Position numbers and translations under genes: made by a program. The notes under the pieces were generated by a model. It searched no databases and was not told where the DNA came from. It saw only the letters and a list, made by a program, of their open reading frames with translations. Of a DNA stretch of 50,435 bases, positions 1 to 50,435 are shown one piece after another; the first letter of the stretch is position 1; every line of letters starts with the position of its first letter. Source of the DNA: Terriglobia bacterium (GTDB lineage: Bacteria; Acidobacteriota; Terriglobia; Bryobacterales; Bryobacteraceae); contig JAIQFI010000046.1 in NCBI GenBank assembly GCA_020073345.1, forward strand, positions 1-50,435, read 5' to 3'.

Positions 1-96
1 CGAGGCAGGAGGCTCGGGAGGAGACAGCGGCTCCAAGGGTCCAGCTACGGGCATCGGGGCAGGCGACGGCGCGGCATCAGTGGATTCCGGTTGCAT
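1..96 (-). CDS. N-terminal fragment of a Pro/Ala-rich protein, cut by the window edge
   Basis: An ATG (complement of 94-96) opens a frame that stays open for 32 codons to the left edge. The peptide starts MQPESTDAAPSPAPMPVAG and is rich in Pro, Ala and Ser, like a disordered N-terminal tail. I do not recognise the family. It is codirectional with the TPR lipoprotein gene, 91 nt downstream of its stop. A -10-like TACACT (complement of 108-113) lies 11 nt before the ATG and no Shine-Dalgarno is visible, so it may have its own promoter. Confidence 0.55.
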   Translation of the reverse strand, partial: MQPESTDAAPSPAPMPVAGPLEPLSPPEPPAS

Positions 97-187
97 CCAG
101 TGATACCAGTGTATCGAACGTTAAATGCGTGGGCGTCCAAAATGGCGCGCCTGACGGTGGTCTTAGCCGCCGCGCATGACCGCCCGC

Positions 188-1030
188 TTAGTTTTCGGTG
201 TGGATCCCAGTCGGAGCCTTAGCCGCACGGGCGGCCTTGATCTTCTTGGTATCCAAGGCCTTCTGCAGCCAGCCGTCGGCGATCTCCACCTGTTTCTTGT
301 ACTCTTCCGTGCTGTCCAGGAGGTCGGCGCGCTCGCGCATCAGCAGTTCCAGGTACACCATGGCATCGTCGTATTCCGGATCGATCTCCAGGGCTTTGTT
401 GAGGTCCTGCATTCCTTCGTCGACAATACCGCCGTACTGCGACTTCAATTCTTCCTTGGTCTTTTTGTCCTTCAGGGGACCGGGATCCTCAGGCCGCATC
501 CTCAGATTGGAGCGGGCCAAATTCAGCGCTGGAATCCACTTCTGATAAGCGATCACACCCAGGCTGTAGTAGGCCTCTTTTTCTTTGGGGTCCACTTCCA
601 GGCGGCGGTGCTGCCACTTAGCCGATTCGTCGAACATCTTCAGCTTCTCTTGGGCCGGCAAGGATTGCGCCTGATTGAAGGCCAGCATCGCCAGGGACGC
701 CAGAGCGGTCTTGTCATTGGGTTCCTTGTCCAGGACCGTCATGAACTCATCCTTGGCCTTCTTTGCGAACTCGAGATTCTCCGGCGATTCCGCACCGGGG
801 ATCCACTGGACCATGTAGGAGGTGGCCAGGTACAGCCGTGGCGTAGACCATTGCGGATCGAGCTTGATAGCCTGCTCGAAATGTTCCACGGCGTCGCCGT
901 AGCGGGCGTTACGGTAGGACGCGATTCCCTGATTGAGGTGATCGCGGGACTTGAGATAACTGCAGCCGGTCCCCGCCAGTACGATGGCCGCTGCAAGCAG
1001 GGCGGCACTCAGGGTCGGAATTCTGCGCAT
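188..1030 (-). CDS. TPR-repeat lipoprotein of the TonB/ExbBD cluster
   Basis: The 280-residue product starts with a lipoprotein signal: charged MRR, a hydrophobic stretch and the lipobox-like LAGTGC, so Cys23 is the likely lipidated residue. Residues about 30-235 hold tetratricopeptide-like helical repeats, seen as segments such as 'GDAVEHFEQAIKLDP' and 'MQDLNKALEIDPEYDDAM'. TPR proteins of this kind act as scaffolds at the envelope. It is the last full gene of the tonB-exbB-exbD-exbD series, 53 nt after the second exbD, with a purine-rich GAGGAG upstream of the ATG. Its partner is unknown; a link to TonB energy coupling is inferred from position only. Confidence 0.8.
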   Translation of the reverse strand: MRRIPTLSAALLAAAIVLAGTGCSYLKSRDHLNQGIASYRNARYGDAVEHFEQAIKLDPQWSTPRLYLATSYMVQWIPGAESPENLEFAKKAKDEFMTVLDKEPNDKTALASLAMLAFNQAQSLPAQEKLKMFDESAKWQHRRLEVDPKEKEAYYSLGVIAYQKWIPALNLARSNLRMRPEDPGPLKDKKTKEELKSQYGGIVDEGMQDLNKALEIDPEYDDAMVYLELLMRERADLLDSTEEYKKQVEIADGWLQKALDTKKIKAARAAKAPTGIHTEN

Positions 1031-1083
1031 AATACTTCTTCTCCTCGTCGTTTACTTGTTAACGATGATTACTCGCAACTCGA

Positions 1084-1506
1084 TTACTCGCCCGCTTCGA
1101 TCTTGGGCGTCATCAAGCCGATCTTGTCGATGCCGGCGCCGCGGGCGATATCGATCGCACGCGCCACAGTCTGATAGTCCAGGTCCGGATCGCCCTTCAC
1201 GAACACCACGCGTTCGGCCCGGGTTTTGAACACCTCTTCCAGGCGGGGCCCCAGGCGTGTAAAGTCCGTCGGCTCCTCGTTGATCTTCATGGATTTGTCC
1301 TTTTCGATCACGATAACCACGGTTCGATCGTTATTCTGCTCGGGCTGATTCTTCTTGGGCGGTTGTGGCGCGATGGCCTCCAGCCCGTAAGGCGTCAGAG
1401 GCGTGATCACCATAAAGATGATCAGCAGCACCAGAAGCACGTCGATGAGGGGCGTGACGTTAATATCCGACTTTGCCCGGCCGCCACCACCTACATTCAT
1501 TGCCAT
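1084..1506 (-). CDS. exbD: ExbD/TolR biopolymer transport protein (second copy)
   Basis: This 140-residue protein has the ExbD layout: a short cytoplasmic N-terminus, one membrane helix (about 20-38) with the conserved Asp in 'NVTPLIDVLLVLLIIFMV', and a periplasmic domain. ExbD works with ExbB as a proton-driven motor that energises TonB. It follows another exbD with a 60-nt gap. The periplasmic domains of the two copies differ clearly, so they may form mixed or alternative stators. The AAGGAG upstream of ATG 1506 supports that start over the in-frame ATG two codons later. Confidence 0.9.
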   Translation of the reverse strand: MAMNVGGGGRAKSDINVTPLIDVLLVLLIIFMVITPLTPYGLEAIAPQPPKKNQPEQNNDRTVVIVIEKDKSMKINEEPTDFTRLGPRLEEVFKTRAERVVFVKGDPDLDYQTVARAIDIARGAGIDKIGLMTPKIEAGE

Positions 1507-1566
1507 AAGAAACTCTCCTTGCCCTCTCTACTCAATCAAATCCAACCCAACCGAATCTACTGAACC

Positions 1567-2019
1567 CTACTGCACCGGCGTTGCGCTGGCAGTTTGCCCG
1601 GCGCCTTGCGGAGTCTCGGTGATTAACCCGAGTTGATCCACGCCTGCGGCACGCAGGCGGTCCACGACGTCCTCCACGGCTTGGTACTTGGCGCGAGCGT
1701 CCGCCCGGATGTACACGGTTTTGTCCAGCTTATTGGTCAATAGATCCTGGACTTTGGTGGGAATATCTTCCAGACCCACCTGCTTGTTGCCGGGGCTCAG
1801 GAAAGGCTGCCCATTACGCGTAACCGATATCAGAATCGCGTCTTCCTTGTCTGCGTTCTGCATCGCAATCGGATTCTTGGCTTTCACAAATTCCACAGTC
1901 TGCCCTTTGGTCAGCAAGGGCGTGATCACAATGAAAATGATGAGCAGCACGAGCATGACGTCCACCATGGGTGTGACGTTAATCTCGGAGACGACTTGTG
2001 GCGCTACCGGCTTCTTCAT
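1567..2019 (-). CDS. exbD: ExbD/TolR biopolymer transport protein (first copy)
   Basis: The 150-residue product begins with a short Lys-rich tail followed by 'SEINVTPMVDVMLVLLIIFIV', the ExbD membrane helix with its essential Asp at about residue 20, then a periplasmic domain ending in an Ala/Gln/Thr-rich tail. It should couple the proton gradient to TonB with ExbB. The gene lies between exbB and a second exbD in the same orientation, and GGGAG sits 6 nt before the ATG. Tandem exbD genes behind exbB are common in phyla with many TonB-dependent receptors. Confidence 0.9.
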   Translation of the reverse strand: MKKPVAPQVVSEINVTPMVDVMLVLLIIFIVITPLLTKGQTVEFVKAKNPIAMQNADKEDAILISVTRNGQPFLSPGNKQVGLEDIPTKVQDLLTNKLDKTVYIRADARAKYQAVEDVVDRLRAAGVDQLGLITETPQGAGQTASATPVQ

Positions 2020-2112
2020 ATAGTGCTCCCGATATACTCCCGCATTTCACTTCGGATCGAGGCGCCGTTTGGCCGCGGCGCCCCATCCCTTCTCTCGCAG
2101 AAGACTAGACTT

Positions 2113-2847
2113 CTACTTTCCTGCGCCAGCCCGTTGGGTCCGCTTGAGGAAGTAGTCGATCAGTTCCGAGCTGGAATTGCCCATCTCGACGTCGAACGCT
2201 TCCACGCGGTTGCTGAAGTAGTTGTACATCCAGACCGCGGGGATGGCGACCAACAGACCGACGGCGGTGGTAACCAGCGCTTCGGAAATACCTCCGGCCA
2301 CCGCGCTCAAACCGCTGGACTTCTCGGTCGCGATTCCTTTGAACGCGTTGATGATGCCGACCACCGTTCCCAGCAATCCCACGAAGGGAGACGAGGAGGC
2401 GATGGTCGCCAGCGTCGAGACACCGCGCTTCAGCTCGGCGTGCACGATGGCTTGTGCGCGTTCCAGGGCGCGGCGGGAAGCCTCAATTTCTTCACCCGAG
2501 ATTTCCGAGCTCATCTGATGCGCGCGAAACTCCTGCAGACCGGCCACTACGACCTTTGCCAAGTGGCTCTTGCCGTACCGGTCGGCGATCTTGATCGCTT
2601 CGTCCAGTTTGCCCTCGCGCAGCGCGCCGGCCACGGCCGGGGCGAAGGCGCGGGATTGCTTGCGCGCTCCGTTAAAAGCGATCCAGCGGTCGATCATCAC
2701 GCCGATGGACCACGCCGACATAATGAACAGCACGATCACAACGGTGCGGGCCGGCCACTGCATATTGGACCACATCGTCATCAGGTCGAAGCTTACCGCC
2801 CGTTCCTGAAGGAGCATGAATGCCCAGGCTTGCAACTGAAAAACCAT
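2113..2847 (-). CDS. exbB: ExbB/TolQ/MotA-type proton channel subunit
   Basis: The 244-residue protein has the MotA/TolQ/ExbB plan: a membrane helix near residues 30-50, a cytoplasmic region with 'LDEAIKIADRY' helices, and two C-terminal membrane helices. The second helix region carries 'ATIASSSPFVGLLGTVVGIINAF' and the third 'ALVTTAVGLLVAIPAVWMYNYF', the family signature. With ExbD it forms the proton-driven motor for TonB. AGGAG lies 8 nt upstream of the ATG. It sits between tonB and the exbD pair. TolQ is the alternative name, but adjacent tonB and the absence of tolA/tolB favour ExbB. Confidence 0.9.
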   Translation of the reverse strand: MVFQLQAWAFMLLQERAVSFDLMTMWSNMQWPARTVVIVLFIMSAWSIGVMIDRWIAFNGARKQSRAFAPAVAGALREGKLDEAIKIADRYGKSHLAKVVVAGLQEFRAHQMSSEISGEEIEASRRALERAQAIVHAELKRGVSTLATIASSSPFVGLLGTVVGIINAFKGIATEKSSGLSAVAGGISEALVTTAVGLLVAIPAVWMYNYFSNRVEAFDVEMGNSSSELIDYFLKRTQRAGAGK

Positions 2848-2906
2848 GATTTAATCTCCTGCGAGTTGATTTGGTGCTGCGGACGCTTCTGGCGCCGCAG
2901 CCATTA

Positions 2907-3644
2907 CTAGTTCAATACAAAATTCACCGTAATCTCTGTCTCGACATCCACCGGCTCATTGTTCAGCAGATAAGGTTTATATTCCCATTCGGAAACCGAC
3001 CTCATCACTTCCGGGGTCGCCAGCATGGCGGGGCCCGAAACGTACTTCAGGTCCCGGATCTTGCCATCTTTTCCGATGGTCGCTTTGTAGCGGACCGCAC
3101 CTTGTACGCGCGCAAGTTTCGCGACTCTCGGATAGTCCGGCGGCGTGAAACGCGTCCTGAGCCCTTCAATCACTTTTCCGCCGATCTGCACGGTTTTGGT
3201 TTCCTTCGGCGGCGGGGGCGGAGGCGGAGGCGGAGGAGGCGGCGCGAGCCCGGCTAGATTTCCGATGGCGTTTCCTCCCGGAACGCCGCCCGGGACGCCG
3301 ACCACCACGGCAACGTTTGCAACCGAGGGTGGAAGTTCTTCCTCTTTGATAATCGCAATCTCTTTCGGAATCGCCTTAGGCGCCATCAACTTACCGGCAT
3401 CGAACTGGCGCGGCGGAACCTTAATGACCTTCACGGGAGTAGGCGGAGGGGGCGGAGGCGGAGGGGGCGGAGGCGCCGGCGCTTGCAGCAAGCTGACTAA
3501 CTGCGCCTTCGGCAGCACGTCGGTGAAGATCAGAGGGAGGATGACCAATACCCCGACGACCGCGATCTGTATGGCGAAGGACACCGTTACAGTCCAGCTC
3601 TTGTTTGTTTTCCCGACTCCATCTACAAAGGTCTGATCAAACAT
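2907..3644 (-). CDS. tonB: TonB energy transducer with two polyproline tracts
   Basis: The 245-residue protein has one N-terminal membrane anchor (about 20-42), a proline-rich linker and a C-terminal TonB domain (about 160-245) with the typical 'PPDYPRVAKLARVQGAVRYKATIGKDG' style and a final beta strand 'VETEITVNFVLN'. It would pass energy from ExbB/ExbD to outer-membrane receptors. Two uninterrupted proline runs of about 11 and 12 residues occur at 3441-3480 and 3209-3245. GGAG precedes the ATG. No TonB-dependent receptor gene lies in the window, so the cargo cannot be named. Confidence 0.9.
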   Translation of the reverse strand: MFDQTFVDGVGKTNKSWTVTVSFAIQIAVVGVLVILPLIFTDVLPKAQLVSLLQAPAPPPPPPPPPPPTPVKVIKVPPRQFDAGKLMAPKAIPKEIAIIKEEELPPSVANVAVVVGVPGGVPGGNAIGNLAGLAPPPPPPPPPPPPKETKTVQIGGKVIEGLRTRFTPPDYPRVAKLARVQGAVRYKATIGKDGKIRDLKYVSGPAMLATPEVMRSVSEWEYKPYLLNNEPVDVETEITVNFVLN

Positions 3645-3677
3645 CTCCCGTTCTCCTATTGTTCGAGCAGCAATGCA

Positions 3678-4874
3678 CTAACCTCGCATTGCCTTCCGCT
3701 GGCCAGCTGTTTCCCGAGCCACCGGCGCAGCCGCGGAGGGTTTTCCCTTCCCGCGGAAGTTCTGCCAGAATACCAAAATTGGACTGGCCACAAAAACCGA
3801 GGAATACGTCCCCACAATGATACCCGCCACGAGGGCAAAGGAAAACCCGTTCAGCACGTCTCCACCGAACAGCCACAACGCCAGCGCTGTCAGCAGCGTG
3901 AGGCCGCTGGTCAACACTGTCCGGCTCAAAGTCTGGTTGATACTGAGGTTGATGATGTTCTCCAGCGACTCGCGACGCACCATCTTCAGGTTCTCCCGAA
4001 TCCGGTCGAAAACCACGATGGTGTCGTTCATGGAATAACCGACCAGAGTGAGCAAGGCGGCCACCACGGTCAGCGAAATCGGCTTGTTGAACAGGGAGAA
4101 AAGGCCGATGGTGATGAGGGTGTCGTGGAATACGGCTACCACCGCCGCCACGCCATAAATCCACTCAAAGCGGAATGCGATATACACCAGCATTCCGGCC
4201 AGCGCGTACAGCGTGGCCAGCACGGCCTGCCGCCGCAGCTCGCCGCCGATCTTCGGACCGACCATGTCGGTCGACAAGATTGTAAACGGACCCAGGCTCA
4301 CGTTGGCTTTTAGCACCTCGATGACTTTAGGCGTCACGCCCTTCACGCCGGAAAGCTCGTCGGCGGAACGCAGGATGCCGCCATGACCGGCCCGATAGGT
4401 CATGATCGCTGCGCACAGATCCTGCAAATCCTGCTCGGAAAGCGGAACGCCGGCCTGCTGCAGCGGCCCGCGCAGCCGATCGGCCAGTTCGATGGCGGAG
4501 GAGTTGTTCAAATCGATATTTCCACCAGAGCTGCCGAACATTCCGCGCAAGGTATCCTCAATCAACTGGCGGTTGGCGTTCAACTCCTTCTCATCCTTGA
4601 TCTCCGTGCCGATCAAGACTTCCGGCTTCCCGCTGATCTGCTGCACGGAGATCTCGCCCGGCAGCTTGTTCTCGAGCGCCGAGCGGATCTGCTGCACGGG
4701 CGGCTCCTGGGCGAAGCGCAGTGACATTAGGGCGCCCCCCTTGAAGTCGATCCCGTATTGCATCCCCTTCATACCGATACTGATCCATCCCGCCGCCGTC
4801 AACACTAGCGATAAGCCGATGAAGGGCCACTTCTTGCCGAGGAAGTCGAAGTTAGTGTTCTTAAATAATTCCAT
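3678..4874 (-). CDS. secF: SecF, protein translocase subunit with an extra HhH-like insert
   Basis: This 398-residue protein is SecF: 'GIDFKGGALMSLRF' after the first membrane helix and the 'DTIVVFDRIRENL' motif in the fourth. It pairs with SecD to pull exported proteins using the proton gradient. It is 80-100 residues longer than typical SecF. The extra part, about residues 118-192, reads like a ComEA/GspK helix-hairpin-helix repeat (see findings) and lies in the first periplasmic loop. The gene is 139 nt downstream of secD, an unusually wide gap for this pair. The ATG at 4872-4874 has no strong Shine-Dalgarno sequence. Confidence 0.93.
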   Translation of the reverse strand: MELFKNTNFDFLGKKWPFIGLSLVLTAAGWISIGMKGMQYGIDFKGGALMSLRFAQEPPVQQIRSALENKLPGEISVQQISGKPEVLIGTEIKDEKELNANRQLIEDTLRGMFGSSGGNIDLNNSSAIELADRLRGPLQQAGVPLSEQDLQDLCAAIMTYRAGHGGILRSADELSGVKGVTPKVIEVLKANVSLGPFTILSTDMVGPKIGGELRRQAVLATLYALAGMLVYIAFRFEWIYGVAAVVAVFHDTLITIGLFSLFNKPISLTVVAALLTLVGYSMNDTIVVFDRIRENLKMVRRESLENIINLSINQTLSRTVLTSGLTLLTALALWLFGGDVLNGFSFALVAGIIVGTYSSVFVASPILVFWQNFRGKGKPSAAAPVARETAGQRKAMRG

Positions 4875-4898
4875 TGAGCCCGTTACTGCCGGCTTAAA

Positions 4899-4909
4899 GT
4901 GTCAGACAC
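4899..4909. repeat. GTGTCAGACAC palindrome in the secD-secF gap
   Basis: The 11-bp palindrome GTGTCAGACAC is flanked by GCCGG/CCGGC arms (about 4887-4913), so the transcript can form a small hairpin upstream of secF. Short palindromes of this form are often dispersed repeats in bacterial genomes. I saw no second copy in this window, so its repeat status is a guess. Confidence 0.4.
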
Positions 4910-5013
4910 CGGCTTGCATACAAAAGTTCCAGCCGATCGATCATCCCACACAACATCCGAACCCGCAAAACGATCCAGGCTACCATACCGGGACCGACCA
5001 GCCAAGCAACCCG

Positions 5014-6621
5014 TTAAATACTAAGCGTTACCGCCCGCTTCTGCCCGCTGAGCTCCCAGTTGAAGATGGTTCGGGAAACAAACACGGCCGTGAACACATT
5101 GGCGAACAAGCCGATCACCAGTGTCACCGCAAACCCTTTGACCGGACCGGTCCCGAAGAGGAACAAAAAACAGCACGAGACAATGGTCGTTACGTGCGTG
5201 TCGATAATCGTCAGGAAGGCCTTTCCGAATCCCGCCTCCACCGCGGCCACCACCGCCTTGCCCGCCCGCAACTCTTCGCGGATGCGTTCAAAAATCAGAA
5301 CATTCGAATCTACCGCCATACCGATGGTCAGGATGATTCCGGCGATGCCCGGCAGCGTCAGCACGGCCTCGAAGTAGCTCAGCGCGGCGATCAGAATCAG
5401 CGCGTTCAGAATCAGAGCCAGGGTGGCGTTTATGCCGCTGCGCTTGTAATAAATCAGCATGAGCGTCACTACCGCGATTACGCCCGCGATACCGCTATAC
5501 AGGCCTTGTCGGATGGAATCGGCCCCCAGCGAAGGTCCCACGGATCGTTCTTCGAGGTAATCGAGGCTCGCGGGAAGCGATCCTGCCCGCAGATTCAGCG
5601 CCAGGTCCGCCGCCTCGTCATGGCCGCCCAAGTTCGTGATCACGCCGTTATCGCTGATTTTGGCCTCGATGGTAGGCGCGCTCAAAACCTTTTTATCGAG
5701 CACGATGGCCAGCCGGTCGCGGATATGCGCGCCGGTGAAACGCGCGAAGCGCGTGGCTGCGTCCTGGGTCAGCACGAAGTTGGCTTCCCATCCTCCGGTC
5801 TGGCTGTTCTGAACGGGTTTGGCGTCGCGTAAATCCTGCCCTCTGACTACCGCGGTGCGCGCCAGGATGTAATACTCGACAGGCGTGCCACCGCGGACAG
5901 CCGAAGGAAGGATCTGCGAGCTCAGCGGCAGAACCCCGTTCTTGCTCTGCATCGCCTCTTCCCGCGACGCGAACGGCCCGCCCTGGACTTCATACAGCTC
6001 GAGGATCGCGGCCGTCTTGAGGATCTGCTTAATCCGGGCCGGATCGTCCACACCCGGCAGCGTTACCAGAATCTGCGATTCCCCGCGCGGCTGCACGCTG
6101 GACTCGGCTAGCCCCAGGCCATTGATCTTCTTTTCAATCGTGTTGATGCACTGCGTGACCGTGTCCGCCCGCACCCGGAGCGCCTCGGTGGGTTTCATGG
6201 TCAGGCGGTAGTCGGTTTCGTTTACCGTGGTCATGATCCACACCGCGCCAAAGTTATCGTTCACGATCATGCGGAAGTCGCCCGCCTTGGTCGCGGGCAC
6301 ACCGGTGATGTTGATCTGTATGCTGTTGGCGTGATCAAAGTCAGGATCGTTGCGATTTATGTCCGCGAACGGGATCGATGCCTTAGCCAGCTCATCGCGC
6401 AGCCGCTGGATGACCGTATCGGCCTCGCCCTTGAAAGCGTCCTGCATCTGGACCTGCATCACCAGGTTGCTGCCCCCCCGAAGATCGGTGCCGAGCCGGA
6501 TGTTATTTCTCCAGTTCGCCGCCACCGCCGCCGTCGAGGTAGGGAGGCCAATGATGCCATAGATGCACACCAGCACTACAGCAGCGATGATCAGAAGCCT
6601 GATTTTAGTGTTGCTGGTCAT
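5014..6621 (-). CDS. secD: SecD, protein translocase subunit
   Basis: The 535-residue product has SecD hallmarks: an N-terminal membrane helix, 'LGTDLRGGSNLVMQV' in the first periplasmic region, a long periplasmic domain to about residue 345, and five C-terminal helices including 'GMAVDSNVLIFERIREEL'. With SecF it uses proton flow to complete protein export through SecYEG. Length is normal for the family. The start is preceded by GGAAG. It lies 24 nt after yajC, matching the classical yajC-secD-secF order. Confidence 0.96.
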   Translation of the reverse strand: MTSNTKIRLLIIAAVVLVCIYGIIGLPTSTAAVAANWRNNIRLGTDLRGGSNLVMQVQMQDAFKGEADTVIQRLRDELAKASIPFADINRNDPDFDHANSIQINITGVPATKAGDFRMIVNDNFGAVWIMTTVNETDYRLTMKPTEALRVRADTVTQCINTIEKKINGLGLAESSVQPRGESQILVTLPGVDDPARIKQILKTAAILELYEVQGGPFASREEAMQSKNGVLPLSSQILPSAVRGGTPVEYYILARTAVVRGQDLRDAKPVQNSQTGGWEANFVLTQDAATRFARFTGAHIRDRLAIVLDKKVLSAPTIEAKISDNGVITNLGGHDEAADLALNLRAGSLPASLDYLEERSVGPSLGADSIRQGLYSGIAGVIAVVTLMLIYYKRSGINATLALILNALILIAALSYFEAVLTLPGIAGIILTIGMAVDSNVLIFERIREELRAGKAVVAAVEAGFGKAFLTIIDTHVTTIVSCCFLFLFGTGPVKGFAVTLVIGLFANVFTAVFVSRTIFNWELSGQKRAVTLSI

Positions 6622-6645
6622 AATTTGATTACTTCTTCCGTGTGG

Positions 6646-6972
6646 TCACTTCTTCTCTTCCAGCGCTTTCTCCTGGTTCACCAGGCTGGCCACGGCCGCA
6701 CGCGTGATCTGCAGCTTGATGTTATCCGGCTTCACGCGCACGATCAAGGTGTCCTGAGCCACGCTCACAACCGTTCCGACGATCCCGCCCGTGGTCACCA
6801 CTTCGTTTCCGGCCTGCAATCCGGCCAGCATCGACGCCTGCTGCTTCTTCTGCCGCTGCATCGGCATGAATACCAGGAAATAGAAAATTGCAACGATGAA
6901 GATCAGGGGCAGGAAGCCGATAATCGGGTTAGCCGCGGGCTGCTGCTGGAGCCAAAAGGCGAGGTCTTGCAT
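6646..6972 (-). CDS. yajC: YajC, Sec translocase accessory protein
   Basis: The 108-residue protein has one N-terminal membrane helix (about 18-38, 'IIGFLPLIFIVAIFYFLVFM'), then 'PMQRQKKQQASMLAGLQAGNEVVTTGGIVGTVV', the YajC signature. YajC associates with SecDF in the inner membrane. It lies between tgt and secD, 20 nt from tgt, as in many bacteria. The region before the ATG lacks a clear Shine-Dalgarno sequence. Confidence 0.95.
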   Translation of the reverse strand: MQDLAFWLQQQPAANPIIGFLPLIFIVAIFYFLVFMPMQRQKKQQASMLAGLQAGNEVVTTGGIVGTVVSVAQDTLIVRVKPDNIKLQITRAAVASLVNQEKALEEKK

Positions 6973-6992
6973 CGGGAGATGTATACGGCTTT

Positions 6993-8114
6993 CTAGATTA
7001 CCATTGCTCCGCGGCGCTGCGCGCGCAGAAATGTGGGGAACTCCCCAACCAGTATAGCCTGCCTGATCTGACCCATGATGTCAAGGTACCGGCGCAGGTT
7101 ATGCAGCGTGGCGAGCGTGGAGAACGTCATCTCCCCCGCCAGGAACAGATGGCGAAGATAGGCCCGCGAAAAATTAGCGCAAGTGTAACAGGAACAGGAT
7201 TCGTCCACAGGGCTGGGGTCTTCTTTATACTGCGCTTGCTTGATGACCACCCGTCCCTGGGATGTAAACAAGTACCCGTTACGGGCGTTCCGGGAGGGCA
7301 GTACGCAATCCATCATGTCGACGCCCCGCGCGACGTATTCCGGCAATTCGTCGGGCATTCCCACTCCCATGACGTAGCGCGGACGATCTTGCGGCAGCAG
7401 CGGTGTGGTGATTTCGGTCATCTCCAGGCTCAAAGCGCGGGGCTCGCCGACCGATAATCCGCCGATCGCGTAGCCTTCCGCGTCCAGTGGCAGAAGCTCC
7501 TCGGCGCAGTGACGCCGCAGATCGGCAAACATGGAGCCTTGGACGATGGGGAAGAGCGCGTGTTCGCCATCGGCGGACCTTCGGTAATGATCGTAGCCCG
7601 CGCGGGCCCAGCGCAGCGTCCTTTCGGTGGAAACTCGCGCGGCTTCGTGGCTGGCCGGATACGCCAGGCACTCATCGAGCACCATCATGATGTCGCTGCC
7701 CAAGGCGAGCTGGACGTCGATGGTCGATTCGGGCGTGAAGAAATGCTGATCGCCGTTCAGGTGCGAGCGGAACAGCACGCCTTCTTCGGTAACCTTGCGC
7801 AGGGTATCTAAACTAAAAACCTGGAATCCGCCTGAGTCGGTAAGGATCGCCCGGGGCCAGTTCATGAACTTGTGCAAGCCGCCGAGCTTTCGGATCGTCT
7901 CGTGTCCGGGCCGGAGAAACAGGTGATAGGTGTTGCCCAGAATGATCTTGGCGTCCAGATCGTTCAGTAGATCGCGCGCCAGGATGCCTTTAACGGTCCC
8001 CTGGGTGCCGACCGGCATGAACACCGGTGTCTCGACGTCGCCGTGAGCGGTGTGCAGGATACCGGCGCGAGCCCCGGTTTCGGGGCAGACTGCCTGAAGC
8101 TCGAATCGGAACAC
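6993..8114 (-). CDS. tgt: Queuine tRNA-ribosyltransferase (tRNA-guanine transglycosylase)
   Basis: The 373-residue enzyme swaps guanine 34 of GUN-anticodon tRNAs for a queuosine precursor. Motifs include 'LTDSGGFQVFSL' (substrate pocket), 'GVDMMDCVLPSRNARNG' with the nucleophilic Asp, and the zinc site 'CSCYTCANFSRAYLRHL'. Length is typical. The start is GTG at 8114, with TACAAT exactly 6 nt upstream and no Shine-Dalgarno, so transcription may begin on the start codon. It leads the yajC-secDF series and diverges from cysS across 74 nt. Confidence 0.96.
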   Translation of the reverse strand: MFRFELQAVCPETGARAGILHTAHGDVETPVFMPVGTQGTVKGILARDLLNDLDAKIILGNTYHLFLRPGHETIRKLGGLHKFMNWPRAILTDSGGFQVFSLDTLRKVTEEGVLFRSHLNGDQHFFTPESTIDVQLALGSDIMMVLDECLAYPASHEAARVSTERTLRWARAGYDHYRRSADGEHALFPIVQGSMFADLRRHCAEELLPLDAEGYAIGGLSVGEPRALSLEMTEITTPLLPQDRPRYVMGVGMPDELPEYVARGVDMMDCVLPSRNARNGYLFTSQGRVVIKQAQYKEDPSPVDESCSCYTCANFSRAYLRHLFLAGEMTFSTLATLHNLRRYLDIMGQIRQAILVGEFPTFLRAQRRGAMVI

Positions 8115-8120
8115 TTCTAG

Positions 8121-8126
8121 ATTGTA
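8121..8126 (-). promoter_or_regulatory. -10 element of tgt, leaderless spacing
   Basis: TACAAT on the minus strand (complement of 8121-8126) is followed by six bases and then the GTG start of tgt. This spacing puts the expected transcription start on the start codon. A good -35 box is not obvious. Confidence 0.5.
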
Positions 8127-8188
8127 GTAGGGCGGGCCTCCAGGCCGGCCAAAATAGGGCCTTGGTAGGATAGTAGGACATCTCGCTC

Positions 8189-9589
8189 ATGTCCTTGCGG
8201 TTCTACAACACCCTGACCCAGCAGCTGGAGGAGTTCACTCCGCTGCACGACAACGTTGTGCGGATGTACACCTGCGGGCCGACCGTCTACAACTACGCCC
8301 ACATCGGCAACTTCCGCTCCTTCGTGTTTCCGGACATCCTGCGCCGCTGGCTGCGCGTGCGCGGCTACCAGCTCGATCACGTCATGAACATCACCGACAT
8401 CGAGGACAAAATCATCCGCGATTCGAAGGCCGCGGGCAAGACCCTGGCTGAATTCACCGCGGTCTACACCAAGGCATTCCTAGAAGACACCGCGACACTG
8501 CGATTGGAGCGCCCCGAACGCATTGTCCCGGCTACCCAACACATCCCGGAAATGGTGGAGGCCGTACAGCAACTCACCGAGCGCGGGCATACCTATGTCA
8601 GCGACGGCTCCGTCTATTACCGCATCTCGACGTTTCCCGAATACGGCAAGCTCTCGCACAACGACTTCAGCGGCATCCGGGCCGGGGCTCGTGTCGACGT
8701 GGATGAATACGACAAAGACGACGCCCGCGACTTTGTTCTATGGAAAGCCGCCAAGGAAGGAGAGCCTGCCTGGGACACGCCCATCGGCAAAGGCCGCCCC
8801 GGATGGCACATCGAATGTTCCGCCATGGCGATGAAGTATCTGGGCGATACCCTGGATATCCACACCGGCGGTGTCGATCTCACCTTCCCACATCATGAAA
8901 ATGAAATCGCCCAGGCCGAAGGGATTACGGGGAAGCCGTTCGTCCGCTTCTGGCTGCACGCCGAGCACTTGAGCGTCGATTCGCAGAAGATGTCCAAGTC
9001 GCTCGGGAACATCTATACTCTGCGGGATCTGAAGGAGCGCGGATTCGCGCCTGAGGCTTTGCGCTACCTGCTGGCGTCCGTGCCGTATCGGAAGAAGCTC
9101 AATTTCACCTTCGATGGGCTGAAGGCCGCCGCGACGTCGATCGACCGGCTGCGAAATTACAGGCTGCGCCTGGAGACGGACAAATTTGCCGCGGGGACGA
9201 ACGCGGCGCTGGCCGAGCGTACGCGGGCCGCGTCTTCGGCGTTCGACACAGCGCTGGATGACGACCTGAACACCGCCGAAGCGCTGGGCACGGTATTCGA
9301 ATACGTCCGTGACACCAACACCGCCATGGACGCCGGCGAATTTCCGGCCGGGAACGTTCCGGCCGCACTCGAATTCCTGGACCGGTTCGACTCCATCTTC
9401 GATGTGCTGAAACCGACCCCTCGAACGGACGGACTGACGGATGCGGAAGTGGACGCGTTGATCGCCGAACGCACGGCCGCCAAGAAGTCGCGCAATTTCG
9501 GGCGTTCCGATGAGATTCGAACCCAGCTCGCCTCCCAGGGCGTCATCCTCGAAGACACCAAGGAAGGAGTACGCTGGAAACGGTCATGA
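8189..9589 (+). CDS. cysS: Cysteinyl-tRNA synthetase
   Basis: The 466-residue class I synthetase charges tRNA-Cys. It has the HIGH-type motif in 'CGPTVYNYAHIGNFRSF', the zinc ligands in 'YTCGP', 'WHIECSAMAM' and 'FPHHENEIAQ', and 'SQKMSKSLGN' (KMSKS). Length matches bacterial CysRS. It diverges from tgt. TAGGAT at 8166-8171 after TTGG is a possible -10, giving a leader of about 10 nt. The stop overlaps the start of the next gene by 4 nt (ATGA), so the two are translationally coupled, linking cysteine charging and sulfur amino-acid metabolism. Confidence 0.97.
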   Translation: MSLRFYNTLTQQLEEFTPLHDNVVRMYTCGPTVYNYAHIGNFRSFVFPDILRRWLRVRGYQLDHVMNITDIEDKIIRDSKAAGKTLAEFTAVYTKAFLEDTATLRLERPERIVPATQHIPEMVEAVQQLTERGHTYVSDGSVYYRISTFPEYGKLSHNDFSGIRAGARVDVDEYDKDDARDFVLWKAAKEGEPAWDTPIGKGRPGWHIECSAMAMKYLGDTLDIHTGGVDLTFPHHENEIAQAEGITGKPFVRFWLHAEHLSVDSQKMSKSLGNIYTLRDLKERGFAPEALRYLLASVPYRKKLNFTFDGLKAAATSIDRLRNYRLRLETDKFAAGTNAALAERTRAASSAFDTALDDDLNTAEALGTVFEYVRDTNTAMDAGEFPAGNVPAALEFLDRFDSIFDVLKPTPRTDGLTDAEVDALIAERTAAKKSRNFGRSDEIRTQLASQGVILEDTKEGVRWKRS

Positions 9590-10767
9590 AAATCGAAAGC
9601 AAGACCGTTCACTGGGGCGACCGCCGCAAGGCCGGCGACTTCACCCCGGTCGCGACTCCGATCTACACGGCGGCCAGCTATGTCTACGAATCGATGGACC
9701 AGCTCGATCGGGTGTTCGGGCTGGAGGAACAGGGCCCTTCCTACGCCCGCTACGATAATCCCACCCGCTCCGCGCTCGAAGAGCTTGTCCGCGAACTTGA
9801 AAGCGGCGCGGGCGCGATCGCCTGTGCTTCAGGGATGGCCGGCATCCACATGGCAGTGCTCGCAGCTTTGATGGACCGCCCCAAACGCGTGGTCGCCGCG
9901 AACATGATGTATGGCGCGACAACTTCCATGCTGATGAACGTGTTCGGCCCTCTGGGAGTGGAGACCGCGCACGTCGATCCCTGCGATCTGACTGCCTTCG
10001 AAGCGGCCCTCACCGAGGAGAAAACCGGTGCCGTGGTGGTGGAAACCATCGCCAATCCGCTGCTACGCGTGCCCGCCCTGGACAAGATCGCCGCCCTGTG
10101 CCGCAAAGCGGACGTCCCACTCATCGTGGACAATACTTTCGCCACGCCGCTGCTGGTCAGACCGCTGGAGCTCGGCGCGAGTGTGGTCTGCCATAGCGCC
10201 ACCAAATATCTGGCGGGTCACGGAGACGTGCTGGGCGGTGTGATCGTGGCCGATAAGGCGAACTTTGACGCGCTGCGGACGCTTTCCCGCACCATCGGCC
10301 CCGTGATGGGCCCTTTCGAAAGTTATCTGACCATGCGGGGGATCAAGACACTGGCTCTTCGCGTGGAGCGCCAGTGCGCCAACGCCTGTAAAGTCGCGTC
10401 CTGGCTGGCGGCGCACCCGCGCGTCGAACGAATATTTTTCCCGGGCGATCCCATGCATCCGGATGCCGATTCCATCGCGCGCCTGTTCCCGCCGAATCGC
10501 TTCGGTGGCCTGGTGTCCTTCGAACTGAAGGGGGCTGGGCGCGCGGAAGTGTTCCGATTCATGGAGAAGCTGAAAATGGTGGTGCGCGCGACGTCGCTCG
10601 GCGATGTACACACGCTCGTCATTTATCCGGCCATGGCGTCGCATCGCGATCTTTCGCCCAAGCATCGCGAGCGCCTGGGGATTCGCGACAATCTGATGCG
10701 CCTGTCGATCGGCATCGAAGCCGTGGAGGATATTGTCGCCGACCTGGAGCAGGCCCTCTCCGCCTGA
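9586..10767 (+). CDS. Cys/Met metabolism PLP enzyme (cystathionine gamma-synthase/lyase or O-acyl-homoserine sulfhydrylase type)
   Basis: This 393-residue protein belongs to the trans-sulfuration PLP family. Visible are 'YARYDNPTRSALEELV' (phosphate contacts from the neighbouring subunit), 'ACASGMAGIHMAV', 'VVVETIANPLLRVPAL', 'IVDNTFATPLL' with the PLP-ring Asp, and 'CHSATKYLAGHGDVLGG' with the Schiff-base Lys. The family includes cystathionine gamma-synthase, gamma-lyase, methionine gamma-lyase and O-acetylhomoserine sulfhydrylase; sequence alone does not settle which. It overlaps cysS by 4 nt. The his operon promoter begins only about 10 nt after its stop. Confidence 0.9.
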   Translation: MKIESKTVHWGDRRKAGDFTPVATPIYTAASYVYESMDQLDRVFGLEEQGPSYARYDNPTRSALEELVRELESGAGAIACASGMAGIHMAVLAALMDRPKRVVAANMMYGATTSMLMNVFGPLGVETAHVDPCDLTAFEAALTEEKTGAVVVETIANPLLRVPALDKIAALCRKADVPLIVDNTFATPLLVRPLELGASVVCHSATKYLAGHGDVLGGVIVADKANFDALRTLSRTIGPVMGPFESYLTMRGIKTLALRVERQCANACKVASWLAAHPRVERIFFPGDPMHPDADSIARLFPPNRFGGLVSFELKGAGRAEVFRFMEKLKMVVRATSLGDVHTLVIYPAMASHRDLSPKHRERLGIRDNLMRLSIGIEAVEDIVADLEQALSA

Positions 10768-10773
10768 AAAATC

Positions 10774-10782
10774 TGGTATACT
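10774..10782 (+). promoter_or_regulatory. Extended -10 promoter of the his operon
   Basis: TGGTATACT carries an extended -10 (TG at 10774-10775, one base, TATACT at 10777-10782). No convincing -35 box is seen, as is usual for extended -10 promoters. Expected transcription start is about 10789, only about 3 nt before the leader peptide ATG. Confidence 0.6.
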
Positions 10783-10791
10783 GTGATTTCT

Positions 10792-10872
10792 ATGTTCGTC
10801 GCCCGCCATCATCGGCACCATTGTCACCACACCCATGGTGGACACATTGATGTGCGGCGGGCTCACGCGTAA
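10792..10872 (+). CDS. hisL: His operon leader peptide
   Basis: A 26-codon frame starts MFVARHHRHHCHHTH and has nine His residues at positions 6, 7, 9, 10, 12, 13, 15, 18 and 25. It lies between the his promoter and a transcription terminator, the position and composition of attenuation leader peptides. Ribosomes starved of charged tRNA-His should stall from codon 6 (10807) on. There is no Shine-Dalgarno, and the ATG is only 9 nt after the -10 hexamer, so the mRNA is probably nearly leaderless. The call rests on composition, position and the competing stems described in the attenuator entry. Confidence 0.88.
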   Translation: MFVARHHRHHCHHTHGGHIDVRRAHA

Positions 10873-10928
10873 CCAAAGTAACTCGGAAGTGAATTCAAAA
10901 TGAGCCCGCCGGAAACGGTGGGCTTTTT
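10801..10928 (+). promoter_or_regulatory. Ribosome-mediated his attenuator (competing RNA stems)
   Basis: Four segments can be read. Segment 1 GCCCGCC (10801-10807, at the first His codon) pairs with GGCGGGC (10856-10862) of segment 2. Segment 2 CGGCGGGCTCA (10855-10865) pairs perfectly over 11 bp with segment 3 TGAGCCCGCCG (10901-10911), the antiterminator. Segment 3 also pairs with segment 4 to form the terminator. A ribosome stalled at the first His codons hides segment 1 and frees 2:3 (read-through). A ribosome at the stop codon covers segment 2 and allows 3:4 (termination). Confidence 0.85.
10903..10928 (+). terminator. Intrinsic terminator of the his attenuator
   Basis: AGCCCGCCG (10903-10911), loop GAAA (10912-10915), CGGTGGGCT (10916-10924), followed by TTTT. 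The stem has 9 pairs with one G-T, and the T run overlaps the stem end at 10924-10928. It lies 17 nt before the hisI ATG and after the leader peptide stop. Confidence 0.9.
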
Positions 10929-10944
10929 CGTTATAGGAACAACT

Positions 10945-11319
10945 ATGGAACTGGATTTCAGCAAACTCGACGGCCTGGTGGCCGCGGTGATTCAAGATTG
11001 GAAAACGGGGCGCGTCCTGATGGTCGGCTTCATGAATGAGGAAAGCTTCCGCAAGACCGTCGAGACCGGCAACGTGGTTTTCTATAGCCGCTCGCGCAAC
11101 AAGCTATGGCTCAAGGGCGAATCTTCCGGCCACAAGCTGGTGGTCAAGGAAATCTCGACCGATTGCGATCGCGACGCGGTGCTTCTCAAAGTGGAAGCCC
11201 TTGGCCCAGGCGTCTGCCACGAAGGTTATGAAAGCTGCTTCTTCCGGCGGCTCGATGGCAAAGAGTGGAAGATCACCGATACTCAAGCGTACGACCCTAA
11301 GGCCGTTTACGGAAACTAA
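10945..11319 (+). CDS. hisI: Phosphoribosyl-AMP cyclohydrolase
   Basis: The 124-residue enzyme opens the adenine ring of phosphoribosyl-AMP in histidine synthesis. Motifs: 'VLMVGFMNEESFRKTVETGNVVFYSRSRNKLWLKGESSGH', 'STDCDRDAVLLKVEALGPGVCHEGYESCFFR' with the zinc/magnesium-binding Asp and Cys residues. I chose ATG 10945 over the in-frame ATG at 10900 because the latter lies inside the terminator stem region and AGGA sits 6 nt before 10945. It has no HisE (pyrophosphohydrolase) domain, and no hisE gene occurs in the window. The hisG ATG directly follows its stop. Confidence 0.95.
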   Translation: MELDFSKLDGLVAAVIQDWKTGRVLMVGFMNEESFRKTVETGNVVFYSRSRNKLWLKGESSGHKLVVKEISTDCDRDAVLLKVEALGPGVCHEGYESCFFRRLDGKEWKITDTQAYDPKAVYGN

Positions 11320-12189
11320 ATGAAACTGAAACTCGGCATTCCCAAAGGCAGTCTCGAAAACGCGACCGTCGATCTCTTCCGGCGCGCAGGATTCCAGATC
11401 ACGGTGAGCAGCCGCTCCTATTTCCCCGCCATCGACGATCCCGAGATCGAGTGCATGCTGATTCGCGCGCAGGAAATGGCTCGCTACGTGGAAGACGGAG
11501 TGCTCGACGCCGGCCTCACCGGCCGCGACTGGGTCCAGGAAAATGACGCGCAGGTCGAGACCGTCGCCGATCTGATCTACGCCAAGCAGAGCTTCGGCAA
11601 AGTGCGCTGGGTGCTGGCTGTGCCCGAATCCTCACCCGTGCAGTCGGTCAAGGATCTCGAAGGCAAAATCATCGCGACCGAACTGGTGGCGGCTACCGAG
11701 CGGTATTTGAAAACACACGGCGTCACCGCCAAGGTCGAATTCAGCTGGGGAGCGACCGAGGTGAAACCTCCCGAGCTCGCGGACGCGATCGTCGAAGTCA
11801 CCGAAACCGGCTCTTCCTTGCGCGCCAACAAGCTGCGCATAGTCGAGACGGTGATGGAATCGAATACCCAGCTCATCGCCAACGTGAATTCCTGGAAGGA
11901 TTCGTGGAAACGGCGCAAGCTGGAGGACATGCGCATGCTGCTCCAAGGCGCGATCAACGCGCTGGGCAAGGTCGGGCTGATGCTGAATGTGGAGAAGAAG
12001 AACCTGGAGAGCGTTCTGGGCGTGCTCCCGGCGCTGAAGAAGCCGACCATCTCGCCCCTGAGCGAGGGCGACTGGCTGGCGTTGAACACGATTCTGGACG
12101 AAACCACGGTACGCACTATCATTCCTCGCTTGAAAGAAGCCGGCGCGCAGGGCATCGTCGAGTATCCGCTGAACAAGATCGTAATGTAG
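11320..12189 (+). CDS. hisG: ATP phosphoribosyltransferase, long form
   Basis: HisG catalyses the committed step of histidine synthesis (ATP + PRPP). The 289-residue product begins '[25 protein letters not shown]' and has the PRPP-loop '[19 protein letters not shown]' near residue 165. The C-terminal part, about residues 215-289, is the extra ACT-like domain of the long form, ending in '[19 protein letters not shown]'. Long HisG binds histidine directly and does not need HisZ, which fits the lack of hisZ here. It is thus regulated by feedback as well as by the upstream attenuator. Confidence 0.96.
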
Positions 12190-12201
12190 CGATTCGCAAA
12201 C

Positions 12202-13425
12202 ATGATTCGGATCATCAACTATCGGGAAGCGCAGCCTCTCATCGCGCGAAAAACGCAGCGGCTGGAAGACGCTGAGCGCATCGTCGCGCCTATCCTTGAA
12301 GACGTCCGCCGCGAGGGCGACGCCGCGCTGCTCGCATACGCCCGCAAATTCGACGATTTCGAAGGCGCCAGCGTCCGCATCCCGGTACATGGATCGCTCG
12401 AGCCGGAATTCGGGCGCGCCGTGCGCATCGCCGACGCCAATATCCGCGAGTACGCGCGGCTGCAACTCCCAGTGGAGAAGCTGGTGGAATATCCGGACGG
12501 CCGCAAGCTGGGCCAGATCGTACGGCCGCTCGATTCCATGGGCGCCTACACACCCGCTGGCCGCTATCCCCTGCCCTCCACGCTGATGATGAACGTTATT
12601 CCCGCGCAGGTGGCCGGCGTTAAGACTACCTGCGTCGCCTGCCCTCACCCCAGCGCAGAGATCCTGGGAATCGCCGCATGGCTCGGCGTGACACATTTTT
12701 TCCAGATGGGCGGCGCGCACGCCATCGCCGCGCTGGCTTTCGGAACAGCTACTGTCCCGCGTGTGGATCGCATCGTAGGTCCGGGAAATATTTACGTCGC
12801 AGCGGCGAAAAAGCTGATCGCGGGGGAAACCGGGATCGACTTCGTCGCCGGGCCGACCGAGATTGTGATCATCGCCGCGGAAGGTAACCCCGAGTGGATC
12901 GCTGCCGACATGCTGGCGCAAGCGGAGCACGATGTGGATGCCTCGGCCATTCTGCTCACGACCTCGCGTAAGCTCGCAGACTCCGTGGCCGAGGCTCTGG
13001 AGCGCCAGCTCATTTCCCTGCCGACCGCCGCCGTCGCGCGTCCCTCGATCGACAGTAACGGCGCGATTGTGATCCTTGACTCTCTTGAAAGTGCAGTCGA
13101 GTTTTCAAACACACTCGCGCCGGAGCACCTCGCGCTGCACGATCCTACGCTCCTCGGCTCCATCCAGAATGCAGGCTCCGTGTTCCTTGGTCCGACTAGC
13201 CCGGAAGCCGCGGGAGATTACGCGTCCGGCCCCAATCACGTCTTGCCGACATCCGGACAGGCCCGTCTGCGCGGCGGATTGTCCGCGGCGGACTTCGTCA
13301 AGGTGATCTCAGTACAGGAGCTGAGTCCTGCAGCTCTGAGATCTTTGGCTCCAGCGGTGACCACACTGGCTCGCGCCGAAGGCTTGGAAGCACACGCGCG
13401 ATCCGTTGAGGTTCGTCATGGCTGA
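12202..13425 (+). CDS. hisD: Histidinol dehydrogenase
   Basis: This 407-residue zinc enzyme carries out the last two oxidations, histidinol to histidine. Motifs: 'VDRIVGPGNIYVAAAKKL', 'FVAGPTEIVIIAAEGNPEWIAADMLAQAEHD' with the zinc-ligand Gln/His, 'EAAGDYASGPNHVLPTSGQAR', and the C-terminal 'EGLEAHARSVEVR' with another ligand His. The catalytic residues all appear present. Length is slightly short of the usual 420-435. It starts 12 nt after hisG and overlaps hisC by 8 nt. Confidence 0.96.
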   Translation: MIRIINYREAQPLIARKTQRLEDAERIVAPILEDVRREGDAALLAYARKFDDFEGASVRIPVHGSLEPEFGRAVRIADANIREYARLQLPVEKLVEYPDGRKLGQIVRPLDSMGAYTPAGRYPLPSTLMMNVIPAQVAGVKTTCVACPHPSAEILGIAAWLGVTHFFQMGGAHAIAALAFGTATVPRVDRIVGPGNIYVAAAKKLIAGETGIDFVAGPTEIVIIAAEGNPEWIAADMLAQAEHDVDASAILLTTSRKLADSVAEALERQLISLPTAAVARPSIDSNGAIVILDSLESAVEFSNTLAPEHLALHDPTLLGSIQNAGSVFLGPTSPEAAGDYASGPNHVLPTSGQARLRGGLSAADFVKVISVQELSPAALRSLAPAVTTLARAEGLEAHARSVEVRHG

Positions 13426-14476
13426 CGCCCTTACACCGCGCGAGGCGATCCGTACGATGGCTCCATATTCCCCGCCCTCGAGCGGGCGCGCCGGAAAGCT
13501 GCGCCTGGATTTTAACGAGAACACCGTCGGCTGCTCGCCCAAAGTGATCGAGTGCGTTCAGAAGTATCTGACTGCGGACCACCTGACCATCTATCCCGAA
13601 TACCAGGACGCCCGGCGCGACCTCGGCGCATTCTTCGGCGTCTCGCCCGATGAGTTCACCATCACCAACGGCACCGACGAGGCGATCCAGCTCTTGGTCA
13701 ACACCTTTGTCGACGACGGCGACGACGTGCTGCTGCTCAAGCCTTCCTATGCGATGTACCGGTTCTACGCGGAAGTGGCTGGCGCGTCGGTGCGCGAAGT
13801 CGATTACGCGGGCGATCTCAGTTTTCCGGTCGCCGATTTTCTGGACGAACTGCGCCCGGAAACCCGCGCGATCCTGATCGCCAATCCCAACAACCCCACT
13901 GGGTCCGCGATCGGGCTCGACCAGATCGAATTGATCCTTGAGACGGCTCCCGACGCGGCCGTGCTGATCGACGAAGCGTATTTCGAATTCTACGGCGTCA
14001 CAGCGCTGCGCTGGATCAACCAGTACAAGAACCTGTTCGTCAGCCGGACGTTTTCGAAAACCTACGGCATGGCCGCCATGCGCTGCGGCTGCCTGTTCAG
14101 CTGCGCGGAGAATATCGCGTGGATTCGAAAGGCCCAGTCGCCCTACAGCGTGAATATGCTCGCGGTGATCGCGGCACGTGCGGCTGTGCAGGATCGCGAA
14201 TACATCGCCAAGTATGTCGGCGAAGCGCTCGCTGCCCGTGAAATGGCTTACGTCGGCTTCGAACGGCTGGGCATCAAGTACTTCCCAAGCCAAGCCAATT
14301 TCGTGCTGTTCCAAGCCGGCGACCGCGCGATCCCCATTCGCGACGCACTTCGCGAGCGCGGCGTTCTGGTGCGCGACCGCAGTTATGAAATCCCAGGCTG
14401 CGTGCGGGTCACCATCGGCACTCGTGCTCAGGTGGAGCGTTTCTTTACCGAACTGGAGACGCTGTGGAAGGGCTAG
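13418..14476 (+). CDS. hisC: Histidinol-phosphate aminotransferase
   Basis: A 352-residue fold type I PLP aminotransferase. Signatures: 'LDFNENTVGCSPKVIE', 'TNGTDEAIQLLVNTF', 'LIANPNNPTGSAIG', 'LIDEAYFEFYG' and 'SRTFSKTYGMAAMRCG' with the PLP Lys, and the C-terminal 'PGCVRVTIGT' with the carboxylate-binding Arg. ATG 13418 is preceded by GAGG and overlaps hisD by 8 nt; an in-frame TTG at 13406 is less likely. It makes histidinol phosphate, the substrate for the phosphatase probably encoded next. Confidence 0.95.
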   Translation: MADALTPREAIRTMAPYSPPSSGRAGKLRLDFNENTVGCSPKVIECVQKYLTADHLTIYPEYQDARRDLGAFFGVSPDEFTITNGTDEAIQLLVNTFVDDGDDVLLLKPSYAMYRFYAEVAGASVREVDYAGDLSFPVADFLDELRPETRAILIANPNNPTGSAIGLDQIELILETAPDAAVLIDEAYFEFYGVTALRWINQYKNLFVSRTFSKTYGMAAMRCGCLFSCAENIAWIRKAQSPYSVNMLAVIAARAAVQDREYIAKYVGEALAAREMAYVGFERLGIKYFPSQANFVLFQAGDRAIPIRDALRERGVLVRDRSYEIPGCVRVTIGTRAQVERFFTELETLWKG

Positions 14477-15135
14477 TTGTTTTCGACATGGACGGGGTGC
14501 TGGCGGAGGTGACCGAATCCTACCGCGAGGCGATTGTTCAGACCGTCGAGCACTTCACCGGCAAGCGTATCGAGCGCGATTTGATCCAGGATTACAAGAA
14601 CCAAGGCGGCTGGAACAATGACTGGGCACTATCGCAGAAAATCGCCGCGGATCTGGGCACAGAAGTCCCCTACGACACCGTTGTCGACTATTTCAATGAG
14701 ATATTCATCGGCAAGAACGGAAGCGGTCTCATCCAGCGCGAACGGTGGTTCCCGAAACCCGGATTGCTGGAACGCCTGCGCCAACGGTTCGGCCTGGCGA
14801 TCTTCACCGGCCGCCTGCAATACGAGGCGGAGATCACGCTCAAGCGGTTCGCGCCGGATTTCTCGTTCGATCCGCTGTTGTGCGCGGAACACGTCACGAA
14901 ATCCAAGCCTGCGCCGGAGGGCCTGCTGGCGATCCAGCGCATGAAACCCGGGCGGAAGCTCTGGTACATCGGCGATACCGTCGATGATGCCCGCTCTGCG
15001 CGCGCGGCTGGCGTGCCGTTCATCGGGATCGCCGCCCGCAACCACTCCCGGCGGGATGAAATTCTCCGCTTGTTTCAAGAAGAGCAAGCCGTGGCCGTTC
15101 TTGAAAACGTCAACGAGATTGAGGGTGCGCTATGA
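14464..15135 (+). CDS. HAD-family phosphatase in the his operon, candidate histidinol-phosphatase
   Basis: The 223-residue protein is a subfamily I HAD phosphatase: 'VVFDMDGVL' (Asp8 nucleophile, Asp10), a helical cap (about 15-85), '[19 protein letters not shown]' (motif II), '[10 protein letters not shown]' (motif III Lys) and '[18 protein letters not shown]' (motif IV). GTG 14464 lies inside hisC (13-nt overlap) and its end overlaps hisB by 4 nt, so it is tightly coupled to his genes. The HisB here lacks the phosphatase domain and no PHP-type HisK or HisN is present, so dephosphorylation of histidinol phosphate is a reasonable inference. A related HAD group was, as I recall, noted beside HisB functions in cyanobacteria and archaea. 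Confidence 0.85.
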
Positions 15136-15719
15136 GGAAAGCCACGATACAGCGCGACACCAAAGAAACGCAAATCCGCGGCAGCCTCACGATTGAAGGG
15201 CGAGGCGCATACCAGATCTCGACTGGCATCCGATTCTTCGACCATATGCTGGAGCTGTTCACCAAGCACGGCGGATTCGACTTAAAGTTGGTCGCCAAAG
15301 GCGACCTCGACGTGGACCAGCACCACACTGTAGAGGACGTCGGTATCGTAGTGGGCCAGTTGTTTGCCAAGGCCCTGGGCGATCGCCGCGGAATCAACCG
15401 GGCCGGCTATTTCGTGCTGCCCATGGATGAAACCCTGGCCGTGGTCGCAGTCGATCTGGGTGGACGCCCGGCGCTCGTTTACAAAGACCTGGTGAAAACG
15501 CGATTGGTCGGCGATTTACAGACCGAGCTGGTCGAGGATTTCTTCGGAGGCTTCGTCAGCCATGCGGGCGCGAATCTGCACGCCAAGGTGCTTTATGGCC
15601 GGTCGAATCACCACAAGATCGAGGCGATCTTCAAGTGTTTCGCGCGGGCAATGCGCTACGCGTGCTCGAAAGACGCACGCCTCAAGAAACAATTGCCTTC
15701 AACAAAGGGTCTCTTGTGA
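15132..15719 (+). CDS. hisB: Imidazoleglycerol-phosphate dehydratase, single-domain
   Basis: The 195-residue manganese enzyme dehydrates imidazoleglycerol phosphate. Metal-binding motifs are plain: '[12 protein letters not shown]', '[13 protein letters not shown]', and '[32 protein letters not shown]'. It is the monofunctional form without the N-terminal HAD phosphatase of enterobacterial HisB. The ATG overlaps the preceding HAD gene by 4 nt, and its TGA overlaps the GTG of hisH by 3 nt (GTGA). Confidence 0.97.
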
Positions 15720-16303
15720 TCTCGGTATTCGACTACGGCGCGGGCAACCTTCGCTCCGTGCAGAACACACTGGGCGCGATCCGAGCCGAGTACGAACTCA
15801 TTCGTGACGCCGCAGGCATCCGACGCGCGGAGAAACTGATTCTCCCCGGCGTCGGCCACTTCGGCCAGATGATGCGCGCGCTCGATGATCTTCAGGTTCG
15901 CGACGCCCTGGTCGAACGCATTCGCGCGGGCGTCCCCTTTCTCGGCATCTGTCTGGGATTGCAGGCGCTGTTCGAGACCAGCGAAGAGGCTCCGTCGGAG
16001 CGCGGCCTGGGAATATACCCCGGCGAAGTGAAACTCTTTCGCGGAGACCTTCGTATCCCGCACATGGGCTGGAATCAGGTGCAACCCTGCCGGCCGAACA
16101 CTCTGCTCGCGTCCGCGGCTTACTTGTATTTCGCGCACAGTTATTACTGCCCCGTGATTCCGGAAACCGCCGCCGTGTGCGATTACATCGTGCCCTATAC
16201 AGCAATCCTCGAGCAGTCCAACGTCCGGGGCGTGCAGTTTCACCCCGAGAAATCGGGACCCTCGGGGCTCCAGATTGTGAAGAATTTCGTGGATGCTCGC
16301 TAA
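15716..16303 (+). CDS. hisH: Imidazole glycerol phosphate synthase, glutaminase subunit
   Basis: A 195-residue class I glutamine amidotransferase that supplies ammonia to HisF. It begins '[19 protein letters not shown]' and has '[19 protein letters not shown]' with the catalytic Cys, and '[12 protein letters not shown]' with the His/Glu of the triad. The start is GTG 15716 inside the hisB stop; an upstream in-frame ATG at 15635 would add 27 residues that belong to the hisB coding region and lack homology. It overlaps hisF by 11 nt, as expected for subunits made in equal amounts. Confidence 0.96.
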
Positions 16304-17048
16304 ACGCATCATCCCCTGCCTGGACGTCACCGCCGGCCGTGTGGTCAAAGGCGTCAACTTCGTCAACCTCCGCGACGCCGGCGATCCCGTAGAACTTGCC
16401 GCGCGCTACAACGAGCAGGGTGCCGACGAGCTGGTGTTCCTCGATATCACCGCGTCGAGCGATAACCGCGACACCATGATCGACGTGGTCGCGCGGACCG
16501 CCCGGGAAGTCTTTATCCCACTCACCGTGGGCGGTGGCATCCGCAGCGTCGACGACGCTCGCGGCATCCTGCACGCTGGCGCGGATAAAGTGAGCGTCAA
16601 CACCGCGGCGGTGCGCCGGCCGCAGCTCATCACCGAGCTGAGCGAGGAATTCGGGGCGCAAGCGGTGGTTCTCGCGATCGACGCGCGCCGCAGACCTGGC
16701 GGCTGGAACGTTTTCACGAAGGGTGGCCGCCACGACGAAGGCATCGACGCGGTGGATTGGGCTTGCCGGGGCGAGGAACTGGGAGCGGGCGAGATCCTGC
16801 TCACCTCCATGGACACCGACGGCGTCCAGACCGGCTTCGACTGCCCTCTGACTCTGGCCGTCCACAAAGCCACGCATATTCCAGTGATCGCTTCAGGCGG
16901 CGCCGGGAAGCCAGAAGATTTTCTCGAAGTGTTGACTGGCGCGTGCGCCGATGCCGCTCTGGCAGCCTCCATCTTCCACTACGGCACCTACACCGTCGGC
17001 GATCTCAAACAATTCCTGGCGGCGCACAACGTCCCCATAAGAAGATGA
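16293..17048 (+). CDS. hisF: Imidazole glycerol phosphate synthase, cyclase subunit
   Basis: A 251-residue TIM barrel that closes the imidazole ring. '[20 protein letters not shown]' has catalytic Asp11 and '[11 protein letters not shown]' has Asp130, both at the positions known for HisF. Phosphate-binding loops '[12 protein letters not shown]' and '[13 protein letters not shown]' are present. Length is normal. The gene overlaps hisH by 11 nt and hisA by 4 nt (ATGA). Confidence 0.97.
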
Positions 17049-17725
17049 TCATCCCCTGCATCGACCTCATGGACGGTAAGGTCGTCCAGCTCGTTCAAGG
17101 CCGTGAAAAAGCGCTCGAAGGCGACGCGCCGCTCGAGATGCTGCGAAAGTTCGCCGCGTTCCCCGAAATCCAGGTGATCGATCTGGATGCCGCGATGGGC
17201 AAGGGCGAGAATGCTTCGCTCGTCGAGCTCCTGGCCGCGCGAGCCCGCTGCCGCGTGGGGGGCGGAGTCCGAACGCCCGATCGCGCCCGCCGATTGATCG
17301 AGCAAGGCGCGCACCGCGTGATCGTCGGCACAGCGGCATTCACTCCAGCCTTCGAACAAATCGCGGCAGCAGTCGGTGCCGAGCGCCTGATCGTCGCGCT
17401 GGATTCCAAAGGCGGCAAGATCGTTGTCAAGGGCTGGCAGGAGGCGACGAACTTCGCTGCGGAAGAAGTGATCGGCCGGCTGGAACCGTTTTGCAGCGGG
17501 TTCCTGTGCACCTATGTCGATAAGGAAGGCATGATGCAGGGCACGGACCTCGACTGGTTCCGCCGTCTGCGCGCGGCCACGAAGCACGAGATCACCGCTG
17601 CCGGGGGCATTACGACGCTCGACGATATACGCGCGCTCGCCGCGCTCAACATCCACTCGGCGCTCGGCATGGCGATCTATACCGGCCGCCTGGATCTAGG
17701 CGAGCTTGCTCGAATGCAAGAGTAA
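17045..17725 (+). CDS. hisA: ProFAR isomerase, slightly short
   Basis: The 226-residue TIM barrel isomerises ProFAR to PRFAR. Catalytic Asp7 ('[14 protein letters not shown]') and Asp120 ('[17 protein letters not shown]') are visible, as are phosphate loops '[11 protein letters not shown]' and '[12 protein letters not shown]'. It is about 15 residues shorter than most bacterial HisA. ATG 17045 overlaps the hisF stop. The last 30 nt overlap the end of the convergent gph-like gene, so the operon's transcript must run into that gene or terminate inside it. Confidence 0.94.
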
Positions 17726-18363
17726 CTGGGCCGGCTCGTCGATCCAGTAATCCGGCTCCCACCGGGCCATTTCCTGGTGATTCCCGTAGCCCCACCGCAC
17801 AGCGCAGGTCCGCACGCCGGCGCGACGGCCTGCCTCCATATCCGCCGCCGAATCGCCCACCAGGAGGCACTCTTGCGGATCGGCACCCAAAGCCCGCAAT
17901 GACGCCAGGATCACATCCGGCTCGGGTTTGGCGGGAAATCCGTCCGTGCCTTGCACATGATCGAAGTGCTGGATCAGTCCGAACTGCTCCAGTACGCCGC
18001 GCGTAGTCTGGGTAGTCTTAATAGTCGCGGTTGATTTGCGACCGCCTAACGAGCCGAGCATCTCCGCCACTCCGATAAACACACGCGTGGCAGCGTGCTT
18101 TCGGCCCCAGTAAGTAGTTCGGTAGCTCTGAATGAGAGGTTCTATGGCGTCGCTGGCGAAGCCTAGATCCTCGAACAGGCCGGTCAAGTGGCGCCCGATG
18201 TAACCCCGCAGGAACTCTTCGGAAACGTCATCCCGGCCGTTCGCGGCTAGTACTTCCCGCTGCGCCGCGCAGATATCCGGCGCGGAATCCATGAGGGTCC
18301 CGTCCACGTCGAACAGATAGACAGGAAAAGGCGGGACAGGCTTCAGCCTGCCGATTTGCTCCA

Positions 18364-18364
<1 letters not shown>
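17696..18364 (-). CDS. gph: HAD hydrolase, phosphoglycolate phosphatase-like
   Basis: This 222-residue HAD phosphatase has 'YLFDVDGTLMDSAPD' (motif I), a four-helix cap (about 30-100), 'KSTATIKTTQTTRGVLEQFGL' (motif II region), 'PAKPEPDVILASL' (motif III Lys) and 'LLVGDSAADMEAGRRAGV' (motif IV). Phosphoglycolate phosphatase is the nearest common annotation, but HAD substrates are hard to predict. Its ATG overlaps the ftsH stop by one base (TAATG), so the two are coupled. Its 3' end overlaps hisA. Confidence 0.85.
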
Positions 18365-20280
<1,916 letters not shown>

Positions 20281-20346
20281 TGAGTGTCTCGACTTCCCCC
20301 ACTACTACCCCTCATGATTAAAGACGTTAGGCATACGCCAAAAGAT

Positions 20347-21696
20347 TCATCGTTCAACCGGAACCTCACTGACTCGCAGGCGAAATCGCTTCCCGTTGTC
20401 CGCCTGCTTTCCAAACTCCGCTGCCGGCCCGAAGTCCCGAGCCCACAGGATCTTATCCCCACAACAGAGAATCGGCCAGAACGGACGGCGCCAAGAGGGT
20501 ACGCGCTGCCGCTGGAACAGTTCTTTGAGCTTCCGATCATGGGCGTGCCCAACCGGACAATAACGATCTCCCGGTCTCCAGCCACGGAGTACCAACCTCT
20601 CCGGAATCCTGCGGAAATACAACTCTGACTTCAGCGTAGCACAGGCGTCCGCCCCCTGCGTCTGACGGATAACATCCAAACAAATCATGGAATTGCCGTC
20701 GGGAGCCAGGCATCGCCCCGGGACTTTCACCTCCCCTCCGGCAGGTTGTGGGCTTCCCGGTACTTGCAGACGAATCCAATCAAACGACCGAATCGCCTGA
20801 ATCCCAGGCAATTCTGTCTTTCCCCCAGCTTCGGGCAGTTCCAGAACGTGTTCGATATGGCTGAATTGGACTGCATGCAAGTTCCCTTTGACTTGCCGGA
20901 TCGCGTGCCGGATCAGCCGCCGCGCCTCCGCACGGGGCAACTGGGCAAGTTGCTGTGCGGGAATCTCCACCGCGCCAGAAGAGCCCGTAAACATCTGCCG
21001 ACCAAGACGAGCGACCTCCGCCGCCCACCAGCGCTCTTCCTCATAGGCCAGATCCGCCAGGTGCGCCAGCGTCTCGGTCAGGCGCGGGTTCCAGTCCTGT
21101 TTCAGTCGCGGCAGCAGCTCATGGCGGATCCGGTTGCGCGCGAATCTCGGCTCTAGATTGCTCGCGTCTTCGCGCCAGGGAATGCCTCGTCCACGAAGGA
21201 ACGTCTCCACCTCGCCGCGCGTCACGCCGAGAAGCGGCCGGATCAGACCCTCGGCGGTAACGGGCAGAATCCCGGCCAATCCAGCCAGCCCCGCGCCGCG
21301 CAGCATGCGGAAGAGCACGGTCTCAGCCTGATCGTCGCGTGTGTGGCCCAGAGCTACCCGGTCGGCAAGACCACACTGGATCAGGCCGTAAAAAAACTCG
21401 CGCCGCGCGCGCCGCGCCGTCTGCTCCAGGTTCCCAGCACCACACGGGGCTACCGTGAAATGGAACTGCAGCTCCATTTCACGGGCGATTCCAGCCACAA
21501 ACCGTTCGTCCCCTTCGGAGTCTTCGCCTCGAAGCTTGTGATTGACGTGCGCGACTCCGGTAACCCGGATTTTCAATTCCCGCAGGAGGTGCAGAAGGCA
21601 AACCGAGTCCGGGCCGCCCGACACCGCGACGATCACGCGAGCGCCCGGCGCCAGCATGTTGTAACGGGAAATGGTCGCGGCGACTCGCTGCAGCAC
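20347..21696 (-). CDS. tilS: tRNA(Ile)-lysidine synthase
   Basis: The 449-residue protein has the PP-loop 'VIVAVSGGPDSVCLLHLL' near residue 23, then 'HVNHKLRGEDSEGDERFV', 'ALGHTRDDQAETVLFRMLRGAG' and 'RPLLGVTRGEVETFLR', all TilS motifs, and a C-terminal substrate-binding domain. It converts C34 of tRNA-Ile(CAU) to lysidine, an essential step. The start is GTG 21696 with CATAAT exactly 6 nt upstream and no Shine-Dalgarno, so the mRNA may be leaderless. tilS upstream of ftsH is a widely conserved pair. Confidence 0.95.
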   Translation of the reverse strand: MLQRVAATISRYNMLAPGARVIVAVSGGPDSVCLLHLLRELKIRVTGVAHVNHKLRGEDSEGDERFVAGIAREMELQFHFTVAPCGAGNLEQTARRARREFFYGLIQCGLADRVALGHTRDDQAETVLFRMLRGAGLAGLAGILPVTAEGLIRPLLGVTRGEVETFLRGRGIPWREDASNLEPRFARNRIRHELLPRLKQDWNPRLTETLAHLADLAYEEERWWAAEVARLGRQMFTGSSGAVEIPAQQLAQLPRAEARRLIRHAIRQVKGNLHAVQFSHIEHVLELPEAGGKTELPGIQAIRSFDWIRLQVPGSPQPAGGEVKVPGRCLAPDGNSMICLDVIRQTQGADACATLKSELYFRRIPERLVLRGWRPGDRYCPVGHAHDRKLKELFQRQRVPSWRRPFWPILCCGDKILWARDFGPAAEFGKQADNGKRFRLRVSEVPVER

Positions 21697-21702
21697 GCTC
21701 TC

Positions 21703-21708
21703 ATTATG
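21703..21708 (-). promoter_or_regulatory. -10 element of tilS, leaderless spacing
   Basis: CATAAT (complement of 21703-21708), six bases, then the GTG start of tilS. It matches TATAAT in five of six bases. Confidence 0.5.
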
Positions 21709-21728
21709 GCGTGCTGTGCGCCGTGAGA

Positions 21729-22760
21729 TCAGCGCTTCTGGATGTGGATGCCGCCGCCCGAGGTACGCAACTGCAGCAAAGGGCCACCGCCGTTGATCGC
21801 TGCGCGCAGACTCTGCCGGTCTCTGGACCCGGCCCCAACGGGAAAATCCGTCGAGACCCCGCCTCCACTCGTGTTCGCATCCACATCGACATGCACGCTG
21901 CCGGCAAGCTCGACGTTAATGCTTCCGCCGGAGGTGGATAATCGGCTCGGTTGGTTGGGTTGCGACAAAAGACTGGCGGTTACGCTGCCGCCGGACGTCG
22001 AGGCATCCACCGCGCCGGTAGTCTCCCGAATCGTGATGCTGCCGCCTGAAGTGTGGGCGCTCACGTGCCCGGTCGCCCGCTTCACTTGAACGGAGCCGCC
22101 GCTGGTCGAGGCATCCACGTCTCCGGCCACGTCTTCGACCCGAATCCCGCCCCCCGATGTGCGCAGCACTGCTTTCCCGCGACCGCCTTCGAGCGAAATG
22201 CTGCCACCCGAAGTATTCCCTCGGACCGGTCCATCGATGCGTCCGAAATTCAGCGCGCCGCCCGAAGTGCGTGCTGCCACCTCGCCCTTTAGATCGCCTA
22301 CGGAAATTCCACCGCCCGACGTGGTCAGATCCACGCTGAACTCCCGCGGCACGGACACACGGTACTCCACCTGCCGCAGCCAATCGTACTCGAGGCATTT
22401 CCAGTCGCGGCAGGGAGAGCGGTTGAACCAGCCCCAGAGCGGACCCCAGACAGGGCTCGGCTTCCAACCGTCTTTGAACCGCCCGTTCACCCGGATGTCC
22501 GAGCCCACCTGGCTAACTTCCAGTGAAAAATCCTTGAGCATCCGGTCGAATGCCGCCCGCGACCACGGGTTGCCGCGGAAATACACCTCGACCTCGGCCG
22601 AGCGGGTTGCGCCCGGCTGCACCTTGATCGCGCCCCAGTCAGCCGTTAACACCATGCGTCCGGAGGAACTAACGGGGATCGACCGCCGCACGTAGTCCTC
22701 CGTATCGCCAAACAGGCCGACGGCGCCCGCCAGGGCAATGGCCAGGACGGAAGAGCGCAT
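21729..22760 (-). CDS. DUF4097-like secreted beta-solenoid repeat protein
   Basis: This 343-residue protein has an N-terminal signal sequence (about 1-18). The body carries ten copies of the motif TSGG followed by [SGA][ILV]. Copies start at residues 147, 165, 183, 201, 219, 237 and 255, an exact 18-residue period, then at 276, 297 and 333. Such spacing fits one turn of a beta-helix, as in the DUF4097 (adhesin-like) family. A Cys pair (117, 122) lies before the repeats. AGGAGG precedes the ATG. Function is unknown; a surface or periplasmic role is inferred. Confidence 0.8.
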   Translation of the reverse strand: MRSSVLAIALAGAVGLFGDTEDYVRRSIPVSSSGRMVLTADWGAIKVQPGATRSAEVEVYFRGNPWSRAAFDRMLKDFSLEVSQVGSDIRVNGRFKDGWKPSPVWGPLWGWFNRSPCRDWKCLEYDWLRQVEYRVSVPREFSVDLTTSGGGISVGDLKGEVAARTSGGALNFGRIDGPVRGNTSGGSISLEGGRGKAVLRTSGGGIRVEDVAGDVDASTSGGSVQVKRATGHVSAHTSGGSITIRETTGAVDASTSGGSVTASLLSQPNQPSRLSTSGGSINVELAGSVHVDVDANTSGGGVSTDFPVGAGSRDRQSLRAAINGGGPLLQLRTSGGGIHIQKR

Positions 22761-22817
22761 AGATCCTCCTACTGAGAATCTATTACGTCAACCAGCGGTC
22801 AAAAGATGCAAATATTC

Positions 22818-23576
22818 TCAGTTTTCCCGCTGGGGACCAAACCCCAACCCGTGCGCCAGATCCTTGTTGTTTTCGGTGCAGGCGTACTCCATGGGCTGCT
22901 TGCCCAGAGCCATGTGGGTAAACACCCGGGTAAAGGTCCACGGTTTGGTGTAAAACTTGGGATCCTCCACCCATAGATCGTGCTTCAGATGGTCCCAGTC
23001 GGGCCGCGACCAGCGTTCCACCACGTGCATCGCGTCGCTGTGCGGATGCGCGTCGTCGTCCACCCAGCTCAGCTTGTCCTTGAAGCCGATCGAGTCGATC
23101 ACCAGCGTGTCGCCCTCCCAGCGGCCGACGCCGTGCCCGAAGAACGACTCCTCGATATCTTTCATCGGCGGTTGCGGACGGCCGTCCAGCGGGATCGAGC
23201 GCCACGCGGTCATCAACTCGTACAGGAACGCCAGGCGGTTCGAGTTTTGCACGATCTCAAACGGCACGCCGCTGATGCTCGCGCGCGGCACTCCCGCGAA
23301 GAGGCATAGTCCTTCGGGATTGATCGACTGGGTCATGTTGTAGCGATACGCGGCTTCGCCCGCCGGCGTGAAGGGAGGACCGCCTACGCTCTCGAACATG
23401 TTCCGCAGCAGCGGCCCCTGCCAGAATCCGGAAAGATCCGGCTTGCCGTCCGGCATCCGGGGCGTGGCCTTCGCTGGTTCTGCTTTGGCTTGTCCCTTGG
23501 CTGCTTTCGACTGTCCGGCAACAGGCAACGCGGCCAACGCCGCGACGGTTAGAATGATCGCACTCATCCGTGTCAT
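22818..23576 (-). CDS. Secreted protein of the 'DGKPDLSGFW' family, unknown function
   Basis: The 252-residue product has a signal peptide (about 1-21, ending near VAGQ), a Lys/Ala-rich linker, then 'PRMPDGKPDLSGFWQGP', a motif shared by many paralogous exported proteins of acidobacteria. Further on are 'GHGVGRWEGDTLVIDSIGFKD', 'HSDAMHVVERW' and 'DPKFYTKPWTFTRVF', also typical. I know of no demonstrated function. TAGCAT stands exactly 6 nt before the ATG with no Shine-Dalgarno. It diverges from an FGGY kinase gene across only 27 nt. Confidence 0.7.
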   Translation of the reverse strand: MTRMSAIILTVAALAALPVAGQSKAAKGQAKAEPAKATPRMPDGKPDLSGFWQGPLLRNMFESVGGPPFTPAGEAAYRYNMTQSINPEGLCLFAGVPRASISGVPFEIVQNSNRLAFLYELMTAWRSIPLDGRPQPPMKDIEESFFGHGVGRWEGDTLVIDSIGFKDKLSWVDDDAHPHSDAMHVVERWSRPDWDHLKHDLWVEDPKFYTKPWTFTRVFTHMALGKQPMEYACTENNKDLAHGLGFGPQREN

Positions 23577-23582
23577 GCACCC

Positions 23583-23592
23583 ATGCTATAAC
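23583..23592. promoter_or_regulatory. Overlapping divergent -10 elements
   Basis: Plus strand TATAAC (23587-23592, preceded by TGC, an extended -10) points to the kinase GTG 11 nt away. Minus strand TAGCAT (complement of 23583-23588) ends 6 nt before the ATG at 23576. Both lie in the same 10 bp, so one site may serve both genes. Confidence 0.5.
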
Positions 23593-23603
23593 GGAAACTC
23601 ACC

Positions 23604-25052
23604 GTGAGCGCGGATCCCTTTATCGTCAGCATCGACGTAGGTAGTTCCTCGGTCCGCGCTCTGCTGTTCGACTCCGGCGCGCGCCAGATGGAGGGCTATG
23701 GCGCCCAGGTCCCTTACCGCATCCATACGACTCCGGATGGCGGCGCGGAAGTCGATCCAGACGCACTCGCGGAACTCACCATCGATTGTCTGGACGAGCT
23801 CCACCGCCAGGTCCATGAGGCCGGATTACGCGTCATCGCCGTGGCAGGCAGCGCGTTCTGGCACAGCTTCTGCGGAGTGGACGCCGCGGGCCACCCTACG
23901 CTCCCGATTCTGCATCTGCTCGACACGCGCAGCGGAGATCAGGTTGCCCATGTGCCGGATACTCACGCACGCACGGGTTGCGTGCCCCACTCCAGCTATT
24001 GGCCCTCGAAACTCCTTTGGTTGTATGCGAATCGCCGCGATGAATTTCGCGCCACGCACCGCTTTCTTAGCTTTCCCGAATATCTCTTTCTGAAACTGCT
24101 CGGAAACGCCGGCGCATCCACCTCGATGGTCTCTGCCACCGGCCTGTGGAATCAGAACGAGTCGGATTACGACGCCGAGACCCTCGCCGCGCTGCCCATC
24201 CGCCGCGGTCAACTTGCCGATCCCGCTGCTCTCGACCGCATCGAAGACCAGTTGCTGCCCGAATATCGCGCCCTGTGGCCCGCGTTCGCCAAGGCCCGCT
24301 GGTTTCCCGCCCTGGGTGACGGAGCCTGCAACAACCTCGGCAGCGGCTGCGTTTCACCGGATCGTGCGGCGCTCATGGTGGGCACCACGGGAGCCATGCG
24401 CCTGGTTTCCGACGCGCCCCAAGCGAAGGTTTCTCCCGGTCTCTGGCGCTATCGTGTCGACAAGTCGCGCTTGGTCACCGGCGGAGCGCTCTCCAACGGC
24501 GGCGACGTCTACGCCTGGATGAAACGCAACCTGGCTCTTCCCAAAGATGTCGAGGCTCGCCTCGAGACCGCCCTTCCCGGAACGCATGGCCTGACGATGC
24601 TGCCGTTTTTCTCAGGCGAACGCACCCCCTACTGGCGTGCCGACTTGCGGGGCGCCATCACCGGGCTGGCCGCTTCCACGCAAGCCTTCGATATTCTTCA
24701 CGCGGCGCTCGAATCCATCGCCCTGCGCTTTCGCGAAATCTATTGCCTGCTCGCCGGACCTTGGGGCGCCCCCGCGGAAGTGATCGCATCTGGCGGCGCA
24801 CTGCTGCATTCGCCCGCCTGGACTCAAATGATGGCGGACGCGCTCGGCCGCCCCGTCACGATCTGCACGGAAACCGAGGCCTCCTGCCGTGGCGCCGCCT
24901 TGTGGGCGCTGGAGCGGCTCAACATTATCGACGGCATTGACGCACTGCCGGCTTCGACCGGCGCGACGTTCATGCCCCGTCCCGAATATCGGGACGCATA
25001 CCAGGACCTTCTTGCCCGACAACATCGACTCTATGAACGCCTCTTCGCCTGA
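23604..25052 (+). CDS. FGGY-family carbohydrate kinase (gluconokinase-like)
   Basis: The 482-residue protein has the two-domain ASKHA fold: phosphate-1 motif 'VSIDVGSSSVRALLFD' at the N-terminus, 'AVAGSAFWHSFCGVD', 'GDGACNNLGSGCV', 'LMVGTTGAMRLV' and the C-terminal 'EVIASGGALLHSPAWTQMMADALGRPV'. It resembles gluconokinases of the FGGY family more than xylulose or glycerol kinases, but the sugar is not certain. It begins a plus-strand series with a KdsC-like phosphatase, an ACT protein and a decarboxylase. GTG 23604 follows TATAAC by 11 nt with no Shine-Dalgarno. Confidence 0.88.
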   Translation: MSADPFIVSIDVGSSSVRALLFDSGARQMEGYGAQVPYRIHTTPDGGAEVDPDALAELTIDCLDELHRQVHEAGLRVIAVAGSAFWHSFCGVDAAGHPTLPILHLLDTRSGDQVAHVPDTHARTGCVPHSSYWPSKLLWLYANRRDEFRATHRFLSFPEYLFLKLLGNAGASTSMVSATGLWNQNESDYDAETLAALPIRRGQLADPAALDRIEDQLLPEYRALWPAFAKARWFPALGDGACNNLGSGCVSPDRAALMVGTTGAMRLVSDAPQAKVSPGLWRYRVDKSRLVTGGALSNGGDVYAWMKRNLALPKDVEARLETALPGTHGLTMLPFFSGERTPYWRADLRGAITGLAASTQAFDILHAALESIALRFREIYCLLAGPWGAPAEVIASGGALLHSPAWTQMMADALGRPVTICTETEASCRGAALWALERLNIIDGIDALPASTGATFMPRPEYRDAYQDLLARQHRLYERLFA

Positions 25053-25599
25053 TCTAACCCGGGATGATCTTAGGCAGCGGGCCTCTCGAATCAAGCTCCT
25101 GCTCATGGACGTCGACGGCGTTCTTACCGACGGCCGCCTGATCAACCTCCCGGCGCCCGACGGGACCATGTTCGAGACCAAGGCCTTCGATTCGCAAGAC
25201 GGTATCGCCTTGCAGTGGCTCTCCTGGCATGGCATCGCCACCGGCGTCATCAGCGGACGCGTTTCACCCGCTACTGTCGAGCGCGCCAAACAGGTCAAGA
25301 TGAGCTACGTCTATCAGGGCCACATCGAAAAAATACCGATCCTCGAGGAGATCCTCGCGAAGAGCGGCATCACGCCGCAGGAAACCGCCTATGCCGGCGA
25401 CGATCTCACCGATGTCGTCGTCATGCGCCGCGTCGGTCTAGCCATCGCCACCGCGAATGCGCGGCCTGAGGTCAAACGAGCCTCCCACTACGTCACCACG
25501 GCGGCCGGCGGCCAAGGCGCCATTCGCGAGGTCGCGGAACTGCTCCTCCAAGCCCAGGGCCGCTGGTCGGATATCTTGAAGAAATACGAGGTGGACTGA
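25033..25599 (+). CDS. KdsC-like HAD phosphatase
   Basis: The 188-residue product matches the KdsC (3-deoxy-D-manno-octulosonate 8-phosphate phosphatase) type: 'KLLLMDVDGVLTDGRL', 'KAFDSQDGIALQWLSWHGI', 'GVISGRVSPATVERAKQV', 'YAGDDLTDVVVMRRVGL' and the tail 'VTTAAGGQGAIREVAELLL'. It lacks a cap domain, as these tetrameric enzymes do. I set the start at ATG 25033, inside the kinase gene (20-nt overlap). KDO synthesis is the usual role, but no kdsA, kdsB or kdsD is adjacent, so another sugar phosphate is possible. Confidence 0.85.
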   Translation: MNASSPDLTRDDLRQRASRIKLLLMDVDGVLTDGRLINLPAPDGTMFETKAFDSQDGIALQWLSWHGIATGVISGRVSPATVERAKQVKMSYVYQGHIEKIPILEEILAKSGITPQETAYAGDDLTDVVVMRRVGLAIATANARPEVKRASHYVTTAAGGQGAIREVAELLLQAQGRWSDILKKYEVD

Positions 25600-25601
25600 G
25601 A

Positions 25602-26258
25602 GTGGCCAAGCGAATCGGAGTAGAAGTGGGCGCCGATCCCGGCCCTGGCGTCCTGCACCAGTTGAGCGGTGTCATCGCGCGCGAGCAGGGCAACATCCTG
25701 AGCATCGAAATCGTCGAAGAGAAATCTCCGGAAACGGTTACCTATTTCGAGATCGATATCCCGGGCGACCCGCAGAGGCTGGTGCAAGGTCTGCAAGCCC
25801 TGCCCGTGGTGCATCGCGTGGCGCTGGTCCAGACCATGGAGAAGATCTTCGGCAAGCGCATCATCATCGTCGGTGGCGGCGCACAGGTAGGCCAGGTGGC
25901 GCTGGGCGCGATCGCCGAAGCCGACCGGCACAACATCCGCGGCGAACATATCTCCGTCGACACGATTCCGCTGGTCGGCGAGCAGCCCCTGGCCGACGCC
26001 GTGCGGGCCGCCGCGCGCCTGCCGCGGGTCAAGGCATTAGTCCTGGCCGGATCGCTCATGGGCGGGGAAATCGAAACCGCTGTGCGCGAGGTCCGCGCGC
26101 AGGGTCTTCTGGTCGTCAGCCTCAACATGGCCGGCAGCGTACCTGATGCCGCGGACCTCGTCGTCACCGATCCGGTCCAGGCCGGCGTCATGACCGTAAT
26201 GGCGGTCGCCGACACCGCTAAGTTCACCGTCGAGCGTCTTACGCGCAGGGTCTTTTGA
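25602..26258 (+). CDS. ACT-domain protein with a C-terminal nucleotide-binding-like domain
   Basis: The 218-residue protein begins with an ACT-like regulatory domain (about 1-80: 'IGVEVGADPGPGVLHQLSGVIAREQGNILSIEIVE'). A second domain begins 'RIIIVGGGAQVGQVALGAIAEADRHNIRGE' and ends in strands such as 'ALVLAGSLMGGEIETAVREV'. This layout recalls the DUF5612 proteins of methanogens, as far as I remember; that link needs a profile search. It probably senses a small molecule, perhaps an amino acid. It starts at GTG 25602, 2 nt after the phosphatase stop, so cotranslation is likely. Confidence 0.7.
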   Translation: MAKRIGVEVGADPGPGVLHQLSGVIAREQGNILSIEIVEEKSPETVTYFEIDIPGDPQRLVQGLQALPVVHRVALVQTMEKIFGKRIIIVGGGAQVGQVALGAIAEADRHNIRGEHISVDTIPLVGEQPLADAVRAAARLPRVKALVLAGSLMGGEIETAVREVRAQGLLVVSLNMAGSVPDAADLVVTDPVQAGVMTVMAVADTAKFTVERLTRRVF

Positions 26259-26273
26259 TATAAGAGCGTTCTG

Positions 26274-27698
26274 ATGTCCCCCGAAGAATTCCGCGCCTCA
26301 GGCCACCAGGTTGTTGATTGGATCGCCGACTACCTTCGTGACATCCGTGATCTTCCCGTCCTGCCCGATGTCCAGCCCGGCGAACTCATTGATGCCCTGC
26401 CCGCCACAGGCCCGGAGCACGGCGAATCCATGGATGTCATCCTCGCCGATTTCCGCAACTTGATCGTCCCCGGCATCACCCACTGGAACCACCCGCGCTT
26501 TTTCGCCTACTTCTCGATCTCCGCCTCCGGTCCCGGCATTCTGGGCGAAATGCTGGCAGCGGCGCTGAACGTCAATCACATGCTGTGGAAGACGTCGCCG
26601 GCGGCAACCGAACTGGAGCAAGTCACCCTGGGCTGGCTCCGTCAATGGCTCGGGCTTCCTGACAGTTATTTCGGGATTATCCACGACACCGCTTCCACCG
26701 GCAGCCTGCACGCGATTCTGGCCGCACGCGAGCTCGCTTCACCCGGAGTTCGCCTCACCGGCGAACACAACCCGCTAGTCCTCTATGCATCCGAGCATGC
26801 GCATTCCTCCATCGACCGCGGCGCTCTAGCGGCCGGCATCGGCCTCGAGAACGTCCACCACGTTCCCTCCGATGATCAGTTCCGCATGCGCCCGGATGCG
26901 CTCGCCACGATGATCGAAGCCGATCTGGCGGCCGGCAAGAAACCGTTTTGCGTGGTAGCGACAGCGGGGACCACTTCTGCTACCAGCGTCGACTCCGTCG
27001 CGCAAATCGGCGAGATCGCCAGGCGCTATCAGCTCTGGTTTCACGTGGACGCCGCCTATGCCGGCTCCGCCGCACTGCTCGAAGAACACCGCCACATCCT
27101 CGATGGCGCGACGCAGGCCGATTCGTTGGTAGTCAATCCGCACAAGTGGCTCTTCACGCCCGTAGACCTGAGCATCCTCTACACTCGTCGTCCCGACGTG
27201 ATGCGGCGCATGCTGTCGCTTGAAGAAGCGCCTCCATATCTGCAAGCGGCGGAACAGGACCGCGCCGTCAATCTCTCCGAATACAGCCTGGCGCTGGGCC
27301 GGCGGTTCCGGTCGCTCAAGTTATGGTTTGTGCTGCGGTATTTCGGACGCGAAGGAATCACCCGGATCTTGCGCCGCCATATGGAGATGGCGCGAGACCT
27401 TGCACAGCGCATCTCCACTGATTCTCGATTCGAGTTAGCCGCGCCCGTCCTGTTTTCGCTGGTGTGCTTCCGTTACCGGGGTTCGGATCAGAACAATCGC
27501 GATCTGCTCGATCGCATCAATGCCAGCGGTCGTGCGTTCTTGTCAGGAACCACGCTGCACGGAAAATTTGTGCTCCGTCTGGCGATCGGGAATATTGCCA
27601 CCACCGAAGACGACGTTCGTCAGACTTGGGAATGGATCAGGTCGTCAGCGCTTCCAGCGACTGGATCTCCCGCCGCAGAGCCTCCACGTCCGCTTTGA
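26274..27698 (+). CDS. PLP-dependent group II decarboxylase (aromatic amino acid decarboxylase-like)
   Basis: This 474-residue enzyme has the group II decarboxylase pattern: 'VPGITHWNHPRFFAYFSISAS', 'GIIHDTASTGSLHAILAARE', 'WFHVDAAYAG' (Asp259 binds the PLP ring) and 'VVNPHKWLFTP' (Lys291 forms the Schiff base). It resembles aromatic-L-amino-acid decarboxylases acting on Tyr, Trp or Phe. TATAAG lies 9 nt before the ATG. Its last 62 nt overlap the convergent histidine kinase gene; the overlapping tail (Pro/Ala/Ser-rich) lies outside the conserved fold. Confidence 0.88.
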   Translation: MSPEEFRASGHQVVDWIADYLRDIRDLPVLPDVQPGELIDALPATGPEHGESMDVILADFRNLIVPGITHWNHPRFFAYFSISASGPGILGEMLAAALNVNHMLWKTSPAATELEQVTLGWLRQWLGLPDSYFGIIHDTASTGSLHAILAARELASPGVRLTGEHNPLVLYASEHAHSSIDRGALAAGIGLENVHHVPSDDQFRMRPDALATMIEADLAAGKKPFCVVATAGTTSATSVDSVAQIGEIARRYQLWFHVDAAYAGSAALLEEHRHILDGATQADSLVVNPHKWLFTPVDLSILYTRRPDVMRRMLSLEEAPPYLQAAEQDRAVNLSEYSLALGRRFRSLKLWFVLRYFGREGITRILRRHMEMARDLAQRISTDSRFELAAPVLFSLVCFRYRGSDQNNRDLLDRINASGRAFLSGTTLHGKFVLRLAIGNIATTEDDVRQTWEWIRSSALPATGSPAAEPPRPL

Positions 27699-29556
27699 CC
27701 GTGCCGAAGTCCCCTTGCGCCGCGGCATCCCCGATGCTCCGGGCCAATTGGCCCAGGCTGGACGACGCGATATGCTCCGCCGCCGCTCCGATGCGCTTGG
27801 CTTCTTCCGCCAGCGTCTCCCCATCCCCGCGCGCGGCGGCCATTTCCAGCTTCTCCAGGCGTTCCGGCGCTACTTCCATGAACAAGCGCAGCATTTCGTT
27901 TACCAGCGCCCGATCCTGTTGCATCATTTTGGCCGTCAGGATTCGTTCCACGCCGCTGGCGGGCGGGGCGGCCACATGGACGGTTCCGGACGCCAGGTAC
28001 TGTTCGATCACCGCGATCAAGCCTGCCTGCTGTACCGGTTTTGAAATGTAGGCGTTCATGCCCGCCTGCAGGCAGCGTTCACGATCCCCGATCATGGCGT
28101 GCGCCGTCATGGCGATGATCGGCAGGTAGTCCCAGTTCGAATTGCGGCGGATGGCGCGCGTTGTTTCCAGGCCATCCAGCACAGGCATCTGGACGTCCAT
28201 CAGAATCGCGTTGTACGGCTCTGCGGCGCGCTCCAGCTTATCCAACGCTTCCTGCCCATTGTTGGCCACGTCGATCACGTAGTTCTTCTTGCGGAGCATC
28301 GCCAGAACCACCCGCTGGTTCACCGCGTTGTCCTCCACCAGAAGCAGTCTGGCCTGCCACGCGGCTGGCGCGGCGGTCTGCGGCGCGTGCTGCGGCTCGA
28401 CAGTCGGCGCCTCGGCCGGCGCTGTCTCAAAAGGAATCTCCACTGTAAACGTGCTCCCCCGCCCTACCCGGCTTTCCACGCGGATCTGTCCTCCCTGCAA
28501 TTCCACTAATCGCTTTGTAATCGCCAACCCTAAACCGGTCCCACCGTATTTGCGGCTGATGCTCGAATCGGCTTGCGTGAATTTCTCGAAGATCAGCGGA
28601 ACCTTCTCGGCCGGAATGCCCGCTCCAGTATCGGCCACGTCCAGCACCATGCTGAGCTTGCCGCCCGCTCCCTGCGAAACGCTCTGGCGCACGTTCACCC
28701 AGCCCTTTTCGGTGAATTTAATGGCATTCGACAGCAGGTTCGCCACAACCTGCCGCAGCCGCAGCGGGTCTCCGGTCACCCTGGTCACGTCGCCCGCATA
28801 TTCGAAACGAAGCTCGATGCCCTTCTGCTGCGCCTTAGCCCCTTGCGCGCGCACACAGTCTTCCGCCATCGAGCGCAGGTCGAAGGGAACCTTTTCCAGA
28901 ATCATCCGGCCGGCCTCGATCTTGGAGAGATCGAGAATATCGTTCAGCAGGTCCAAGAGAGAATAGGCGCAGCGTTGCGCGATCTCGATCTGGTCCCGCT
29001 GCTCGCCGCCCACCGGACTGTCGAGAACCAGATCCAGCATTCCCAGCAGGCCGTTCATCGGCGTCCGGAGTTCGTGGGAGATGTTGGCTAGAAATTCGCT
29101 CTTTGCCTGGCTGGCGGCGAGCGCTCCATGCATGGCTTTTTCGAGCTCCTGCGTGCGCTGCCGGATGCGCTCCTCGAGCAGTTCCTGGTACTGCCGGATT
29201 TCCTCCTGGGACGCGGCCAGCGCCGTGATCATCCGGTTGAAGCTCTCTCCCAGGTACTCGATTTCGTCCCCGGTCCGGCTCACCCGAATGGGCTCGAGCC
29301 GCCCCTCCCGCACCGACGTGATGCCGGCTTCCAGCAGCGTCAACGGACGCGCCAGCAGGCGATTCGTGAATCGGGAGATCGCTGCGGCCACCCCCAGCAC
29401 CACCCCGACAAGCACCAATCCCTTGGTCCAGTCGAAAGTGTGGAGGTGGATATCCCACCACAGACTGGTCGCCACCACCCACAGCAGCAGGATCGAAGTG
29501 AAGGCCGAATACTTCGATGAAAGCGAGCGCAGCTTGCCTATCCGTGGTTTTCCCAC
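27637..29556 (-). CDS. Hybrid histidine kinase with receiver and degenerate HPt-like domain
   Basis: The 639-residue protein has two membrane helices (about 18-34 and 46-63), a HAMP domain (about 65-118), a coiled coil, HisKA with phosphorylatable His161 in 'ISHELRTPMNG', a HATPase (about 230-378, N and G boxes 'NLLSNAIKF' and 'DTGAGIP'), a receiver with Asp454 in 'ILMDVQMPVLDG', and a C-terminal helical part (about 541-635). That part looks like an HPt domain but lacks the expected His-x-Leu-Lys-Gly ('EEAKRIGAA' instead). The periplasmic loop is only about 11 residues, so it may sense from the membrane or cytoplasm. The start is GTG 29556. No cognate regulator gene is adjacent. Confidence 0.9.
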   Translation of the reverse strand: MGKPRIGKLRSLSSKYSAFTSILLLWVVATSLWWDIHLHTFDWTKGLVLVGVVLGVAAAISRFTNRLLARPLTLLEAGITSVREGRLEPIRVSRTGDEIEYLGESFNRMITALAASQEEIRQYQELLEERIRQRTQELEKAMHGALAASQAKSEFLANISHELRTPMNGLLGMLDLVLDSPVGGEQRDQIEIAQRCAYSLLDLLNDILDLSKIEAGRMILEKVPFDLRSMAEDCVRAQGAKAQQKGIELRFEYAGDVTRVTGDPLRLRQVVANLLSNAIKFTEKGWVNVRQSVSQGAGGKLSMVLDVADTGAGIPAEKVPLIFEKFTQADSSISRKYGGTGLGLAITKRLVELQGGQIRVESRVGRGSTFTVEIPFETAPAEAPTVEPQHAPQTAAPAAWQARLLLVEDNAVNQRVVLAMLRKKNYVIDVANNGQEALDKLERAAEPYNAILMDVQMPVLDGLETTRAIRRNSNWDYLPIIAMTAHAMIGDRERCLQAGMNAYISKPVQQAGLIAVIEQYLASGTVHVAAPPASGVERILTAKMMQQDRALVNEMLRLFMEVAPERLEKLEMAAARGDGETLAEEAKRIGAAAEHIASSSLGQLARSIGDAAAQGDFGTVKADVEALRREIQSLEALTT

Positions 29557-29640
29557 ACTCTAATGTTCTGACCTTCCACCCAGCCCTGCCATCGGACGAA
29601 CACCTTAGTACTCTTCCTTTTTGCCAACTAGCCCGGGCTC

Positions 29641-29710
29641 GGCCGCAAAGGGCGCGGGGCGCGCCATCAGGTCGGGAGGTGTTCATCGCCCCGCGCTCCG
29701 TTTTGCGGCC
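29641..29710. repeat. Long imperfect inverted repeat / hairpin upstream of pyrD
   Basis: GGCCGCAAA (29641-29649) pairs with TTTGCGGCC (29702-29710), and GCGCGGGGCG (29652-29661) pairs with CGCCCCGCGC (29687-29696), separated by a small internal loop (2 versus 5 nt). The apical loop is 25 nt. With 19 mostly G-C pairs it would be very stable as RNA. It lies between the divergent histidine kinase and pyrD genes, before the likely pyrD -10. Confidence 0.75.
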
Positions 29711-29726
29711 TACAGAGATCCACTGG

Positions 29727-29732
29727 TACCCT
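29727..29732 (+). promoter_or_regulatory. Possible -10 of pyrD
   Basis: TGG followed by TACCCT (29727-29732) lies 8 nt before the pyrD ATG with no Shine-Dalgarno between. It matches only TAxxxT of the consensus, so the call is weak. If real, the hairpin at 29641-29710 would not be in the pyrD mRNA. Confidence 0.35.
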
Positions 29733-29740
29733 GAAACAAA

Positions 29741-30655
29741 ATGCCTTCCCGCCTGGCTACCTCGCTGTGCGGCATTCCCCTTAAAACCCCGGTACTGGCA
29801 GCCTCCGGCACGTACGCCTATGGCATCGAGTTGAAGGATCTTGTGGATCTGTCCGCCCTTGGCGGCATCGTGGTCAAGGGTCTTTCGCGCGAGCCCATGA
29901 ACGGCAACCCGCCACCCCGTGTCTGGGAAACCGAATCTGGAATGATCAACTCCATCGGCTTGCAGAACATCGGCGTCCGGGCCTTTGTGAGTGAAAAGCT
30001 CCCGCAGTTGCGCGGGGCGGGGACAGCGATCTTCGCCAACGTGTTCGGCTACGCCGTCGAAGACTACGTCGAGGTCATCCGTGTGCTCGAAGACGCCGAG
30101 GGCGTCGCGGCCTATGAGCTCAACGTCTCCTGTCCCAATACCAAGCATGGCGGAATCTTTTTTTCGAGCGACCCGCCTTTGCTGGCCGAAGTGGTCGGGG
30201 CCGTGCGCAAAATCGCCCGGCGGCCATTGATGGTGAAACTCTCTCCCAACGTGGCGCGCATCGAGCCGCTGGCGAAAGCAGCCGAGGAATCCGGTGCGGA
30301 TGCGCTCTCGCTGGTGAACACGTTCGTGGCGCTGGCCATTGATCCCCGGACGCGTAGATCCCGCCTGGGAGCCGGATTCGGCGGCTTGTCCGGCCCGGCG
30401 ATCAAACCCATCGCCCTGCGCATGGTTTACGAAGCCGCGCATTCGGTCAAGATACCCGTAGTTGGTCTGGGCGGGATTTCGAATGGTTTGGACGCAGCCG
30501 AGTTTCTCATCGCCGGGGCGTCCGCCGTTGAGGTCGGTACCGCGAACTTCTGGGATCCGTCGGCGCCCGTACGCATCGCCCGCGAACTGGACGAGTTCCT
30601 GCAACAGGAAGGAATCGAGCACGTGAACAAGCTCATGGACACGCTAAAGTTATGA
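29741..30655 (+). CDS. pyrD: Dihydroorotate dehydrogenase, class 1
   Basis: The 304-residue flavoprotein oxidises dihydroorotate to orotate. It has 'LAASGTYAYG', 'VVKGLSREPMNGNPPPRVWE', the active-site Cys131 in 'YELNVSCPNTKHGG' that marks class 1, 'LMVKLSPNV', 'SLVNTF' and 'PVVGLGGISNGLDAAEFLIAGASAVEVGTA' (FMN phosphate loop). Class 1B enzymes use PyrK as electron partner; no pyrK is in the window. It overlaps ridA by 4 nt. Confidence 0.95.
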   Translation: MPSRLATSLCGIPLKTPVLAASGTYAYGIELKDLVDLSALGGIVVKGLSREPMNGNPPPRVWETESGMINSIGLQNIGVRAFVSEKLPQLRGAGTAIFANVFGYAVEDYVEVIRVLEDAEGVAAYELNVSCPNTKHGGIFFSSDPPLLAEVVGAVRKIARRPLMVKLSPNVARIEPLAKAAEESGADALSLVNTFVALAIDPRTRRSRLGAGFGGLSGPAIKPIALRMVYEAAHSVKIPVVGLGGISNGLDAAEFLIAGASAVEVGTANFWDPSAPVRIARELDEFLQQEGIEHVNKLMDTLKL

Positions 30656-31029
30656 AGATCATCTCTACCCCGAACGCTCCAGCCGCCATCGGCCCCTACT
30701 CCCAGGCTGTCGTGTCCAACGGCTTCGCCTTCCTGAGCGGCCAGATCCCGCTCGATCCCGCCACAGGGCAGCTGATCGATGGAGACGTCGCGGCGCAGAC
30801 CGAGCGCGTTCTCGAAAACCTCAAAGCGGTGCTGGAAAGCTGTGGGTCTTCATTAGATAGAGTCGTCAAAACAACCGTATATCTCAAAGACTTGGGCGAG
30901 TTCGCGCGCATGAACGAAGTCTATGCGCGCTATTTTCCCAAGAATCCGCCGGCCCGAGCCACGGTGGAAGCCGCACGCCTGCCGCGCGACGTGCGCGTGG
31001 AGATCGACTGCATTTCTTCTGTCGATTAA
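30652..31029 (+). CDS. ridA: RidA-family reactive enamine/imine deaminase
   Basis: The 125-residue protein has the RidA signature: 'NAPAAIGPYSQAVVSNGFAFLSGQIPLDPATG', 'RVLENLKAVLESCGSSLDRVVKTTVYLKDL', and 'PPARATVEAARLPRDVRVEIDCI' with the substrate-binding Arg. RidA hydrolyses reactive 2-aminoacrylate and related imines made by PLP enzymes. The ATG overlaps the pyrD stop (ATGA), so the pair is cotranslated. The conserved residues suggest an active deaminase. Confidence 0.93.
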   Translation: MKIISTPNAPAAIGPYSQAVVSNGFAFLSGQIPLDPATGQLIDGDVAAQTERVLENLKAVLESCGSSLDRVVKTTVYLKDLGEFARMNEVYARYFPKNPPARATVEAARLPRDVRVEIDCISSVD

Positions 31030-31040
31030 GACACGGTCGA

Positions 31041-32498
31041 TTAAACCTTCGCGAAATCTATATACCCGCGCCGCGGATCGGCGCCTACCAGTTTCACTTG
31101 CAGCCGGTCGCCCACATCGGCGCCCTGCTGCCCATATACCAGCATTCCCTCCACCGGAGGCCCCAGTACGCGCACGAACACGCCTTTGGGTCCCGCGCCC
31201 GTCACCACCGCGTTGAATGTTTCCCCGATGCGATGCTCGAGCGCCACCGCCGCGATGCGCTTGCTCATTACCCGCTCCACCTTGCGGGCGGCGTCTTCCT
31301 TGAGCGTGCAGTTACGGGCGATCGCATCCAGTTGCGGATCCGAATACGGACATGGCTGCTTACCCAGAACCGATTTGATGAGTCTCTGCGTCACCGTATC
31401 GGCAAAGCGCCGGTTAGGAGCCGTGGAATGCGTGTAGTCGTGCGCGGCCAGGGCGAAGTGTCCCGGCGCGTCATCGCCGCTGCGCGACAGCACGTATTCC
31501 CCGGGGCCCATGAGCTTCACCACCGCCAGGGAAACGTCGGCGTAGTGATCCGGATCGGCCGCCTTTCTCTTTTGCAGGAAGGCGTTCAACGCCCCGGAAT
31601 CCGGCTGTGTGGGCAGCATATCGCCATAGCGCGCCGCCAGTTCGACGATTCGCGGCCACCGCTCTGGAACCCTGACCACGCGCCGGATCGAACTCACCTT
31701 CGCGTCCTGGAGAGCGCGCGCCATCACGCCGTTAGCAGCCACCATGAAATTCTCGATCAGTTCACTGGCACGATTCTTCTTCCGGGTGTTGATGCCTTGC
31801 ACCTCACCATCGGATACCACCGCCTCGAACTCCACGCGGTCGAGGTTCAATGCGCCCATCCTGCGGCGCTCGTCGTGGAGAATCTGCGCCGCCTCGTCCT
31901 GCAGCTTCAGTTGCGAGGCCAGATCGGAGGACGCGGCTACTTTCGGCGGCGGCGCGGCCGTTCCCTCTAGCCAGGGCCCGACGCCGTTGTAGGTCAATTG
32001 CGCCTGGTTGCGCACCAGCGCGCGAAAGACCCGCGTGGATGAAATCAATCCATCGGGTGCCACCACCATCTCGACCACCACCGCCAACCGGTCCGCAGAC
32101 TCGTTTAGCGAGGTCAGATCGGTCGAGAGTTGCTCCGGCAGCATGGGAAAGGTTTCGACGCCCGTGTATACCGATGTTGTTTCGTAGGCCGCGTGCCGGT
32201 CGATGGGAGAATCGACGGGTACGTCGGTATCCACGTCGGCGATCGCGATCAGTACGCGAATCCCGCCGCTCACGCGCTCGGCGATCTCTGCCTGATCCAG
32301 ATCGCGAGAGGTGTCGTTATCGATGGACGACCACAGCAAAGACCGGAGATCTCGCACACCGTCGGCAGTCGCCGAGCCGTTCCTCGCCTCCAGTGCCTTC
32401 ACTTGCTGGTCGACCAGTGGAGGGAAATCCGGTTGAAATCCCTCGGCAAGCATTTCCTGATGGGCGGCGGCGCGAAGATCGAACCCGGACTGAGTCAT
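31041..32498 (-). CDS. RNB-domain exoribonuclease, short form (RNase II-like)
   Basis: The 485-residue protein starts almost directly with the RNB catalytic domain (about 45-400) and ends with an S1-like domain (about 410-485); the N-terminal cold-shock domains of RNase II/R are missing. The metal site reads 'SIDNDTSRDLDQAE': three of the four usual acidic positions are kept and the fourth is Gln. Also visible are 'LPMLPEQLSTDLTSLN' and 'HDYTHSTAPNRRFADTVTQRLI'. It should degrade RNA 3' to 5'. It lies 20 nt after the small secreted protein gene. Confidence 0.88.
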   Translation of the reverse strand: MTQSGFDLRAAAHQEMLAEGFQPDFPPLVDQQVKALEARNGSATADGVRDLRSLLWSSIDNDTSRDLDQAEIAERVSGGIRVLIAIADVDTDVPVDSPIDRHAAYETTSVYTGVETFPMLPEQLSTDLTSLNESADRLAVVVEMVVAPDGLISSTRVFRALVRNQAQLTYNGVGPWLEGTAAPPPKVAASSDLASQLKLQDEAAQILHDERRRMGALNLDRVEFEAVVSDGEVQGINTRKKNRASELIENFMVAANGVMARALQDAKVSSIRRVVRVPERWPRIVELAARYGDMLPTQPDSGALNAFLQKRKAADPDHYADVSLAVVKLMGPGEYVLSRSGDDAPGHFALAAHDYTHSTAPNRRFADTVTQRLIKSVLGKQPCPYSDPQLDAIARNCTLKEDAARKVERVMSKRIAAVALEHRIGETFNAVVTGAGPKGVFVRVLGPPVEGMLVYGQQGADVGDRLQVKLVGADPRRGYIDFAKV

Positions 32499-32518
32499 GA
32501 TTCCAGAACCGGACTAGT

Positions 32519-32884
32519 TCACTGGTGTACGGAATACTGCGACTGGGGATCCTTGAGGACGATATCGACCACGCGCTCGTCTTCATCGATATCGAACGTG
32601 TCGCCAAAGGTTTGGTAGTTCTTGGCGTTGATCTGGATCAGGATCTTGCCCTTGGGAATCCCTGGGATCTTGGCCATGCCTTCCTGAGAACTCTTGAGCT
32701 CCCAGGACAGCCGGGTTTTCTTCAACCCGAGGGCCTTGAGGGACCGGCCACTCACGAATTTGACGATTACCGACGCGCGGTCCACCGGCTTGCCGCGTTC
32801 GTTGGTCACGTGAATCTGCAGCCGCGTCAGATCGTCCGCCAGAACCGGCAGGGACAGCGCCAGCAGAAGCACCAGTTTCCGCAT
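32519..32884 (-). CDS. Small secreted protein with a carboxypeptidase-regulatory-like (Ig-like) fold
   Basis: The 121-residue product has a signal peptide (about 1-16, 'MRKLVLLLALSLPVLADD'), then 'RLQIHVTNERGKPVDRASVIVKFV' and 'GMAKIPGIPKGKILIQINAKNY', which read like a CarboxypepD_reg/transthyretin-type beta sandwich. Function unknown. GATAAT lies exactly 6 nt before the ATG, with no Shine-Dalgarno, so it may start its own leaderless mRNA 12 nt after the hpnE stop. Confidence 0.7.
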   Translation of the reverse strand: MRKLVLLLALSLPVLADDLTRLQIHVTNERGKPVDRASVIVKFVSGRSLKALGLKKTRLSWELKSSQEGMAKIPGIPKGKILIQINAKNYQTFGDTFDIDEDERVVDIVLKDPQSQYSVHQ

Positions 32885-32896
32885 GACGCAATTATC

Positions 32897-34219
32897 TCAC
32901 GCGATATCGGGCAGCAGAAACCGCCGAGGCTGTCCAACTGCTTCGGCTACCGCTTCCGCCGCCAGGTACCCGCTGCGTACGGCGCCTTCCATGATCGCCG
33001 GCCAGCCCGAACGGGTCCAGTCACCGGCTAGAAACAGGTTGCGGACCTTCGTGCGGCTCGTCGGACGCCGCGATTCCATGCCGGGCTTGGCCGAGAGCAC
33101 GGCCCGGACTTCCTTAACCACGTGGGCTTTTTCCAATTTCGCCCCGCGCGCCTCCGGAAGAAACTCCTCCAGTTCCCGGATCGCCAGTGCGATCACATCC
33201 GCACGCGGCATATCCAGAAGACTGTGCGACGCGCTCACCACCAGTTGCACCGCGCGGCCTTCGTGCTTGTTGAAGATCCACTGAATGGTGCGATCGAGCA
33301 GGGTTGCCTGGGGCACGTCGATCACCGGACGGTCGAACCAAAGGTGGATTCCGGTGATGGGCGCGTATTCGAAACCGTTAACATCCAGGTCCAGACCGGG
33401 CGCCACCTCCGCCACCCGCTCAAATGGCAAGGCGCAGACGTAGTGATCCGCGCGCAGTTCCTCACCGCGCGTCACCACGGAACGCACCACTCCACCCTCG
33501 ATCACGATCCGTTCCACCGGCGATCGCAGCTGGAATTCCACGGGCCCGATCTTTTTCCATTTGTCTATTCCGTAGAATTCCCCCAACGGAACCGTGGGAA
33601 CGCCCATCTGATAGGAGTCCCCGCTCCCCAACAGACCCAGCCGGAATACTTGGAATCCGTGTGCAGCCGCGGTCGAGTCCAATTCCTCGCTGATGGCGCT
33701 GACCAGGATTTGCCTCCAGAACCGTTCGATCGCGCGCGGGGGCTGGCGCTGTTCCTTCAGCCAGTCGAGCATCGTGATCCGGTCCAGATCCGTGCGCCGC
33801 TTGTATTGGCTCTTGATGGCGCTGATCGCCCGCATTACCGCCAGCTTTTCAGAGAGGCTCAAAAACTTGAGGCTCAGGAAGGACTCGAGGAAATGCGCCG
33901 GCGCCGGGAGCAGGCCCGAGCGCAGCACGCTGCGCCGCCCTCCCGGCTCGATAAAGATGAATTCGCGGTAGAAGGTGATCTGGTCGTCGACCCCTAAGCG
34001 GCGGTAAAAGTCCAAAAGGTTAACGCAGCAGCGCATCAGGATGTGCTGGCAGTTATCGATGGTCTCGGCGTTCTCACCGGTGCCGATTTCGTAGGAAGTG
34101 GCCCGGCCGCCCAGAAATCGCCGTGCTTCCAGGACCCGCACTGTGTGCCCGGCGCCTGCCAGCGCCGCCGCGGATGACAGTCCGGCGAGTCCCCCGCCAA
34201 TGACGATTACCTCCGCCAT
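32897..34219 (-). CDS. hpnE: Squalene-associated FAD-dependent desaturase (hydroxysqualene dehydroxylase-like)
   Basis: The 440-residue flavoprotein begins with the Rossmann motif 'VIVIGGGLAGLSSAAALAGAGHTVRVLEAR' and has 'GGRATSYEIGTGE', 'DNCQHILMRCCVNLLDFYRRLG', 'ITGIHLWFDRPVIDVPQATLLD' and the C-terminal FAD loop 'NLFLAGDWTRSGWPAIMEGAVRSGYLAAEAV'. This fits HpnE, which reduces hydroxysqualene to squalene in the HpnC-HpnD-HpnE route to hopanoids. hpnC and hpnD are not adjacent, so a carotenoid-type desaturase remains possible. A 21-bp palindrome lies 17 nt upstream of the ATG. Confidence 0.85.
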   Translation of the reverse strand: MAEVIVIGGGLAGLSSAAALAGAGHTVRVLEARRFLGGRATSYEIGTGENAETIDNCQHILMRCCVNLLDFYRRLGVDDQITFYREFIFIEPGGRRSVLRSGLLPAPAHFLESFLSLKFLSLSEKLAVMRAISAIKSQYKRRTDLDRITMLDWLKEQRQPPRAIERFWRQILVSAISEELDSTAAAHGFQVFRLGLLGSGDSYQMGVPTVPLGEFYGIDKWKKIGPVEFQLRSPVERIVIEGGVVRSVVTRGEELRADHYVCALPFERVAEVAPGLDLDVNGFEYAPITGIHLWFDRPVIDVPQATLLDRTIQWIFNKHEGRAVQLVVSASHSLLDMPRADVIALAIRELEEFLPEARGAKLEKAHVVKEVRAVLSAKPGMESRRPTSRTKVRNLFLAGDWTRSGWPAIMEGAVRSGYLAAEAVAEAVGQPRRFLLPDIA

Positions 34220-34236
34220 GCGGAGCGGTGTCGAGC

Positions 34237-34257
34237 AAACATAACACTGTTATGTTT
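34237..34257. promoter_or_regulatory. Perfect 21-bp palindrome, candidate operator
   Basis: AAACATAACA (34237-34246), C, TGTTATGTTT (34248-34257): two perfect 10-bp arms around one base. It is AT-rich in a GC-rich region and lies 17 nt upstream of hpnE and 33 nt after the stop of a small ORF. It looks like a dimeric repressor site or, less likely, a bidirectional hairpin. Confidence 0.6.
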
Positions 34258-34274
34258 ACACAACGTCAGGACTG

Positions 34275-34300
34275 TTTTAAAACGTCGTGTCTAGACGACG
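34275..34300 (-). terminator. Possible terminator after the small ORF
   Basis: On the minus strand CGTCGT (complement of 34295-34300), loop CTAGAC, ACGACG (complement of 34283-34288), then TTTT (34279-34282). The stem has only 6 pairs and overlaps the end of the small ORF, so it is modest. Confidence 0.45.
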
Positions 34301-34398
34301 GGTACGCGGCCGCGACGTCCGCCGCCCGAATCCCGGTCGATGAGATCCAGCACCACCAGCACGACCAAAACGATGAAGATGACGTCTTGCAAATCCAT
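34291..34398 (-). CDS. Small membrane peptide, 35 residues
   Basis: The frame starts MDLQDVIFIVLVVLVVLDLI: one hydrophobic helix (about 6-17) followed by a charged, Gly/Arg-rich tail. TAAATT stands exactly 6 nt before the ATG, the same spacing as at eight other genes in this window, and a weak terminator follows. No family is recognised. It fills the gap between hpnE and trpEG, the longest gene-poor stretch (34220-34472). Confidence 0.5.
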   Translation of the reverse strand: MDLQDVIFIVLVVLVVLDLIDRDSGGGRRGRVPVV

Positions 34399-34441
34399 AG
34401 TATGAATTTACAGTATGACGCGATACCTGGCTAGTCGACAA

Positions 34442-34453
34442 GTCCCATGGGAC
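34442..34453. repeat. Palindrome GTCCCATGGGAC after trpEG
   Basis: A perfect 12-bp palindrome 20 nt after the end of trpEG. There is no T run, so it is not a clear terminator. It may be part of an mRNA 3' hairpin. Confidence 0.35.
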
Positions 34454-34472
34454 CTAGTACTTAGCGAAATTG

Positions 34473-36647
34473 TTACCGAGACCCCACGCCGAGGCGAGCC
34501 CGGCCGAGAGTCTTGACGACGTTTTCCATCAGCCGCAGGCCGCAATCGCCCTCCAGCGTCAGGATCGATTCAGGATGAAACTGCACGGCTTCCATGGGCA
34601 ATTCGCGGTGGCGGACGCCCATGATCACGCCGTCTTCGCTCTCAGCGGTGACTTCCAGGCACCCTGGCAGCCGATCGCGGATGGCGAATAAGGAATGGTA
34701 CCTTCCCACTCGAAATGTTTGGGGCAGGCCTTCGAAAACTCCCACGTCGCGATGGGTTACGGTGGACGGCTTGCCGTGCTTAGGGTAATCCAGCACCCCC
34801 AGTTCGCCGCCGAACGCCTCCACCATGCCCTGCAAACCCAGGCACACGCCGAATACCGGGATTTCGAGCTTGGCGGCGTACCGAACCAGCGTGGGCACCC
34901 CGAAATCCTCGGGGCGGCCCGGACCGGGCGAAACCAGGATCAACGAAGGCGCCAGCTTCTCGATCATCTCCAGCGGGAAGCCCGCGCGATAGGTGATGAC
35001 TTCGGCGCCGGTCTGGCGGGCATAATTCGCCAAGGTGTGGATAAAGCAATCTTCGTTGTCAACTAGCAGCAGCCGAATGCCGCCTGCCTTGTCCGTCTCA
35101 GGAATGTATTCGGTCTTTTCGGGAGGTTTAGAGTCGAGAGCCCGGAAGAAACCGGTAGCCTTCATGTGGCACTCCCGATCTTCCTGCTCGGGGATGGAAT
35201 CGTACAGCAGCGTCGCGCCCACGGGATACGCCGCCACGCCATCACGCAGATGAACCGTGCGAATGGTGATGCCAGTGTTGATGCCGCCGTCGAGCGAGAT
35301 CATTCCCACGGCGCCGCCATACCAGCCCCGGGCGTCCTTTTCCAGATCCTCCACGGCCTGCGCCGCCCACTTCTTAGGCGCTCCGATCACCGTGACGGCC
35401 CACATGTGCGTCAGGAACGCGTCGAGCGAATCGAAGCCGTCAGCCAGCATTCCTTCCACGTGATCCACAGTGTGAAATACACCGGCGTAGCGTTCGATGA
35501 GACGGCGCGCGATCACGCGCACCGTTCCAGGCTTGCAGACGCGCGACTTATCGTTGCGGTCCACGTCGGTGCACATGGTCAGCTCGGATTCTTCCTTGGC
35601 CGACGACAACAGTTCGCGGATGTTATCGGCGTCCCGCAATGGATCTCCCGTGCGCCGCGCCGTTCCCGAGATGGGGCAGGTCTCTACACGGCGGCCGTCC
35701 TCGCGTTGTTCCACGCGCACGAACATCTCGATCGAAGCGCCGATCAACTGTTCGTCGCCGAACTGGAGGAAAAACTCATACGGACTGGGACTGGCTTTCT
35801 GAATTCGCTCGAACAAGTCCGCCGCTCCGCCGGCGTACGGCGCGCGAAAGGTCTGCCGCAACACGACTTCATAGTAGTTGCCGAGGCGCATGCCTTCGCG
35901 GACCGTTTCAACGTTGGCGGCGTACTCGGCGGGGGTGTGATCGCTGACGATCGGGCCCGGGGCCGCCTTCTTTTTCGCCTTCTTGACGCGCTGGGCAGCG
36001 TGCGGAAGCCCGCGCGTCGTGTCCTCGCCGCGCGTGAAATCGAAGCGGTAACGCTCGATCTGTTCCTTCTTGCGATCCATGAAGTAGATGTCATCGCACA
36101 GGAACAGGTGCAGATCCTTGACGTCCGAGCGCGGATGCCTGGTGCGGATCGGGTCGAAGCGGAACAAAAGATCGTATCCGAACGCGCCCACCAAGGCGAG
36201 CCGCGAGGCCAGAGGATCGTCAAACTCCGCCAGCACCGCGCGCAGCAGCGAGAAGGCCGAAGGCTGCTTGCTACGTTCCTCTTCCGGGAACAGCTTGGGC
36301 AGCGGCTTGAGCTTGCCGTGGATGATGCCGTTCAGCATCTCAAAGGATTCCCAGTGAGGATGCGGGCGCAGAACCGGCTCCAGCAACCGGTTGATGACCT
36401 CGCCTCGCCCATTCAGCGGGCGCAAGGTGATGTCGCGGTCGGCGGCGATGATCTCAAGCGGCGGCGCGACAGAGGCTATGTCCCAACGCGAGTATCGCTC
36501 GGGATATTCATAACCGGAAGAAAGATAGATGCCGCGTTGGGTATCGAGCTTGTGCAGCAGCCCGCGCAGGCCCTTTTCAAACGCGATCTTGGAAAAGGTG
36601 CGTTCGACAACGATGCCGCTAGGTGTGGAATAGCTGTCGGGGCGCAT
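34473..36647 (-). CDS. trpEG: Anthranilate synthase, fused TrpE-TrpG
   Basis: The 724-residue protein joins a TrpE domain (about 1-500) and a glutamine amidotransferase (about 520-715). TrpE motifs include 'PSPYEFFLQFGDEQLIGASIEMFV', 'CPISGTARRTGDP', 'TMCTDVDRNDKSRVCKPGTV' and 'YGGAVGMISLDGGINTGITIRTV'. The second domain has 'PVFGVCLGLQGMVEAFGGELG' (nucleophile Cys), 'VGRYHSLFA' and 'EAVQFHPESILT'. It makes anthranilate for tryptophan. A fused form is known from Rhizobium and Azospirillum. I prefer ATG 36647; the in-frame TTG at 36740 lies upstream of the -10 element. No other trp gene is in the window. Confidence 0.93.
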   Translation of the reverse strand: MRPDSYSTPSGIVVERTFSKIAFEKGLRGLLHKLDTQRGIYLSSGYEYPERYSRWDIASVAPPLEIIAADRDITLRPLNGRGEVINRLLEPVLRPHPHWESFEMLNGIIHGKLKPLPKLFPEEERSKQPSAFSLLRAVLAEFDDPLASRLALVGAFGYDLLFRFDPIRTRHPRSDVKDLHLFLCDDIYFMDRKKEQIERYRFDFTRGEDTTRGLPHAAQRVKKAKKKAAPGPIVSDHTPAEYAANVETVREGMRLGNYYEVVLRQTFRAPYAGGAADLFERIQKASPSPYEFFLQFGDEQLIGASIEMFVRVEQREDGRRVETCPISGTARRTGDPLRDADNIRELLSSAKEESELTMCTDVDRNDKSRVCKPGTVRVIARRLIERYAGVFHTVDHVEGMLADGFDSLDAFLTHMWAVTVIGAPKKWAAQAVEDLEKDARGWYGGAVGMISLDGGINTGITIRTVHLRDGVAAYPVGATLLYDSIPEQEDRECHMKATGFFRALDSKPPEKTEYIPETDKAGGIRLLLVDNEDCFIHTLANYARQTGAEVITYRAGFPLEMIEKLAPSLILVSPGPGRPEDFGVPTLVRYAAKLEIPVFGVCLGLQGMVEAFGGELGVLDYPKHGKPSTVTHRDVGVFEGLPQTFRVGRYHSLFAIRDRLPGCLEVTAESEDGVIMGVRHRELPMEAVQFHPESILTLEGDCGLRLMENVVKTLGRARLGVGSR

Positions 36648-36713
36648 AAAAACACCGCTGGGGAGTACCCCAAGGATATCATGGCCCGGCTGGACTCCAT
36701 TGCTGTTTGGCGG

Positions 36714-36720
36714 TACTATA
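36714..36720. promoter_or_regulatory. Overlapping divergent -10 elements between trpEG and the PEP-CTERM gene
   Basis: Plus strand TACTAT (36714-36719) has TGGACT 17 nt upstream (36691-36696) as a -35 and drives the PEP-CTERM gene. Minus strand TATAGT (complement of 36715-36720) has TTTTGA 16 nt upstream (complement of 36737-36742) and drives trpEG. The core GTACTATAC is nearly symmetric, so the two promoters share their -10. Confidence 0.5.
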
Positions 36721-36771
36721 CGTGAAAAGCCGGGAGTCAAAACGACTCACCGCGCGAAACAGGAGGACACG

Positions 36772-37440
36772 ATGGATTCAATCTGGCCCAAAACTACGAA
36801 TTTGGCATTACTGGCATTCGCCATGTCAGTCTCGGTACAGGCGACGATCATTAGCGGCTCGGTAACGGGCGGGACCGCATTCGGGGCCGGTGGGACGTTC
36901 GTAAAACTGACTCCCCCGCTTGCAAATCCATTTGGACCTCCGAACAGCGTCGGCAACGATACGTTTCAAAGCCCCAATCTGTTCGGGTTCGATGAAGATC
37001 AGAACATTCTGATCTCAGCCCCGCTGGTGACGGATACAGGCTTGAGCCCGATACCCGTTGGCACAATCGTGGCAAGTCACTACATCTTTTTCGATCCCGG
37101 CCCGTCCCAATCGATCATTGGTACGGTTAATTTCGATTCCGATGTCCTCGCCATCCTAAGCAGCACGGGCAATCTTGCCAATAGCGATTTCCTGGCAAAC
37201 ACAGGCGTCAACTATCTGAATCCAGGCCTAAGGGGCCTGGAAGCAGGGGATTCGGTCACCATAAGCGGAGCGCGGCAGATTTCTTTCAACACGACGGCAA
37301 GTACGCCCGGTGATTATGTTCGCGTTCTGACAGTTTTCTCACCAGCCGCTGCTGTGCCAGAGCCCGGCACGATTGCAATGTTGGGTAGTGGTTTAGGCGC
37401 ATTGGCGGTGCTGCTCCGCAGACGAAGCCGAAAGTTTTGA
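36772..37440 (+). CDS. PEP-CTERM exported protein
   Basis: The 222-residue protein has a signal peptide (about 1-24), a body of low similarity to anything I know, and the C-terminal sorting signal 'VPEPGTIAMLGSGLGALAVLLRRRSRKF': PEP motif, hydrophobic helix, Arg cluster. PEP-CTERM proteins are cut and anchored by an exosortase and often belong to exopolysaccharide surfaces. ATG 36772 is chosen because AGGAGGA precedes it; the frame is open further upstream to 36700. No exosortase gene is in the window. Confidence 0.85.
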   Translation: MDSIWPKTTNLALLAFAMSVSVQATIISGSVTGGTAFGAGGTFVKLTPPLANPFGPPNSVGNDTFQSPNLFGFDEDQNILISAPLVTDTGLSPIPVGTIVASHYIFFDPGPSQSIIGTVNFDSDVLAILSSTGNLANSDFLANTGVNYLNPGLRGLEAGDSVTISGARQISFNTTASTPGDYVRVLTVFSPAAAVPEPGTIAMLGSGLGALAVLLRRRSRKF

Positions 37441-37458
37441 GGGTTTCACCGCTCCTGG

Positions 37459-37464
37459 TACACT
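37459..37464 (+). promoter_or_regulatory. Possible -10 of the Bcr/CflA gene
   Basis: TGG followed by TACACT (37459-37464), 13 nt before the GTG start, without a Shine-Dalgarno between. It resembles the extended -10 of the his operon. Confidence 0.4.
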
Positions 37465-37477
37465 GATCACTTCTCCA

Positions 37478-38704
37478 GTGATCGCGCAACAAACTGCTCC
37501 CCTATCACGATTCCGGCACCTAGAGCTCCTGTTTCTGCTCGGAATGCTGCAGGCTTTTGCGCCGGTTTCGATCGACATGTATCTGCCGGCAATGCCGCAG
37601 ATGGAGCAGGTCTTCCACACTTCCGCCGCAGCCGTGCAGTACACCATGGTGACGTTCCTGGTGGGTTTCGCGCTGGGACAGAGCCTCTACGGACCCATCA
37701 CCGATCGATTTGGACGCAAGCCCCCTTTGTACGTCAGCCTGACGCTGTTCATCATTTCTTCCGCCGCGTGCGCCTTGGCGCCATCGATTCAAATGATGTC
37801 GTTCTTCCGGCTGCTGCAAGCGATCGGCGCTTGCGGAGGAGGGGTCATCTCGCGCGCCATTGTGCGGGATCTATTCCCACCCTCGGAGCTGCGCCGTATC
37901 TTTTCGATGCTGATCCTGGTCGTAGGCGTTTCTCCGGTGATTGCGCCGATGCTCGGGAGCTATCTGCTGATTTGGTTCGGATGGAAAGCCGCGTTCGTAA
38001 CACAGACCTTCATCGGCATCGCCTGCCTGACGGGGATGCACTTTCGGCTATCGGAGTCGCTGCCGCGGAGCGCGCGCATTCCGTTGCGAGTGGACACCAT
38101 CGTATCGGCCTATACACGGCTGATCAAAGACAGAACGTTTCTGGGAGCCTCCGTGGTGTGCGGATTCAGTTCCGCGGGAACCTTTGCGTACATCACCAGC
38201 GCTCCGTTCGTGTACATCAGCCTGTATAAAGTTCCCCCAGCGGAGTTCGGCTGGCTGTTCGGAGCGGCGGCGGCGGGCATGGTCGCGGCCTCGCAGATCA
38301 ACGGCCGGATGTCGCATCGGACGCCGCTGTGGCGCGTGCTGCGGAACGCGAATCTGGTCCAGCTCGCCGCGGGCCTGCTGTTATTGGTCGCCGTGCTGAC
38401 GGGCGTGGGCGGGCTGGCGTCCGTTTTCGCCTGCATCTTTGTTTACGTCGCCGGGCAGGGATTCGTGTTCCCGAACGGCTCGGCCATCGCGATGATGCGC
38501 CATGGCGATATCGCGGGAACTGCGTCGGCGCTGCTGGGGACCAACCAGTTCCTGCTCGCCGCCATTGCTGCGATCTTCCTGGGACTGATCGAGAACCCGG
38601 CGATCCCGATGGCGATCGTGATCGCCACGTGTGCGGTCGCATCTGCCACGCTCAACTACCTGACGCTGGGCGAGCGGCTGGAAGTCGCTCCGCAGCCGGT
38701 ATAA
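37478..38704 (+). CDS. Bcr/CflA-family drug efflux MFS transporter
   Basis: The 408-residue protein has 12 predicted membrane helices. 'LGMLQAFAPVSIDMYLPAMPQM' in helix 1 (with the conserved 'DMYLPA'), 'GQSLYGPITDRFGRKPPLYVSL' (MFS motif A) and 'QAIGACGGGVISRAIVRDLF' mark the Bcr/CflA subfamily, which exports bicyclomycin, chloramphenicol and other small molecules. The start is GTG 37478. It is convergent with the GH51 gene, 18 nt apart. Confidence 0.9.
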   Translation: MIAQQTAPLSRFRHLELLFLLGMLQAFAPVSIDMYLPAMPQMEQVFHTSAAAVQYTMVTFLVGFALGQSLYGPITDRFGRKPPLYVSLTLFIISSAACALAPSIQMMSFFRLLQAIGACGGGVISRAIVRDLFPPSELRRIFSMLILVVGVSPVIAPMLGSYLLIWFGWKAAFVTQTFIGIACLTGMHFRLSESLPRSARIPLRVDTIVSAYTRLIKDRTFLGASVVCGFSSAGTFAYITSAPFVYISLYKVPPAEFGWLFGAAAAGMVAASQINGRMSHRTPLWRVLRNANLVQLAAGLLLLVAVLTGVGGLASVFACIFVYVAGQGFVFPNGSAIAMMRHGDIAGTASALLGTNQFLLAAIAAIFLGLIENPAIPMAIVIATCAVASATLNYLTLGERLEVAPQPV

Positions 38705-38722
38705 CCGACACGTAGAAGCACG

Positions 38723-40279
38723 TCAGGCGACCTGAAGTGTGACGGTAGCCACTGACATGGCCGGCAACGCCAGACGTATCCAGCCGTTCTCGACGGATAG
38801 CGGATGCGGCCGAATGACCACACGGTTCGGATTGTCGAAGCTGTTATAAGCGTTGATGTCCGGATCGTGAAGGATCTCCGCGCGTCCCTGTCGCGGCGTC
38901 GCACCGCGGATTTCACAATCCACCTGCATATCGGCATTGTGGCGCGGATTCACCAGCGTGACCACGACATCGCCGCCTTGTCGCGAAGCAGAAAACGAAA
39001 GGTCCGGAAGTTGGTCGGAGGAAGCATCTGTTTCCGTGCGCACGGAAGTCTTGGCGCGGTGCGGCTTGAACAGCATAAACGCGTAGTAACTGGTGGTGCG
39101 CACGCAGTTGCGGCCTTCGGGGCCATCGGTGATCAGGACCGCCTGCAGCACGTTCACCATCTGGGCGATGTTGCACATGTACAGCTTCTCGGCCTGGCGA
39201 TTGAAAATGTTCAGGCCGAGCCCGGCGGCCACGGCGCTGCGCATGGATTCCTGTTGCCACAGGCGGCCGTTACGCTTCTCGTCTTCGGCGGTCATGCGAT
39301 CCCACACGCCCCACTCATCCAGAAACAACCCGATGCGGCGATTCGGATCGTAGCCGTCGAGCAGATTGCGCTGCTGGATAATCGCCTGCTCGACGCGCGG
39401 GAAGGAATTGAGCTGCGTGTACATCGCTTCGGGCGTGTATTCGAGCGGCGGTAGGTTGCCGTTCGAATAGAAGTGCATGGAGTAGCCGTCCATGCGGTAT
39501 CCGGAGAGCGTATCCATGAACCCGCGCGTCCACTGGGTGTTATTGCCGTTGGGCCCGCAGCCGACCAGGTACGGCCGCAGTCCTCCGAAGGCACGCGCAA
39601 ACGTGGCGAAGTGGCGATACTCTTCGGCCGTGCGCTGTGCGGTGAAGTTGCCGCCGCAACCCCACAGCTCATTGCCGACGCCCCAGTAGCGCACTCTGAA
39701 CGGCTCGGGCGATCCGTTGGCGGCGCGCTCCTCGGCCAGCGAGCTGCCCGAGGGCTGGTTGCAATACTCCATCCAGTCGCGCATTTCCTGCGGCGAGCCC
39801 GAGCCGACGTTGGCGGCGAAGTACGGTTCGGCCCCGATGAGCCGGCAGAATTCGACGAATTCATGCGTGCCGAAGCCATTGTCTTCGGTGTAGCCGCCCC
39901 AGTTGGTGTTGACGCTCTTGGGTCGCTTCGCGGCCGGACCGATCCCGTCGCGCCAGTGATAATCGTCGGCGAAGCAGCCGCCGGGCCAGCGCAGCACGGG
40001 CACGCCGAGTTCCTTCAAATAATCAACCGCGGCGCGGCGAAAGCCATTGATATTCGGAACGGGCGAATTCTTGCCCACCCAGATGCCGCCGTAGACGCAC
40101 GAGCCCAGGTGCTCGGCAAAATGCGAATGTAACTCGGGGCGGATGATGCCGATTTCCTGGTCGGCATGGACGACGGCCTTTCGGTTGCCGGTGCCCTGGC
40201 TGAAGACGGCGCGCGGCAGCAGCGAAGCGAGCGATGCGGCGGCGGTAGTCTGGATCAATCGACGGCGAGTGAGGGTCAC
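38723..40279 (-). CDS. Secreted alpha-L-arabinofuranosidase, GH51
   Basis: The 518-residue enzyme begins with a Tat-type signal (TRRRLIQTT, then a hydrophobic stretch to about residue 28). The TIM-barrel carries 'RWPGGCFADDYHW', the acid/base Glu204 in 'GVGNELWGCGG' and the nucleophile Glu322 in 'LFLDEWGVWD'. GH51 enzymes remove arabinofuranosyl groups from plant arabinan and arabinoxylan. The start is GTG 40279 behind a strong AAGGAGGT. It lies 12 nt after an MFS gene whose stop overlaps this ribosome site, so the two are probably coexpressed. Confidence 0.92.
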   Translation of the reverse strand: MTLTRRRLIQTTAAASLASLLPRAVFSQGTGNRKAVVHADQEIGIIRPELHSHFAEHLGSCVYGGIWVGKNSPVPNINGFRRAAVDYLKELGVPVLRWPGGCFADDYHWRDGIGPAAKRPKSVNTNWGGYTEDNGFGTHEFVEFCRLIGAEPYFAANVGSGSPQEMRDWMEYCNQPSGSSLAEERAANGSPEPFRVRYWGVGNELWGCGGNFTAQRTAEEYRHFATFARAFGGLRPYLVGCGPNGNNTQWTRGFMDTLSGYRMDGYSMHFYSNGNLPPLEYTPEAMYTQLNSFPRVEQAIIQQRNLLDGYDPNRRIGLFLDEWGVWDRMTAEDEKRNGRLWQQESMRSAVAAGLGLNIFNRQAEKLYMCNIAQMVNVLQAVLITDGPEGRNCVRTTSYYAFMLFKPHRAKTSVRTETDASSDQLPDLSFSASRQGGDVVVTLVNPRHNADMQVDCEIRGATPRQGRAEILHDPDINAYNSFDNPNRVVIRPHPLSVENGWIRLALPAMSVATVTLQVA

Positions 40280-40291
40280 AAACGGACCTCC

Positions 40292-41671
40292 TTAAGTTGA
40301 AGCGTGGCTGGGTTCCGCTACCGCGACGAGTGCTTCTTGCCCAAGCATGCGGCTGTGCCTCCGCCCGACGAAGTAAATGCAGACGGCGAAAATCGCGGGA
40401 AAGGTCGCCAGGAGCGCAAAAATGTGTTTCACCGGCAAACTCGTAGCAAGCACCCAGCCGCCGACCATCGGACCTCCAATCGACCCGATCTTGGCGATCG
40501 AAGTCGCCCAGCTCGCGCCATTGCCCCGATACGCGGTGGGATAAAAAATCCCGGAGATGCTGTGCATCCCGAAGTGCCCGCCGATGAGGAATCCGCCGAT
40601 CATCGCGCTAAGAACAAGAAATGCCCCCTGGCTCATCGGCGTAAACCCAGCGACTAGCAGCAGGATGCACGTCACGACTGGCATGGTGGTGATCGCGATG
40701 GCCCCCTTGGCATCGGTGAAGCGCATCAGCAGAATTCCACCGATGGCGCCCATAATCGAGTTCGTAGTCGCCGCGGTGGCCGCCTGTGCGCGCACGTAGT
40801 GGAGCGCCTCGAACACCAAGGGCGTCCAGTTGACGATGAAGAACACGGCGAAGGAACTGGCGATGTAGGCGGTCCAGATCAGCGGCGTGATGGTGCGCAG
40901 TTCACCTTTGAACAGCAGCGACGGCTTGAAGTCCTTGCTATGGCCGATTTCATCGCCGACCACGAAGTTCGCGTCGAGGGAGAACGACTGGCCTGGAGCA
41001 ACGCGGCGGAGCATGGCGACAATCCGATCGGGACGCTTGCCCATGGTGGCGAGGAATCGAATCGATTCAGGCAGCATCGCAAACAGGATCACCGCGCTGA
41101 CCAGCGCCGCGATACCGCCACTGATGAACACCGATTTCCACCCGAGTTTCGGAATCAGCCAGTTCGCGAACGGCCCGCCGAGCGCGGTGCCGAGCGAATA
41201 GCCAACCATGATCACAGTCACGATGGTCGCGCGGTAACGCTTGGGCGCGTATTCGATATTCAGCGCCCAGGCCAGAGGCAGCATGCCGCCGAGGGGAATC
41301 CCGTCGATCAGGCGCAGCCAGAACAGTGTCCCATAGCTACTGGTGAAGTAGAAGCACATGGTCAGCGCGCCGAACGCGGCCGTGGCCAGGATCACCGTAG
41401 GGCGTCGTCCGATGCGATCGCCAAGGTAGCCCAGCAGGAATCCGCCAATCAGCGTGCCCAGCTGGTGCATCCCGAAGATGTTGCCGGTTTGAATCGTGGT
41501 GAGCCCGTATTCGGAACGGAAGTAGGGCGCCGCGAAAGTGACCAGGTTCGCGTCCAGGCCATCGAAAAAAGTGATGATCCAGGAGATGACGGCGAGCCCG
41601 ATCAGAAAGCCGCTGAGTTTCTGGCGCTCGATGATTTCGGAAACGTCGACGGTGTTCCTAGGCGGAGGCAA
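40292..41671 (-). CDS. MFS transporter (AAHS-like)
   Basis: The 459-residue protein has 12 membrane helices. Helix 1 carries 'ITFFDGLDANLVTFAAPYF', with the Asp-Gly-x-Asp pattern of the aromatic acid:H+ symporter group, and motif A reads 'GYLGDRIGRRPTVIL'. Its place before a GH51 gene hints at sugar or plant-derived aromatic uptake; the substrate is unknown. The only plausible start is TTG 41671, with TATTGT exactly 6 nt upstream; no ATG or GTG occurs before helix 1. Confidence 0.8.
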   Translation of the reverse strand: MPPPRNTVDVSEIIERQKLSGFLIGLAVISWIITFFDGLDANLVTFAAPYFRSEYGLTTIQTGNIFGMHQLGTLIGGFLLGYLGDRIGRRPTVILATAAFGALTMCFYFTSSYGTLFWLRLIDGIPLGGMLPLAWALNIEYAPKRYRATIVTVIMVGYSLGTALGGPFANWLIPKLGWKSVFISGGIAALVSAVILFAMLPESIRFLATMGKRPDRIVAMLRRVAPGQSFSLDANFVVGDEIGHSKDFKPSLLFKGELRTITPLIWTAYIASSFAVFFIVNWTPLVFEALHYVRAQAATAATTNSIMGAIGGILLMRFTDAKGAIAITTMPVVTCILLLVAGFTPMSQGAFLVLSAMIGGFLIGGHFGMHSISGIFYPTAYRGNGASWATSIAKIGSIGGPMVGGWVLATSLPVKHIFALLATFPAIFAVCIYFVGRRHSRMLGQEALVAVAEPSHAST

Positions 41672-41683
41672 GGTCTTACAATA

Positions 41684-42934
41684 TCAAAGCCGCCAATCCG
41701 CGGGAAGGTTCGGCTTGGTAGCCCGCAGAATCTCGAGAATCGCGCCGCGACTTTCGGGCGACAAGCCTGCGAACGTCTTGCTGGTGTCCTTGCCCGTAAG
41801 GACCTCGTACAGGCGCTGATACACACGTTCCCGGACCTTGTCGGGCAGCCCGTCGAAGGCGGCACTGTAAACCATATACGAAAGCGGATACCGGAACAGC
41901 CGCGTCTTCAGATCGAAATCGCGCAGGGAGCGGCCTTGGGGATCGCGCGGACCGCGTTGGGGAAACGTTTCCATAAACGTGGACACGCCTTTCACGGGAG
42001 CCTTCAGCGGCTCCTCGTCGGCGAAGAGCATGTACTTGAGCATTTCTTCGATCTCGGGGTTGAGCTTGTCCGCCGGCATGCCAATGCGCGCGTCCCAGCC
42101 GATGCGGATCATCAGGTTGGTTATGCGGACCTGATGTTCGAGCGTCATCAGCGCGACGATGTCGCTGGTCGGTTCCAGATACTTCGACGTATCGAACATC
42201 TCCGTCAGGCTGGTGAGATTCTGCGTCGGCTGCGAGGACGGGCCGCCAGAGCGCACTGGATCCACCAGATTGGTGTTGTTCCCCAAATGCGTCTGCGAAC
42301 CGGTTGTGCCGGTGACGTACCATCCTCCCCAGCGCGCGCTTAGAGGCGTGCGATGATCCGTCATGAAAGCGTTGCCGTGTTCCTGCCGGCTTTGCGATAC
42401 CGGGTGGACCGAGCTGACGACGAGTCCGGGGATGCCCATTGTCACCGCTCCCTGATGGCAGCGCAGGCAACCCTGGCTTGGGGCAAACGCCGGCTCAGCG
42501 GCTTTCACCAGCACATACAGCTGGACGCCCTGCTTCGGATCGAGCGAGGCGAGTTCCAGTACGTCGCTGTTGCGCACGAATCCGACCATGACATCGTCGT
42601 TGAAGTAGATGGCGCGCGGCGTTCGTGGCCCGATATTTTCCACCTGCGTACTGGTTTTCGAAAACACGAGTGCCTGCGAATCGGGACTGATGCCGAGCAG
42701 CTTGAGCACCGACGGCAGATATCCCAGGCCGTTGGACGCGACTTCCAGTTTGACTTGGCCGCTCTCCAGACGCTGCTCGAGACGAGCTACGGGATCGTCC
42801 ACGGGCCGCTGGCCGTACTGAATGGCGGGATCGTCGAGCGGGATGTAGAACGTGTCTTCGAGCTGTTGCGCGAGACCCCATGTGACACTGGCCAACAACG
42901 CAGCGGCCAGCGCAAAAGGGACCCGGGGATTCAT
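41684..42934 (-). CDS. Secreted protein with one CxxCH haem-binding motif, unknown function
   Basis: The 416-residue product has a signal peptide (about 1-22). A single CLRCH motif (Cys156, Cys159, His160) suggests covalent haem. Around it lie 'GYLPSVLKLLGISPDSQALVFSKTS', 'IYFNDDVMVGFVRNSDVLELASLDP' and 'FRYPLSYMVYSAAFDGLP', which I recall from uncharacterised proteins of soil bacteria. ATG 42934 is chosen over 42958 because the signal peptide starts there and TATATT stands exactly 6 nt upstream. It diverges from the OPT gene with 26 nt between start codons. Confidence 0.75.
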   Translation of the reverse strand: MNPRVPFALAAALLASVTWGLAQQLEDTFYIPLDDPAIQYGQRPVDDPVARLEQRLESGQVKLEVASNGLGYLPSVLKLLGISPDSQALVFSKTSTQVENIGPRTPRAIYFNDDVMVGFVRNSDVLELASLDPKQGVQLYVLVKAAEPAFAPSQGCLRCHQGAVTMGIPGLVVSSVHPVSQSRQEHGNAFMTDHRTPLSARWGGWYVTGTTGSQTHLGNNTNLVDPVRSGGPSSQPTQNLTSLTEMFDTSKYLEPTSDIVALMTLEHQVRITNLMIRIGWDARIGMPADKLNPEIEEMLKYMLFADEEPLKAPVKGVSTFMETFPQRGPRDPQGRSLRDFDLKTRLFRYPLSYMVYSAAFDGLPDKVRERVYQRLYEVLTGKDTSKTFAGLSPESRGAILEILRATKPNLPADWRL

Positions 42935-42940
42935 AGTTCC

Positions 42941-42948
42941 AATATAAT
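42941..42948. promoter_or_regulatory. Overlapping divergent -10 elements
   Basis: Plus strand TATAAT (42943-42948, a perfect -10) points to the OPT gene, 12 nt to its ATG. Minus strand TATATT (complement of 42941-42946) is exactly 6 nt before ATG 42934. A single 8-bp AATATAAT serves both directions. Confidence 0.6.
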
Positions 42949-42960
42949 GGGTCGGCACTC

Positions 42961-44691
42961 ATGAGCGTCTCCCAACCCATCGCTGCGACAGCGCTGCCGG
43001 ACGCGCGCAACCCCCGCCGGGAGCTGACGCTTCGCGCCGTGCTGGCTGCGCTGGCGGTCGCCGCCCTGGTGGGCGCATCGTATCCCTACGTGGTGCTCAA
43101 GCTCGGATACGGTCCGAATATCTCCGTGGTCAGCGCGTTCTTCGGCTTCATCATCATCTCGCTGGTGGGATCCCTCAGCGGCGTCCGAGGTACTCGCTGG
43201 GAGAACAACCTGGTTCAGACGGCGGGAACCGCTGCCGGTGAGGCGGGATTCATGTGCGTGGTGCTGGCCGCTATGGACATGCTGAACGCCAAGCCGGAGC
43301 TGGGATTCGCCGTTCACCTGACCGTCTGGCAGACTTTTTCGTGGCTCACGGTGGCAGGCTTGATCGGCGTCCTGCTGGCCGTTCCGCTGCGGCGGCATTA
43401 TATCGACGAGGAGAACCTGACCTTCGCCGACGGAACCGCGGCGGGAGAAGCGCTGCTGGTGCTGGATCAAGGTCCGAAAGAAGCCGGTCCGCGTGTCACG
43501 GCGCTGGGCGTGGGGATGTTCGCTTCCGGGCTGCTGGCCGTAGTTCGCGACAAGCTGAAGTACGTTCCTGACGCGTTCACCTTCGGGCCGGGCGGCGCCG
43601 CGCTACGCATGGGCAGCGAAGTGAGCCTGCTCTCGTTCGGCTCGGGGATGCTAGTGGGCCCGCGCATCGCGATATCGATGGGTCTGGGAATGCTGATCGC
43701 CTGGGTGATCGCGCCGCCGATGCTCGCCGCGCGCGGCATTGTCACCGAGCAGTCCTTCAACGCCATGCTGCGTTGGGTGATGTGGCCGGCCACGGGTTTT
43801 ATGGTGGCAGGCGGCGTGACAGCCCTGATCCTGAAATGGAAGCTGGTGGTGAAGACCTTTACCAATCTTTCGGTGCGGAGTGTGGATTCCACCGATTTCC
43901 CGCTGCGCTACGTGGTCGGCGGAGTCGCCGGGCTGTCTGTAGTGCTATGCGTCCTGCAAAAGATCTCGCTGGGGTTCCCGGTGTGGCTGACGATCGTATC
44001 GCTGCTGCTCTCGTTCCTGCTGATGCTGGTCGGCGCTCGCGTGCTGGGCGAGACCAACTGGGCTCCGGTCAGCGCGATGGCGAATCTGATGCAGGCGGTG
44101 TTCGCGGCCTTGTCGCCGGGGAATATGGCGATCAACATGATCGGCTCGGGAATGTCGGGTACTGTAGCCGCCAACGGTGAACACCTGATGCAGGACTATA
44201 AAGCGGGCAAGATCGTAGGCTCCTCGAATCGTAACCTTACGATCCTGCAACTGCTCGGTGTGCCGGTTGGTTCGCTGGCCGTCGCGCTGGTATATCCGGC
44301 TCTCAAAGCTCGCTACGGGATCGGCGGGCAAGGGCTAACCTCGCCGATCAGCGTCAAATGGGCAGGCTTCGCCGAGCTGCTCAACAAGGGCTTCGACCAA
44401 CTCCCTCAAGGATGCTTCGCCGCCATGCTGATCGCCGTGGCGCTGGGAGTCGTGATCACATGCCTGGAACCGCGCTACGGCCGGTTCGTGCCTTCACCGA
44501 CCGCCGTCGGCATCGGGATGCTGATACCGGGCCAGGCAATTCTGCCGATGGTCGCGGGCGGCGTCGTTCAATGGGCGTGGTCCAAATCCAGCGCGACGAC
44601 CGAGGAAAGATACTGCCTGCCGCTCTCCTGCGGATTTATCGCGGGCGAAGCGCTGGTGGTGCTTGTGTTCGCCATTCAGGCCATGATCTGA
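42961..44691 (+). CDS. OPT-family oligopeptide/metal-chelate transporter
   Basis: The 576-residue membrane protein has about 15 hydrophobic segments and matches the bacterial OPT family: 'LGYGPNISVVSAFFGFIIISLVGSL', 'RRHYIDEENLTFADGTAAGEALLVLD', 'GARVLGETNWAPVSAMANLMQAVFAALSPGNMAINMIGSGMSGTVAANGEHLMQDYKAG' style conserved loops. OPT proteins carry peptides or metal-siderophore complexes with protons. The substrate is unknown. TATAAT precedes the ATG by 12 nt without a Shine-Dalgarno. It is convergent with the aconitase X small subunit gene. Confidence 0.9.
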   Translation: MSVSQPIAATALPDARNPRRELTLRAVLAALAVAALVGASYPYVVLKLGYGPNISVVSAFFGFIIISLVGSLSGVRGTRWENNLVQTAGTAAGEAGFMCVVLAAMDMLNAKPELGFAVHLTVWQTFSWLTVAGLIGVLLAVPLRRHYIDEENLTFADGTAAGEALLVLDQGPKEAGPRVTALGVGMFASGLLAVVRDKLKYVPDAFTFGPGGAALRMGSEVSLLSFGSGMLVGPRIAISMGLGMLIAWVIAPPMLAARGIVTEQSFNAMLRWVMWPATGFMVAGGVTALILKWKLVVKTFTNLSVRSVDSTDFPLRYVVGGVAGLSVVLCVLQKISLGFPVWLTIVSLLLSFLLMLVGARVLGETNWAPVSAMANLMQAVFAALSPGNMAINMIGSGMSGTVAANGEHLMQDYKAGKIVGSSNRNLTILQLLGVPVGSLAVALVYPALKARYGIGGQGLTSPISVKWAGFAELLNKGFDQLPQGCFAAMLIAVALGVVITCLEPRYGRFVPSPTAVGIGMLIPGQAILPMVAGGVVQWAWSKSSATTEERYCLPLSCGFIAGEALVVLVFAIQAMI

Positions 44692-44710
44692 ATCAGGCAC
44701 GATCTGATCG

Positions 44711-45157
44711 TCACGCCTTCTTGGTAACTTCGGCTTTTGTTATTTCAACGACGCCGCGATCCCCATCCACCTTCACCCAGTCGCCGGTTTGGATCACGCT
44801 GAGCGGGTCCTGATCGAAATCGGTCACCGAGGGAGCGCGCGTGACCACAGCGCCTAACGCGATCTTGGTGGTCATGACGTTGAAGACCATCGCTTTGGGC
44901 GCGGCGTTGGCGATGCGTGCGAGATGAAACGCGGCCGACCAGCCCGACGATCCCTTTGCGCCGGGAAATACCAGAACTTTATCCTTGAAGCTCACTCCGC
45001 GAAGCTCGTGATGCGTCTCGATGACCGTTCCCGTCATGGGATCGATCCCGCCCCAGCCGGAAATCGTGTCGCGGGTGACCAGCGCTTCGCCTTCCGCGCA
45101 GCCGCCGACTACTTTGCGTCCGCGCAGGATGACTTTGGTGGGCGTTATGGTGCTCAT
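44711..45157 (-). CDS. Aconitase X small (swivel) subunit
   Basis: The 148-residue protein is the DUF126-type swivel domain: 'ILRGRKVVGGCAEGEALVTRDTISGWGGIDPMTGTV', 'GVSFKDKVLVFPGAKGSSGWSAAFHLARI' and 'GDWVKVDGDRGVVEI'. With the large subunit it forms a dehydratase of the aconitase X family, such as cis-3-hydroxy-L-proline dehydratase. ATG 45157 overlaps the large-subunit stop by 4 nt (ATGA); the frame is open further upstream but that part is inside the large-subunit gene. Confidence 0.88.
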   Translation of the reverse strand: MSTITPTKVILRGRKVVGGCAEGEALVTRDTISGWGGIDPMTGTVIETHHELRGVSFKDKVLVFPGAKGSSGWSAAFHLARIANAAPKAMVFNVMTTKIALGAVVTRAPSVTDFDQDPLSVIQTGDWVKVDGDRGVVEITKAEVTKKA

Positions 45158-46443
45158 CGCAATTCTCCGGCCCAGCGCCCTGTCAGCGCCGCGTGAATAC
45201 AATCCTCGGTCGTGCCGAACCACGCTTCAATTCCCATAATCGCCGGCAGGTAATGGACCTGCTTGGCGGAATCGAGCGCGACGACCTTGGTTCCCTTGGG
45301 TAGCATTCGCCCGATGGCCGAGCACGTGTCGGTCATCACCAGACCGCCGGCATCGCGAATGGTTTTGGTAAAGCCGTTGAGATCCGCAACGCTCTTCACT
45401 GCTCGAGACGTGAACATCCAAAGGCTGCGCCCGTCTTTGATTTTCTTGCCGGCCAGAAGCCGCGCGGCCTCGCCGATCTGTTCGATCGAAGCGTGCGGGC
45501 AACCCAGCATCACGTAATCGACGTTGGCATCGCGGCCGTTCGAGTTAAGCGATTCGTAAACGCGCCGCCGCTCCTCGGGACCGTAGCGGATCGTCGCCAT
45601 GGGCTTCTTTGAGTCGAACGCAATCTCGAGCGAGGCTGCCTCGGGCGTGACTCCGACGATGTGATACATCTCGACGCCGCCTGAGGAAGCTGCGGCCGCT
45701 CCGAAATGCTTGTGCCTGATGAGATCGGGTTGCCCGAGTTTACCAACTACGACTGGAATGTTCTCCTGCACGGCATCGCCGATGAAATAGCCGAGCATGC
45801 CCCAATCCATCACGCTCTCCACCGCCACGTCGACCTGCACCAGGTGCGTGCCATGGCGATAATCATCGCGGTGAAATCCCCAGTCGGGGATCTTACCGGT
45901 AAGCATGGCCGCGCTGGTGCTTTCGCGGCCTTCGGTGTTGGTGCGCGCACCGACCACCGAGTTGCAAAAGACCACGGCGGACGATTCCATCCATGCGCAG
46001 TGCTCGCCGAACGCGGGCATGTTCCCGGCCAAGTAGGGCGTGCACGTCTTGAGCACCTGGATTCCGTGGCGTCTGACCTCGGCTTCATCCTGCTGCTGAT
46101 GTGCGAAGGCTTCGAGGCTCATGCCTTGCTCAGCCCACAGCTCCGGATCCATACCGCCTTGCAGATGACAACAGTTCCCGCCGACCTTGGGGAACGGGAC
46201 GGTTTCGTCGCTATCCAGATCGAAGCGTGAAAAAACGTCCTCGAAGCTTCCGCCGCCATGTTCTTTGTAATAGTTGTGAAGGAATAGTGTCGACGACCCG
46301 GGTACGCCCGCGATATTCGAGACATCCACGAAGCGTTCGGCTCCTAGAGCCTCGCCGTAGCGGACCAGAAGATCCATGGCCTTTTGCCGGGCGGGACCTT
46401 CGGCGCCGTCGAGCATGGCTTTCTCCTGGTCGGTCAGCCGCAT
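45154..46443 (-). CDS. Aconitase X large (catalytic) subunit
   Basis: The 429-residue protein is the DUF521-type catalytic part: 'MRLTDQEKAMLDGAEGPARQKAM', 'VSNIAGVPGSSTLF', 'LKTCTPYLAGNMPAFGEHCAWMESSAVVFCNSVVGARTN', 'VMLGCPHASIEQIGEAARLL' and 'LVMTDTCSAIGRMLP'. The Cys residues of 'TCTPY', 'GCPH' and 'DTCSA' probably bind the iron-sulfur cluster. Known members dehydrate cis-3-hydroxyproline or mevalonate 5-phosphate. I prefer ATG 46443 (CACAAT exactly 6 nt upstream) over TTG 46461. Substrate here unknown. Confidence 0.88.
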   Translation of the reverse strand: MRLTDQEKAMLDGAEGPARQKAMDLLVRYGEALGAERFVDVSNIAGVPGSSTLFLHNYYKEHGGGSFEDVFSRFDLDSDETVPFPKVGGNCCHLQGGMDPELWAEQGMSLEAFAHQQQDEAEVRRHGIQVLKTCTPYLAGNMPAFGEHCAWMESSAVVFCNSVVGARTNTEGRESTSAAMLTGKIPDWGFHRDDYRHGTHLVQVDVAVESVMDWGMLGYFIGDAVQENIPVVVGKLGQPDLIRHKHFGAAAASSGGVEMYHIVGVTPEAASLEIAFDSKKPMATIRYGPEERRRVYESLNSNGRDANVDYVMLGCPHASIEQIGEAARLLAGKKIKDGRSLWMFTSRAVKSVADLNGFTKTIRDAGGLVMTDTCSAIGRMLPKGTKVVALDSAKQVHYLPAIMGIEAWFGTTEDCIHAALTGRWAGELR

Positions 46444-46482
46444 GCTTATATTGTGCGCCAACCGATGTGAGGCGGGTTCGGT

Positions 46483-46746
46483 TCAGCGAGATTCGAGATG
46501 TTTCAGGCGAGCGTCCAAAACTTCTTCGACACGGCGGAGTTCGGCTCGCCAGAGGTCGCGCATATCGTCGAATCGTTTATCGATGGCATCAAAACGGGCG
46601 TTGACGGCCGTGAATTTAGCGTCCATCTTGGCGTTGAGCAAGCCAATGAGAATTGCCACCCACGCCGTATTGAATAGCAGCGGAATCCCGACGGCGAGAT
46701 AAAGTTGTTGATTCGTCACCACGAAGAAAGTGCGCTCCGGCTGCAC
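46483..46746 (-). CDS. Small membrane-anchored coiled-coil protein
   Basis: The 87-residue product has one membrane helix (about 15-38, 'LYLAVGIPLLFNTAWVAILIGLL') and then a charged heptad-like stretch 'KFTAVNARFDAIDKRFDDMRDLWRAELRRVEEVLDARLKHL', probably a coiled coil. No function is known. GTG 46746 is preceded by GGGAG at 4 nt. It sits between the FAD enzyme and aconitase X genes in the same direction. Confidence 0.7.
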   Translation of the reverse strand: MQPERTFFVVTNQQLYLAVGIPLLFNTAWVAILIGLLNAKMDAKFTAVNARFDAIDKRFDDMRDLWRAELRRVEEVLDARLKHLESR

Positions 46747-46768
46747 TTATTCTCCCATAAATCCGCGC

Positions 46769-48073
46769 TCAGCCTTCGATATTCGCCCGCAGCCGCTGGC
46801 GCAGCGCATCGAGGTCGATATTCTGCACGCTCCCGGCGCCGGCCAGATCCAACGCGTGCGCTGCGGCCGCCCCCATCGCGATGCAAGGACCCATCACGCG
46901 CACGCTCGAAAGCGCTGTCGCATCGCCGTCGATGCAACGCCCGGCCGCGAGCAGGTTGTCAGCGCCCGGAGGGGTCAGACTGCCGAGCGGCACGTAGTGA
47001 ACATGCTCGGCATCGAACGGTTCCCACACGTAGCCCTCGGCGTGATGATGCTGCTCGAGCGGCCACGCCGTGCGCGCGATACTGTCGGGAAACTTTACGC
47101 CGCGTCGAACCTCGTCCACCGTGAGGTGATGCCGGCCCACGATCCAGCGAGTCTGGCGGATTCCAGGCAACCCGTACGCCCGCACGCGCGCCTGGCCGAA
47201 TGCTTCCGGGAACTCGCCGCGCAGGAAATTTATCGTGCGATCCGCCTGCTCCTTGCCTTCGATACCTATGCGTGAGGATTCCAGCGGATCGAGCGGCGTT
47301 TCGATGTGGGTCATGTTGACTACCGCGGTCGCGCGGCCGGGGAAACTCATGGCGAATCCGTCGCGGCGGACCAGTCCGTACTGCTCGCCGCGGTCGCGAA
47401 TCCGCGCGGACATTTCCTCGCGACTGGGCTTCTTCGCCTCATCGAAATTCTCGATCACGATCATCTGCGACCCGTAGATAACGCCTGCGGCGGGCTCACG
47501 GCATTCTAGTCCCGCCTGCCATACTACGGCGGCATCGCCCGTCGCGTCGACGAATCCATTCGCGCGGACCACCACATCGCCATAGCGCGTGGCAAGCTCC
47601 AGCGCGGAAACTCTGCGCCCGCCGTGCCCATCTGTGCGAACACGTCGGAGAACCGCGCCTAAGAGCGGAGTAATCTTCAGCTCCAGGATCTTGCGCTCCA
47701 CCCACCGGCCCAAAGCAACCTCGTTGTAGAGAGCGTTGAGCGAGATACCACCCATCACTAGGTGAAGATCACCGGTGGCGCCCAGGTCGCGAATCAGATC
47801 GTCGGCGATGCCATGCGTGAGTTGTTTGTTGCCGGGTGGGTTGCCGAACAAGCCGACGATCATGCCGATGATCGAATTCACCGCCTGGCCGCCCAGCGCG
47901 GGAAGCCCGTCGATCAGGATGACGTTCCGGCCCAGGCGTGCGGCTTCTATCGCGGCGGAGACTCCCGAGATGCCCGCGCCGACCACGCAAATATCGGCCG
48001 TGTGTTCGCGGACTGGCGGCGACCCCGCACGTTTCACAACGCGGGTCTCTGGACGAAACGGCTTATTCACCAT
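46769..48073 (-). CDS. FAD-dependent oxidoreductase (FAD_oxidored type)
   Basis: The 434-residue flavoprotein has the dinucleotide motif 'DICVVGAGISGVSAAIEAARLGRNVILID' at about 28-56, 'GLPALGGQAVNSIIGMIVG', 'GFVDATGDAAVVWQAGLECR' and a C-terminal 'NLLAAGRCIDGDATALSSVRVMGPCIAMGAAAAHAL'. This layout is that of the FAD_oxidored family often found in sugar or cofactor catabolism clusters. Substrate unknown. Its ATG lies 6 nt after the SDR stop, so they are probably cotranscribed. Confidence 0.85.
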   Translation of the reverse strand: MVNKPFRPETRVVKRAGSPPVREHTADICVVGAGISGVSAAIEAARLGRNVILIDGLPALGGQAVNSIIGMIVGLFGNPPGNKQLTHGIADDLIRDLGATGDLHLVMGGISLNALYNEVALGRWVERKILELKITPLLGAVLRRVRTDGHGGRRVSALELATRYGDVVVRANGFVDATGDAAVVWQAGLECREPAAGVIYGSQMIVIENFDEAKKPSREEMSARIRDRGEQYGLVRRDGFAMSFPGRATAVVNMTHIETPLDPLESSRIGIEGKEQADRTINFLRGEFPEAFGQARVRAYGLPGIRQTRWIVGRHHLTVDEVRRGVKFPDSIARTAWPLEQHHHAEGYVWEPFDAEHVHYVPLGSLTPPGADNLLAAGRCIDGDATALSSVRVMGPCIAMGAAAAHALDLAGAGSVQNIDLDALRQRLRANIEG

Positions 48074-48079
48074 GCCTGC

Positions 48080-50196
<2,117 letters not shown>

Positions 50197-50202
50197 CGGT
50201 TC

Positions 50203-50208
50203 AGTGTA
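50203..50208 (-). promoter_or_regulatory. -10 element of the catabolic cluster, leaderless spacing
   Basis: TACACT (complement of 50203-50208), six bases, then the ATG of the MFS gene. No clear -35 box. Confidence 0.5.
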
Positions 50209-50283
50209 TGTTACGGCGGATCTTGCCTGCCACCCGGTCGCCCGCCTCTCCCCGAGATTTTCCCGCGCACAGGCAAGCTCGCG

Positions 50284-50435
50284 CTACTCGGCCGGCACCG
50301 ATACCGTGGCCTGGTCGTAATTGCATTCGCCCATGCCGCCTTCCGCGAAGATGGGACGCTCGGCGATCCACTGGAAGGATTCTTCGAACACGTCGCGCGT
50401 GTATGGTTCGAAGACGATGCGCTCGCCCGGTCCCC
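50284..50435 (-). CDS. C-terminal fragment of an unrecognised protein, cut by the window edge
   Basis: A frame open from the right edge ends at TAG (complement of 50284-50286) after 49 complete codons. The visible part includes 'IVFEPYTRDVFEESFQWIAE' and ends 'NYDQATVSVPAE'. The helix with 'ESFQWIAERPIF' is faintly like the end of NMT1/THI5-type substrate-binding proteins, but this is too short to call. It precedes the MFS gene in the same direction by 87 nt. Confidence 0.5.
   Translation of the reverse strand, partial: GPGERIVFEPYTRDVFEESFQWIAERPIFAEGGMGECNYDQATVSVPAE

Follow-up and report, generated by a model that had tools for sequence, protein, structure and literature searches.

Organisation of the his locus

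The window, by which we mean the whole stretch of 50,435 nucleotides of a Terriglobia bacterium analysed here, contains a his operon on its forward strand, preceded by a short histidine-rich open reading frame and an intrinsic terminator. This leader ORF encodes the peptide MFVARHHRHHCHHTHGGHIDVRRAHA (ATG at 10792-10794, stop codon TAA at 10870-10872), begins 24 nt after the end of a gene for a PLP-enzyme in the ORF list, and is separated from the hisI start at 10945 by 72 nt which hold the terminator. The putative attenuator stretch occurs once in its own genome. The features are as follows:

10774-10782, + strand: extended -10 box TGgTATACT, read from the sequence, 9 nt 5' of the leader ATG with no Shine-Dalgarno sequence between
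10789-10792, + strand: region of predicted transcription initiation, at the leader ATG or as much as 3 nt ahead of it, placed by the usual -10 to +1 spacing
10792-10872, + strand: ORF of the his leader peptide, with 9 His among its 26 codons and no Shine-Dalgarno sequence
10801-10807, + strand: segment 1, GCCCGCC, pairs with GGCGGGC at 10856-10862 (7 bp); apparently not conserved
10855-10865, + strand: segment 2, 5' arm of the antiterminator, CGGCGGGCTCA; its 3' end lies 7 nt short of the last base of the stop codon
10901-10911, + strand: segment 3, TGAGCCCGCCG, arm common to antiterminator (11 bp with segment 2) and terminator (with segment 4)
10916-10925, + strand: segment 4, 3' arm of the terminator, after the GAAA loop
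10924-10928, + strand: T run of the intrinsic terminator (sequence and terminator scan)
10935-10938, + strand: Shine-Dalgarno-like AGGA of hisI, read from the sequence
10945-11319, + strand: hisI, first structural gene (NCBIfam NF000768, 153 bits against a cut-off of 126)
11320-17725, + strand: rest of the his operon, hisG, hisD, hisC, HAD hydrolase, hisB, hisH, hisF and hisA (NCBIfam matches and ORFs)

The genes from hisI to hisA abut or overlap and are probably transcribed jointly. The matches of hisA and of the HAD hydrolase fall below their own NCBIfam cut-offs. The HAD hydrolase, located at 14464-15135 between hisC and hisB, has TIGR01548 as best NCBIfam match (126 bits against a cut-off of 140), and is a candidate histidinol-phosphate phosphatase. 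The sequence-only reading had described a 26-codon leader with nine His codons, stems 1:2, 2:3 and 3:4, a T run and an extended -10 box, and all of these are present where it placed them, directly 5' of hisI and the his operon. The terminator with its GAAA loop and T run was likewise correctly located, but its stem, given there as 9 bp, has 10 pairs by the terminator scan (10902-10911 with 10916-10925). Between 10600 and 11000 there are two terminator-like sites, this one and a weak 5-pair site on the other strand, versus 0.3 expected by chance. None of 200 dinucleotide shuffles matched the 2:3 duplex of the window, while 9 of 200 matched the 1:2 duplex, and 4 of 200 folded as low as the whole leader (z = -2.0).

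Distribution of the histidine-rich leader in the Acidobacteriota

HisI was found in 57 of 61 genomes, and 58 upstream regions of relatives were compared, with a leader defined as an ORF of at least 3 His codons whose startcodon lies 5-12 nt past a -10-like hexamer. Such a leader precedes hisI in 42 of the 58 regions: in 19/19 from the same genus, 12/14 from other members of the same family, 8/20 from elsewhere in the same order (one of these eight with a TTG startcodon), and 3/4 from elsewhere in the same class, and was absent from the second hisI copy of genome G052 (0/1). The leader ORF was also present in 77 of 80 named loci, these being the 80 best HisI relatives in named genomes, labelled almost exclusively as Bryobacteraceae, Bryobacterales, Solibacter, Terriglobia, Acidobacteriia or Acidobacteria, which places the window in the Acidobacteriota, a phylum common in soil, as the sequence-only reading had guessed. 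One of the named loci (L092) carries the label 'Bordetella parapertussis' and looks mislabelled, and for another, labelled 'Chthoniobacterales' (L134), the script gave no leader preceded by a -10 box. Pooling gave 138 regions, 120 of them distinct, of which 103 have a leader.

We also searched for HisI across the phylum, with matches in 178 of 297 genomes, and took from outside the order the best 80 of the 175 genomes that matched beyond the genus, a sample in which closer relatives are over-represented. A leader with at least 4 His codons was found in 51 of these 80 regions, compared with 1/80 on the opposite strand, and 48 of the 51 have a -10-like hexamer; the remaining 29 regions have no leader 5' of hisI. 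Within this sample the leader precedes hisI in families f8 (28/28), f30 (9/9), f52 (6/6), f21 and f50 (2/2 each) and f39, f64, f68 and f81 (1/1 each), and is absent there from f27 (0/9), f67 (0/5), f59 (0/3), f10 and f26 (0/2 each) and eight further families represented by one genome. Its position is not confined to hisI: the leader precedes hisD in family f10, and hisG in G257 and family f23. A covariance model (R1) reached an E-value of 0.01 or better in 124 of the 297 genomes of the phylum, many of them weak or restricted to the terminator end, so that this figure does not count as a distribution. The PLP-enzyme gene upstream of the leader in the window is present in only 9 of 100 upstream regions compared, and the element thus tracks his rather than the preceding gene.

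In 154 leaders, frame 0 holds 961 His codons, frame 1 holds 44 and frame 2 holds 81, an excess of frame 0 that comes partly from choosing His-rich ORFs. Both CAT (544) and CAC (417) are used, and the sixth codon is the commonest place for the first His. Changes in the few pairs of leaders of equal length that were compared are both synonymous and nonsynonymous, and therefore conservation of the entire peptide is not tight. Its C-terminus varies among families (RRAHA, AVSG, GPAGVCA) where segment 2 lies.

Several loci deviate from this layout. In L344 and L348 of family f10 the leader ATG follows a Shine-Dalgarno sequence, AAGGAG, at a distance of 6 nt, and both loci have a longer 5' UTR and a TTGACA promoter; the position upstream of hisD was tested in L344, and in L348 the Shine-Dalgarno sequence lies within a small hairpin (GGCTCC-TTGAA-GGAGCC). 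Three loci from one genus of family f23 (L341, L342 and L343, in G090, G128 and G103) contain two tandem His-rich leader ORFs before hisG, each followed by a hairpin and T run (the first hairpin was identified by eye), possibly tandem attenuators. Their second ORFs are alike over 47 codons, and the 2:3 pairing clearly beats shuffles in one of the three (ranks 23, 4 and 18 of 200). Upstream of hisI in L026 (G023) the -10 box and terminator are kept and the leader ORF is absent, which would predict constitutive termination and may represent either a natural deletion or an assembly fault. In L034 (G047), also 5' of hisI, promoter and terminator are kept, and by eye an ACG occupies the expected position of the leader startcodon, so that the leader would be either degenerate or have a non-ATG start. 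In genus g17 of the same order (L037, L040, L044 and L049) the promoter-like string CTTGATATTCTGAGATTCTGG recurs before hisI, where neither a His leader nor, by script, a terminator was found, an apparent loss of the attenuator in this lineage.

A crude scan of relatives for leaderless leaders of other amino acid operons (TAnnnT 7-10 nt before ATG or GTG, and at least 2 Trp or 5 Ile/Leu/Val codons) gave no convincing candidate near trpE (29 loci), or near leuA and ilvB (30 loci each), and the trpE gene of the window (35136-36227, minus strand) has no leaderless leader of the type scanned.

Promoter spacing and the predicted leaderless start

The leader startcodon lies 8-9 nt past a TAnnnT hexamer in 89 of the 103 distinct leaders versus 2 of 464 other ATGs in the same regions, a count that is partly conditioned, as leaders of relatives and named loci were accepted only with a -10 box 5-12 nt before the start. 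The TG extension is present in 85/103 and TATACT in 61/103, and the purine that comes first at a distance of 6 nt or more from the -10 box is the first base of the startcodon in 75, lies before it in 27 and after it in one. A loosely Shine-Dalgarno-like string between -10 box and start occurs in 17 of the 103 leaders. Missing Shine-Dalgarno sequences are common here, since hisI itself is preceded by an SD-like string in only 37 of 103 homologues.

A simple promoter scan, which demands a -35 box, detected no promoter at the leader of the window, and only 7 of the 103 distinct leaders of its relatives have a -35 box with 5-6 of 6 matches to TTGACA, whereas outside the order this is the case for 40 of the 48 leaders with a -10 box (25 with 6 matches, 15 with 5). 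In random stretches of the relatives' upstream DNA, 6 matches were found in 0% and 5 matches in 1.1%. The -10 box of these leaders outside the order is again 8-10 nt from the startcodon (47/48). The promoter has thus changed type, with a TTGACA -35 box outside the order and an extended -10 box in the relatives of the window, while its distance to the startcodon has stayed the same. The earlier suggestion of a near-leaderless start gains from a spacing that stays constant between families whose promoters differ in type. Promoters have a usual distance between -10 box and +1, and from the fixed spacing, together with the -35 boxes at the matching place outside the order, transcription is predicted to begin at or within a few nucleotides of the leader startcodon.

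PMC3160421 recognises leaderless genes by a -10 box about 10-12 bp before the startcodon in the absence of a Shine-Dalgarno sequence, the pattern seen at the window leader and its homologues. It takes TA-like signals as a mark of leaderless genes, and reports them in 3 of 3 acidobacterial genomes, with an average of 13.3%.

Conservation of the alternative pairings

The terminator pairing 3:4 is strongly supported by the alignment, where 95% of cells are paired, 6 of 10 pairs show two-sided changes, and none of 500 shuffles reached its covariation. An intrinsic terminator was found by script in 47 of the 51 leaders outside the order; the other four (L200, L224, L240 and L246) were omitted from the pairing and folding counts. 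Support for the antiterminator pairing 2:3 is moderate: 71% of cells are paired compared with 32-40% when slid, and 3 of 500 shuffles reached this number of paired cells and 4 of 500 its covariation score, but its two-sided changes do not stand out (60, 32 and 25 of 500 shuffles) and are no commoner than in slid versions. With regard to duplex energy, 2:3 ranked among the first 10 of 200 shuffles in 22 of 42 relatives and 33 of 47 leaders outside the order, where about two would be expected in each set, with the qualification that homologues are not independent. For two of the 42 relatives (L017 and L043) the terminator was set by hand in these duplex shuffles, as the script took a wrong or partial one.

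Stem 1:2 shows no covariation among the 42 relatives, and was above shuffles in 10 of these and in 3 of the 47 leaders outside the order. We therefore treat it as a local feature, apparently not a conserved part of the putative attenuator. The proposal that the segments are arranged as the enterobacterial model requires would thus hold for 2:3 and 3:4 only. The outcome that the sequence-only reading had named as evidence against itself, relatives lacking the His codons or the 2:3 and 3:4 pairings, did not come about, with 3:4 clearly kept and 2:3 present in many, not all homologues.

Folding models of ribosome positions

Equilibrium folding of 40 leaders with the complete terminator, with L017 and L043 left out for the wrong or partial terminator picked by the script, showed the terminator winning at every codon in 33 of 40, and the antiterminator would therefore have to act kinetically. 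Only 7 of the 40 leaders, that of the window among them, had any codon at which the antiterminator exceeded 0.5, and as a test this approach was non-discriminating, so that transcripts ending before segment 4 were folded instead.

In this sequestration model, applied to the 42 relatives (three from other orders) and the 47 leaders outside the order, segment 3 is sequestered upstream with a median probability of 0.76 and 0.73, respectively, for a ribosome on the first His codon. The medians are 0.19 and 0.11 for a ribosome on the stop codon, and 0.69 and 0.63 without ribosome. For all 89 leaders the values are 0.74 at the first His codon and 0.13 at the stop codon, compared with 0.59 and 0.35 for shuffled sequences, and the difference between stall and stop is 0.60 versus 0.19 for shuffled spacers. 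The leader of the window gave 1.00 at the first His codon, 0.59 at the stop codon and 0.98 without ribosome, which suggests that the release of its segment 3 at the stop codon is weak in this model, while its full-length fold gives the terminator at 0.97 with the ribosome at the stop codon and 0.92 without ribosome. Pairing 2:3 is mutually exclusive with the terminator, and a ribosome on the stop codon would cover its 5' arm; release of segment 3 there is clear in the medians. The E. coli his leader gave 0.57 (stall), 0.56 (stop) and 0.32 (no ribosome) in the same model, a single sequence; stall and stop are not separated there, and we regard the model as crude and as no proof.

Comparison with known leaders

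The layout of the E. coli his leader is in part general background, with the rest taken from genome annotation. The acidobacterial element has in common with E. coli hisL (Rfam RF00514, His_leader) a run of His codons in a short ORF, a terminator, an alternative antiterminator and a his operon downstream. It differs in that E. coli hisL, in the one genome inspected, has no TAnnnT 5-12 nt before its ATG, a distance fixed here at 8-9 nt, and in that stem 1:2 is apparently not conserved in the acidobacterial leaders. The Rfam His_leader model had no match in 8000-14000 of the window at E-values up to 5. A T-box or riboswitch was rejected, as no Rfam family reached its gathering threshold in the window stretch or in 19 homologous loci, the best relevant match being Trp_leader with 21.5 bits against 41.

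Leaderless attenuator peptides have precedents elsewhere. In the passages on trpL of Sinorhizobium meliloti (PMC7298713), the 5' end of the attenuator RNA is the AUG of the leader ORF, so that a leaderless leader peptide serves transcription attenuation, although for Trp and in the Alphaproteobacteria. The passages on leuL, trpL and ilvL of Streptomyces lividans (PMC8079986) describe leaderless transcription, most leaders having attenuator hairpins, and the eight leaders named there, from Actinobacteria, include none for his. The parts of PMC9413887 and PMC2965389 on Firmicutes describe attenuators with a His peptide, likewise outside the Proteobacteria, but in another phylum and partly with other genes (hisS, hisZ), and the word 'leaderless' is absent from the main texts of both. 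The mechanism is classical, and a leaderless attenuator peptide is not new by itself, since the passages cited from PMC7298713 and PMC8079986 report such leaders for trp, leu and ilv. In searches of the open-access literature we found no acidobacterial his attenuator, and as far as our literature searches reach, the new aspects are the his case, the phylum and the fixed geometry of promoter and start.

Interpretation and alternative explanations

By its testable features the element would belong with the ribosome-mediated attenuators of amino acid operons. The comparison supports the His ORF, the spacing from promoter to start and both pairings, with 2:3 less uniformly supported than 3:4, and the best reading is that a his attenuator with a leaderless leader recurs in the Acidobacteriota. 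For the window itself we consider a ribosome-mediated transcription attenuator of the his operon, with its leader peptide translated from a leaderless mRNA, to be the probable explanation (probability of about 0.85), and not higher because of the value of 0.59 with the ribosome at its own stop codon. In the scheme that we infer with regard to transcription start, translation (by 70S ribosomes or otherwise) and histidine response, RNA polymerase would initiate on the leader AUG or no more than about 3 nt away from it, and 5'-end loading of the ribosome would therefore be required. If His-tRNA is plentiful, the ribosome would reach the stop codon and cover segment 2, upon which segment 3 would pair with segment 4 and transcription would end before hisI. 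When His-tRNA is short, the ribosome would stall within the CAU/CAC run, leaving segment 2 free to pair with segment 3, and RNA polymerase would read into hisIGDC-HAD-BHFA.

An ordinary leadered his attenuator, starting further upstream and with ribosome entry by a weak Shine-Dalgarno sequence or by read-through from the PLP-enzyme gene, would fit the 24 nt between that gene and the leader ATG, the loosely SD-like strings in 17 of 103 leaders and the SD-led leaders of L344 and L348. We consider it unlikely, as the startcodon is 8-9 nt from TAnnnT in 89/103, -35 boxes lie at the matching place outside the order, and the PLP-enzyme gene accompanies only 9 of 100 regions. On this last count a terminator of the upstream gene was rejected, and we give scarcely any credence to the wider idea that the hairpin merely terminates that close-by gene, with the His ORF incidental or encoding a small metal-binding peptide. 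While a His-rich peptide could bind metal, the His ORF, the 2:3 pairing and the closeness to hisI persist where other genes lie upstream, and elsewhere the leader precedes hisG or hisD. An additional role in trans for the released leader RNA or peptide, of the kind that PMC7298713 describes for rnTrpL and peTrpL of S. meliloti, is very unlikely but would be compatible with attenuation in cis, and the layout here, a short leaderless mRNA ending at a terminator, would be the same. Nothing in the present results points to such a role, and apart from the His run, peptide and segment 2 vary together among families.

Implications for histidine regulation

On the leaderless his attenuator as preferred here, a doubtful extension is that the Acidobacteriota evolved a form that builds on leaderless initiation and can do without the protector stem, so that an untranslated leader would default to read-through rather than superattenuation. 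This is suggested by the ribosome-free sequestration medians (0.69 and 0.63), which are near the stalled state, compared with 0.32 for E. coli his, a single sequence in a crude model; against it, the ribosome-free equilibrium with the full terminator favours termination. If true, the operon would sense charged His-tRNA as well as the capacity of the cell for initiation at 5' ends.

A his attenuator is hereby proposed for nine families outside the order in addition to that of the window. These may constitute a natural series, with a change of promoter type but a startcodon that stays at the predicted 5' end, and with an SD-led leader in another family, and the contribution of leaderless initiation to the timing of attenuation would therefore be directly testable.
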